DNA of 64,000 nucleotides from Pholiota molesta (taxonomy: Eukaryota > Basidiomycota > Agaricomycetes > Agaricales > Strophariaceae): contig JACGCK010000022.1 of NCBI GenBank assembly GCA_014925825.1, positions 124,001-188,000 of the forward strand, in the 5' to 3' direction. Shown here in pieces: positions 1 to 64,000 of this stretch (within the stretch, counting starts at the first letter, position 1; each line of letters starts with the position of its first letter). Both the position numbers and the translations under genes were made by a program. The notes below the pieces were generated by a model. That model saw nothing but the letters and a program-made list of their open reading frames with translations, did not search any database and had not been told where the DNA came from.

Positions 1-1204
1 TTGCCCTGTGTTCGGGTTAATTAGGTGTGTTTCACCCGTGGGTCCGCCGGTCGAATAAGCATATTTATAAGGCGGAGGAATTGTGATGTACGATGAAGTA
101 GCCGCTGGAAATGCTTGAAAAGAAGAAATTTGTATAAATGACTTCATGAACTCACTGATTGGGACAGTGTTGATGTGGGTGACCCTCCATGGATCCGAGC
201 GCTCTACATTCCAACTCGAAAGGGAAGGTGGGAGCGCCCAGCTAGTGGTATATATGTGGTCTTTGTGTTGGCTGGCTGCCAGATACTGATGGGGTCCATA
301 CGCAGGTACCGTTTGCAAGCAAGATATTGATCGGTCAGAGGGAGAAAAGGCTAGCAGAAATAGAGATAGAGATCGAAATGAGCCCGATAAGATATGACGA
401 ATAGGAGCAGGATCCGTGTTATTTCCCCAGGAAGTACTTGTATGCCCAAGGTCTAGAACGTTTTGGATGTCCATAGCAGTTTATTAGCAGGTCAGAGTCG
501 AAGCCAGCAATTTGAGGCACTGATTCGGGAAAGCGTCGGAGTCGGGCTGATTGATGATGCTGGGTAGTAGTAGTTGGCCTTTTCTTGGTCCGTCTAGTAT
601 CTCACTTGGAACTAGAATACGTCAGGAATTAGGCCAGGATGGGTATTGTACGCAGATCAGCTAGCTGAAGCTGCATCAACTGAGCATGAACGAAGCCGAG
701 CCCCTGTATAATGCATTGAATCGGAGATCAAATAGCAACTGATGTGGCTTGGTCCTATGAGTCGATATTCGATACCTGTTAACGCTACTAACGAAGTACT
801 GCCTGGCGAAAAAGACATATTGCGAACTGCGTTTACGAGACCTCAGCTCATGGCCTCGGGCGTTAACATTCAAATTCATCCTGCAAGGAATACGGATCTC
901 TGACCCACCAAGACTCAATGCGGAAGTTGCCGAGTTACTGGTTCCCGGACTCCCTATCTCTCCCGACCTTCCATCGCCCCCATCTCAATTGGACTCGAAC
1001 GAAGTTAAGGCCACTAATCTGACCTAAAGTTAACTGCTTTGTGACAAGGTACTAGAAGAACTCGGTTCACATTGCTCGAGTGAGTCCCGGTTTATCACTG
1101 TAACCCTCATCGATTTACGATATTCTGTTGGGCTCCTCATTGTCTGCCTTGACATTACCTTTTTTGTCGAAGAAACCTCTCAATAGATCAGCAGAACCAC
1201 GATT
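1..1204. other. intergenic region
   Basis: No convincing gene is visible. Reading frames on both strands are short, lack recognisable domains and do not join through plausible introns. The right end is the upstream region of the F-box gene. Confidence 0.5.
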
Positions 1205-2219
1205 ATGCCTGCTTCTGTCGGGATCGATATGGATTTCACTTACGATGATCTTCCGCCAGAACTTGTGGATCATATTCTCCGATATGCGTGCATCCTGTCG
1301 CCCTCGTTCTGTCTTGTTTTGAGCCAGACATCTTCTTGGGCCCGTAAACTTGCGCTGCCATACCTCTACTCAACGATGATTCTCAAGGACGTGCGGACAA
1401 CCAAGCTCGTCTGGGAGAATATGGTCAAGCGTCCAATTGATGATCAAGCTCTAGGTTATCATGTTCGAAGTGTCTGGACTAAATTCGTATGCGAGAAGTT
1501 TCTGGATATATTTCGCAGATGTGATCAACTATCCAAACTGGCTCTGAGGGAACAGGATTTTCGCTTCATTATATACCTTTCTTCCGTTCAACTCCCCACT
1601 TCGGAACTATACATCTCGGAACAAACCATCTCTTGTAAACCAGATATACATCTCCTCATATTCAGCGCCAGAAATGGAAGCTGGTCCTTTCCACCCCCCG
1701 ACGCCATGCTCGGACTGCCCGTTTCACCTTTCTATAGTAAGATTACCCATCTGCGACTTGGACAGATGGGGCCATACGAATATAGAAACCTGGCTCATTT
1801 GACCCGTCTTTCCCATATTGCGTTCCCTTATCACCTCCCCCGAGAGCAATTTCTACCAAACCTCCTCGCGTGTTTGATCTTCCATCAATGACATCCCTTG
1901 TTGTGGTGCTGCTGACAGACAAACTGTCCGAAGAGGAGCGCTTCACGCTCTAAAGTGGGTTGTCGATATGCGCAAAAAGAGCCATCGAGTGTCGGCCGTT
2001 CTTTCAAAACTGGATGATCTACAAATGGAATGGGAAGAAGAAGCGCGATATGGACTGAGTATCTGGGAAAAGCCGATTTATTCACGCAATCTTTTTTCGT
2101 GGTAAGTTCCAACTTTGAAATATTTCTGCGAGTAAACTTATTTTTTTTAGCGCGGTCTAGACATCCCTCTGCATTATCTACAACTGCTTGTTGGGTTCTT
2201 CCACAGTTCGCACCCCTAA
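1205..2219 (+). CDS. F-box-like protein with two frame breaks
   Basis: An F-box-type start (LPPELVDHILRYA) lies about 15 residues in, followed by the pattern common in Agaricomycete F-box proteins: an SSWARKLALPYLYS stretch and then weak leucine-rich sequence. Such proteins are usually substrate adaptors of SCF ubiquitin ligases; the substrate is unknown. The first ATG is at 1205 and a second in-frame ATG at 1229 is an equally good start. The frame breaks near 1868-1872 and 1949-1952. One extra base at each place restores a sensible continuation (PSMTSLVVVLL, then KWVVDMRKKSHRVSAVLSKL). A canonical donor GTAAGT at 2102 and an acceptor near 2150 suggest a last exon ending at 2219. The product would be roughly 315 residues. 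The breaks match those seen in other genes here and are probably sequence errors. Confidence 0.6.
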
Positions 2220-3430
2220 AGGTACACTTGAAATTTTTATTGCTTCTGTTCAATTTCCGTTAGCGATGAGGAATTGCTTGTATATCATTTTCTGAAATCA
2301 CTCTTTAGCTGCGGTCTTCTTCAGCTCGTCAATTGACAATGTGTGCCGTAACATCAAGCTCCAAAAGGGCGGCGCCATGGTCCTTCAGATCCTGATCGTA
2401 TGGAACGACTGCGTGCGAGTAGCATGACCTTGTCCCCTCGCTTAAGCGCAGCCAGGGTCGGTTCGCGGCCTATACTATTCCCTTCAGATTAATGCAGTTC
2501 AGGCGAATCACTGGCGCTAAGCCTTTTATGACAAGGGCGCTTAATTAGACCGTACCAAAGACAAGTTCAGATCCCGTGCGATTTGGCTTTAAGTTGTATA
2601 TAGCTACTTTGGGGAATATTCCACTTCTTTCCAAGCTATGGACATGATTTCATGGTGAAATCACTGATAATCCATTCGAGGCGGTTACTGATATCAGGAT
2701 TGGATGAAGATCGGTGTGAGAAGCGTAAATTAGAACAGAACATCTATCTCGTATAATTGATTCCATACACCCTATAAATGTAATCAGATCTTCGACTATA
2801 TCCTTCTCCTTCAACCTGCAGTAAAACGCGAGGCAGCATAGATAATCCAATCGGATCGTTGGTTTCTCGCTACAATGATCATGATAGGTTGCATCCGTGT
2901 GTCGCCATTTTATATAAAACAAAGAAGGCGACGGAAAGATGGATCTCATGACCTTCGTATGCTACTTCGGTGCTACTGTATGAAACTTCTCCACGACAAG
3001 CAAGACCCGGAAATGAGATAACCATTTACATACTTAACTATAGTTAGACAGCGACTTTGTCCCCAATTTGTTGTCCCTTGCATTTTTCGGACCACAGGCA
3101 GTAGCTTGCGTTTGCCAGCATAGCTCAATGTACTGTATAAAATCCAAAGAAGTTCTGTTTCGGGAATGAGTATGAACATAGTAAAGCAATACTTTATGTG
3201 ATGCATCGTCCTTGGTTTTGTACACCTACTGCGATCCATGGTTACACTAAGGTGAACCCATAAATCGTGATGACATCATGGATCGACGGTCCTAAAATAG
3301 AAATCTGCCGCCACCTCCGAATCCGACGTGCGCCTCCTTATTGGAGGCGGGCTCGGGCGGAGTCCAGATGATGCCGAGAGCGTCATTGCGGATTGACATC
3401 ATCTGGCCTCTTCCGCAGCGTCAAAACCTC
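2220..3430. other. intergenic region
   Basis: I see no supportable gene. The open frames on the minus strand (2650-3239) have no family resemblance and no consistent splice pattern. Confidence 0.45.
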
Positions 3431-3438
3431 TTTATAAG
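3431..3438 (+). promoter_or_regulatory. TATA-like box
   Basis: The sequence TTTATAAG lies about 50 bp before the ATG at 3488 and is followed by a pyrimidine-rich leader. This layout is typical of well expressed fungal genes with a short 5' leader. Confidence 0.45.
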
Positions 3439-3487
3439 ACCCCTTTCTTCAACTACCTCTCTTTCTTCTACAATTCAATCCACAACC

Positions 3488-3794
3488 ATGTCTAACAACG
3501 TCAACAACGTTAAATCTGAACTCTCTGAGTCACCAAGGGTGTGCCACCAACTTTGGGGCCAATAGTGGCAGGCAAGGCTCGTCTCAATCGCAAGAGCCTA
3601 CGTACTCCATCCAACCTCACCCTGCTGTATGTGTTTATTTCTCCTTTCCGCATCTTCAATTACGAGCTGACCTGCGGCCTTAGAAAAGCAATGACCCCGC
3701 CGACCTTCAACCCAGTGGTGGGTTGCGACAGGGTGGTCCCATGGACGCCTTCCATGCGCGCGTCCATATGTCCGAGCGAGCAGATCAAGAATAG
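3488..3794 (+). CDS. small unrecognised protein, frame broken once
   Basis: The ATG at 3488 opens MSNNVNNVKSELSESP and soon stops. One base further on, another frame reads NFGANSGRQGSSQSQEPTYS and reaches a good intron (donor GTATGTG near 3627, acceptor CCTTAG near 3684). The next exon reads KSNDPADLQPSGGLRQGG and ends at TAG 3792-3794. Joined with one restored base near 3530, the product would be a small hydrophilic, Ser/Asn/Gln-rich protein of about 80 residues. I cannot name the family. Low complexity, a TATA-like box and a short leader suggest a small abundant or stress-type protein, which is inference. It may instead be a pseudogene. Confidence 0.45.
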
Positions 3795-4727
3795 CATGCC
3801 CGCCCTCTGGTACGCTTAATGGATGATGGTCTTATCGTGTTTGGGATCTTTTGACTGTCTTCAAACAGAGCCACGAAGAGTTGCAAGCGCAAAAAGCATC
3901 TCTCAATCAAGATCACTACCGACCTTGAAGCGGTACCAAGGAAAATATCGCCTGGAATCTGGGAATATTATATGATCTCATTTCGGTCCTTGCATTGCTT
4001 CTGATTGCTGATTATCATGAACTTCCGTATAGCACCGAGAGTTATTATTGTCAATACACTTCCCTGCGTAGCATACATCGTAATAATACCGTTATCGTCT
4101 GTATTTCTAAATTTTAGCTAGCCAACTACCTTCATTGTATGTAAATTCACGAACATTCCGCCTGCCGTAGCTCGTTAGATGAAGGTATTGGAAGGTATAC
4201 TGGTGTGCAAGTGATGGATTGTTGGACATAATCTTAATATCATCATTCCAAAGAGGAGGACAAAAAGACTTACCAAGATGCACCTCTAATTAACCTTTAA
4301 TGAAAATTTCTTCCCGTCTTATGACAGTATCGTTCGATAATCTTCGATAAACTGCTGGCGAATATTGTGTGCGTTATTTTTGGGCTGGTGAACTTGATGC
4401 ATTCTCTACAACTTGAACGTTAGATGACGACATGTAAAATAGACGAAAAACAGAACATCTTCATTTGTACCCATGCTATGCAGCATGTTATATTGCTGTA
4501 CCATATAATGACTGTTTGTTACTTGCAATTGCTATGCTTTCCTGAGATCGCGGCGGTGTTGTTGCACTGATTGCACCGCTGTGGCCACCGTGGTCAACTT
4601 CAATGTCGGAGATTGCCGTGATGCGGCTTGAGCGTTGCTATCTTAAAACAGGACTCCACTTGAGGACCATCACCGTTGAGCACCCCCACAATACTCACAT
4701 CCCACTCTCCTCTAGTATCGTACTATA
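3795..4727. other. intergenic region upstream of calmodulin
   Basis: AT-rich sequence without a supportable gene. It contains the 3' flank of the small gene and the calmodulin promoter region. Confidence 0.5.
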
Positions 4728-5678
<951 letters not shown>

Positions 5679-6063
5679 TGCTCTAATCCTGTAGTTTAGT
5701 TCATCGTAGTTCTCTCTAAATCTGGACTATTGCCTGGACTTGCCTGCAGCACAATTAAATCAAATGCTCGTCTTCTGTAAGGGCCTGTAATACTAGTCCT
5801 CTCTATACCTCTTCCCAGGAAGCAATAAACAATGATTGGCGATATCTTCCATTTCATCTCGCTAATCAAACACCCATCTCATCAGATCTCATCCTATCTC
5901 ATCTCGTAAGGTCAACGACTTGGCGAATGCTCGGGAGTCGCGATATGTGCTAAAACCTGGCTAAAACTATGAGATGAGACTATTTATTAGTTTTCAATAT
6001 TTAAAAATCTATCAAACAAGTCCAAAACGCCGTGGACGTGAGTAAGTAGAGGACAAAAAGAAA
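5679..6063. other. 3' flank of calmodulin with TCTCA-rich stretch
   Basis: No gene. A low-complexity run rich in TCTCATC lies around 5855-5910. The tRNA-Thr gene on the opposite strand follows. Confidence 0.5.
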
Positions 6064-6150
6064 TGCCCGCTGGCTGGTTTGAACAACCGACCTCACCATA
6101 TCACCAGAGGCTTATACGAGTGGCGCGCTCTACCACTGAGCTAAGCGGGC
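6064..6150 (-). tRNA. tRNA-Thr (anticodon CGU) with 15-nt intron
   Basis: Read on the minus strand, a perfect 7-bp acceptor stem (GCCCGCU with AGCGGGC), a D arm (GCUC/GAGC), an anticodon stem (CGCCA with UGGUG) and a T arm (GGUUG/CAGCC with loop UUCAAAC) fold into a cloverleaf. The anticodon loop reads CUCGUA, giving anticodon CGU. About 15 nt between the base after the anticodon and the 3' half of the stem are the usual position of a nuclear tRNA intron. The mature length would be 72 nt plus CCA added after transcription. Confidence 0.93.
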
Positions 6151-7136
6151 TATGTAAGTCGTTTACTTTAGATATTCAAACCTGCCAGTAGACGATGAAT
6201 TTACATGACAAGAAACAGCGCAGGCGTCGGGAAGTCCGTTGCACTCAGGCTTTGATTTGAACCACGCCCACGTTTCGTTCTCTTCCCCCCGCTGCCTGTG
6301 TAGAACGCAACAGTATACTCAACAAGTATAAGCAAAAAACTTGCTCGTCTGTTGTAGTCCTCAGAGGACTCTGTTCCCAAAGAACGCGCCCCACCGCTCA
6401 AGTTGCGCAAGACAATCCAAACCTTCGCTCTCATCCAAATAATTGTTCAGCCACTCCGCTCTCATGTTGCTCTCATGTTTTCCGTTTGCATCTAGCATTA
6501 TTTATACCTTCGATGTGCCCTGGACTGAAATTTTACAAGTCGCGATGCGAACGGGCTACCTTTGTTCGCACGTCCACTCTCCTCTCCGGAACAGCTGTAC
6601 TTAAAAAACTTCCAACTTTGAAGGCTCGGAGGTCTCAGCTCGGTGACACTTTGGCAGCGTGAAGGTAAATATATTAGGCCTTTGCTACATATCTTGTATT
6701 TACAATGATTGCGCCAACAGATGTCGATATCAACCTCTGAGGCAGAACTGAGCGATTGTCGGCATACTCGCAATATGATTGCTTTGAACCCCAACAGAAT
6801 ATAGGCATCCCGTCTAAACGTATCCAGTGAGTTACCAACTAATCTGCTATAGATCCAGTTCTCTTACGGATTCTCTTCGGGTGCGCCCAGAGACGACAAC
6901 CTTGATCATGATATGACGCCGAACTTCAGAATCAATGTCATTCCTTGTGCTCAGGTAACGCTGGGGCCGTTATCACTGAAGCTCAAAAAATTATGAATAT
7001 CTAATGACGTGGAATAGCGTGGAATGCGTGCCTGAATTTCAATCAGTCTCCCCTTCTTTGTTCCGCTATCTCTCTATGCTTGTCTAGACAATACAACTGG
7101 GTGGCATTGCATGCACCGCGACTCTACTGCTGTGTA
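6151..7136. other. intergenic region with decayed repeat copy
   Basis: No gene recognised. The part around 6536-6730 resembles 7323-7560 and is listed as a repeat. The rest shows nothing I can support. Confidence 0.4.
6536..6730 (+). repeat. degenerate direct repeat, copy 1
   Basis: Starts CAAGTCGCGATG, continues with TTGTTCGCAC and a CTCCTC stretch, then a GGTAAATAT block and ATTGCGCC. The same order of blocks occurs at 7323-7560 with many changes. This looks like an old duplication of non-coding DNA linked to the membrane-protein gene family next door. The boundaries are approximate. Confidence 0.45.
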
Positions 7137-7330
7137 ATGGCATTTACCACTGGCACTACAAGTTTTCTAGGGAACACTTTGGACGAGGCCCTCGCTTTTG
7201 AGTCTATTTTTGCGACAGCTGGCATGGTATGATTCTTCTTCTGTTCTGACCATTTTGTTGATTCCCTCCGATTCTGATGAGGTGGACACATATTGTTATA
7301 CGGTTGGATTCCTATATCCTCGCAAGTCGC
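7137..7330 (+). pseudogene. 5' fragment of seven-helix membrane protein gene
   Basis: The ATG at 7137 opens MAFTTGTTSFLGNTLDEALAF and runs to GM at a GTATGA donor. This matches the first exon of the intact gene at 8039 (MSFTTGAGGDIAGALGNILD). A decayed second exon (GTGGACACATATTG) also aligns with GTGGAAACGTTGC of the intact copy. Similarity extends upstream from about 7084, so the promoter was copied too. Nothing of the helical core follows, so this is a truncated duplicate. Confidence 0.6.
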
Positions 7331-7560
7331 GATGTAAGCGCCGGGTCACGCTTGTTCGCACCATTCCACATCTCCTCCTAGTGACTCACAAGAGCTATTT
7401 TTTGGAATTGTTAACTGACAGTGGTCATTATGGAGGGGGCGACGCCGCATAGCTTGTAGCGAGCCTCGACTTTGTCAAGAGTGCTCCAGGTAAATATTGA
7501 ATCTAGATACTACATCTGTACCGTACTTGAACACCAGTAATTGCGCCTAAAGATATCATT
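7323..7560 (+). repeat. degenerate direct repeat, copy 2
   Basis: Partner of the segment at 6536-6730, sharing CAAGTCGCGATG, TTGTTCGCAC, AGGTAAATAT and AATTGCGCC in the same order. It starts exactly where the truncated membrane-protein copy loses its similarity, suggesting insertion or rearrangement at that point. Confidence 0.4.
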
Positions 7561-8038
7561 ATTAATTGTTGCCACTTGGGGGCATAGGCAGCGGGGCACG
7601 GAGGCACGGACACTTCTTTATGTTGAATACACATATCCAACGCATCACCTTGGGATCACCGACGAATTCTGAGCTCTACGGCGCCTACAGACACAACTTG
7701 CCTTCCTCTGCAGATTCTCTCATGGATTCTAAGTATTCGGGTGCGCTCGACGTCAGGTTTGATGATGATGAGATGATCGCCGAAAGCTTCTGCTTCCAAT
7801 ATTTCAAAGCCGGTCCTCGTATGGTTGTTAACAAAGTTTCGTACTTATTTAAGTAACACTCCCATTGACACCGTGGAGCGTTGCAATTGTCACTTAAGCT
7901 CGGAGTCAAAAGATATATAAATGTCTGGCGCAACCTTGGAATTCTATTTCCCACTTATTTGCTCCGCTGTTTCCTTGCAGTTGTCTCCACAAGACAGCTG
8001 AGCGGCGTGGCTCGTACCACGACTCTTCTGGCTGCGGA
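7561..8038. other. upstream region of membrane-protein gene
   Basis: A frame at 7566-7856 has no recognisable features, and I do not call it a gene. From about 7987 the sequence is the promoter of the gene at 8039 and matches 7084-7136. Confidence 0.4.
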
Positions 8039-9643
8039 ATGTCGTTTACCACTGGCGCCGGCGGCGATATAGCAGGGGCCTTGGGAAACATTTTGGACGA
8101 GGCGCTCGCTTTCGTGGCCATTTTCTCGACATCTGCCATGGTATGAACTTCTTTTGTTCAGGCTATCCTTGTTCTAAACTCAGATCATTCGATAAGGTGG
8201 AAACGTTGCTATATGGTTAGATTCCTTTTTTTCTTCTATTACTTCTACTACTATGGAATAATTGATCTGCATCTCAGGAATACATTTGATCCTCTTCTGC
8301 ATCTGCATATTCCTATTGTTGCGAAATAGGCGCTTGACGCAATGGTTCATATCCATATCCGCTGTGGTTATGTTCGTCCTTTCGACAGCGGACATCGCCA
8401 TCACATTCCGTGTAATTTCGTATGTTGTGCCCAGACTTGCCGATCCAAAAATTGCAGGGATAACAACGAAGCTGATCCATGCAAAAACCGCGATTTTTGT
8501 GGCTGATAAGTGAGTTCATCGGCCTTTAATTGTACTTTTCGAGATCCTTCAAGGTCTAAACTTTTCATTAGCTTCGTGGCTGAATTAATTTTGGTCAGTT
8601 CCTCCGTATGAGTTGTGGAAAACTTATAGTTACATCTGAACCCCGTTTTCAGCTGTATCGTTGCTATATGATTTGGGGTCGCTCAAAATACATTCTCGCC
8701 GGATGTTCACTCTTGGTTGTGGCTGATACAAGTACGTCCAAGAGTCTCCATTTATCAAATATCTGCCTAAATTCATAAATGCCAGTTTGGGGATTTCTTG
8801 GGGTGGGCCCGGCGCTTGGAATCCTAACCCCAGAACCGAACCGATTCATTCCAGTATATATTTGGAGCATTCTTGCTATCAACATTGTCTTGACGCTCAT
8901 CGCAGGTAGGAATTATACCTCCTCTAACTCCTGTGGATTTTCGTCTTACCTTTTATACCCATTGTCCTAGTCTGCAGGATATTCTGGATTTCCAGAATAG
9001 CTAAACGATTAGTTGGACAGAAACAAATCAGCGTTTACCATACAGCCATTGCTATATTGTAAGTTGAACAGCCACAACTACCCATAGCTTGTTAATCAAT
9101 AATGGGCAGAGTGGAGTCGAGCTTGATATACTCGATTTGTATTTTATTCTACGTTCTATTACCTTTCTCAAATCCGTATAGAGTAAGTTCTCAATTATTC
9201 CTTCTGATTTATCAGCACGACTGACTCATTAACAGGTTACTATAGTTTTAATGGCAATGCGTGTCGTGGTAAGCTTCAGAGCAAGCTCCTTTTCACCAAA
9301 TCTAATGATACCGAACACGATATGTTACCAGGCAATTATGCCTACACTGTTAATCGTCCAAGTGGGATTGGGAGCCGTTGTAAAGGAGATTGACTTAACC
9401 ACCCCCATGACATCAAGGTTTGAAGTACGCCCGAACTCCGTCGTGCTCAGCACAATAGGGAGCTTGATGCTTCATGCAAACCAGCACCCGGAAACAATAT
9501 TCCGAAACAGTCCTCATGATGAAGAGGCAGCAGGCTCGAGTCAGACAATCGAGCTCATTGATGTCAGCAAATCGAAAACAGCAACATTTGAAGATAGACG
9601 CCCAAGAACAGTTGATTACGCCAATCATGCTGCAACACATTGA
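8039..9643 (+). CDS. seven-helix membrane protein, Agaricomycete-specific family (copy A)
   Basis: The protein belongs to a large mushroom family of hypothetical seven-helix proteins that ends with a helix of the type PTLLIVQVGLG. Function is unknown. Visible parts in order: first exon from the ATG at 8039 ending SAM; a short exon VETLLYG (junction at 8198); helices IHLILFCICIFLLL and ISAVVMFVLSTADIAITF; then PVWGFLGVGPALGILTPEPN before another helix; and a last exon with MPTLLIVQVGLGAVVKEIDL and an acidic hydrophilic tail. Stop at 9641-9643. Many introns of about 50-60 nt interrupt it, so internal boundaries are approximate. It sits in tandem with related copies at 10634 and 12280, and a fourth lies at 56710-58199. 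Confidence 0.72.
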
Positions 9644-10633
9644 TCATTGTAATTGTATTCATGACCTAATTTTAATTGTTTAAATTCTACATAGTAATTT
9701 GAGTTCCTTTGTGTTAAGACATTGACTTTCCAATATTAGTCTCTCTTGAGCGTTAGACAACTTAAGTTCGAAAAAAGAGGTGAGACTGGTGAGTGTGTTG
9801 AATGATTTGTCTTTTCTATACTTGCCTCAAAACTTAGCAAACCTTATGCCTCCATTATTCGGATTGGGGTGTAAGATGAAGTCCAGTGAAAAATCTGAGA
9901 GGTCTATGCTCAACTTCAGCCGGGAGCCCTCACCGGCTCACCCAGATTCTAGTGCAAACCTAATCCGCCAAAATTTGCGATACTTGTCGGAATCAGGACG
10001 TTCGCGGGATATTTTCAGGGCCACTCAGCCCAGCGACCTTCCCATAACGCAAATCCTCTGATGGAGAAGTGGCCCACAGTTACTAGAGAGACCAATTGAT
10101 CATGACCTGGCATGGCAGCCCTGAGGCTTCGCCTATGTATTGAGTGGCATTGGAGCGGCATAAACGCCACGGAAAATTTCCATTCACTTGAAAAATCATT
10201 TATTTACAGGATCTTGCATGAAAGCATTCATAGTTGATCCATAGCTCATTTCGTACGCGTTTGGTTGACCGCAATGCAGCTAATCTACATTAGCAACTCA
10301 ATAGCAACTATTGGAATTGCGCCACGAAATTTCGCCCATGATACAAAACCGCCGTGTAAAATGCGCGAACGAGAAAAGGTATATCGACAGCCGGGCTTGA
10401 TATATACATTGCTGGAGCCTGGCTGAAGGCTGACATTTCTTCTGGAAACAGCCCATTTTGAACAAGTATCATGATCGTTCCGATGCAGGGCCAATGATAC
10501 TTGTTCAAAGTATACTGTTTCCGAGCCATTTCCACACGAAACAGTGATTACCTCCAGCAATGATAATGAACTGACCTTTCTCTTTCCTCCAAGCGTGTCA
10601 TTTCGCCTTTGCAATAATGGAATCGCGTGGACG
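9644..10633. other. intergenic region with a perfect inverted repeat
   Basis: Open frames on both strands (for example 9780-10061 and 10285-10659) show no family features. The notable element is the hairpin at 10457-10509. Confidence 0.45.
10457..10509. repeat. perfect 16-bp inverted repeat
   Basis: TTTGAACAAGTATCAT at 10457-10472 is followed after 21 nt by its exact reverse complement at 10494-10509. It lies about 125 bp before the ATG of the next membrane-protein gene. It could be an operator-like site, an RNA hairpin or a small mobile-element relic; the sequence alone does not say which. Confidence 0.6.
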
Positions 10634-12161
10634 ATGACTACGACTTCGCGCGTCGTCATCCGACGCGCTCCAGCTAACCCCCTCAGCCAGGAGTTCCCCT
10701 TGTCGGAGAGCGACCTGCCGCCTATATTGGCAGCCTTTTTGGTGAGCGTACCCTTTCTCAGTTGTTATGATGATTAATTGGTATGACTGGTATATCACGC
10801 ATGTGTTTAGGTAGAATCTCTTCTTTATGGTACGCACCTATCAGCAATCAGAATCAAACATTATGTGAACACCAATCCACTGGATGTCTATGCGTAGGCG
10901 TACATGCAATCCTCTTCCTCATCTGCATGCGCATCCTTCTCGGCCGTCGGAGAAGCGTGATGAAGACAGCGATGTTGATCGCTGTGGTAGTGATGTTCGG
11001 ACTTGCGACGGGAGATGTCGCCGTTTCGTGGCACATTATCCTTGGGCGGACCTCGATTCTCTACACAGGGACGACGACGAAGCTTCAGCACGCGATACGA
11101 CCCAAATTAGCGATACATTTTATTAACAAGTCAGTCCTGTCCTGTCCTCTTATGTTCATTGAATATTGGGAAATATTAAAAGTATGGGCCCGTACTGGAT
11201 TTAGCGCCATTGCAGATTGTTTGCTGGTATGGCATTCATCCTCATACATACATTGGCCACGAAGATGCTAATCCCAGAGTTGAAAACAGCTTACCCGGTG
11301 TTATGTTGTGTTGGGAAACCGAACGATTGTATTGTATGTTGGAGGATTTGGATTGATTGTTGAGACTTGTACGTTGAACTTCTTTCTTGAACCCAAGCTG
11401 CATCAAAGAAATATTGACGCATCCTCATTAGTGTGCGGTATCATAACGGGGGCAGTGCCTGAAATACCGGACCTCATTGCAGCCTATTTCTCAATCGTTC
11501 TGGGGTTCAATTTCGTCCTAACTGCTGTGACTGGTGCGCACTCCTTTAGGGATATTGTTCACAACTTGAACTTGTTTTGATTGGCGGCTGCAGCTATCAG
11601 AATAATGTGGATCGCCAAAGAAGTAAAGAAAGCATTGGGTCCCCAAATGGCTTCGAACTATCATTTTTCTGTGGGTGTTCTGTAAGTAGCCATTCGTTTT
11701 CAAATATTGTTGGAGTGCTTACAATTGCTCTCAGAGTGGAATCCGGAATGATTTACACTAGCTCGATGTTGCTCCTAATTATTTTTGGGAAATCGATATA
11801 TCTCGTAAGTTCGTTCCTATTTGTTGGGTTATAGTAAGCACCATATGAACAGTAATATCTCCTTTGAAGGTATTAGCAGCAGCCATAAACCTCCGCGTGG
11901 TCGTATGTCCTCTATCACATTCTAACTATGTTAAAATACTAACGGGTCGCATAGGGTATCGTGCCGATCCTAATCATCGTGCAAATAGCAACGGGTCAGG
12001 CAATGGAAGACGTCAAGACAACGGTGACAAGGCAGGAAGGAGGGACACAGCAAATTGTTCTGGACACCATGTTTAGCGAAGGATACGAAGCGGAAGTAGG
12101 AGGCAATCACGAACCATTTACTAGAGAAGATGAGGAGACGGGACACAGAGGGATTCCATAG
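10634..12161 (+). CDS. seven-helix membrane protein, Agaricomycete-specific family (copy B)
   Basis: Paralogue of the gene at 8039. The ATG at 10634 gives a basic leader (MTTTSRVVIRRAPANPLSQE) and then SESDLPPILAAFL. The next exon reads VESLLYG, exactly where copy A has VETLLYG, and the first helix is VHAILFLICMRILLGRRR. Further parts are MLIAVVVMFGLATGDVAVSW, then DCLL joined to RCYVV, then IVLYVGGFGLIVETC, and a last helix PILIIVQIATG. The tail is acidic and hydrophilic; stop at 12159-12161. Introns are short and numerous. Role unknown. Confidence 0.7.
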
Positions 12162-12279
12162 GGCTCAGTGCGGCAACGTCTAAATCTTAAGCTAGCAATA
12201 ATGTATGATACCCTAGATGTGCTATATACGCTTCGCGCTCTTGATAGAATCTGAGTGAGCAAATAGTCATATACTCTAG

Positions 12280-13000
12280 CTTACTCGTTGTTATGTTGTA
12301 TGGGGAGACTTGAAAGTTTGTATTATATATTGGAGGACTCGGCCTGATTGTTGGAACGTGTGTGTCGTTCCTTGCATCTGAATCCCTCATGTCTCGGGGG
12401 AAAAAATTGCGATTAAATCAGTATGTGGTATCATATCCGCACCAGCGCCTGAAATACCATACCTCGTTTCTGCCTAGATCTTCAGCATCCTGGGGTTAAT
12501 TCTGACTGCGATGACAGATATGCCCTTCTTTGGTTGTTCTTGTCAAAGCTCTTGCCTTGATTGACGAGGGCAGCTGGGAGAATAATATGGAAGAAATAGG
12601 GAAAGCGTTGGACCACATATGTTCGGTTATCATCTTCTGTGCGGATTCTGTAAGTAGTTTTTAAGGTGCTTAACTTGTCCAGGTGAAATCTAGCATGCTT
12701 TACACCGGCTCAACATTGCTGTTGGTTGCGTTTGTTGAATCGATATACTTACTGAACATTTTGCTCCTAGCTGTCAGACTGTTAGAAACTTCTCAACCTT
12801 GATCTCTCCCTTGAAGGTGGTGGCTGCGGTCATAATCCTCCGCGTTGTCCTATGTCCTCTGATGTCAAAATCCTAATAGGTCGAACAGCGTATCTTATCT
12901 TGCCAATCCTGATCATTGTGCAAATATCAATGGTCAGTTAATATGTTAAGACAGGAGCGATACAACTAATTGTTCTAGATACGATGGTCAGCGAGAGATA
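12280..13000 (+). pseudogene. decayed seven-helix membrane protein (copy C)
   Basis: The sequence matches the 3' half of copy B: a TTACTCGTTGTTATGTTGTA block (RCYVV), then YIGGLGLIVGTC in a shifted frame, VVAAVIILRVV and PILIIVQIS. Frames change repeatedly and stops interrupt it. The 5' half, including the start and first helices, is absent. Limits are approximate. Confidence 0.6.
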
Positions 13001-13257
13001 TGATACGGAAGGAGTGGGCGATGGCGAACCATTTGGGATGATGCGATGAGCCAACATAGGACTTCGATAGGGCACAGTACAATATCTCAAGGTAGGCATG
13101 ATGAGTAAGACCCCGAGATATACTTTCACGCTGGTGAAAGGACCCGACTGATTTATGCAGCAAAGGATATATCGAGGTCAATTCATTCCATGTTCGGACT
13201 GCTGAAAAGGAATTAACACGGATAGCGAAGGATACAGAGATAAATCGAGTGAGGTTG

Positions 13258-13663
13258 CTATGAGCTGAGAAGCTGCCCAATTTGTTTCTCCACTTCAGCC
13301 GACGAGAGGCCATCTAGTTCGGCATGTTTCTCAACGCCGCGTTCTAAAGGAACATAGTGTCATTAGTAGCGCAAATGCGTTGAACGGCCGTAGAGACTTA
13401 CCAAATCTCGCAAACACGCGTGCAGGTGTTCCGGTCGCCTCTCTGATCATGACAGGGAGATCTGGGTTGTGCTTCTTGATTACTGGGTATTTCGAAACAA
13501 CGAACGCCCTGTGCAGAGTGGTAATGGGATTGCATGAGTTATGATACGGATATGGCGCTTGTACTTCGGCTGACCTCGTCCCCGCCGATGCTGGACCTGT
13601 CTGCGAGAATAGAATGCGAATCTCTCGCACGGCCGGTGAAAACGCCTTTGTGAAGACAGACAT
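13258..13663 (-). CDS. NDUFA2: NADH:ubiquinone oxidoreductase subunit NDUFA2 (B8)
   Basis: A small accessory subunit of mitochondrial complex I with a thioredoxin-like L51/S25/CI-B8 fold. Three exons (13663-13575, 13508-13402, 13343-13258) give 93 residues, the normal size. Clear family stretches are FSPAVREIRILFSQTGPASA, then SKYPVIKKHNPDLPVMIRE, then TGTPARVFARFERGVEKHA, and the C-terminus AEVEKQIGQLLSS. All junctions are GT-AG and in frame. The gene is divergent from the RGS-domain gene at 13852, with about 190 bp between the two start codons, so they probably share a promoter region. Confidence 0.93.
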
Positions 13664-13851
13664 TCTGAGTTGATAAATGGGAAGGACGCGGCGGGCGACA
13701 ACCGGAAGGCCCAAAACGTTTATTACGTAAGCATTTACCACCTAATCTGTGTCAACAACCGCGTTTTCGAACCCACGCTTGTTCTCCGTCCACAACAACG
13801 AGCAATCCCCTCCGTCCGACGCACCCAACGACGCGCAGTCAATTCTCAGCC

Positions 13852-15210
13852 ATGGACGACGAGAAACGGCAGCAAGACGACTGGGCAAACAGCCGCAAGA
13901 ACAGGTTGCCCTCCTTTACAGAGGTGCTCTCGAGGAGAACAAGGCCTCCTGTTGATCTCTTTATGTTCTAGTGAGTGATGATCTCTTCGAAATCTATTGC
14001 AACAGACTTATGTCTATCAATCTAGTTTATTTCTGCAAAGGGAAGGCGCGGAAGACATCCTAGACTTTTGGTTGGACGTCCAACAGCACGAAAACCTCTG
14101 CCGGGCTTATTTCAAGGACGTTCGCAAATCCGGCCGCACTATCAAAGAAGACTGGCCGCAGTACTGGGAGTACGCTCGTAGACGGGGCTCCATCTACGGC
14201 ACCGTTGTCGGGCTGAACCACGATGGCTTGGGCACAAAGAGGAGTACTGCAAGCACAGGAGAGATGCTATCGGAGCAGGACAAGCGCAACCTCGCTGCAG
14301 TGGGCGACGAGAAGGGCGTCGGACGTTCGACAAGCCCCCGGCCAGCAACAGGTCTTTCGGAGCATACGCGGGTAGCATCAGCTGAGCCTACAGACGCCGA
14401 CCATGTGCCTCGTTCTTCCACCCCCTTCTCACTTTCAGGTCGCACGCCCACCCTGTTCAACCTTCGACGGGCGTCTCGAGCGCCGACTGTCATCCCCCGC
14501 TCCTCTGCCATCACCCGCCTGGACTTATTGCCTCCGCCGAACGCATCTTCTACCGTTATCTTTCGCCAGCAGGCAACACTATCAACTCGCCCGAGAACCA
14601 TGAAATCTACCTCCCACCTGCGCTGCGTATCCACAGCTTCCCGCTCAGCAGCTCGCAAGAGCCCAAGTCGCAGACGGAGCTCGCGCTCATGGCGCAGATC
14701 CCGGATATATTCCACGCGCAGAAGGAGTACTGCTTCCGAGCGATGGAACAAGACGCATTCCCTCGTTTCTTGCGTTCGAAGGCCTTCGGCAACCTGACAC
14801 CAATATCCGCTCTTGTGCGTCTCATCCTGGGTCTCCTTATCTCTGGATTGGCCTCGCCGCGGCGTTTGCCCTTGTGTTCCTTGACGTCCACCCAAAGTCA
14901 AAGAGGTTCTTCGTGAGTGTGCCATCAATGTTAATGCGATGTACGCGTGCTAACCGTTGTCCTGTAATTAATTAGCTTTTCATCCCATTCTCGCTGGCTA
15001 TCCTTTTCCTCGTGTCACATCAATATGAGCTCGATCCGATCCTTGTGTTTTTCGGCCAATCCGAAACACCCCCTTCCGCACACTCACCATCCGCGAGCCA
15101 TATGTGAAGAAGCTCCTGTTGGGCCGGCCATTTGGGTTAGCGTGCTGGTTACGGTGTTTGTCGTTGCCTTGACGCTCCTGTTCTGGGCTGTACCTGGGCA
15201 CCGCCTATAG
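13852..15210 (+). CDS. RAX1: RAX1-like protein with RGS domain and C-terminal helices
   Basis: Rax1 proteins carry an RGS-like domain and membrane helices and act in polarity and bud-site selection in yeast. The ATG at 13852 gives MDDEKRQQDDWANSRKNRLP. An intron at about 13972-14028 joins LFMFY to LFLQREGAEDILDFWLDVQQ, the RGS start. The second RGS half reads ASAERIFYRYLSP, EIYLPPALRIHSF and AQKEYCFRAMEQDAFPRFL. Then come helices WIGLAAAFALVFLDVHPKSK and IPFSLAILFLVSHQYELDPI, then FRTLTIREPYVKK, and the end FWAVPGHRL. The conserved parts lie in three frames: one base seems missing near 14525, 14842, 15071 and 15127. The run of Cs at 15069-15073 is a typical error site. The breaks are probably sequence errors, though a pseudogene is not excluded. 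Confidence 0.75.
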
Positions 15211-15758
15211 AACCCGCCCGCCTGCTGCCAAGTAAGAAATCAAAACCAGTAGACGACATTAAGCAAGGACAAGTACACGGTATTATGTATTTTGTTGACA
15301 TCTTCTTCCGGCCCCCCTTCTGCCTTCTCCTATTTATACTACACATACGCCAGTCGGCCGCAGTCGCCGAGAACGATTTCTTTTTTTGGTTCTCTTTTTT
15401 ATGATCATGACCTCCCATACCATTTGTTCTACTTTAATACCTTTTTATCAGTGACCTTCTCTCTCTCCTACTTATTGTCGAATCATTGTTTTTGTTCTCC
15501 AGGCCTTTCATTTAGGATACCCCAGCCCACCCAATTTCGGTCATCGCAATCTAGTTTGCCATACCCCTTCCACCATTCCTTATCATCTCAATCTATCGTA
15601 CCCTTTAAAATCTGTCTTCCATCCCCTCACATGTATCGTTTTACAAAATAGGATAAAACACCTTTCGAAGAGTTGGACAGTTAGGTATGGTACAGTATAT
15701 TGACGAAACGGCAAATCTCTATAATGTTCGGTCCTGAGTTTCCTGAGAATAAACTATA
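15211..15758. other. convergent 3' region, pyrimidine-rich
   Basis: Space between two converging genes. It is T- and C-rich on the plus strand (15360-15640) and carries no supportable gene. It probably holds the 3' untranslated regions of both neighbours. Confidence 0.5.
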
Positions 15759-18700
15759 TCAGCGCAGGCGTCGAATAAACCCAGCGTTCATCCAGTATTT
15801 AATCCAGCGTTGAGCGTCGGTCTGCCCATGGCGGGCAGCGACTTCATCGTCGGGCTAACAGATTGTACTTTGGTCGTTGAGAACATCGCCAGTCCTCCAG
15901 TTTCAACATCTTCCTTCGCCTTCTGACGAAGAATCGCGTCCATTCCAGAGATAGAACGGAAGAAGTCGAGGAGTTTGATTGCAGGCTGGACAAGGTTGAA
16001 TCAATTAGCGCCTAAAATCCAACACGAAAGACACACGGGGAAAAGGGAGACAAGGCTTACGATGTTTTCTAGGGACTCTGGTGACGAATCCTTAGCGTGG
16101 CTCTCCAGGGAAGATACCCAAGTACTGAAATCAACTACTGGAATTCTGGAAGGCGAAAGGCCCTCCTCGACTATGGCGTCGTTAATAGACGACAATATCG
16201 AATTCCATGCAATGGGTCGTGGATGCACGACATTGAGAGCGGCAGGCGCTTCGGTTGACCATGCCACATCCAGGATGGTCTGACAGACAGCATCCATCGG
16301 CAGCCATGAAGTAACCTAAAGCGAGGTAGGCGATACGTTAGAGGCCCTCAGACAATCTTTGGAGAGAAGAGAAACGTACCCCGGCACCAGACGGAAGAGC
16401 ATTCATGAAAATGCTCGACTTGACAAGGATGGGCACCCAGTCTGACGTCGCCCAAGCTCCATTCGGCTGCCCTCCAGAGATTTGACCAATTCTGAACGAC
16501 GTTGCTTTCAAGCCACTTTGCGCCAGAATCTGAATCAATACAGCAGTCAGCGACAGCCTAGAAAACGACAAATACAAATGAAAGCACTGACTCTTTCGGT
16601 GACGTATTTGCTTTCTCCGTAACCATTTCCTACAGCATAGCGAGCGTCTTTGAGGACCTCTTCTGGATACACGCCCTGGGATTGGTCCCAAGAGTAGGCG
16701 GAAGAGACAGACGACGTGAAGAGGAATTTGAGCGAAGCCGCATTACTGCTTGATCTGGCAAGGTCGATGAGGTTTCGCGTTCCTTGCACATTTGACTCAA
16801 ATGACGATAGAGTGAGATTGAAGTCCAACCTCCATGCATTATGAATTATTGTTGTCACTGCGCTGCGAATCTACAGAAAATTGGTGAGAAATTGACCAGG
16901 ATAAACCGCTAGCAAAACCTACTTCGTCATACACATTGTCGGAAAGTCCAAGGTTCTTTTGAAGTGCATCACCCTCCAAGAACACAAGGCGTTCACTCGC
17001 CAGCAATGAGGTATCGAGAGCCTTGTCCACAAAGCGCTCCGCTTGTCTTTCCTGTACCGACTTGGAGCCAGACGAGGGTCGGTTAAGCACATAGACTCTC
17101 TTTACTCTGGGATCACGCAACAGCGACTCTAAGAGCTGCGCACCAAGGTTACCTGTCGACCCAGTGAGCAATACCACAGCGTCATCCAATCGAGGGCCTG
17201 AGCGGCCATTCGCAGAGATAGGCGCAGAAAGTCCTGCGCTGTACTTGTCAATCATTGCTTCAATTATGTCCGTTTTGTTGGTGGTGAGGCAAAGTGTTCG
17301 GGATCAGTGACAGCGCCGGAGATAAAAGCCGCAAGCTTGTCGATGGAGGGGTTGTTGTAGATCGTTACTTGGTCGATCAGTTTGGCAGCTTTCTGTGTTT
17401 CCTTGGTATGCATTGCGCCAATGATACGTCGACGAAGGATGGTAGCGCTCAAACTAGATTGGAAAAAAAAATCAATAAAGATGCGATGAAAAACAAAAAC
17501 AAGAACAAGAACAAAAGTTGAGACTTACCTGTCTATTCCTTGATCAAACAGATCAGCAGAGGTTGAGAACTTTCGACCCGAATGAATTTCCTCCACTTGG
17601 GATGTCAACCACGAAGCAACATCTTCGACACTCCACGATGGAGGGGGTATGACAGCGTCAGCCTTAGCTGCGCCTTCGACAATGGAATAGCTATTAACAA
17701 GAGCCAATAAGAATTTGAACATAGGAGGGCAAAGATACTCGGAGAGCTCACATTTCATCAATCTCTTTCTCATACTCAGCGACCGCCGCTTTCTTCATCA
17801 CCGTCCCTTTCCCAGCTCGAGGAAGCGGCTTATCAGGGGACGCAATGAGAATCATCTCTTTAAAAATCCTACTGAACGCCGGCGCGACTTTATTGGCTTC
17901 CTCGACAATAGGCCAAAGTTTATTCCTAAGACCTGTGAGCGCCGTGGTGTCCTTGACGTCGATTGCAAAGGGAGGTTTGACTTCAATCAAGACACCTGCT
18001 TGATCACGCGAGCGCCCGAACATGACAACACCAGATACTCTATGAAGGAATGTTAGGAGGTTGTGATGTAGGAATGCAGAAATGACGAACAAAGGGCTGC
18101 TCATCATTACATCTCCATAGGTGCTGGGACCGTCTTCTCCCCAGACGTATGCACAATGACATCATCCTTGCGACCAACACTATGAAATTGAAGAGTATAT
18201 TCATGGTTATTATGTTCCCAAAATTATCAAGAATGCGTCCTTACATTTTCCAGAAATAAGGTTTCGTAGGGTGTTGGACCCATATATCAGAAGTTGCATA
18301 GCCTTTCGTATCCGCAAGATTCTCAACAGCCACTTGATGTCTTTCGTTGGTCTGAAAATATTTCAGTCGATGTTATGAGCACAACGTCGTCAAAAAAACC
18401 CACCAAGAATTGTATCTCATAAGTTCCATCTCCTTGTGGGTCCCAGCGAATGTTAGTGATGTCCGAGAACCACATCCACTCCCAGTCCTTTTCATCGCCT
18501 TCTTTTCTAAAGAATCGCGATACTGCCCCAAACTCAGTTGCCCCATACGCAGGAGTGAGATATACACCAGCCTCCGTCATAAAATCGCCTTGTTTCGATG
18601 GTAATGCACCTCCGGAATAGGCCTGAAGAGCAACAGAGCCAAAATCAGTATTTGAACAGTCTTGAAAGCAAATAGAAGTCATACCACAAACTCTAGACTA

Positions 18701-19755
18701 GCCAATAAATCGACAGCTTTTTTGTCATGAGACCATATTTGAAGAAGGGTTGGTATAATAACCATGCAATTACACCCCGTACGCGCGGTGTGGTCCAGGA
18801 TGTTATCAGGGCTGGGAATCATTGGGGTAGAAGTAGGCGTGGCGGCCACCGGGGGGTATAACCCAACAGGAGTCATGGAGTAGTGACTAACAATGATGTG
18901 CACATTGATACCCAAGGTATGGAACGCGGGCAATGCATGGCCAGCCATAGTCAGTGGCACCTTGTAGAATATGTTATCACTGACAGTCGCTTTTTGGAAC
19001 ACGATTAAATTCAAGTCCATGCAAAGCTGAAGTGCTAAAAGCTTACGAAGACTTGCCCAATGTACCATCGTCTTGAATGATTGAGGAATAGTCTTGGGAA
19101 ATCCGGTGCTTCCTGAAGAATGAAGGTACAGAAGGACATCATCCAGAGGAGGGCGAGTTCCAGTCGGGTATTCTTCGAAAGGGTCTTCCAACGTTTCATG
19201 CCGAGTTTAGGAAATATATCAAACAGAGGTGGGACTTCGATGATTCTCAAGGGATATGTAGGATCTGAAGCTGCGAGTTCTGATTTGATCTGGTCGACAA
19301 GAGTTCCGAGAGTTTGGTAGGTTGTAAGCAGCGTATGCAAGATGTATCCTTCAAGAGCTTGATGATTGCTGCAGAGGTGTTACGTGGGGACATAGGGTAA
19401 GGCTAAACTCTTATCAACGTCAAGAATGATCCAGACAACAAAAGACACTCACAATAAATCCTGCCCTAGTAATTCCCAATGTCACCGCCTGGTAAAGGAG
19501 TGAATCTGAAAGGGCGACAAATGCCACAACTTCACGGTCTTCTCCGGCCCTCCCTGGCCTGATATAATGGGCAACTCGGTCTGCTGCTCGTCCGAATTCA
19601 AGGAAAGAGATCTTCGTAGGCTCTGGATGGCCTTCCTGTGAAAAGACATACGCAGTCTCATATGTGTTATGCTGCCTATGAAAGTCGACAACCTCCGGAA
19701 GAGTGACAGAGCAGTCGGTGGGGGGATAAACACAGTGAGGTCGATTGACTGGCAT
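15759..19755 (-). CDS. Adenylate-forming reductase (NRPS-like, A-T-R)
   Basis: A multidomain enzyme that adenylates a carboxylic acid, loads it on a carrier arm and reduces it with NADPH to the aldehyde. The ATG at 19755 opens MPVNRPHCVYPPTDCSVTLP. The A domain shows YLHSSGSTGFPKT, YGATEFGAVSRFF and later PRAGKGTVMKKAA. The carrier domain has LFDQGIDSLSATIL, split by an intron before SL; that serine carries phosphopantetheine. The reductase domain has VVLLTGSTGNLGAQLL for NADPH, SSVSSAYSW and the YGESKY catalytic pair. The C-terminus reads WIKYWMNAGFIRR, with stop at 15759-15761. Many introns are present. Single bases appear missing near 17281 and 15820. An earlier TTG-started extension to 19791 is not needed. 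The substrate cannot be read from the sequence. ARO1 lies next upstream on the same strand. Confidence 0.85.
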
Positions 19756-20712
19756 CGCGGGCGCGTAGATGGCGTATATACCGATTTCCAACCGTTTGGG
19801 TTATATACTAGGGCCTGCGCGGGTCTCCTCTAGAGATGCACTTGAAATACCGAAGAAGATCATCTGCCATGTGAGACAGAATTCCGGCTGATTCTGGATA
19901 TGTTGATAAGGCGAAATTACTCATAGAACTTTATCTGGGGTACGTACCACCAGACAACATCATATGAGTTAAGCAGTTTGTGGAGAGATCATTGGAAATT
20001 TTGTTAATGTGTTCCATGACGAGCAAATCGGGATTACCTTGGATGATCCTTCCATTCTTTTCGTTAGATATACAGTAGGATTGACGGTCAAAGAAAGATT
20101 TTCAGATCGTCCAAAAGCAAATGAAGAGGCAGCGATGCATTGAAGACCGAGAAACATGAAATAGCATGGTACTGGGTTGATTGAGAGCGCAGAGTAGGAC
20201 AAACAAGTCAACAGCTGCTGACTGTGTTCTATTAATAAAATCGCGCATATGTAGATCATCTAGTCGCATCATTCTTTCTCTTTCTTTCTCCAAAGATGAG
20301 ATCGATGAGATTGCATGATGCACCGAAATTCATTGAACACAACAAACCCACCAACGTTTGAACACCCTGAGTCATTGAAAAGTACTTATGTATTTTAGTG
20401 ATTACCGCGTGTCAAAAGACCGGCGTTGAACGTTGAATATTACGACCACTATTAAAATGGACATTCCTTCCCCAGAACCCTGTGTAGAAATTTACAAATC
20501 AAATAGATTGGACATAAAGATGACAAGCCAGAGCCTCATCTGTTGATAGTGATGGACGAGGAACCAAATCTACCTGGAGCCCGAGACCCTGTAGCCTTTC
20601 CTACCAAGTACACTAAAAATCTACACTACCCCTCACGCGCACCATTACATTGTTCTACATTTCATCGGAGCCCACTTCTCAAAAGACTACACCTTGTAAC
20701 ACCAGCATCTGA
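19756..20712. other. intergenic region between the reductase and ARO1
   Basis: Promoter region of the reductase and 3' flank of ARO1. No supportable gene. Short repeats of GTTGAAC occur near 20425. Confidence 0.5.
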
Positions 20713-25797
<5,085 letters not shown>

Positions 25798-26102
25798 TGC
25801 GGACGATGGCGGACAAGAGCACAGAGCCGGATGATGAAGAGCGGTCGCAAACCCGGATCGATTTTTATGTAGTACAGCGCGGCCCGATCACATTCCTTTT
25901 TTAGTAGTGGCTTCATCCATCGAGTCAACTGTCAGTCCAGTGTCCACTGTCTGCGGCCGAAAGGCCAAATGTCCGAATAAAACGTAGTTTCGATGAAGTA
26001 GAAGTACCATGTAACAAAAGTATACATACAAGATATACTATATAGTAGCAAGAAAATTTTAGATACGGTATGCATAAATATGTGCACAGTCAGATAATTT
26101 CT
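25798..26102. other. spacer between RKI1 and ARO1
   Basis: About 305 bp hold the 3' flank of RKI1 and the promoter of ARO1, both on the minus strand. No gene is visible. Confidence 0.5.
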
Positions 26103-27330
26103 CTACAAGACCGGCGCGCCTGTGACATGTTCCGTCGTTCCATCTAAGTTTCTAATCGTCACCGACCCGTCCTGAAGGAACCTGAGTCGCATTTCAATAG
26201 AGAATATGGGTCTGAATACGCACTGGATTCCCAAAATACGCGGCTTTTGCCATTTTACAGAAGAGACCGACTTCAACTACCCCGGTTAACATCTTGATCT
26301 GTGCCATGATCTAGCGCCCATGATGTTACTAATTAGTATCTATTATTTCCACCACCAGCAAAGAAAATGAACCGACCGTGAATGGATCTTCCATAATCGC
26401 CCGGCTGAACGGTGCGTCGATGATGAAGTTTCCATTGTCAGAGACAACAGGACCAGCTAAAAGATTCTCAGCATCCACGGCAAATCTAATGGATAAATTA
26501 ACGGACCCTTCTTGATAGCCATCCTGAGCGTAGCTTTTGGTGATCCCAAAATATGGTGTAGATTTTGCAGCACCTTAGCATAAGCGAATGGCACTACTTC
26601 AATCGGCACCCTTGGGCAAACTTCCAACCGAACAAAGATTAGATTAGACCCCCGAACGTTTCAATGGACGCACGTTGGTACCGAGGTATTCCACATTCTT
26701 CCGATGGTCCGCAACCAGGATGAAGCTGTGATTGTGCTAAATAGAAAAAAAAAGGGCAAAGCGAAGTACAACACGTACGTTTTGGCCGCTTCGGCGAGGA
26801 CCTTTTCCCGCAAATGACACGCTCCTCCACCTTTCACGCAATTAAGGGCACGGTCGACTCTGCGAATGACTTAAGCAGGCAATAGTCGTTGAGCTGGTGA
26901 TGTTCCTCACTCATCGGCGCCATCAAGAGTAACATCAATTGTGGGGTATTGGTCAACATCTCCTAGAGTAAGTCTAGCCTCGACAATTAATTGTTTCGAT
27001 TGAAAACCTGGGGATGTCAAGCACGGTGGACAATTGGGCATGAATAGTGACGTACCAGTTGGGATAAACACTCGGCCCTTGTTAACGCTTTCTCCTTGCT
27101 GCACAATCCGCTCCACTACATATGGAACAGTCGAACCTAATGACACCGTCAGCAGAGGCTCCATAGCCATAGGATATTTCCCTACCAGATCCTATGCCGA
27201 TCACCTGTAACTAGATTAGCGATGACCCACATCTAATCGCATCGAAAGCAATCACCCTATGTTCTGGCCGAACATGGTTATCGACCGCCTTGTAAGCAGC
27301 GAACCTCTTCGACTGCTCAATAGGATCCAT
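26103..27330 (-). CDS. RKI1: Ribose-5-phosphate isomerase
   Basis: Interconverts ribose-5-phosphate and ribulose-5-phosphate in the non-oxidative pentose phosphate pathway. The ATG at 27330 gives MDPIEQSKRFAAYKAVDNHV, the usual start. After an intron comes VIGIGSG joined to STVPYVVERIV, the phosphate-binding loop. FQSKQLIVEARLTL follows, then DQYPTIDVTLDGADE with the catalytic Asp pair and GGGACHLREKVLAEAAK with the conserved Lys. The C-terminus reads GSVTIRNLDGTTEHVTGAPV, with stop at 26103-26105. Six or so introns interrupt it. An upstream exon starting at ATG 27607 could also be spliced in frame (VTRVNL joined to IPPPP), which would lengthen the N-terminus by about 70 residues; I prefer the shorter form. 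Confidence 0.9.
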
Positions 27331-27993
27331 CGGTGGAGGTGGAACTAAGGATGGATGGATGAGTTGAGGTTAGACAGAAAAGCTACAATTGACCCCGGTC
27401 CCACATACTTAGATTGACACGAGTGACTACGCCTTCCGGTAGGCCCAATCCGACCGGCTTAATCTCAGCAAGAACTGGGGTCACGCTGGGTCCAGAGCAA
27501 GAGGCCAAGGGCGAAAGAGCGTCGAAGTTTTGACGATACGGTCGGAGGCGGCATCGGATAAACAGGGCACCGTGATCAAGAAAGGGGGAGCAATTTGCAA
27601 TTTTCATGAGCCCGAAAAGATACGGTCCAAAGGGTACTATGTGTGCTCACGGGAGATCGTCGTGGATTTGAGATGGAAGAGGCATCTTGGTGGTGTAGGT
27701 GGAGGAGAACGGTGGTGCGAACGTCGAAGCCAACGGGTGACCGGCCGCAACATAAATACCTTTTGGCCCGGTCTCCAGTCGCTCTCTTCCGCTTTGCGTG
27801 TGTACTTTCTCCTAGGAAGTCGCGATCAGCCCAGTCTCCGGTAACGATGTATAAATCTGGATTCTGAGTAGAATTCAGCAATAATAATGGCGGTCCAAAG
27901 CGACGAGCGTGAGACACTGTGACCACACCCAGCCTTGTTCCCGAACACCCGCGACAGCGGCGAGAGAGTCGACGGTGGAACCTCGTCAGCCGA
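27331..27993. other. bidirectional upstream region of RKI1 and TFB5
   Basis: Separates two divergent genes. A long minus-strand frame (27576-28022) has a skewed composition and no family features. Part of the region (27410-27607) may be an upstream RKI1 exon. Confidence 0.4.
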
Positions 27994-28355
27994 ATGCGAG
28001 CTATCAGAGGTGCGTTTCTCATGTATATCCCGCCTATGGCCTTGTCTTCACCATCTATTTGACTATAAATTTAGCTGTTCTGCTCACATGGTGAGCACAA
28101 TCGCAACCTAAGCTGGTTGGAATTTCTCATATGGTGTACAGCGACCCGGCAGTGAAGCAAATCCTTCTTATGATGAATGAGAAGGAAAGCTTTATCATCG
28201 AGGATCTGGACGACCACCACCTCGTTATCAAAGCTGAACATGAATATCGTATAAGAAAGGAGCTGGAGACCGAAGTGCGTTGCTTTTGTCGGTTTTCTGA
28301 CAACGTTTCTGACGTACTCCAGTTGGAGAAAAATACTTATAGCTTGGAAGCATAA
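27994..28355 (+). CDS. TFB5: TFIIH subunit TFB5 (GTF2H5/TTDA)
   Basis: The smallest subunit of the general transcription and DNA repair factor TFIIH, which steadies the complex in the nucleus. Four exons: MRAIR, then AVLLTC, then DPAVKQILLMMNEKESF with IIEDLDDHHLVIKAE and KELETE, then LEKNTYSLEA. Junctions: donor GTGCGT at 28010, a second at 28091, and a third at about 28274. The product is about 65 residues, normal for this family. CDPAVKQ and FIIEDLDDHHLVI match the family pattern well. The start at 27994 is fixed by the conserved first residues. It is divergent from RKI1. Confidence 0.9.
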
Positions 28356-29126
28356 ATTCACCGATAGTTATGAAGACAGAGAATCTTGTGGTAATATAAC
28401 AATACGGCCCGTCTTTATTCAATTAATCATTTGGAACGCTATCTGTACCGAGTTTGGGTCGCTGTCTCCAGAATGCTTCATTCCAACTAATCAAACGCTT
28501 CTGCCCAGATAGTGCATCTCCCACGAAAGGCTTCCAACGACACTGTTACGAAGCCTGAAGCTGATACTCCGTTGACTTAGCGTGATATTAGAATCACAAC
28601 CACAAGCCGCAGACTCTCCTATAGACCTATAAGCCGGAATGCCAGCGGCGCGGAGGCAGCTGGCATAGCAAAATCATGCCGAGGATGCATCATTATTCAA
28701 TCGTCAAAATGATATGTGGATAAGAGCAGATGGGATGCACGCAAGCTACGAGCAGCACGTACTGGTACTAGACGACGATTCGAAACATCATGATGATCAA
28801 CACGAGTACACGACTGCAACAAAGCTCGCAACAAGGTCATAAGAAACTGTACTTATGAAAAAAATTCCGACTGGCAAGACAAAATTACAGGAGGGAATCG
28901 TAGAATCCGACTGGATAGCACGGGAAATTTGCGGGGAATTGGAGGTTAGTACGGCTCCAAGATCTTGAATCTTATCTATTGCACAGCCACATGATTGTGG
29001 AACGTCGTCATCAATCCCAAAGCTCATCTTCCTGCAAACCATTCTGCAAGATCTAGACTTGTGCCACTGAAACAGCACAAAAATCTACTTTATTTCTCCT
29101 AAATTGACTGTTTGATTTCGTTCATC
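28356..29126. other. intergenic region
   Basis: No gene is visible. It contains the 3' flank of TFB5 and the promoter of the gene at 29127. Confidence 0.5.
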
Positions 29127-30298
29127 ATGGCATCGCCAGCACCGACACCCGACAACACACTAGTGCTAACCAAAGAGCAAGCCCGCACTATCATCCATAA
29201 ATACCTTCGTGGACAAGATACCTTGGTACTTAGAAAGATAACAGAGATATCGAACAAAGGATATAGGTATGTTACACGTACCGTTAGGTCTGTCCGCTTC
29301 AGTTCAAAGCCTTTGATGTCTTCAGTTACACAGTTCACGCCAAAACATACATTCTAGACCTTGCTCCAGCGCATCATGATACCAACACGCCGCCATCCTC
29401 CTCTTGCTTCATAACAATCCAACACCCCAGCGACGGTGACCCAGATGCCTACCACCCCAATTCCCTCCCGGAAATCCACAAAGTCCTCAACCAAATCAGA
29501 AAACACACCGACATCCCTATCCCCGATCCCATCCTCGACACCACCCAGCAGCTCGTCCCGTACGACCTTCTGCTCTGCCCTCCGTCGCCGATTACCTCCT
29601 CCAATATCATCCCGCTCTCCGTCGCGCGCAGGTCTGGTTATCTAAGCTCCGAAGACGCCGCCTTCGTGGATCTGCAAATCGGGCGCTTCCTCGGCCAGCT
29701 GCACGGCGGGGTGCAGAACCACTGGTTCGGGCTGCCGCGCCTCGATGCGCCGCAGGACCCCTCCTACAGCTGGCAGGAGACCTTCACGCTCCTCCTCGAA
29801 ACGCTGCTCTCCGAGTTCCAGGCGGCGGGCGTGGATCTGCCGTACGAGGACATCCGCCGGTACCTCTCGCGCGCTATTGGTTTCTTCCTGTTCGACGACG
29901 TGGAAGTGCCGTCGCTCATCTGGCTGACCGGGTCGGAGGATGATATCTACATCTCTCTTCCCTCGCACCCTGCTACCAAGACACGGGGGATTGTAGCCAT
30001 CCTTCCCACTGCCGCACACGCGCTCTGGGGCGATCCGCTGCTCGAGAGCCTCTTCCTACCTCCTGCACCCTCCAAGGCAGTGTTAGAAGGGTATCTTGGA
30101 AGCGGGGGCAGTCAATTGACCGCATTCCCACGACAAAGGACCAAGAGACTTTGGTATACACTGTTTCTCGCCCTACTCGTTTTGAAGGAACGCAGGCTCA
30201 CAGGACTTCCTAATGACGATTCTGAAGTTACCAGACGCTGGGCTTTAGATGTCATTAGAGAATCGACAGAACGCTTAGCTAGTGCAGCATGTTATTAA
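29127..30298 (+). CDS. APH-type phosphotransferase-fold protein
   Basis: Resembles the aminoglycoside-phosphotransferase-like (protein-kinase fold) proteins common in mushrooms. Their substrates are mostly unknown; the name does not mean antibiotic resistance. The ATG at 29127 gives MASPAPTPDNTLVLTKEQA and ITEISNKGYR. After an intron near 29270-29310 the frame is open to 30298. Family-like parts are VPYDLLLCPPSP, DLQIGRFLGQLHGGVQNHWF, SYSWQETFTLLLETLL and AIGFFLFDDVEVPSLIWL. I do not see the usual catalytic HxDxxxxN motif, so it may be inactive. The obvious splice junction is out of frame by one base; a missing G at the donor (near 29270) would repair it. About 380 residues. Confidence 0.65.
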
Positions 30299-30520
30299 CG
30301 ATTATTTATTGACAGCAAAGTATTGAAATTTGCAAAAAGGAAGGACTAGTTTCAGGACGCTGGAAAGGCAGGAGATATAAGACAGTACACCATTACAATG
30401 AATTATCAAAATCGCAACCCTCGACAACGAATGAAATGAAAACAAGGAGCACCAAGAATTCAAAGAATTAAATCAAACGACGTAGACCTGCATTGTTGGG
30501 AATCCCATAGCTTTGCGTGG

Positions 30521-31528
30521 TTAGTTCTTTGCTTCCACTGCTGCTGCCGCTGCCTTCTCCCTTTCGTAGACTTCGATAGCACGTTGCTTGTAGGCCTTGC
30601 GTACGTAGAAGAAATTAGCAACATGGTCAAAAATAAAGGGAGAATTTGGAGATGGGAAACAAACCTCTTTCTCCTCTGCACCCATTTCGCGCCATCTCTT
30701 ACCCATCTCCCTTCCTTGTTCTAGCATAGACAAAGGCGAGGTCTTATCGTAATTTTCTTTGACGAACCTAATGATGGAAATGAGGATCAGCATTTTCACA
30801 TCTTTGAATGGCAGTGGGCGGTGTGGAAGAAATAAACATACTGATTATAGGGTGGCAGAGGAGCATCACGGAACTTGTGCTTGCGCAATTTCCTAGCAGC
30901 CTTTTTGTATATGGGGCTGGAGCGGTATTCGGCCGCCAACCTCTTGTACTCTTCGACCTCTTCCTTAGACGCTCCATATTTCTAAGTTGAGATAAGAAAA
31001 AAAATCCCAGATGTCGCGTGCCAAATTGCGAACATACCGCTTTCTCCTCAGCGGACATATTTTTCCAGGTAGCTGCAGCCGCAGGTCCAGTTGAACCGAA
31101 CGGTTCGCCTTCTTTCCGGTGTTCCTTCATATACTTTATGTAGAAATCTTGCCATGCGGATTTGGGATACGGGTGAGGTATTTTCAGATCCTTCTTGAGG
31201 ACTATTCAACCGTAAATATCACTCAACGTCAGCTGTGAACCACCCCATAAACTTGTTGCACACACGTACCTTTACGCTCCTTCGGCTTGGCCGCCTTGAC
31301 CACCTTGGCTTTGGGGGTCACTTTTGCTTTGGAAGCCTTCTTGGGTTGGGCCTTGGGCGCCTTGGTGGTTTTTGCCTCAGTAGCAGCGACAGGCGCGGTC
31401 GTCAAGAAAGTGCGCCTCGCCTCCAACAAAAGCGAGGGACTGGCAATAGCGGCGGGCCTCGCTAATCTAGAGACGGAGCTCAAGAACAAAGGGCGCGCGA
31501 AGGGCGCTCTGAGGATGGCTGAGAGCAT
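30521..31528 (-). CDS. mitochondrial HMG-box protein
   Basis: Probably a DNA-packaging protein of mitochondrial nucleoids, like yeast Abf2 or animal TFAM. The ATG at 31528 starts MLSAILRAPFARPLFLSSVS, an arginine-rich amphipathic presequence, followed by a Lys/Ala/Pro-rich linker. A first HMG box reads YPKSAWQDFYIKYMKEHR and TWKNMSAEEKA, continuing as YKRLAAEYRSSPIYKKAARK after an intron. A second reads FVKENYDKTSPLSMLEQG, GKRWREMGAEEKE and AYKQRAIEVYEREKA. Stop at 30521-30523. About four introns split it. Two boxes plus a presequence support mitochondrial localisation, but a nuclear role cannot be excluded. Confidence 0.8.
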
Positions 31529-33190
31529 GGTGGTTCTGGTTCGATGTTGGTGGTTGGTTACGCGTTGAACAATGCACAACTTCCGCCGAAGGCATAACGC
31601 GGGAGTCTGCGCCATTTTATGCAAACAAGAGCAAACAACGCGTCCACAGCTGTGCTCGTCGATCGCGACGCGAATCATGATAGGGGCGTTAGCCACGGCA
31701 CACTAAAAAGATAAGATTTTGAGTATATATCATGGTATAAATGAATGGTACTCATTATCACCCCGGACTCTGAATCTGACACCGCTTGCACACCGTCATA
31801 ACCTCCAAGTACTAGTGCACGCATGAAAGCACTGGCAGTACCGTTCGAGGATAAGTAGTATTTAGCTCGTTCTGTTAACCTAAGTATGTACAGCCTCACT
31901 ACAAGAAAAAATTCTCAATAGAGTATATAGTTGCAAAACTAGTCCGTAGTTGACCCTGATCCCCGAGCCAAATTGAAGGACTCTAAGTAATGTCCGTCCA
32001 GGATACATATCAATTACGAGTTGATTACCAGACAATCTTTTGACTGTCCGTATGCAGTGTTTCCAAAGTAGTCTTTGGTCGCTGGCTAAAAATACTGCTG
32101 AAACGAATGAAGAGATTGAATGAAGAGATCTTCGCAACCGCGGGTTTTCAAGTTGACCAAGTCCTTCAAGCCCGAATCCCCTTGGTTCAAGAAAGGTTCT
32201 TAAGAGTTATAATTACAAATTTTTGCTTCTCCAATGGCCAATGACCTCAAGAAAATCTACTGACCTATAGCGTTGATTATTTAAATTTAAATTCCTGGCC
32301 TGTGTAATCCTTGAATAGTAGAATATAATTCCGTACTTATTTTGATCATAGTTTGGATGTAATTACAGGGTCAAAGCTTCTTGATCGTTAATAACGGTCT
32401 ACAATGGGGAACCTTCTTAAGATGCATCATCTCAAAATCTTATCAAACGCACTTTTCTAATCACAGTCACTGCAAAAACTTGACCTTTCTTAAAAGAACT
32501 AATCGAATAGTACTTAATCGAATGTTCACGTACTCCATCTCAACATCAAACACGTATTGTGGACATATTAACTGCATTTGCAATCCATCGCACCAACTAC
32601 TATTGGCCGACATGTACTACTACTCGGAGAGAACGGGAGAAATTTGGTGGCATGTGGTATTACATCACACACATTGCCATCAAACTTAGAAAGCACACAT
32701 TCCAGAATCCATTGAACTCTATTGAACTTGAACTTTACCGCTCTTGAGTCTTTGCCGCCTTGCTTACCACACCTATGTAGTTATCGACGCTCGCAAGGCC
32801 CTTCCCCCGGTACACACGCAGGTGACAGTGCAATAAGTATCCATAGGTATCCATCTTTGATCCATCTATGGAAAAATTGACCTGGCTTTTTTGCCGTAGC
32901 CTGATTCAATGATGCGACTGCCAAAAGATCTATAGGAATAACGTTTAGTGCGATCAAGGCTGATCAAGGCTCCTCAAGGCTCCTCCTCATCATGCAGTGC
33001 CAGACGCTACAGAGCTGAAATAGGTTATAGCTACGTTCTTTTTTGTCTAGTCCCATCTGTTTTGAAAAGGGAACGGAAAATGGGATCGGGACCATATATT
33101 TAGCCTCCTTGGCTTTCCGGGATAGATATATATAATGTGTACTCGACCAACCCGGGATCAACAATCCCTTTTCTTCCCTGCAACGAGGTT
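31529..33190. other. AT-rich intergenic region
   Basis: About 1.6 kb without a supportable gene. Short direct repeats of AAGGCTGATC and AAGGCTCCTC occur at 32953-32990. A TATATATAATG stretch at about 33126 may serve as the promoter element of the next gene. Confidence 0.5.
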
Positions 33191-34810
33191 ATGGCCGCCC
33201 TTGGATCGGGCCCTAGCTCAGACTTGGATCCTACGTATGGGGCATATCTAATCGGAGGTGAGCGCTTAACGCTGATGAGCTCTCAGCAGAGTTTACATCT
33301 ATTCCATCAGTGTTGTTTGCGACCTTCCTCCAAGGTGTACTGACAATACAAGCGTGGAATTACTATGAAAATTTCCCCGAGGATCCATTGAAAAATAAAC
33401 TACTCGTCAGTGTTCGATTTCTTGCGCTATTTACAATCATCGGAGCGACTTAGACATGCTCGCATAGGTACTTGCTGTCTGGTAGGGTTACATCAACTGT
33501 GTCATGATTTAGACGAATTACTGCTTATCCATCCAAGGATTTTAGACACGGTACATCTTATTGTGGTCTGTCAATCGGTCTACCACTATCTAGTCACTGA
33601 TTGGGGTTTCTTACCTGCTCTTAATGTCGCGACCTGGGAGCTGGTTATCCACATTTTCCTCATTGGACTCTCCTCCATAGTGTGCCAGGTATTTTTCTTG
33701 CACAGGCAAGTGGCATACATTCCCTGATTCTTCAACATGGTCAGGCTAATGATATCGCTGCGGATTAGAATCTGGATTTTTAGCAAAAAGGACTTCCTCG
33801 TTGTTGGCTTTGTTTTTGCTCTATGTCTCGGAACCTTCGCACTCAGCATTCATCTACCTATCCACGTCCTGATGACACATCTGCCCATCTCTAAATTTCC
33901 AAGCGATAAGCCTGAGATCCTAGCGCTTTTCCTGATCGGTGCAGCATGTAAGGTTTGAGGCGCTTATGTATGTCCGGACTACCTAGCTGATAATCTCAAT
34001 CGCCATCTTTAAGCCGACTTCCTCATTGCAGGGCTTCTCTGTTTTTATCTGCGGCTAGATACACCTGGATTCCAAGCGTGAGTCGCCTCTATTCATTCAT
34101 CATAACTGTCCTAACATACGTGTGCCGTCCAGGATGCGATCTGTTGTTGGACGAGTCATACAATATGCGGTGGCTACGGGTTTAGTGACTAGCGCGTTAA
34201 GGATTGGGGCGGTAATCGCGGTACGTCGCCTTATTTTGGGCTCGCATCTCCGATTGACGAGCCGCGGCTTTGGACAGCTCCTAGCAGCTCCCACAAAATT
34301 GTACTACATTGTAAGCCCATCCTACTAGGAAACATGCGAATAGCATAACTGAATATTTTCATTCAGGCCATGCATCTATCGCTTGGTAGATTGTACACGA
34401 ATTCTCTCCTCGCGACGTCAGTGGAAATCTGTATTCTCTCTTTTTTCAGCGCCGCGGTACTTATATTTCAGCAATACCCATCAGGTTAAACGCTCGCAAA
34501 AAAATTCGCGAGAAACTCAAAGCACGCCACAGTGATACATTAAGATTACCCAGGTCTGGGGGCACCATGGAGTTCGCTCCGGATCCTGAATCACTTCAGA
34601 GTCAGGTCAGTCAATTTGAATTAGCTCGCGCCGCGGTCGAGTAAATGCCTAATGTTGTATCTACAGGATAACCACACGAAATCGACAGTGGGCGAGTCTT
34701 TTGCCTTTAACTACACGGTCGAGCACGTTACGCACCACGACGAGGAGTTGGAGTTGGAAGAGGCTGATGCTCGAAGTCGAAAGCGGACCTCATTGATATC
34801 AGCTTCATGA
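33191..34810 (+). CDS. DUF6534 seven-helix membrane protein
   Basis: A membrane protein of the DUF6534 type found widely in Agaricomycetes; function unknown. The ATG at 33191 gives MAALGSGPSSDLDPTYGAYL and IGG. After an intron come FATFLQGVLTIQAWNYYENF and PEDPLKNKLLV, a hallmark of this family. Then follow LDTVHLIVVCQSVYHYLVTD with WGF, IHIFLIGLSSIVCQVFFLHR, and helices VVGFVFALCLGTFALSIHLP, AADFLIAGLLCFYL and IQYAVATGLVTSALRIGAVI. The tail starting LNARKKIREKL is soluble and ends acidic (EELELEEADARSRKR). Stop at 34808-34810. About nine introns of 50-60 nt. It is separate from the other seven-helix family at 7-13 kb. Confidence 0.8.
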
Positions 34811-35478
34811 CAAGCATCGGCTCGTATCGCGCTCATAAATGTAGTATAATCCGGTGCTTGGAAAATATTGTATCAAATAGGATAAATTAATGGACGATGG
34901 GAAGGTGCGCAATGCGCAAAACATGCCATCTGATGAAAGGAAAGGCGCTTAGGAATGATTCAAGCAGGTTAACAGAACGGCATCCGGCTCTGAGTACCTA
35001 CATCATAGTAGAGACACATATGTATCCGCTTCAACTTGCTTTCAGCTACCATTACTTGAAAGTCGACATGTATAACTTGCGAGTCACACGCTGGGGTATG
35101 TAGAAAGGTCGGTGGTTGAGAGTAAAGGCCGCGAAAGAAGCGTGGGTAGACAGGGTTTCACCGTTGTCCTTGGGGTGAGATAGCAGTTTATGTCTTCTCC
35201 GTGGGTGGTAAGAAGGCTTTCAGCATTATTCCAGACTGATGTTACCGAGAGTTTGGCAGCAACGGGTTCCGGAAGCGTCGTCACTGAACATGGCAGATGT
35301 GTGATGTGCTTATGATTGAGAGGCATCCGTGTCTGAGCTACGCGGGGCCGAAACATCGGTATTAGAGGATTGGGCGACGGGCGTGCACAGTTGTTAATTG
35401 AGGAATAGAGAGTCGGGGCACCAGCAGAGATCAGAAATTCTGTGAAAAAGGTCTTGCTTCGCGTAAAGTAATAACCAT
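34811..35478. other. convergent 3' region
   Basis: Lies between two converging genes (DUF6534 and MED8). No gene is visible. Confidence 0.5.
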
Positions 35479-36432
35479 TCAAGTATCCGGGGCAGTTGTG
35501 CCCATTGAAAACCCATCGAGAGGTGAAGTCGTGACGCCATTGAAGAGCGCGCCTTCGACATTGAATTCATCTTCATCACTGCTACCCATGTTCTCCGCGT
35601 TGTCTGCTGCTTCTTCTTCTTCGTCATCGCCCTCATCATCGTCATCCCCTTCGCTAGCCGACTCCATGCCCACATCGTCCATAGGCGCCGCTGCTCCCCT
35701 TTCTTCTCCCATAGACGCTCCTGATGGACGTGGTCCCAGCCTCGGATCCCAATCCAACTCCTCTGGCTCTTCGACCTCGACCTCTACGCGCTGCTTCCAG
35801 TCGAATTTATCGCGGAGCATCATTACCGCCCGCGATGCGCGCTCAACACGGCGATCGTGCGCGCCACGAATCTCTGCACATTCTTGAAGCACGTCCTCGT
35901 ATTCAGGTTTGCGCGGTACCCCGAATCCGCCGGGCGGCGCGGGTGGTGGTGTAATGCCCAATACTCCGAGTGAACCTCGGGTGTTCATGTGCTCCGCGAG
36001 GCGTTTGACAGTGTCGTTCTCCATCCGTAGCACGTCGGTTGTCTGCTGATTGCGGAGCAGTGGTACTACCTCGCCGTCTAGCTGCGCGTCGGGCATCGGC
36101 TTACTTGGGTGCAGCGCTATGCGTTCATAGATGTTCTGCTGCTGTTGTTGTGTCCGGGTGCTTGTACCTGGAGTAGGAAATGGGTTGACGAGCGAGTTGG
36201 AGAAATTGTGCGTTTGCGAGAGGAGGATGTTGTATTTCGAGAGTATGTCGGGCCATGCAGGCATGGCATTTGCGTAGCCTCCAAGCTCAATCGTCCGTTG
36301 CAAAGAGTAGATCGAATCGATGATTTGATTTGCCTTGAATTTCAGTGATTCAAGCTGCGCCGTAGGCAAGGCAGGCTTGGGGAGCACGGTCATCCCTGGA
36401 GGAGGTCCAAGTGGCTGAGAAGAACCCGACAT
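35479..36432 (-). CDS. MED8: Mediator complex subunit 8
   Basis: A subunit of the Mediator head module that links activators to RNA polymerase II in the nucleus. It is one intron-free frame of 317 residues from ATG 36432 to stop 35479. The N-terminal part carries the family core: LESLKFKANQIIDSIYSLQR, PAWPDILSKYNILLSQTHNF and SNSLVNPFPTP. A glutamine run follows (TQQQQQN), then a helical middle and a strongly acidic tail (GDDDDEGDDEEEEAAD). It is longer than yeast Med8 because of the tail. The frame is undisturbed, unlike several neighbours. A reading frame on the opposite strand (35498-35887) is only its mirror. Confidence 0.9.
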   Translation of the reverse strand: MSGSSQPLGPPPGMTVLPKPALPTAQLESLKFKANQIIDSIYSLQRTIELGGYANAMPAWPDILSKYNILLSQTHNFSNSLVNPFPTPGTSTRTQQQQQNIYERIALHPSKPMPDAQLDGEVVPLLRNQQTTDVLRMENDTVKRLAEHMNTRGSLGVLGITPPPAPPGGFGVPRKPEYEDVLQECAEIRGAHDRRVERASRAVMMLRDKFDWKQRVEVEVEEPEELDWDPRLGPRPSGASMGEERGAAAPMDDVGMESASEGDDDDEGDDEEEEAADNAENMGSSDEDEFNVEGALFNGVTTSPLDGFSMGTTAPDT

Positions 36433-36902
36433 GCTGCGAACGTTGGACGTGCAGTGTTTCTGAGAAGTATTGGCGGATTCTTCTTGTGTTTCAAAACGAG
36501 CAGAAGCGTGGAAGCTGGAGACTTGTAGAAAGACAGATACAGGCTAACGACACGGGTGCTGTGGCAGGAAGTTGGGCAAGAAGACTGAGCAACGCGACAA
36601 ATGTTCCGGCCCGCTCAAAAGATTTGTGATCTTCAAAGTTCACACACACGCTCCTTGCGCGCTTATTTCGAATCGCGTACAGTAAGTATACGTAGAATCT
36701 GTAATATTTACTTTAAAATCGTATATATTGGATCGCTGGCCTATGGGTAGAGCCACCGTACCCAAGGCTGTCAATGACAAGTTCGTCTTTATACACTTTA
36801 CACAAGTACGAAACCATCTTCAAATCCATGTAGTTGTAAGTAAGAAAAAAAATAAGTATCATTTGAACATCATGATCTCCGAGTCGAGAAGTATCTCAAA
36901 TT
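36433..36902. other. intergenic region
   Basis: Promoter region of MED8 and 3' flank of the P450 gene. No gene is visible. Confidence 0.5.
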
Positions 36903-39249
36903 TCAATGCGATCGATACTGGGCAACATAGGCCTTATCATCGCTGCTCAGACCAAACTCAAATTTCTCGAATATATGAGTCGCTTCATGGAATTCCCTCT
37001 TAATGATCTCCATTGTTTCCGCTGATTGAGGAGTGATAGAGGCTTTGAATGGGCATGGGCCAGTCAAGATACCCTACAGGATGATGTATTCATTAGAGCA
37101 TGAGAAAGATCCTCGCATGGCTGGAACTTGGAAGTATGAAACTAGCTCACCTTTTGGTAATCGTTAACGTCCACGTCGATAAGTTTGCCAGTGGCGGAAT
37201 CAGTTGCGGGGGCAAAGCTGAACGCCCATAACAGCCTCATAGTATTGATGTTCTGCCAATGAGAGCGTAAAGAAGACTATTTCCGAGTGAATAAGAAAAT
37301 GATAACATACAATCGAGTTCTGTGCAAGGTGGATTCCGGGGCAAATTCGCTGCGGTCACGAAATTGTCAGGATCCATGATAGTGAAAGAATAATCAACTA
37401 TTCACTCTTCCACATCCAAATGCGAGATTAGGCCTCAAATCACTTCCATCAACGCCGGGTTTCGTGCCGTTCTCAGTTAGCAGATACCGTTCAGGATTAA
37501 AGACGTCAGGATTGTCGTACAACTCTGGTTGTAAAATTAGGTTGAGAACATAGCAGTAAAGAACATCATCCACGCTCACCTGGGTCGTGGAAGATACCCC
37601 CTGATATCATTTGATGCACTCAGTCTTCGGACTTCCCTAGTATTGAATTAGAATAGATAGACGCACAAATATTGACGAAGATTGTGGAGCCTGCAGGGAT
37701 AATGAAACCTTTGTACTGCGTGTCGTCAGTCAGTCAGGCCGTTTGGGCTGACGTGGACAAAGAAGCGATACAATTACCTCTTCCTGAGCAATGTTAGCAT
37801 GAGGAATCATTAAAGGTGCGAGAGGGCGGAATCGGTGAGTCTGACAAAGGAAGTATAAATGTCACCAAGTAGAAAATATTCGATTCCGAAGAATGAGGCC
37901 CTCACCTCCTGAATTATAGCTCTGATGTAAGGTAAATCTTGAAGATCGTCTATGACGGGAAATCTATGGCGACCAACGACGCGATTGAGTTCATGCTGAG
38001 CTTTCTTCTGCGTTTCTGGGAACGCAATCATGGCAAGGATCACGGAATGAAGGAATGAGGATGTCGTGTCGGAACCGCCTTCGAGGAGGGCGCCCCCGAG
38101 GTACCTAAGTTGAAATCCGAAGCAAGGGTCAATACTTGACTGCCGTATCAGATTGTCGATCACATAAGTACCCGGTAATCTCCCTATCCATACCAACGTC
38201 TTCCTGATTCCGAAGGATCTCCTCCATATAACTTCCATTCTCCTCACCCGTTTCCACTCGCCTTCTAGTCTCGTCCAAAAGGCCAAAGTAGAGATCTCGC
38301 TGATGCTTTCGACATTGTTTGACATCAATCTTCCACTTTGCCCAGCGCTCTGGAACCTTTTGAAGGAAGGGAAGTAAATCCAATGGCGGGGTAGCGCCTG
38401 GTTCAAGAAGCAATTCCCATTCGTGCTGGGCGACGAAGAACGCTGTCGTTTCAGGGGTCTCGTATCTAGGACATCTTTTGCCGTACAAGACGGACATAAT
38501 GGCTGAGTTTGAGTACCGCCGAATGTGGGTGTAGAATGACTGGAATGTCGCAATGAGATCAGACCACAGAGACAAAATCGCTTTACTTACCTCCGGGGTT
38601 TGAAGGATGTCATAGAGAAGCTGCGTTGATTCAGCCATTTGTATGGGAAGATGTTTGGCAGACATTTGTGGCGTTAGTATAGTATGCCCCATCTTGCGCA
38701 AGGTCCTCCAGGTTTCAGCTGCGTTTTGGCGAAGTTCGAGTGTCAAAAAAATAAGAATAAATAAATGGTTGACATGTTGGCCTACAATAGCGAGCAAGAA
38801 CCATGTTAAATCCTCCAGCAACAGAGTCTGCGATAAAGTTTGCTGGCCGATCACTCGTATTTTGACTGCGCTTGTCCATGAGTTCCTTGATGGCAGCAGC
38901 GTCTGTGATCACTATGGCGGTTCCGGGGCCCATTTTGAGCTGCAACGATAAGCTCGTCAGTCACCCTCGACAAAGTAAGGCTTGATAATAACTCACGGAA
39001 TAGATGCCTCCCCAAATGCGTGCCCACTCGGTCAATCTAGGGACGAAAAGGTTCGCTTCAGGTGTTCCAGTGGAAGCAAAGGACTTACTTAATGTTTGCA
39101 AATTCATTTGGAAACATATGCAAGTTTCCCAGGAGGGGGATGGTCGGAGGACCTGGAGGAAGCCTTGGTTCTCTGCTTCCGACATTCCTCAGCTTGAGAT
39201 ACGCCCAGGCAATCGCAGTGAAGAACGCGAGCAGTAACAGAGGGGCCAT
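36903..39249 (-). CDS. Cytochrome P450 monooxygenase
   Basis: A heme-thiolate oxygenase anchored in the ER membrane, probably acting in secondary metabolism or detoxification; substrate unknown. The ATG at 39249 gives a membrane anchor (MAPLLLLAFFTAIAWAYLKL) and the proline hinge LPPGPPTIPLLGNLHMFP. The I helix reads GGALLEGGSDTTSS, the K-helix region PYIRAIIQE with HRFRP after an intron, the PERF-type region FNPERYL, and the heme loop LAFGCGR joined to RICPGIHLA by splicing; that Cys binds heme. Stop at 36903-36905. More than ten introns, some exons very short. The TTG at 39318 is not a likely start. Confidence 0.88.
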
Positions 39250-39959
39250 GGTAGTTGGAGTGATAAGCACAGGGAGCGTATGGGTCTTTGTGGGACGAGA
39301 AACTCGAAACGTTCGCAATTGGAAGCTACGCCATTACTCATTAGTCCTGCAAAGTAGACCAAATACCAAAGACTAAATGACAATCGATCTATATATATGA
39401 AGTCTGTTCTGATTTCCGGGGCCTTTGGGAATTCTGTATCTTATCGATTAGTTTGCGAAAACAATGACGACTTGGATAGGCATGGACGTTCACCTTGTCT
39501 GGAAGTAGGATTCCGTACTACGAACGATTCTTACTCGAGACATTGCAGCTTCCGTTGGGAATATGGCGAAAAAACGAAGGACGCACGTCACGCAATCATG
39601 ATGAACGGACTGGTCAACCTAAAGGGATGAGAAGATCAGTTTATCGAAGGTGATTTGTTGCAGGAACATCACAATTTTGGCTCGAGGATATGGCCCGGCA
39701 CAAAGGCAAGGAATTTGAGGCTGCATTCTATTCCTGAACCCAACGGATGAAATGGAGGATTAACTCACCCTCAAGCCACGTATTAAAGTGATCTGCATCT
39801 TGACAACGAGCTTCGAGCTGTTATGGAGCATTTGATACTGTCCTGGTCATAATAAAATGGACCCTGTTCAAGATAATTTCGAAGAAGACACCAAAAAATT
39901 GAGCAATGGAGAAATAAAAGATGTCATAGCAAAACTACCATAACAGCACATCTCGGCTG
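39250..39959. other. intergenic region upstream of the P450 gene
   Basis: A TATATATA element at about 39387-39395 lies some 140 bp upstream of the P450 start on the minus strand. No gene is visible. Confidence 0.4.
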
Positions 39960-40640
39960 TATAACTTAGATCCCCCATGTAGACCCATACAATGTCTGGG
40001 AATTCTGAGCCTCCAAGTGGACGAGTGAACTCCTTGGAGATTTGTTGGAGATCATCCGCATGTTTGGACATTCAGACGACAGCCGGAAGCATCTGAATAG
40101 CCCCGTTTTAACAGCCCAGTGTGCGAGGGAATTCGACGCAAAAGGCTGGTTTATGATAAGCTTTTGGAAAGTCCTTGCCCCACGGAATAAGAACATGCAC
40201 CTCGTCGATACCGAGAACACAAAATTTTGTTGAAAGAAAGGGTCACGAAGGATGTTTTTGAAATGAGGAGAGACTAATCGCTCTGTGAGGAGAAGTACGA
40301 CGGCGTACTTGCCTTGAGGGATTTCGTGGTATGTTGCGGCCTTTGTCACTTGCAGTGGTAAAAGTTTCGGCTCTAATTTTAAGGGCAACAGGGTTGCTTG
40401 GTATTTTGGGAAGTCCTGGCTGCTCGGACAGGACAAAGAACGCGGGTGTTTTTACCCCAGCCAGTTGACGCAATGAGTATCGCAGAAGTAGACTCTAGAG
40501 AACGAGCCCAGCGCTGTAGTGAGGTCCATGCCAGCTTGACCGTTCGACACCATCAAGGTAGCCATTCTTCGACTATTTCACGGATAATGGCGCGTCCTAT
40601 AGCAGAAACCCACGAGAGCTTTTCTTGGGCAGTTCGCAAG
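39960..40640 (-). pseudogene. fragment of DExH-box helicase (RecQ-like)
   Basis: Minus-strand pieces resemble the N-terminal half of the RecQ-type helicases that are scattered in mushroom genomes. A Walker-type stretch STGWGKNTRV lies near 40460, followed by EIPQGKYAVVLLLTERLVSP and KNILRDPFFQQNFVFSV. With one base restored near 40207, motif II reads VIDEVHVLIPWGKDFPK. Stops and frame changes interrupt the rest, and the C-terminal helicase lobe is missing. I consider it a gene relic, perhaps brought by a mobile element. Confidence 0.55.
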
Positions 40641-40997
40641 AGTAAAGACATGAACTGAGCGAGAGAAAGTGAGCCATATCATAGTCATCCCTGCCAGTGA
40701 TGCATTGATGCATGATGGTACACATGGAAGGAATTGTTTGCTGTTGGTTTCCTGTTGTCATCACGAATAAGTAATGCGTCGCGACTCACGAACAGTCATG
40801 TCCTGGTCATGTCACGTCGGGGCCGGTATTGTTTGTCTGCGATAATCACATAGCAGAAAGATCAATGCCCCTCCCGCCAATGCCCAGCAGGCTAACAGTA
40901 ACGGAGCAAAAAAGGTGGACACTTATGAGAGTTGAACGTTACAAGTTCCCAAAGTTATGCTTGCTATAATTATACATAATCTAGCCCAAGAAACAAC
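40641..40997. other. intergenic region before tRNA-Ala
   Basis: No gene is visible. Confidence 0.4.
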
Positions 40998-41078
40998 GGG
41001 CACTTGGCACAGTGGTAGCGCGCTTGCTTCGCATTAGGTGATTGCATGAGGTCGTGAGTTCAATCCTCACAGTGTCCA
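40998..41078 (+). tRNA. tRNA-Ala (anticodon CGC) with 9-nt intron
   Basis: The acceptor arms GGGCACU and AGUGUCC pair over seven positions with one G-U. The D arm is GCAC/GCGC with one A-C mismatch, and the T arm has stem GUGAG/CUCAC and loop UUCAAUC. The anticodon loop reads UUCGCA, giving anticodon CGC. The 3' half of the anticodon stem (GCAUG) leaves one U-U mismatch with CUUGC. The 9-nt intron sits at the standard place. The mature form would be 72 nt plus CCA. The two mismatches lower certainty that it is fully functional. Confidence 0.85.
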
Positions 41079-41079
41079 C

Positions 41080-41086
41080 TTTTTTT
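41080..41086 (+). terminator. RNA polymerase III T-run
   Basis: Seven T residues start two bases after the 3' end of the tRNA-Ala gene, as expected for RNA polymerase III termination. Confidence 0.8.
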
Positions 41087-41870
41087 CCATCTATCAAACG
41101 TCTCCCGTCATTTTCCGCTCGACATGCTTCAAAGTTCAAATAATAAATTTCAATCTTGCTTTGTGCATGAACGTTGAACGTTGAACTTTGAAGCACCAGA
41201 GCCGTTGGCGTTTCAAGTAGTAAAAGTGATCCCAGTATTGAAGCCAAGTAATCCTTAACCGTTCAACAAATTTTGACCTTTTATCTACCTTACTTTTTTT
41301 CTTCACAGGATTTAGACCCACCAGCCAGGGCTCGACGACGCCGCTTGGACGCCGCTCTCTCGCTTGTTGGATGCGCTCATAGCTCCTCAAGTTGATCGAG
41401 CTCAGAGAACCTTAGCGGACGCTGCTGCTTCAATTCGACCGCTCGATTATATTGGGAGCCAAATCTGGTAAGGTAAAGCCTACCCTTGATAGCACTGGTG
41501 CGCAGAGATGTGGTAGATATAAAATTCCTTTTGAAGTGTAATCCTGCCTAGACGTGTGTAATTTGATCGTTGTAGAATCAGCGAAGGGATAAGCCTAATT
41601 GTAGGCGTAAAGTTTAAGCTAACGGAAAGCTCAAGCCAAGTATCGGATGGCGAGTCTACCGAATCATTCCTCTGGACAACAAACAAAACAAAGTGTAAAC
41701 ATAAGTACTGCTTTGACCCTAACTCACTGAATGCACCTTCAGAAACGTCGTTAATTAGGGGTATGCATTCCCCTGCGCTGGCAACACGCCCGCATTCCCC
41801 AGAAACCCAACTACTCATGCACCATATGAGCATATGAACAAGCAATTTGGTCAATAATATGAATGTCAAG
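41087..41870. other. intergenic region
   Basis: No gene is recognised. A short GTTGAACGTTGAAC direct repeat occurs near 41170. Confidence 0.4.
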
Positions 41871-43257
41871 CTAAAACGGCTTATCGTTTTCGAATTCGTG
41901 TACATTGGCTCGCGGTTCGATTCGCCGTCCGCAATCCGTCATTGCGATTCCGGAAGCGTCGAAGGAGACCGATCCCCATGGGCGCAGGCCGCTGCTCAAG
42001 GCCTGCACGGGGCGTAAGCGTATCTGGTGCGTGCCAGCAGCCAGCGTGAACCATCCCCGCGCATGCTTCATCACACCCACGTGGTCTTCGCAAGCGCTAA
42101 GAGGTCCTCTGCCATCGGCTGGAGCGTCAGCGGGATGGCCAGCGGACGGCGCCATCCGTGCGCCTTTCGTTGCAGGAGCATGCCAGGGACAGGCACAGGC
42201 ACAAGGGGGACCGATTTGTAGTGCCGAGGCACAGCAATAGGTTCGACGACATCGAGCACACGGACAACAAGTGTAGGCCCAAGCTCTTTGTGTTCCGGGA
42301 GATTGGAGAGTTCGAACTGCACCTTGATGGAGCCTACAGAAAGCGAGATCAGCACTAGAGCGCGGATGAAAGGATGGAATGCCTGACCCGTCAGTGGATA
42401 GAAGTCAGAGTGGATCCGAGATACTTTCTGCGGAAAGAGCAGCCGGACCATCTTTGCGCGTGTGATATACGTGATTTGTTTCTTCGTTTGCTGGAGATTC
42501 AGATCGAACGGGTCGGAGAGGAGATACTGGTGTTGTCCCACTTTGTCCGGGATGTCCAATCTTTTGAGATCGGCGATAAGCGCCTCGTCGATCAGCTGCT
42601 CCGCGCGGGAGAGCGCCAGAATGGCTCTCGATTCTTTACGCTTGACCATCTCCAGCACCTTGGGACCCCACACGTCGCCGCGCGTGCCCAGCAGGTCCCG
42701 ACCACGCGCGAACTCCGCCGCGCTCTCGCAGATCCGGAAACGCACCCCCGCGTGGAGTTCGCGCCCATCCGCGGGACTATGAAAATAGAAGAACCCTCGT
42801 GTGCCCTCAGGATAATGTGCCAGCCTAGAGCGCCCTCCCGCGTCAAACCCATATGGAAAGCGCATCCGGTGTCCGTCGATGACCGTGTACGCGATGGGAA
42901 ACACCTTCCCCGACAAATCAATCATCTCCTGGCCCACTGCCGACAATCGCTCAGGGCGTAGCGTGCGCAGCCTGAAAGTAGATGGAGTATTTGGGGGTCG
43001 CTTGCCGGTCGCTCTTGTCGACGTCTTGGGGAGAATCAACAAACTGCGGCATGCGCTTGACGTGTGGAGAAGCGCACCGCAAGCGTCCTATATCCTAAGG
43101 GCGACGTAGGTACCTGTGCAGTATGTGCAGATGGTATGGAGCACCATGGATTCAGCGCTGGCGCAGGACGAAGATAGAGCTGGCGGCAGGAGCGGTAGAG
43201 GCGAGAATGCAATAGCTGCAAGCTAAGCATAGCGTGCTGCGTCCGGGATAGCTTCAT
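41871..43257 (-). CDS. conserved-looking protein of unknown function
   Basis: I do not recognise the family. The ATG at 43257 gives a leader (MKLSRTQHAMLSLQLLHSRL) rich in Arg, Ser and Leu, compatible with mitochondrial import. The body, from about 42970 to 42075, is open for some 300 residues (VFPIAYTVIDGHRMRFPYGF, RGDVWGPKVLEMVKRKESRA, FELSNLPEHKELGP). After a short intron the end reads ARGWFTLAAGTHQIRLRPVQ and DCGRRIEPRANVHEFENDKP. Stop at 41871-41873. The join near 42965-43040 needs one extra base or an unseen intron, because MPQFVDSPQDVDKSDRQATP lies in another frame. High GC and even codon use support a real gene. Confidence 0.55.
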
Positions 43258-43659
43258 TTGTAGTAAACGGCTTCGGAATGGGAAAGAACGTGTGCCCTAG
43301 AGCAGTGAGCGAGAAGTGGTGGATTTGTCCAAAGGCGAAGTTCGAACGAGAGCGGCTGCGCTGCGGCCCGTTGGTCACTCCAAGCCACCTGTCACAAATC
43401 ACAAGTCTCGTGTCACTGTCAAGTCACTAGTCACTCCCAGAGAGAAATCCAGATCACGGTGTACAATAAGATACAACATCATCTCGCATGTTGTGATTTG
43501 TTGTACGATCCGTTTGTGGAGGCCAACGGTTAGATTGGAATTCTCATCCTGTCAAACGACATCTAACGGTATCTCGCACTCTGAGGGAGGGGGAATATAA
43601 TCACATTCATCTCTATATAACCACAGTAAACAAATCTAGTATCTAGCAAACTACAACAC
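43258..43659. other. intergenic region
   Basis: No gene is visible. Repeated CAAGTCACTAGTCAC-like sequence occurs near 43400-43435. Confidence 0.4.
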
Positions 43660-44616
43660 CATCTAACCATATTCGAGACGTAGCCGGGATCTCTTCACAC
43701 CCAGCGATCCCAAAGCGATCCCGCCGTTACCCGATTCAGATCGAGGCCAGTCCAAAGCATCGCCGCCATCGCATGCCGCAAGTCTACTAGAAAATAGCCA
43801 GGTTAGTTGATTCACAATATAGTATGAGTATGACTGTATGAGCGACATACCATGTTGAAAACTGTTTTTGACCTCGTACATGGACCAGGTAAGCATCTTC
43901 GAATGGATGAAAGATTGAGAGTTAGTGAAGATGTATTAAACATAGTACTGGAAATGGATGTAACGATTCAACGAACCTTTTCTTTGCTCCTTAGCCATCG
44001 AACTCCTCGGTAATGATTAAAGTCATCGAGGAACACTGTCGCGAATTCAAGCAGAAAGGTACTCTTAGCCAACTCTTAGCAGTTTAGTTGAAGGACTTAT
44101 GAAGGACTTACAATGGGTTTTCGGCCGAAATTGTTGGCATCGCGGCCCATGATCAAATCCCTGCCATCCCGTCTCACTGAAGGTCAAGTGAGAGCAGATT
44201 GATCGCATATATGCATTTTGAAAACATACTTCAGCCCTTTGAATCGACTGTGGGCACCCAGAATACGTAGCATGGCAATCCGTATGCCTTGTGTCCGGCC
44301 TACATGAGATTTGTCTCGTATCATGGGCGCCAAAAGTTAAACTTGTGTGTGAGCGCATATATTCATACATTTAGATAGAATTTGGCAGTTAATAGTTACG
44401 TACCCTAAGATCTTCGTCATTACACCAGCTAAAGGGATTGTGTGACTCGGAAAATTCCCTGCTAGGTTGTGATATTGCCAGGAGTTGTTCCCAAGGGGCC
44501 AGGGCATATGCATGGCAAGAAGTATCGAAGTAGCTCATGTTCGGGTGGTCACATTTCGTCAACGAGTTCATCGCTTTGTCGTTACAGTGGGAAGAGCGGG
44601 TAAGGGGTCGGAACAT
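43660..44616 (-). CDS. possible multi-exon gene of unknown function
   Basis: The ATG at 44616 starts MFRPLTRSSHCNDKAMNSLT and is open to a good donor (GTACGTAAC at about 44402). Possible later exons read QGIRIAMLRILGAHSRFKGL (44225-44290), then ETGWQGFDHGPRCQQFRPKT (44115-44180), then FLLEFATVFLDDFNHYRGVR (about 43990-44070). The exons are short and the phases do not all fit. No family is recognised. It may be a real gene of about 200 residues or a decayed one. Confidence 0.3.
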
Positions 44617-45737
44617 GGCGGTAAGAGGAGAGGAGTGTTATGCACAAGTTCACGCGACTCGGACGCGGGACGCGCGGCATTCTGAGTTTCATCACGTGAC
44701 CGATACGAGACTTGAAATACAGGACAGATAATTTTTGGATAATTTATACAAGTTCGAATCTGTACCAAATTTTATGTTATCAGGCAAGGAGTACAAGGGG
44801 ATGAGGCTATGGTGGCATGCGGTTGGACGTGGTTGGGCAAATATTCAAAAGCTTCCCATAGGCAATCGGAAACCGTGCGATAAGGTTGGATCACGTTGGA
44901 TCAGTCGAATATAGTTCGATACTGTTCTATACGGTGAACTGCATTTCTCACTGGGAGTCACTAGTCACCAGCAGTCCACCAAGGTCCAACACTCCTGACC
45001 TCACATGTTTCATTGTACAGTGGCCCCAGAACCCGCGCTCATGTCCCTTCAGCTGATGTCAATAGAAACTTCAAAAGATGCGGAAAATGACGTAGGCATT
45101 TGAACGTGAGTGGTGTGTCAATGAACGAGATTTCTGCGCTTTCTAATACTATCCCCGCACTTTAGGCAGTAAATTTGTCACAACCGTAGCTGTAATCTTG
45201 CTTGTCTTCAGTGCGTACGTCGCGCTTTCGCCCAAAATGCCTTCAAAAATGCTGCAGCACAGAGGCTGAACGGGTTATTCGCGTCTGTCGACCTCAGACC
45301 CATGCAAACGGATGGAAATGCGACACTGAATTCTGTAATGGCTAGATCAATTGAATTATCCCGAAGGAAAACTTCTAGACTGGCACCCTCATGAAATCCT
45401 GGACAATGCGGTGAAGCGTCGCCATCTACGTCAGTGCGGATATAACGAGAAGTCGAAGGCAAAGCAAGGTTATTTACCTTTAAAAGAGTTTAGAGCGGGT
45501 CACTCGAGAATATCAATGACAGAGAGAAGACGCCATGGCGAAATGCTGGACGCATACTAGCGCAAAAGTGCATGATATTTGAACGCGGAGGAGCAGATTG
45601 ATGACATTGACGCGTCACAATTGACGCGCCTGTCTCCCCTTTATGGCAAATCTCTTGCCAAATGCGACAGCATTTGTCTAGGATCCTTCCCCGAGCTCTC
45701 CGGCGGGAGGCCAAAACTCCGCTCCACCGCCCAAAAG
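44617..45737. other. intergenic region
   Basis: About 1.1 kb without a supportable gene. The right part contains the upstream region of the secreted-protein gene. Confidence 0.5.
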
Positions 45738-45745
45738 TATAAAAG
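45738..45745 (+). promoter_or_regulatory. TATA box
   Basis: TATAAAAG lies 72 bp before the ATG at 45810, a normal distance for a fungal TATA promoter. It suggests regulated or strong expression of the secreted protein. Confidence 0.6.
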
Positions 45746-45809
45746 ACGGGCTCTTGGGTTGGGTCTTGACTGCGTCCTTCTCTAATCTGCCAGTTATACA
45801 CGGCGAGCA

Positions 45810-48800
45810 ATGCGCCTCCCGCTTTACACGCTCTTTCTCTCCCTCGCCACTCTCTTCTCGCTCTCTCCGCCCGTGCACTCCATCCACCCTCATGCACTCA
45901 GCCGTCGAGCTCACGGACACTCTTCCCCTCCTTATGCACTAACTTCTCGCCAGCATCACGTCGCCCGTGACCTTTTGGACATATGTATCAATGCGGACCT
46001 GAACCTTGGTGTTGATGTCTCTCAGATACTCGACCTTGGTTCATTGCTCGGCCCTACCGATCTTGGGACAACGGTTCACCTTTGTTTGTGCCTCAAAGTC
46101 AGTATGGCCTCGTAAAAAGCGCATATATACAAACTGATTTTTCTCTACGTTAGGATTTGAATATCTATCTCGAAACAAACGATGATATCCAAGCCCTTGT
46201 TACGCTTCTTGGGAAAAATGTGGTCTCGGCTCTAATTACTGCACTTGTAGGCCCTCTTTTTTCCTGTTAGAACGTGTATTGAACTCGTGCAGATCGACAC
46301 TTCGCCTGACGCTAAACAGTGCACCTTCCCACCAAATGCGCACCATACTTGCAATAATTCCGACCCTTGCCATTACGAATGTGATACCAATTACGTCCGG
46401 AATGGTGATACTTGTGTCTGCGCTCCGCCAAACATCTCTTGCAACGGCGTGTGTGGTAGTTTCCCCAAGGTGAGCACTTTTTATCGCGCATATATTTACA
46501 ATATATAGTTTTTTTTTGGCCCTATCTTTATGTCGTGCTGATTTCTACACAGGGTTGTGGGTCAGCTGTGCCTGCAAAAAAGAGGGCAGAGCCAATTCGT
46601 ACACTCGCCCAGGCCAAAGCAGCTTGCAAACCCCACGAAGCTGTTTGCGGCGTTTCAGGAGGAGTTGGTGCCTTTGCTTTCGAATGCATTGATATCAGCA
46701 CGACCAAGGATAGCTGTACGGGTTCACCAGTCAATCATTCCCATTTTTTTCATTCTGAGTTTTATCATAGGTGGCGGCTGCATGGTTCCTCACCCATTCG
46801 TCGATGAAGCGCCCGGCCATCAAACTGTCGGTAAAGATTGTGGCAATATTTCGAACGTCAAGAGTTCGACATGCTCTGCCAAAAAATGCATTGTACATTC
46901 TTGTCAAAATGGTTGGCTCCCTGATCCCACCAAGGAAGAATGCCTCTCATCTTCTACTGGCTCGAGAATGCGCCGAGTCAGAAGAAGTGCCCTTCCCTTA
47001 GTTGTTAACGCTACATCCAATGCAAATATCGACTCTGGTCTTGTCACGCAACTGGTTGCTATTGTCGATGCCGTTCTTGGCCTCGGCGTCCCTCAGGCGA
47101 ATTCGACTCTTTCTCCTGTACCTGCATCGACCTCTTCGTCCTCCACGTTCTCTACCATATCTGCGATATATTCTCTTTTCAATGATGTCCGTCGCGCTAC
47201 AGGAAACCTAATTGCCTCCTCCACCGTTTCCGAGTTTTTGGCTAAAACTGATAACCTCCTCGATACGAGCGCTCTCCTCAAGTCCATGTTGAATGATTGC
47301 AGATGCATTCACAGTCTAGGGCTCTCAGAGGTCTCCGCAGAGTTGACCAATCTCATCGCGTCCGTGTCTACCATGCAGAACTGGTGTTCCCATAATTCTA
47401 TTATTCCAGGTTCTACCATTCCAAGCTCCGATTCCCCTCATCAGCCAATCGTCATTGGTCTTACCGATCTACTCGCCGACCTTGGCTTAAATGGGAAGTC
47501 CGGCGCTTCTGTTAACGGCCTCGGTAACAGCTTGTCCAGTAGCGCCAACGGGTTACTCGACGACGCGAGTTTGGGCCTCAACAACTACAAGCGAACCGAT
47601 GTTGCAAACATCGGAGCCAACGCGACCATAAACTCGGATCTGTTGGCGAAAATTGTCGCTCTGGTTGATCTCATCATCAATCTTCGTGGAGATACCACTT
47701 CTCTTCCAGTATCTTCCACGACCGCCAATTTATCTTCACCATCGAGTCCAACTTCTACGCTGGACGTCAATGGCCTTGTCAATTCCATCCTCATTGCCAC
47801 TGTACACATCCTTAATTCCTCGACATCCTCCTCGCTTACCTCTTCTATCGATTATCTGGCCCAAACACTCACCGAAGTGAATAGTTTATTGAGCCAATGC
47901 GAGTGCATAGATGGGCTTGGTCTTGATATTTTGGTCGCAGACCTCGAACGGATTGTCATTGGAGCTCTGGATGTGCAAAGCTTGTGCCACGGTCACCCCA
48001 TCTTATCTTCTCCATATTCATCATCTACCCATCCAGCAACGCCGCTTTCGAGCTCTTCGTCACCCACTGCCAGTCCTGCTGCTTCGAGTGATGTTCCAAT
48101 CGTCGTTGGATTATCTGATCTCCTCTCTGACCTTGGCCTTTTGGGACCTGTGAAAAGCAGCGTAGCGGTGGCTGGGTTAGAATCTGGCCTGAGCGACTCT
48201 ATCAACAAATTGCTGGACGGATTGGATATTGGACCCGCTAACGCTAGACGTGATGTTGATTCCAATCTTTCTGCGGACGTCAATGGAACCGCTGCAATCA
48301 ATTCGCAGCTCAGATCCCTTTTGGAGGGACTTGTCGATTTGGTCCTCGATCTCGAAGACTCGATGAGCTCCCTTCCTCCTCCTCCTGCTTCAGACGCGTC
48401 CACGAGTTCATTGAACGCGAACTCGGTATTGGGTGTTGCCCACTCTCTTGCGCAACTTCTTCAATCGAAGACTGTTGGGGCGCTGCTGGCTAACGTTGAC
48501 GCCTTCGTCGATGCTGTATCAGCTTTGCAGGATCGGTTCACTAGTTGTGCGTGTGCGGAGTCGCTGGGGTTGGAGCAGGCGTCGAAGTACTTGCAGCTTG
48601 TCGGCGAAGCTGCTGTGGGCTTGCAGACATGGTGTGCGTCGAATTCGATTGTGGCCTCTGGCACCCCTGCGAACCCAAGTCCCACTTCGCTTGGTCCCCT
48701 TCTACCAACAGGTCTGTGTTTTTATTTTCTGTGTGGTATCCTTGGACTGAGAATCCGTGGTATAGGTGGCGGTCCGATGGTTAAGCCTCCTGCAGCACGA

Positions 48801-49865
48801 GTTTCTGCCACGACGTCTCCGATTGCGCTTCCTACCCCAGTGACTTCTTCTCCGCGTCCTTCTACATCGACCTCGTCTGCTGTATCAGGAGATACACATA
48901 TCATTATTGGCCTTGATTATCTTCTGGCCCGCCTTGGACTGGGCACAGGTGTCGTTACTGTTGACGGCCTCGGTGACGGTGTAGACTCTACCATTAACGG
49001 ATTGTCGAACGATCTCTCGATTGGACCCGATGATGTTCGTCGTCGAGGTGTTTTCGATTGGAAACTGGTGAAGCGTCAGGGTTTGCTTAGGGAAAGAGAA
49101 GAGAAACGGCAGATTTCTATCACGGCTATTTCGAATGCGACTGTTGACTCAGATCTGCTTGTTCAAATCGAGGCCCTTGTCAACCTGATCCTTGGGTTGA
49201 ACAGTGCCGCGACCTCCTTGGCACCCGCTGCACCATCGACCCCGACGGCGTCTGCGACAGCCACTCCCTCGCTACCAACCTCGTCTATCTCATCTTCCAT
49301 TTCCTCTGGTTCAACTTACACTATCGATTCTTGTCTCGTTGACAGTATCATCAACACGACCATCGCCCTTCTCTCGTCGGAGACATATGAAGAGTTGCTG
49401 GAAGAGACTAATGCCCTCGTTTCTGCAAGCACCCTCTCGCTGACGACCTTGGAAGGATGTGACTGCGTCAAGGATTTGGGGTTGGATTCGTTATACGGAT
49501 ACCTGATCCAAATTGTGGACGCTTCACTGGCCCTGCAGGATTTGTGCCACAGTCATACACCGCCGCCTCTTGGGCCTTCGCCGTCTGCCGGAACGCCGTC
49601 CATTCCTCTGCCAACTCCGATTCCTGCTACCTCGTCGACGCCAGGTTCCAGCAATAACACCACCACTTCAGGTGGCGATGAGCCTCTCGTCATAGGGCTG
49701 ACAAAGCTTTTGCAAGGGTTCGGGATCAATGCCGATGCCGATGTTGTTGTAGATAAATTGCTGGGGAACAGTCTTGATCATACTGTCAACTCGGTGCTCA
49801 ACGACCTAGGGATTGGCCCCAATGGGGCCAGAAGACGACTCGTCGCGCGCGTAGATGAGTCGTAG
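45810..49865 (+). CDS. secreted CPL1-like protein with four repeat modules and dibasic sites
   Basis: Six exons (45810-46097, 46154-46246, 46293-46469, 46553-46721, 46771-48711, 48766-49865) give 1255 residues. A signal peptide covers about the first 24 residues. Cysteine-rich sequence follows (residues 128-186), then a CPL1/priA-like domain at about 205-295 (GVSGGVGAFAFECIDISTTK, DCGNISN, CSAKKCIVHSCQNGWLPD). The rest is four related modules of about 205-250 residues. Each starts like NATINSDLLAKIVALVDLI, contains a CxC..LGL element, then a WC or LC element, then a VIGLTDLLADLGL-type stretch, and ends in IGPxxARR or NNYKR. Basic pairs stand between modules: RR at 46971 and 46980, KR 47589, RR 48246, RR 49038, KR 49071, KR 49104, RR 49830. 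They look like Kex2 sites. The linkers are Ser/Thr/Pro-rich and probably O-glycosylated. Function unknown; a cell-wall or extracellular role is likely. Confidence 0.85.
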
Positions 49866-51198
49866 ACGCTGGTCTTTCAGCCTCGGTCCATTGCAATTCA
49901 CTCGTTCTCGTGAGTTTTTTTGTCTTTCTTTTTCACTTGCTTGAACGACTGACAAATGTCACGTATGTTTTGATTTGAAGAGCCATTTGTCTTGTCTGGT
50001 GCTCGTTCGTTATTTGATTTTCTCTCCTCTTTTTCTGTTTTCTTTTGATCTTGAGCTTCACCTTTCTTGCGACGCGATCCCACTCGTTTTCCTCTTCATT
50101 TTAACTTTAAAGCCGGTTCATATTCAGCCTTGCGATCTGGACGCTGGAACCCTAAATATTTCGCTGGACGCTAAACCCCTCGTTCCCTGACTTGTGAAAG
50201 GACACTTTTGTAACCTTGGTACTGCGCTCTTGCCGATGTTTCCCTGCTACTTTGCATAATACATATGTGGTGCTGGTGAACATCGCAATCTTTATCTGAC
50301 AGGTCTCATGCACGAACGGAGTATAACACACGCGCGCAGTCGGTCGGGAATACGAAGTTCGAACAGAGCAAATCGACAGCCGGTACTAGCCAGTACTACA
50401 GCTTGGAACCCAATATGGATGACGCTGATCATGACTACGCCCACTCTCTTCTCCTTCTTTCATCCTTCAACATCTCGAAACCTATTAATTTGATCTCGCT
50501 GAACATCCCAAAAATTGAATTCGAAGGCTAATAATCAACCAATAGCTTGCTGAGCACAACGCACATTCGTCAGAAGGTCTAACCATAAAGCAACAGGTTT
50601 ACTATCTGCTCGCTTTAGATGGCATTCGGTCTAGGTCTTGTCGAATGCTCACTCTGAAACTAGTTCGACGCGTTCAGGAAGTCGCATGCTACACCACTCC
50701 TCGCTCATTTTGGTCTGTTTAAAGAGACTATATTCAAAATATTGGCAGGCCGCCAGCCATACTGATTCATGGCAGCCCTAGCTAGTAGCTGGCCGCCATC
50801 TTTGAGCGCCATCTTCCAATCCCAATTGTGTTGCTGCCGTTCTCTCGCCTCTTCTTCTTCGTCCTATGACCCGTGCTCGCGTACTTTCATACGATTCTCG
50901 TCTCGATTGGCACGGAGCTAGCGAATGCCCTCGGACAGATCGAACTCTAAGGATACAGTTGGCGTTGTTGTACGTATCTTCAGAGTCTTCTGTGTCTTCA
51001 TGGGCTCGGCGAAATTACAGGCCCAGGTATATCGCTTTGCGATGACGCACGATTTCAGGAACGGTGGATCGCGAGGATTTCTACAAGATGTGGCACTACA
51101 CAGGCGTTTTCGCAGGTCTCGTTCTAAACTCTGGGACGTCGCTTTTGCAATTGTCGCTCTTCTCTCTCGTTATTTCAACTTTGAACCAACTCCGACAC
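49866..51198. other. intergenic region
   Basis: The left part is T-rich 3' flank. A frame at 50925-51248 has no family features. The last ~110 bp resemble the region upstream of the second Ppo gene (62670-62733), so the promoter was duplicated with the gene. Confidence 0.45.
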
Positions 51199-54100
51199 CA
51201 TGGCCGAGCTTACACCCAGTGCGTACCAGTATGCTGTGCTTGGTGTAACTTTCGCTAATTCAGATGGACCTGGGGCAGAGCAAACCTTTTTGATGGTTAT
51301 GAGGTCTCGAGTCGACATTCCTGGTCATTTGGACGACCAGGAGCCGGTACGTATATCTCATGGATATTACCACAATTTCTAATCGCCTTATTTATCCCAC
51401 TAGGCTGCATTGTTAACGGAGGTCGCGAAAATTGTGATACCTTTGGAAGGCCAAAAGCTGGTGAGATGCTCATTTCTTGTGTTGGTCTCCAATTTGACGG
51501 GGGGTAGATGTCGACGGCCATGCTCATGCTGAATGGACCACTGCGCACCGATCTTCCCGAAGAGTTGATCAAACCTTTAAAGTATGATGTTCGCCTTCTT
51601 GTTGCCTTGGTTGGTATCTCATGAAAACTGCCTCTAGCGACAAGCTCGTTGGAGTGATCTACGAGATGATGCGGCACCCATTGAAGAACTTGGCAGGTCA
51701 AGACTTCCGCACCGCAGGTGGGGCAGACAGGCTTGGTGCAGCTGGCATGCCCTATGCGCGGAGCGTCATCCCGAGGACCAACCCCAAGGAATATCCGGAT
51801 GCGGAAGAGGTCTTCAATAAATTGATGTTGCGTCAGCGTATTGGGGGAAAAGAGAGGGTGTTTTCTTTGCAACTTTCATGGTAGCTCACTCATAGCTAAC
51901 GCCGGTTTCTCAACATCCTCAGATTGTCAATCACCCCGAAGGCTTGAGCTCTCTGACTTTTGCCTATGGTACTCTGGTCATCCACTCTGTCTTCCGGTCT
52001 GCGCTCCAAGATCCCACGATGAACGAGACATCGTCCTCCTTCGATCTCTCTCCTCTGTGAGTGAAAGTTGTGGTCCAGCCAAGGCTAGATAACAATCTCA
52101 TTATTTGACTTAACCCCCGTGGTCCACAGTTATGGTGATAACATTGATGAGCAGATGGCAGTCCGCAACCGGATTGGTAGAGGTCTTCTTGCACCGGATT
52201 GTTTTGCAGACACTCGCAATCTTATCCTACCTCCGGCCGCTGCTGCCCTTCTCATTGTCTTCAACCGCAACCACAACGTGCGTACATAAATTTCACTCCT
52301 AAAAATAATTTTAATTCTTGATGAATATCTTTCTTACGCGCTCTCTAGTACATCGCGGCGGAGTTATTGAAGAACGAGAAGGATGCGCGCGGTTGGAGCG
52401 ATCCTCCTCCTGAAGACTCGCTCCGCCGAAACAAGCAAGACGAAGAGATTTTCCAGATCGCGCGACTCATCAAGTTTGTCTCATCTTCTGCATTTGCATG
52501 GCATTGATAAAATGTTAATTCGGAGTAAATAGCTGTGTCCATTTCGTCAACATCGTGATCACTGACTACGTCGGTGGTATAATAGGCTCGTACTTCACTC
52601 CGAATAGTATTATCTAAAACATATAACTGATATTTGCTGGCCTGCAGGTCGTACCAGAGGTGGTGGTGGCTGGCCAATGAACGCCATGGCTTTAGATGTG
52701 CGTTGTCCCACATGTCACAGCCAATGGACAGTGCCAGATAACTCATTATTCATGTTTTACCATAGCCAATTGTTCTCCCGGATAGGGCGATCACCTTCGC
52801 AAACGACCAGACCCAGGTTAATATCGATCATGACATGGGCACCGCAGCCTTCGACTTACCTTTAACCCTTTTCCTTTAGCCCATCAGAGCCACGCATGTA
52901 GGCAGGGCTCTTGGCAACCTTGTCAGCATCGAATTCAATACTCTGTGTGTAACATTTTTATCGACAATGACAATGTGATGTCAGTGGGAATACTCATTTA
53001 GTTAACAGGTATCGTTGGCATGCCACTTTGAGGTGAATTATCTTTGCTCATAGTCAAGGCCTTTCCTGTCAACTAAAAACACTCGTTCTTAATAGTGAGA
53101 TGGACGTCAAATGGATTGAGGACATCATCGAAGCAGCGCTAGGCCGCAATGACTTCGAAAACGTCTGCCTCGAAGTCCTTATTTCTTGATTGACCCCGTG
53201 CTAAAACTGTGTTACCATTTTCCAGCTCACACCCGAAGATTATATCCGCGCATTTAAGATCTCCGCTCCCAACAAGAACGAGGCTCCCACTGAGAGGACC
53301 TTTGGGGGTCTCGTTCGCGGCCAAGATGGCCACTTCAACGATGCAGATCTGGCGAGAATTATATTCGACGCTACTGAAGCCCCTGCTGGGATGTTCCGTG
53401 CCCATGGCACGCCTCAAAGTAAGTCTTGGAAACAGTGCCTCTAAGTAGAAACTCATGTTTTGGCTTTCAGTCATGGCGTTCATTGATATTAGAGGGATCC
53501 GGAGAGCGAGGGAAATGAAGTATGTCTCGCCTTTCCAAGCTATTCTTCCACCTATTTCTGACCCCCTTACCATTAGCACTTGCACTTTGAACGAGTTTCG
53601 AGAATGGCTCGGCTTGCCCAGTACGTGTCTTGTCGATATGGGCATGCTTTCATTTATCACAATTCTGACATGACAAATTGTTATAAAGAGTATAAGAGCT
53701 TTGTCGAATGGAACAAAGATCCCAAAGTCGCGCAAGCGGCATCTGATCTGTACGGCGGCGATATCGAGCGCCTCGAACTCTACGCTGGTCTTCACGCCGA
53801 GGGTGCTTCGGGCGACGGCCTCCAGAATTATGACTCGGAGCCGCTGCGGGTTAGCACCATGCGAAATGGTTTGTTATTTGATGCTATTGCTCTGGTGCGT
53901 TTGTGGTGGCCTACTTTGTCCATTCGATATTACGCTACAACAACTCCTATGATCTTAAATATAGATTCGCGGCGATCGCTTTCTCACCACCGCATTCAAT
54001 GGTTCGTCCACGTGTTGACTGTTACTATTACTATCTTTTCATTAGCTCAACCATTCCGTTAAATTAATAGAGGAAAATTATACCAAGACAGGTATCGCGG

Positions 54101-54382
54101 ATGTGCAGAGAGATACCACCAACAAGGCTTTCGGTGGCTGCAGTACGTCCAACACTTCTTGCCTTCGCGTAGGTTGGCGATTCCATATCAATCTCATTTT
54201 CGCTTTTCCTAGTCCATAAGTTGCTCTTCCGCACACTCAAGGGATTTCCTCAGAACAGCGTCTACTCCTGGTTCCCGATGACCACTCCAGAGACCATGAG
54301 AGGAGTTTTGGGTGACGATGGCAAATGGAGCTTCAATAGGCCCTCTCTCCCCAAGACTCTTAGAGCTCCCAAGCGTTCCTGA
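51199..54382 (+). CDS. Ppo-type heme fatty acid dioxygenase (peroxidase domain only)
   Basis: Related to linoleate diol synthases and psi-factor-producing oxygenases, which add oxygen to unsaturated fatty acids to make oxylipins. The ATG at 51199 gives MAELTP and a first intron follows directly. Family stretches in order: LTEVAKIVIPLEGQKL, AAGMPYARSVIPRTNP, SLTFAYGTLVIHSVFRSALQ, then SSFDLSPLYGDNIDEQM, ALLIVFNRNHN, IEFNTL spliced to YRWHATL (proximal heme His), LTPEDYIRAFKIS, LNEFREWLGLP, VEWNKDPKVAQAASDLYGGD and LFDAIAL, ending FPMTTPETMRGVLGDDGKW and APKRS. About thirteen short introns. Classical Ppo proteins continue with a P450-like domain; here a stop at 54380-54382 ends it and no P450 sequence follows. 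A paralogue starts at 62734. Confidence 0.85.
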
Positions 54383-54996
54383 AGTGAAACCAATCCGTTC
54401 TTTTACTACCAAGTTTTGAAAGTGTAACATCGTTGTGTAAAAAATTGCCAAGTACCTTGAAAGTTGAATTGATCCCCACAAGTGTCATGAGATTGAGCCT
54501 GAAGTCGCTGTGTAAGCATCATTTCTTCTATTACCCTTCCACAAGGTGTTCAGTGCAAGCCAAGGGGTCCCTCAAAACACTGCTCCAACACCATTCCCCA
54601 GATTATGCCAGATTCGAATCCGCTCTTACTCTTCGGAATCGTCCCGAGTAATCAGATTAATCTTTACTGACGGTTTGCTGAAACCAGCAGCTGCTCATGG
54701 AATGTGAATAATTGAATCGGTATTGCTTTGGAGTCTTGGACCCTATCTGATAGTGTTCTCAGCTCTGCTATCAGCGTAACTTTTTTGTTCGAGTGCGCTG
54801 CGCGCGGTCGCCGGCGCGGTCCCTAACGCGGTAACGTGACTGCAATATTTAGAAGTTGATCCGAAGACTGAAGTGCCACCGTGACTGAACATTACTGCTC
54901 TTGTCCACTGCCCAGGATGCCTATGACGGTTTCGAAGACGCTTTCTGGAAAGAATACTGAGCCTTAGACGCCTAGACCCTAAGCTTGAACATTTTG
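54383..54996. other. intergenic region
   Basis: Short frames without family features; no P450-like continuation of the upstream gene is seen. Confidence 0.5.
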
Positions 54997-56220
54997 ATGC
55001 CAAATCATCCACCTTTTTTCGATGTCGATGGTTTTGGGTCCAACCTGTCGTATCAGACTCAAACCGCTCAAGGATACAGGAACTGCCACTCCAAGTCTCT
55101 CTTTGCTTCTGATAATTCTAAGCCTTTTACTACCCACCCCTCGTCCCGTCTCAGCGCTCTCCCGCAGGCGCTGGTAGCGCCACTAGCACAGGTGGCGCCC
55201 CATCCGCTTCACGGGGCCATCTTGACGTTGGAAAACGGTGCAGATCTGCGTCTTGACGGACTTGTGTTCGTTCAACAACCGCTGATTGGTTATGGGACAT
55301 GCGTGCTCTGCGCCACGGCCACTCGCAAGTGGAATACCACGGAGGACGCTCAGTTTCGACCAGCAGAACACCTCAAGCGCGAGGAAAACCAGTATGGAAA
55401 TCGAGTGCTGCAAATCTTGGTCATGACGGAGCTATTCCCCATCACAAAGCTAAAAACATCCCATGAGTTCGCTCCTGCTATTAGAAATATCTTCGAATGT
55501 AAGTCTCCGATAACAATTTGTTCAATTGCACGCCTGATTGATTTTTCCTTCCTCAGCTTACAGATTGCTCTATGAACATACAAAGGTCATCCATGGAGAC
55601 ATCAGCCTACACAGCCTAAAGTGCCGGAAGGTAGACGGAAAAATATACGGCGTGCTCATCGATTACGATTTGCCGCTTTTCTTCAAGAAATCGAAGCAAG
55701 GGCCAAGCACGAAACAGCGAATGGGGACGATGTCGTACATGGCCTTGGATCGCATCCTGCCTACCCTCTCGAAACATTTATACCGTCACGACCTTGAGTC
55801 GCTATTTTATGTCATTGTTGTTCTCGTGACTCGATACGACGGGGGTGAAGAAATCGAAGACCCGCCCTTTCAAGACTGGTTCGAACCAGACCCTGAATGG
55901 CTGCGAATAGTGAAGTTCGAGCCAACACCTAAATGGCTGAAATCAGTGAGATACTCATTTTTGAGAGAACTTCCAGCACAGCCCACATCCACTTTTGAAA
56001 ATTTGGGTTACTTTTTGCTCCGTATGGGGCTCAACATAAACATAAAATTTCAGTGAGGTTAACACGGATGGATAAGAATTCCAAAACCACATCAGTGGAC
56101 CAGGCCATCCTCGACTCAGAGTTTAATGATGAAACGCTTGGAGGGAACGTGGATTTCGACAAATTTCAAACACTCCTTAACAATATTAAGCCCCCAATGG
56201 GCCCTACCATTCACGGGTAG
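54997..56220 (+). CDS. FunK1-type protein kinase, N-terminally truncated
   Basis: FunK1 kinases are a fungal family expanded in mushrooms; most substrates are unknown. The first in-frame ATG is at 54997. A large exon reads to NIFE, and an intron (55501 to about 55557) joins it to SYRLLYEHTKVIHGDISLHS, the catalytic loop with HGDIS in place of HRD. YGVLIDYDLPLFF (DFG-like region) and RMGTMSYMALD follow, then HDLESLFYVIVVLVTR. A second intron (about 56009-56053) leads to the typical tail DETLGGNVDFDKFQTLLNNI, with stop at 56218-56220. At about 340 residues it lacks the usual N-terminal half with the ATP loop, so activity is doubtful. Confidence 0.75.
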
Positions 56221-56372
56221 ACTTTCATCATTATAGTTCATATCAACTTTGAAATTATGCCAGTATAATTGAATTTCAAACACTCCTTAACAATATTAAG
56301 CCCCCAATGGGCCCTACCCTTCACGGGTAGACTTTCATCATTATAGTTCATATCAACTTTGAAATTATGCCA
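56162..56372 (+). repeat. tandem duplication, period 110 bp
   Basis: The block AATTTCAAACACTCCTTAAC (56163 onward) to AAATTATGCCA recurs 110 bp downstream with one internal change (ACCATTC against ACCCTTC). The unit spans the last codons of the FunK1 gene plus its 3' flank, so a second copy of the C-terminus lies after the stop. Near identity means the duplication is recent. Confidence 0.9.
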
Positions 56373-56709
56373 CATCAATTATACCACCTTATTCAAGGAT
56401 AGCTCTTATATCATCATATTTAGTATAATAATTTGGAGACACAGTACTCAGGAGAAAGCATGGATGCCAACAATGGACAAATGTATTGAGAAACAGGAAG
56501 GGTATACGAAAAACAAATGTCTACAAATAAGATAATCATAGAATGCAGCAGGTGAGATGGGCATAGACTCACACCCGAGGGTGTGGTGGAGAATTGAGTT
56601 CAGAAGAGAACTCAATAGATAGTTGGATAAGTGCGTGGGTTGGTGAACGTAGATGACAATAACAATGGGTCCCAAGAAAATTCTTTTTGGATGTGAAGCG
56701 CAAAAGGGT
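56373..56709. other. convergent 3' region
   Basis: Between the FunK1 tail repeat and the stop of the minus-strand gene. No gene is visible. Confidence 0.5.
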
Positions 56710-58199
56710 TCATACTAGATTGTCTCCGAAGCTTGCTGAAACATATGTGCCCAGCTCCTGCGGGGACGACGCACCAATACCAAACTCCCAGCTCTCGCTG
56801 TGCAGCTGCCGGAGACTCTCGATCCCGATCTCCTCCTCAGCGGCGATTCGGGTATCTGAATTCTCAGCTAGGCGACTGCTGATACATGCCAAGCTTGACG
56901 CGTGGCGGCGCTCGTGGGAGCGCGCACAGTGGATGCTGTCGGTAGAGGAGCGGTTTGTCGAGGTGGCCGCGCTCGGATTGCGCTCCAGGCGTGCAATGGC
57001 CTCGTTCGTCTCAATGTCGTGCACTGCGCGCCCCAGGCCGACTTCAACGATTATGAGGGTTGGCACTATGCCGACGATTTGGATCAGGCCGGCATCCAGG
57101 ATGACCTAAAACGATCTGTTGATCACAGCTGGGAGAGACGAACAGATGGGACAGAACTCACACTCATGGTCTTCTGCCTCCGGAATGCTAGGTCCAAGAT
57201 GGTGTATAGCGAGTATAGAAACCCAGACTCAATTCTATCAAAAAGTGTCAGCTATAAGACCAATGAACGCGCGAAAGAGACTACTTACAGAATAGTGATA
57301 GTAGCATTATAACGTCGGTGAAGGCCAGAGCCAAGAATAAGCTTTGCCTTTCTTGCATGCCACCATATCCTTCCGGCTGTGAATAAATATTTTAATCGAG
57401 AAATCAACGTGTAACTGCCACTGAGAAAATGACTACATACCAGTAAGAGCGGTTAGGATGACATTGAGGATAAGGGTCATTATCAAATAAATCCAAGTTT
57501 TATCAATAAGACCTGAGGTGGACGCCACAAAAACGTAGCCGCACGCTAATAAGCCAAAGATTATCCTGAGTCATTTCACCAATAGTGAGTTTTTCCACAC
57601 ACCTGTACTCGCGAGGAGAAGAATCACTGGCCCAACTACCACCAGCTTTCTAAATTCCCAAACCATCCAGCACCTATATAGCAGCAGAGAATCTGCGATA
57701 ACACTTCAAACCATTAATAGCAGTTAGCTCTCATGCATTGGAAAAAAAATAGAAGAAAAGACGCGCACTTATTGGAAATATAGAGCCAGTACTTTGGCCG
57801 CACGTCTGCGGTCAAGCTTCCTTTCATCAGCTTTTCAAAGAGAATATGATAGGTATATACTATGTCGCTAGTGGCAAGTGCGAACATCGTCGTTGCCGAG
57901 ACGAGTAGAATCCAGTGGAGCTTTTTATGACGCGATAAGAGGACATACGCGCATATCGCGAAGAGGATTACATAAAGGCCTGTAAACAGAACTCAAATCA
58001 GCTTGAAAAATGATACCTATGAAAGACGCGGCCTTACTGACCATAAAAGAACGATTCCAACTGTACAATGTAATAGTATTGAGTTACAACCCGATAAGGA
58101 TATTGTTGGAAGACGACGTACGAGGGCAGCGCCAATATAGGGTGACAAACTCGTTGGAAAAGCGATATCCTGAGTGCTTGGGAACAATGACAAGGACAT
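56710..58199 (-). CDS. seven-helix membrane protein, Agaricomycete-specific family (copy D)
   Basis: Same family as the genes at 8039 and 10634, on the opposite strand. The ATG at 58199 gives MSLSLFPSTQDIAFPTSLSP and YIGAAL. The next exon reads LESFFYG (compare VESLLYG), then GLYVILFAICAYVLLSRHKK, LHWILLVSATTMFALATSDI, a YRC-type helix, then IWWHARKAKLILG, and ESGFLYSLYTILDLAF. The last helix PTLIIVEVGLGRAVHDIETN leads into a hydrophilic tail; stop at 56710. Introns are about 50-60 nt. Function unknown. Confidence 0.72.
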
Positions 58200-59537
58200 G
58201 ATGGAGCAGGAGACGCGTCTAAAGTGGCGTCGTCGCGTCTTGTTGTCGCGTTTTCTAGGATATGCTTGTTAAGTAATACAATTCCTCTGTGGCGTCGTAT
58301 GCCAAAGATATGAGAAATAAAAACAGACAACAGACAACAGAAAACAGAAAACAGAAAACAGGAAACAGAAAACCGACGTTCTCAAACGGGACAAATGTTT
58401 CTTCAATTCATCATATGTAGGCTGAAGTCCGCGCATGATAAAGGTGCGTTCCTCCCTTTTGTAGCACGGGCGTCTGGGTAATAGACCGAATGGGGCATGA
58501 ATCATGTTCGTTTTCCAGCCTGGTCTTATGTGGGTGTTCGCTTCAAGATGTGGGTCCTCATCAACAAGCGACCAAGCGCTGATGTTACCTAGTCATGGGC
58601 GGAATATTAGGACTGGAAGCGTGATATTCGGCTTCATTAACTATTGCATTTTCCTTGGCACCTTCGAAGTTCGTAAGACCTTCATTAGATGTGATGATTC
58701 AGTCTTGTAATTCATGATACATAACTTTGAGACAAGCACATAGAATGAATTAACCATTTGATAGTGCTCCAAAAAAGAAATTGGGCTCACTTGGTATCCA
58801 TAATCATCGCACGGAGTTACGTAGACAAAACAGCAATAAGAAAAAGGATGCATACAAGGCGCATCGATGGTCCCAAAATGTTCGATATGACCTGAACTGC
58901 ACTGCTGTCCAGGGCTTCAGAATTGGCGTTTGCGATCTTGCTGATGATTCCCGTGTGGTTCCATCTTAGATGCGAATGTTGAACTCAAAATGGGATTCAC
59001 GGAAGATGTTAGGCCGCTATAAGAAAGACCATTCGAAGCAGTAGAGTACCATACAGAAGGAAGCTGGGAAATGTGAACCATGGCATTGGGAGGAGGACAT
59101 GATGGAAGCAGCGCGGGTGCAAGTTGAAGAGGACACTTGGCTAGCACGAAAGTAGAGAATGTTTCCCACGCATGTTTCTCACGATTCACTTCCCCGGTCC
59201 GAATCCCGCCTTAGTCCAGCCTCTTGTAAGCTGCTTGCAAGTACTGAACTTGAAGTAGGTTCAAATAGATAAGTACTGAAGCTTGAAGTGGTATAAATGC
59301 CTTTTCCAGGAGCGGGGACCTCGTGTCCAGTCAATCTAAAGTTTAAAGTTAAGCAAAAACGATTTGTTTAGTTTTTTTTAGGGTAAAGGAAGACTTGAGG
59401 AAAACCGGAACCCCGTCTCGTATACTTACGGTACTTATACTGCGCCAGAATGTCCAAAGAATGCCTCAACAACCCAGTAAAACAGCTGTGGGATCTAATA
59501 TAAATAACCTGGGTTCTCACTCTGCAACCATCTGAGG
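58200..59537. other. intergenic region
   Basis: No supportable gene. Contains the simple repeat at 58318-58374. Open frames such as 58504-58710 and 58917-59189 show no family features. Confidence 0.45.
58318..58374 (+). repeat. simple repeat of ACAGAAA type
   Basis: About eight imperfect copies of a 7-bp unit (AAAACAG, with CAACAGA variants) run through this stretch. It lies about 120 bp upstream of the membrane-protein start codon at 58199. Confidence 0.85.
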
Positions 59538-59544
59538 TATAAAA
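59538..59544 (+). promoter_or_regulatory. TATA box
   Basis: TATAAAA lies 62 bp before the ATG at 59600, at a typical distance. Confidence 0.55.
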
Positions 59545-59599
59545 CAGCTCACACAGCGCTCAGCTACGCATTCCGAGAACTCTCTGAAACTATTGCACG

Positions 59600-61522
59600 A
59601 TGAATTCTAGTCATGGTCAACTTTCTGCTCTTGTAACGCTCATTACCGACGCTACAAAAATTGTAGAAGCGCACTTCGCGAAGACATCGAAGCCATATGT
59701 CCCTTCACTTGATGACACGGAGCCACATCCCCTGGATATTATGTCTGATAGCATGGAGCTACGCATCGCCATTCAGACCATTGAAGGAGCATGCGCCCAG
59801 CTGAGCGCAACTGTAGCACGACCTGCGCATACCGTACTTAATGTGATTTTGCCATTTTTATATTGCAATGGTGTTTATTGACGAATTTATTTGATTTCAT
59901 GGTCTTTTCAGAAAGCGTTGGGTGTGAGCTCTTCCATAATTGTATACCACTGTGAATTTGACAAACTCGTTCATTAAAGGTCGCCGAGCCAGCTTGTCTT
60001 GACGTCGTCCTTGCGTATAAAATTTCGGACATTCTTCAACAAAAGCCAAACGGAATGCATTGCTCAGAAATCGCAACGATAACGGGTCTTCATCAACCGA
60101 AGGTTGAAAGAATTATGAGAATGCTCGCCACTAAGCATGTTTTCCGAGAAAGTATGTACAAAACCATTTATATTATCTTGGTTATCATAATACTAACTGT
60201 TGACAAATTTAAACAGATTCAGAAGGCGTCTTCGTAAACAACAGACTCAGCATCCAGCTTCTTTCAACCAATCGGCTCGGGGACACCTGTCGTTACAAGT
60301 TCATCGAAACTTTCTTCCATTTCATCACAAATCGCTGACAGTTTAATATAGCACTCAGGAAGTTATCAGGGCTGTTCCACATTTCTTGGATGTCCTCGCA
60401 GACGAAGATTGGGGTCACTCCGATGCACCAAATAAAACTGCATTCAATAAGGCAACTGGCTTTTCAAAAACCTTGTTCGACTATTACAGCGGAGATGTAC
60501 GCATCACGTAGACCCTCTCATCTTGCATCAAGGGCTTGATTTTTTTTGTTTGATTGTTAGGACTCGGCCGAAGGAGCGGCACTTGGCGCGCGCTTTGGAC
60601 TAGGAATGGTAGGATGGGGGTTTGCCACCGAAGGGACGACGGTCATACATGGTAACTTTTTAATTTGGCATTATAATTAGCATTCCTCAAATTTACAATC
60701 ATTCTACTATTGTAGAGTTTCCATGGGGAGTGCTACCCAAGGGAACTACAATTGTTGACGTTGGAAGTGGAATTGGAGCCGTTACAATGGGGCTCGCAAA
60801 ACGATATCCTTCCTTGCACCTCACTCTACAAGATTTGCCAGAACGCCTGCTGCAAGCCCAAAACGAGATTTGGCCCAAGGAGTGTCCAGAAGCGATGGCT
60901 CAGAAGCGCGTGCATTTCAAGCCTATTGATTTCTTTACCCAATCTCCCGTTCCGGGTGCTGATATTTACTACGTGAGCCCTTATGGTAGTTTTGTGTACT
61001 TGCCATCTGACTGATGTCAGATTTCTAGCTGAAGAATATCTTGTAAGGCAACTTATTTTGGCAGATGATATTACGCCCTTTTCTGAAGATTCGTTATCAG
61101 GCACGATTGGGAGGACGGCCGATGTGTAACCATCCTTTCCAACATCCGAAAGGCCATGGGCCCTCACAGTCGAGTATTAATTCGTGAGTTGCTCTCGGCG
61201 ACCGTGAATTTACTTTTGCTCATCTGAAAAATAAAACGCAGATGAATACATCATCCAAAACGCAAATCGCCTCCCTGACGACAAGTCCGTGTTCAAACAA
61301 GCGCCGGAGCCACTCCTTCCTAACTATGGCGTGGGCCGTCTCCGGATGTACGCCGTCGACATGCACATGATGATCATGATCAACAGCACTGAGCGGCCCG
61401 TGCAAGCGTTCAATAAACTCGGTGAAATGGCGGGCTTGAGGTTCTTCAAGCTATGGGATCTTGGAGAGACAAGTATTGTTGAGTTCCGGCTGCCTGAGGC
61501 GAAAGAAGGCGGAAAGCTATAA
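59600..61522 (+). CDS. SAM-dependent O-methyltransferase
   Basis: Transfers a methyl group from S-adenosylmethionine to a hydroxyl group of a small molecule, as in sterigmatocystin- or COMT-type enzymes; substrate unknown. The ATG at 59600 begins MNSSHGQLSALVTLITDATK. A winged-helix dimerisation part reads LDVVLAYKISDILQQKPNGM and GLHQPKVERIMRMLATKHVF. Then come EVIRAVPHFLDVLADEDWGH, TAFNKATGFSKTLFDYYSGD, ALGARFGLGMVGWGF, the SAM motif TTIVDVGSGIGAVTMGLAKR and LHLTLQDLPERLL. LKNIL joined to HDWEDG by splicing holds the catalytic His-Asp pair. The end is IVEFRLPEAKEGGKL, stop at 61520-61522. Eight or so introns. It lies between two Ppo-type genes. Confidence 0.87.
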
Positions 61523-62733
61523 GTGTACATAAATTTTTACAAAGCAGGCTAGTTCGTAACGAGATGATATCTTCGCCGTACTCAAAAGATCAGAGTTCGA
61601 GCGGTAGAATCCAAATTAGGTCATTCTGTTTCCATAAAAGGTTTCGCGATCTACTAAGTACTTGATTCCTTACGCGGAAGTGTGGTATGCATTCAACAGA
61701 CATGGTCCATTATAGTACATATGAGCAATGAGCAGTTTCAATGTCGTTAAGGCCTGCGTCGAGGCTCAAGCGCTCAGCGCTCAAGCTCTCAAGCTCAAGA
61801 CCAACTCAGCAACTTGAATACAGGAGGGGGAAATGAGCGTGTGAGATCTGTGGCTGTGTTAAACCAAACCCATCTCGTGATCTATAAAACGCCCGCTGAC
61901 AGTGAACGCTTGGTGAACGCAGAAGGAAAATCCTCCTTTGTTGGAACTTGTATCTTCCAGACAAATAGACATGAAGACAGCAGTTGGGCAGCAGCAATCT
62001 GCGACTTGCACATGTCGGAATCTGTGAAGCCTCAAATTACTCAGAAGTGACCACGCAGATATGCTCGTTTTCCCGATTCTCCAGCGCATATTCCACGACT
62101 TCGCGATGTGACGGCAGTGGACTGTGGCCGTGCATTTCGACCGATGGCATCGCACCGTCTGTGCAGTCCAGTGCGCCCGCTGCCTACTTGCGCCTTTCTA
62201 TACCACAACGTGGGTGCCATGCCGAGATTGCCGCTGCCAGAACCCAGAGTTTTGAACTTTGAAGAAACATTCGGCTTGATTTACCACTTTTCAGGGCAGC
62301 AAAGAGCAAAAACTCGAATGATCGCTGGTAGTTCAACACGTACAAAACTATTGTGTTGCAAGTTGCAACAATTCTGCAACAATTCCCGCTCATTTTTAAA
62401 TGGTAGGCTGCCAGGTTTGAATGTTGAACGACACCTTCATGTCGATTCATCCTATGTTGCCGCCACATTGTTGCTCAGCACAGCTCAGCACGCCATTTGG
62501 ACGCCTCTCCTCCTTACTCCTCGGATCTGTATTCTATGTTATGTTCCTTGATGCGATTCATCCTCTCGATCGGCACGGAGGCAAGACAGTACAAGTTTAT
62601 GGTTTGCTATCTGACATACAATTGTAGGAACTGTTGATGGCGAGGAATTCTATATAACATGGAACTACGCGATCGATTTCATAATTGTCGCGCTTCTCTC
62701 TCATTGTAGCAACTTTGAACCAACTTCAACACC
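61523..62733. other. intergenic region
   Basis: About 1.2 kb without a supportable gene. A low-complexity CTCAAG-rich stretch occurs at 61765-61800. The last 60 bp match the promoter of the first Ppo gene. Confidence 0.45.
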
Positions 62734-64000
62734 ATGGCCGAGCCTACACCTAGTGCGTACTGGTACGATATGCTTAGTACAACTTTGACTAATTCAGATG
62801 AACCCGAGGGTAGAGCAAACCTTCTTGATGCTTATGAGGGCTCAGGTTGACATTCCAAGCTATTTGGATGATGAGGAGCCAGTACGCCTATATCCCTGGA
62901 TACTTGCACATGAAATTTAATCGCATTGTGCACTAGGCCGCAATGTTAACAGAGGTCGCGAAGATTGTCATACCTTTGGAAGGCCAAAAACTTGTGAGAG
63001 GATTATTTTTCTTTCGGTTTCTCGAATTAAGGGAGGAGTAGATATCGACAGCCTTGCTCATGCTGAATGGGCCATTGAGAACTGATCTTCCTGGAGAGTT
63101 GGTCAAACCCTTAAAGCAAGGCGCCAAATCTTCATTTTGCTTTTATATCTTATGAGAACTGCTTTCTAGTGACAAGCTCATAGGGGTTCTCTATGAGATG
63201 ATGCCGCATCCACCGAGGAATCTGACAGGTCAAGATTTCCGTACCGCTGATGGGGCAGACAGGCTTGGTGCAGCCGACGTGCCCTATGCCCGAACTGTTA
63301 TCCCGAGGACAGATCCTATAGAGTATCCTGATGCGCAGGAAGTCTTCGACAAACTTATGTTGCGTCGGCGCATTGACGGGAAAGAGAAGGTGTTTCTGCT
63401 GTAGTTATCATGTTAAATTAGAGCTAACGTTGTTGCTCGATGTTTTCAGATTGTCAATAATTCCAATGGCTTGAGCTCCCTGACTTTTGCTTTTGGCACT
63501 CTGGTCATACACACCGTCTTCCGATCTGCGCTCCAGAACCCCACGATGAACGAGACATCGTCTTACATCGATCTCGCGCCTCTGTGAGTCCAGGCTAAAA
63601 TTATGGCCCAGTTAACGACCCTCATTATTTGGTCTCCAGTTACGGCGATGACATTGCTGGGCAGATGTCAGTCCGCAATCAGACTGGTAGAGGCCTCCTT
63701 GCCCCCGATTGTTTCGTAGACGAGCGAGTTCTCTTCTTGCCCCCGGCCGCTGCGGCGCTCCTCGTCATCTTCAACCGCAACCACAATGTACGTACCCGAC
63801 TTTTACTGCTTTAATGGCTGCTTATTGTTGTTCCGTGGTCTTCAGTATGTCGCGGCGGAGTTGTTAAAGAACGAGAAGGACGCGCGGGGTTGGAGTGATC
63901 CTCCGCCCGAAGACCCCCTGCGCCGAAACAAGCAAGATGAAGAGATTTTCCAGCTTGCGCGGCTGATTAAGTATGTCAACCATTTATATTGGATTGAAAA
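62734..64000 (+). CDS. Ppo-type heme fatty acid dioxygenase, second copy (cut by window end)
   Basis: Paralogue of the gene at 51199 with the same exon plan. The ATG at 62734 gives MAEPTP and an immediate intron, as in the first copy. Shared stretches: LTEVAKIVIPLEGQKL, STALLMLNGPLRTDLPGELV, TGQDFRTADGADRLGAADVP, YARTVIPRTDPIEYPDAQEV, SLTFAFGTLVIHTVFRSALQ, YIDLAPLYGDDIAGQM and ALLVIFNRNHN, then YVAAELLKNEKDARGWSDPP up to LARLIK at the window end. The second exon as written (62801-62880) drifts out of frame near EGRANLL, which suggests one lost or gained base there. The region of the proximal heme His lies beyond the window. Confidence 0.82.

What the first reader, a model, noticed from the sequence alone, without database searches (positions are those of the whole stretch)
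45810..49865. Secreted CPL1-like protein built as a chain of four modules separated by Kex2-like sites
After a signal peptide and a CPL1/priA-like cysteine domain, four related modules of 205-250 residues follow. Each begins with an NAT..I.S.L..L.DLI motif and ends in a basic pair or triplet (NNYKR, ANARR, DDVRRR, GARRR). The spacing of basic pairs with module ends (residues about 310, 517, 736, 983 to 1004, 1247) suggests a polyprotein cut by the Golgi protease Kex2 into several secreted products. I know of no described CPL1-like protein with this architecture.
Basis: partly seen in the sequence, partly recalled or inferred. Interest (0 to 1): 0.75.

Follow-up and report, generated by a model that had tools for sequence, protein, structure and literature searches.

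The report
Four-module secreted mushroom polyprotein precursor
A mushroom gene encodes one long secreted protein made of a known cysteine-rich head and four related modules whose joints carry protease cutting signals, so it is probably chopped into several secreted proteins, a layout that earlier surveys were largely set up to miss.

Summary
The gene (45810-49865, six exons) gives a 1253-aa protein identical to a Pholiota molesta hypothetical protein. After a PF21671 (CPL1-like) head come four modules of 203-247 aa: a helix at an N-glycosylation sequon, a core with C-x-C...C, a Ser/Thr/Pro linker and a ~50-aa end unit finishing in a basic pair. In six four-module proteins 23 of 24 cores best match the same position elsewhere: old, differentiated modules. 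Basic pairs sit at the joints: 96 of 106 [KR]R positions fall in joints making up 1097 of 12247 residues (18 proteins); 35 of 43 complete end units are followed by [KR]R (rotation null 2.5). The last basic residue is Arg in 39 of 40, though Lys is commoner elsewhere; this fits kexin. Against: some orthologues keep a module and lose its pair, and a held-out distant set has only 5 of 13. Cleavage is inferred, not shown. Best reading: a PriA/Cpl1-family precursor cut by kexin into a head and up to four acidic ~20-24 kDa wall or matrix proteins. It works like a Kex2-processed repeat protein but fails the size limits of two published surveys: a new variant of a known kind.

The parts
45810..49865 (+). 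whole gene, six exons (45810-46097, 46154-46246, 46293-46469, 46553-46715, 46771-48711, 48766-49865), 1253 aa
   Evidence: translation identical to P0001
45810..45881 (+). putative signal peptide, residues 1-24
   Evidence: hydrophobic N-terminus read from sequence; no predictor run
45903..45908 (+). RR at residues 32-33, possible propeptide cut
   Evidence: [KR]R starts between residues 26 and 37 in 13 of the first 20 proteins
46679..46943 (+). CPL1-like domain PF21671, about residues 229-298 (split by intron 4)
   Evidence: Pfam E 2.8e-13, 50.2 bits, cut-off 27.4
46971..46985 (+). RRVRR, joint CPL1 head | module 1
   Evidence: a pair within 40 residues after the head in 21 of 24 scored homologues
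46986..47594 (+). module 1, residues 313-515, ends NNYKR
   Evidence: C, A and B elements
47190..47195 (+). internal RR (VRRATG) inside a predicted helix of module 1; not a joint
47595..48251 (+). module 2, residues 516-734, ends ANARR (KR in the other haplotype copy)
48252..49046 (+). module 3, residues 735-981, ends DDVRRR (intron 48712-48765 lies in its Ser/Thr/Pro linker)
49047..49109 (+). basic spacer, residues 982-1002, with KR 990-991 and KR 1001-1002 before module 4
   Evidence: several basic pairs at the joint before the last module also in P0002, P0003, P0004, P0005, P0006 and P0009
49110..49838 (+). module 4, residues 1003-1245, starts with Gln after the cut, ends GARRR
49839..49862 (+). 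8-residue tail LVARVDES after the last basic triplet; no hydrophobic anchor
   Evidence: sequence

Best explanation
It is a secreted precursor of the PriA/Cpl1 family. After removal of the signal peptide, Golgi kexin (Kex2) cuts C-terminal to the basic pairs at the joints, and a Kex1-type carboxypeptidase may trim the basic tails. Products: the Cys-rich CPL1 head (about 28 kDa before further trimming) and up to four acidic, N- and probably O-glycosylated helical proteins of about 20-24 kDa, made in equal amounts from one transcript. The modules are old and differentiated, so they most likely act as four related but distinct wall or matrix proteins of hyphae or developing tissue. Shown: architecture, position-specific conservation, pair enrichment and Arg at P1. 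Inferred: that cutting happens, and the site and role of the products.
For: In 18 proteins 96 of 106 [KR]R positions after the CPL1 head lie in joints making up 1097 of 12247 residues; composition shuffles give 1.3 on average, maximum 7 in 2000. With the basic tail left out of the B profile, 35 of 43 complete B units found in the first 20 proteins are followed by [KR]R within 12 residues; rotation null mean 2.5, maximum 12 in 5000. In all 30 proteins 40 of 56 complete B units are followed by two basics, and 39 of these 40 runs end in Arg, against an Arg share of 0.447 of K+R elsewhere; p 5e-13 if rows were independent, which they are not. Haplotype copy: 49 differing alignment positions, no pair lost, RR733 becomes KR. 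Modules keep their position: 23 of 24 cores of six four-module proteins have their best match among the others at the same position, and the tree groups them likewise with weak deep support. The genome has five P_proprotein (kexin P-domain) matches over the cut-off. Precedent: Cryptococcus Cfl1, placed in the PriA family, is secreted, partly cleaved and released as a paracrine signal (passages of PMC4047104 and PMC8893723).
Against: No protein-level data. Complete B units without a pair: 8 of 43 in the first set (in two of these the sequence ends within three residues) and 8 of 13 in the held-out distant set (two at the sequence end), including 0 of 3 in Arthromyces. Two further misses of the 43 (P0014, P0020) are doubtful as complete units. 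P. conissans, Phlegmacium and Mycena lack [KR]R at the CPL1 joint. The B profile was trained mostly on sequences with pairs. An odd Cys number (3 in 34 of 54 cores) leaves a Cys that could tie modules together after cutting. The AlphaFold model of the modules is poor (mean pLDDT 42.6).
Confidence: 0.72

Rival explanations
1. An uncut multidomain wall protein: glycosylated helical domains on stalks, a PriA-family adhesin or spacer; the basic ends are a structural or charge motif of the B unit.
For: Modules persist where pairs are lost: Hebeloma joint 1, Panaeolus joint 1, Psilocybe cf. subviscida joint 2, Arthromyces 0 of 3. Ser/Thr/Pro is 29-33 % of each own module, as in wall proteins. Where B is eroded the pair goes too in Hypholoma joint 1, Crassisporium joints 1 and 2 and Phlegmacium joints 1 and 2, as if it were part of B.
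Against: A charge motif would accept Lys in last place; 39 of 40 runs end in Arg. The CPL1 joint, which has no B unit before it, has a pair in 21 of 24. Laccaria, with no B unit found between its modules, still has KRD and KRG there, and the eroded last B of Phlegmacium is followed by RRRR.
Confidence: 0.18
2. Cut but not separated: kexin nicks the chain and the odd cysteines hold head and modules together as a disulfide-linked complex, as in some toxins and hormones (recalled). It shares the cutting step with the best explanation, so its odds overlap with it.
For: Three Cys in 34 of 54 A cores; 12 core Cys plus one more in module 4 of the own protein.
Against: The conserved C-x-C and C could pair within a core with one left over; no coupling between modules was seen or could be tested.
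Confidence: 0.2
3. Chance basic pairs in an ordinary repeat protein, or a gene-model artefact.
For: The internal VRRATG shows that pairs can occur outside joints.
Against: Rotation and shuffle nulls; four-core relatives in five other species with modules in the same order.
Confidence: 0.02

Closest known systems
PriA/Cpl1 fungal family (PF21671; PriA of Lentinula, Cfl1, Dha1 and Cpl1 of Cryptococcus)
   Same: CPL1-like domain in a secreted protein; Cfl1 is reported to be cleaved and released (PMC4047104, passages)
   Different: four Trichosporon asahii members are described with the CPL1-like domain within residues 47-324, and the passages seen mention no module chain (PMC12864254); here four helical modules follow the head
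Kex2-processed repeat proteins (KEPs; PMC6339444, PMC7329392, PMC9769878)
   Same: secreted precursor, at least three related units separated by KR/RR
   Different: units of 203-247 aa, 31-37 % identical to module 1, with cysteines and predicted helices; two surveys allowed repeats up to 100 aa (PMC7329392) or proteins up to 800 aa with fragments 70 % identical in the main screen (PMC9769878)
Repellent precursor Rep1 of Ustilago maydis
   Same: precursor cleaved into several peptides that control hyphal wall properties (PMC6339444, passages)
   Different: 37-aa peptides; absence of a CPL1 head is recalled, not checked
Polyhydrophobins (CFTH1, CPPH1 of Claviceps)
   Same: three to five secreted surface domains in one chain; cleavage is named as an open question (PMC12375992, passages)
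   Different: hydrophobin domains; no hydrophobin match in the 14 proteins scanned here

Membership tests
PriA/Cpl1 family (PF21671) | CPL1-like domain over the curated cut-off | tested here: met
   50.2 bits against 27.4; all 14 proteins of alignment A4 (14 of the 20 then held) match PF21671 at E up to 10, best 2.6e-19
PriA/Cpl1 family (PF21671) | signal peptide, secretion | not tested
   hydrophobic N-terminus read by eye; no predictor available
Kex2-processed repeat proteins (KEP) | three or more related units separated by Kex2 dipeptides | tested here: met
   four modules, each joint of the own protein with KR or RR
Kex2-processed repeat proteins (KEP) | repeats no longer than 100 aa (Umemura survey) | tested here: not met
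   modules 203-247 aa; limit in PMC7329392
Kex2-processed repeat proteins (KEP) | precursor up to 800 aa and fragments 70 % identical (Vogt survey, main screen) | tested here: not met
   1253 aa; 31-37 % identity to module 1; limits in PMC9769878 section 14
Kex2-processed repeat proteins (KEP) | released products detected | not testable with these tools
   needs mass spectrometry
HsbA surface-binding family (PF12296) | Pfam match | tested here: not met
   none in 14 proteins scanned at E up to 10; 6 PF12296 matches in the genome, none at this locus
Hydrophobins (polyhydrophobins) | hydrophobin domain match | tested here: not met
   none in 14 proteins scanned against Pfam at E up to 10
Plant invertase/pectin methylesterase inhibitor-like four-helix fold | fold match well above other four-helix bundles | tested here: inconclusive

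The most novel reading that the evidence does not exclude
Mushrooms of the Agaricales make a true secreted polyprotein: one gene encodes a CPL1 head and four distinct glycosylated helical factors that kexin releases together as paracrine or matrix signals, and such folded-domain precursors are among the unknown kexin substrates needed for fruiting.
Probability: 0.15. Interest if true: 0.82.

Novelty: new variant of a known kind. Interest (0 to 1): 0.56.

Why it matters
Two of the three published surveys of Kex2-processed fungal precursors that I looked into excluded long units or long proteins, so folded-domain precursors like this one would be overlooked. In Coprinopsis cinerea deletion of kex1, kex2b or kex2c abolished fruiting, while deletion of six peptide precursors gave no apparent phenotype, and the known peptides were still made in the kex mutants (PMC9769878 section 9); the substrates that matter are not known. 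[quoted passage not shown] My three protein searches, of limited sensitivity, list no C. cinerea relative.

Tried and rejected

Dropped or weak rows: P0016 and P0020 were left out. Of the 18 proteins in it, P0019 gave no joint and P0018 one eroded joint. In one search the CPL1 joint of P0010, P0012, P0018 and P0019 came out empty or too short; searches do not depend on that cut. In one search six of 30 proteins (P0007, P0016, P0020, P0026, P0027, P0029) gave no CPL1-end motif and are outside the 21 of 24. One short core (Amanita P0017, second) was left out of the tree, and the ten later proteins are not in it.

Full report
What is there. The gene starts at 45810 and stops at 49865. With six exons its product is 1253 aa and equals P0001, a hypothetical protein named by its source as Pholiota molesta BJ912DRAFT_251831; the species belongs to Agaricales, Strophariaceae. 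The genome holds a second copy on another contig (C71), 97.4 % identical over about 4.5 kb including flanks, and the DNA of 58000-59500 also matches that contig, in the same order and strand at 94 %. I read it as the other haplotype. It has GT..AG introns at the same places, an open frame, 38 synonymous and 48 non-synonymous codon differences and one missing residue. Its 13 [KR]R positions match the 13 of the window copy; one changes from RR to KR.

Architecture. A hydrophobic N-terminus is followed by a short basic stretch, a conserved N-terminal domain with CLCL, and the CPL1-like domain PF21671 (50.2 bits, cut-off 27.4). Then come four modules. Their alignment has 28 invariant columns in four rows. 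Profiles made from the own modules and iterated on the first 20 proteins split each module into C (a helix beginning at the NAT motif), A (a 74-residue core with C-x-C and a later C) and B (about 50 residues ending GIGPxNARR). The NAT motif is an N-glycosylation sequon: 26 of 41 C elements have N-x-S/T in a 15-residue window, against 9 % of all such windows. Between A and B lies a Ser/Thr/Pro-rich stretch; each module is 29-33 % S, T and P, is acidic (pI 4.05-4.4) and would weigh 20.5-24.3 kDa without sugars. AlphaFold gives long helices for C and A and short ones in B, at low confidence (modules 1+2, mean pLDDT 42.6).

Relatives. Three protein searches, each scoring only the 7981 or 7994 candidates that share most words, gave 30 different proteins including the own one: 12, 8 new, 10 new. 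Two (P0013, P0028) have no named organism. The named genera include Pholiota, Flammula, Hypholoma, Hebeloma, Crassisporium, Psilocybe, Galerina, Panaeolus, Laccaria, Phlegmacium, Agrocybe, Amanita, Hypsizygus, Arthromyces, Pluteus, Cylindrobasidium and Mycena. Pholiota molesta and five outlying species looked up are all Agaricales; for the rest I recall the same. Four A cores occur in Pholiota (two species), Flammula, Hypholoma, Hebeloma and Crassisporium and in Arthromyces and Hypsizygus; the other 22 have none to three, counting fragments. In Hebeloma the fourth module shows only its A core, and B units are eroded in places. Among the six four-core proteins, 23 of 24 cores have their best match in another of them at the same position. 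In a tree of 53 A cores (74 columns) first, second, third and last modules mostly group by position, and the last module of species with two or three falls with the fourth modules; deep forks are weakly supported and a few long rows sit elsewhere. So the modules are old and kept distinct, unlike peptide precursors with near-identical repeats.

Basic pairs. In 18 proteins, 96 of 106 [KR]R positions after the CPL1 head lie in joints that make up 1097 of 12247 residues; shuffles give 1.3 on average and 7 at most in 2000. Of the ten elsewhere, Laccaria's three lie between modules and Hebeloma's two at the C-terminus, where my joint rule found no B unit, and Phlegmacium's one is near its C-terminus; the other four are the internal VRRATG (Pholiota molesta, P. 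conissans and the unnamed relative P0013) and one ERRFTG in P. conissans. To lessen circularity I cut the B profile at GIGP and asked for [KR]R in the next 12 residues: 35 of 43 complete units in the first 20 proteins; rotating each protein against its joints gives 2.5 on average and 12 at most in 5000. On ten proteins not used for the profile only 5 of 13 have a pair: Hypsizygus 2 of 3, Arthromyces 0 of 3, Amanita species with one unnamed relative 3 of 6, Pluteus 0 of 1; two misses have no residues left. Over all 30 proteins 40 of 56 complete B units are followed by two basics, and in 39 of 40 the run ends in Arg, although Lys outnumbers Arg elsewhere in this part (281 to 227). Arg at P1 is what kexin needs (recalled); a mere charge motif would not demand it. 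The CPL1/module-1 joint, which no B unit precedes, has a pair in 21 of 24 scored proteins.

Results against. Some orthologues keep a complete B unit without a pair (Hebeloma joint 1, Psilocybe cf. subviscida joint 2, both Panaeolus at joint 1), and Arthromyces has no pair after any of its three complete B units. I take it as lineage-specific loss of individual cuts, not as refutation, because the enrichment in the proteins close to Pholiota is so strong. The numbers treat related sequences as separate, so formal p-values are too small.

Mechanism. Most likely kexin cuts at the joints in the late Golgi and releases the CPL1 head and up to four helical glycoproteins in equal amounts. Module 4 would start with Gln after KR, which can become pyroglutamate; pyroglutamated precursor-derived peptides are reported in C. 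cinerea (PMC9769878, passages). The genome has five P_proprotein matches over the cut-off. Each core often has three cysteines (34 of 54), so products may pair through a disulfide. The role of the products is open; family precedent points to hyphal surface and development: Cfl1 of Cryptococcus is cleaved, released and acts on neighbours (PMC4047104, passages), and PriA-family genes are tied to sexual morphogenesis (PMC8893723 and PMC10949477, passages).

Known or new. Membership by the CPL1-like domain is met. The protein works like a Kex2-processed repeat protein, but two published surveys excluded it by construction: repeats up to 100 aa (PMC7329392, passages), or precursors up to 800 aa with fragments 70 % identical in the main screen (PMC9769878 section 14). 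The third (PMC6339444 Methods) states no upper length there but relies on matching the smallest fragment as a motif and on at least 15 % repeat cover. I found no paper holding both CPL1 and Kex2 (none), one using the term CPL1-like, the same one naming PF21671, and one off-topic by title for Kex2, polyprotein, secreted and basidiomycete. These searches cover one open-access library only. Verdict: a real and unusual architecture, a new variant of a known kind, processing likely but unproven.

Noticed in passing
window 20825-25096, - strand: Shikimate-pathway multi-enzyme gene (shikimate dehydrogenase, type I dehydroquinase, EPSP synthase and dehydroquinate synthase C-terminal domains in neighbouring frames): looks like the usual fungal AROM arrangement (recalled), ordinary.
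   Followed up: partly
window 37813-38908, - strand: Cytochrome P450 fragments in two overlapping frames (PF00067, E 2.3e-14 over the cut-off and E 0.00025 below it).
   Followed up: no
window about 51000-54000, + strand: Intron-rich gene downstream that by eye resembles fungal fatty-acid dioxygenases (Ppo-like); recalled resemblance, the two short pieces scanned gave no Pfam match.
   Followed up: no
window 55538-56053, + strand: Piece of a fungal protein kinase (PF17667, E 5.4e-18).
   Followed up: no
window 47190-47195: VRRATG: an internal basic pair in a predicted module-1 helix, kept in both haplotype copies, Pholiota conissans and the unnamed relative P0013; either buried and uncut or an extra product boundary.
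   Followed up: partly
P0021 (Arthromyces) residues 462-679: Three very similar B units in a row, each ending GPGNV with no basic pair: a recent expansion of B alone.
   Followed up: no
P0016 (Gymnopilus), 313 aa: Predicted protein ends just after the CPL1 head at ERRNENA, about the place of the first joint; a module-less relative or a truncated gene model.
   Followed up: no
window 46577-46585: KKR at residues 195-197 between the two halves of the cysteine-rich head, with a pair at a similar place in P0002, P0003, P0004, P0007 and P0016: a possible further cut within the head.
   Followed up: no
G000 C71 against window 47-58 kb: The two haplotype contigs differ by roughly 5.8 kb in spacing between this gene and 58000, an insertion or deletion not examined.
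   Followed up: no
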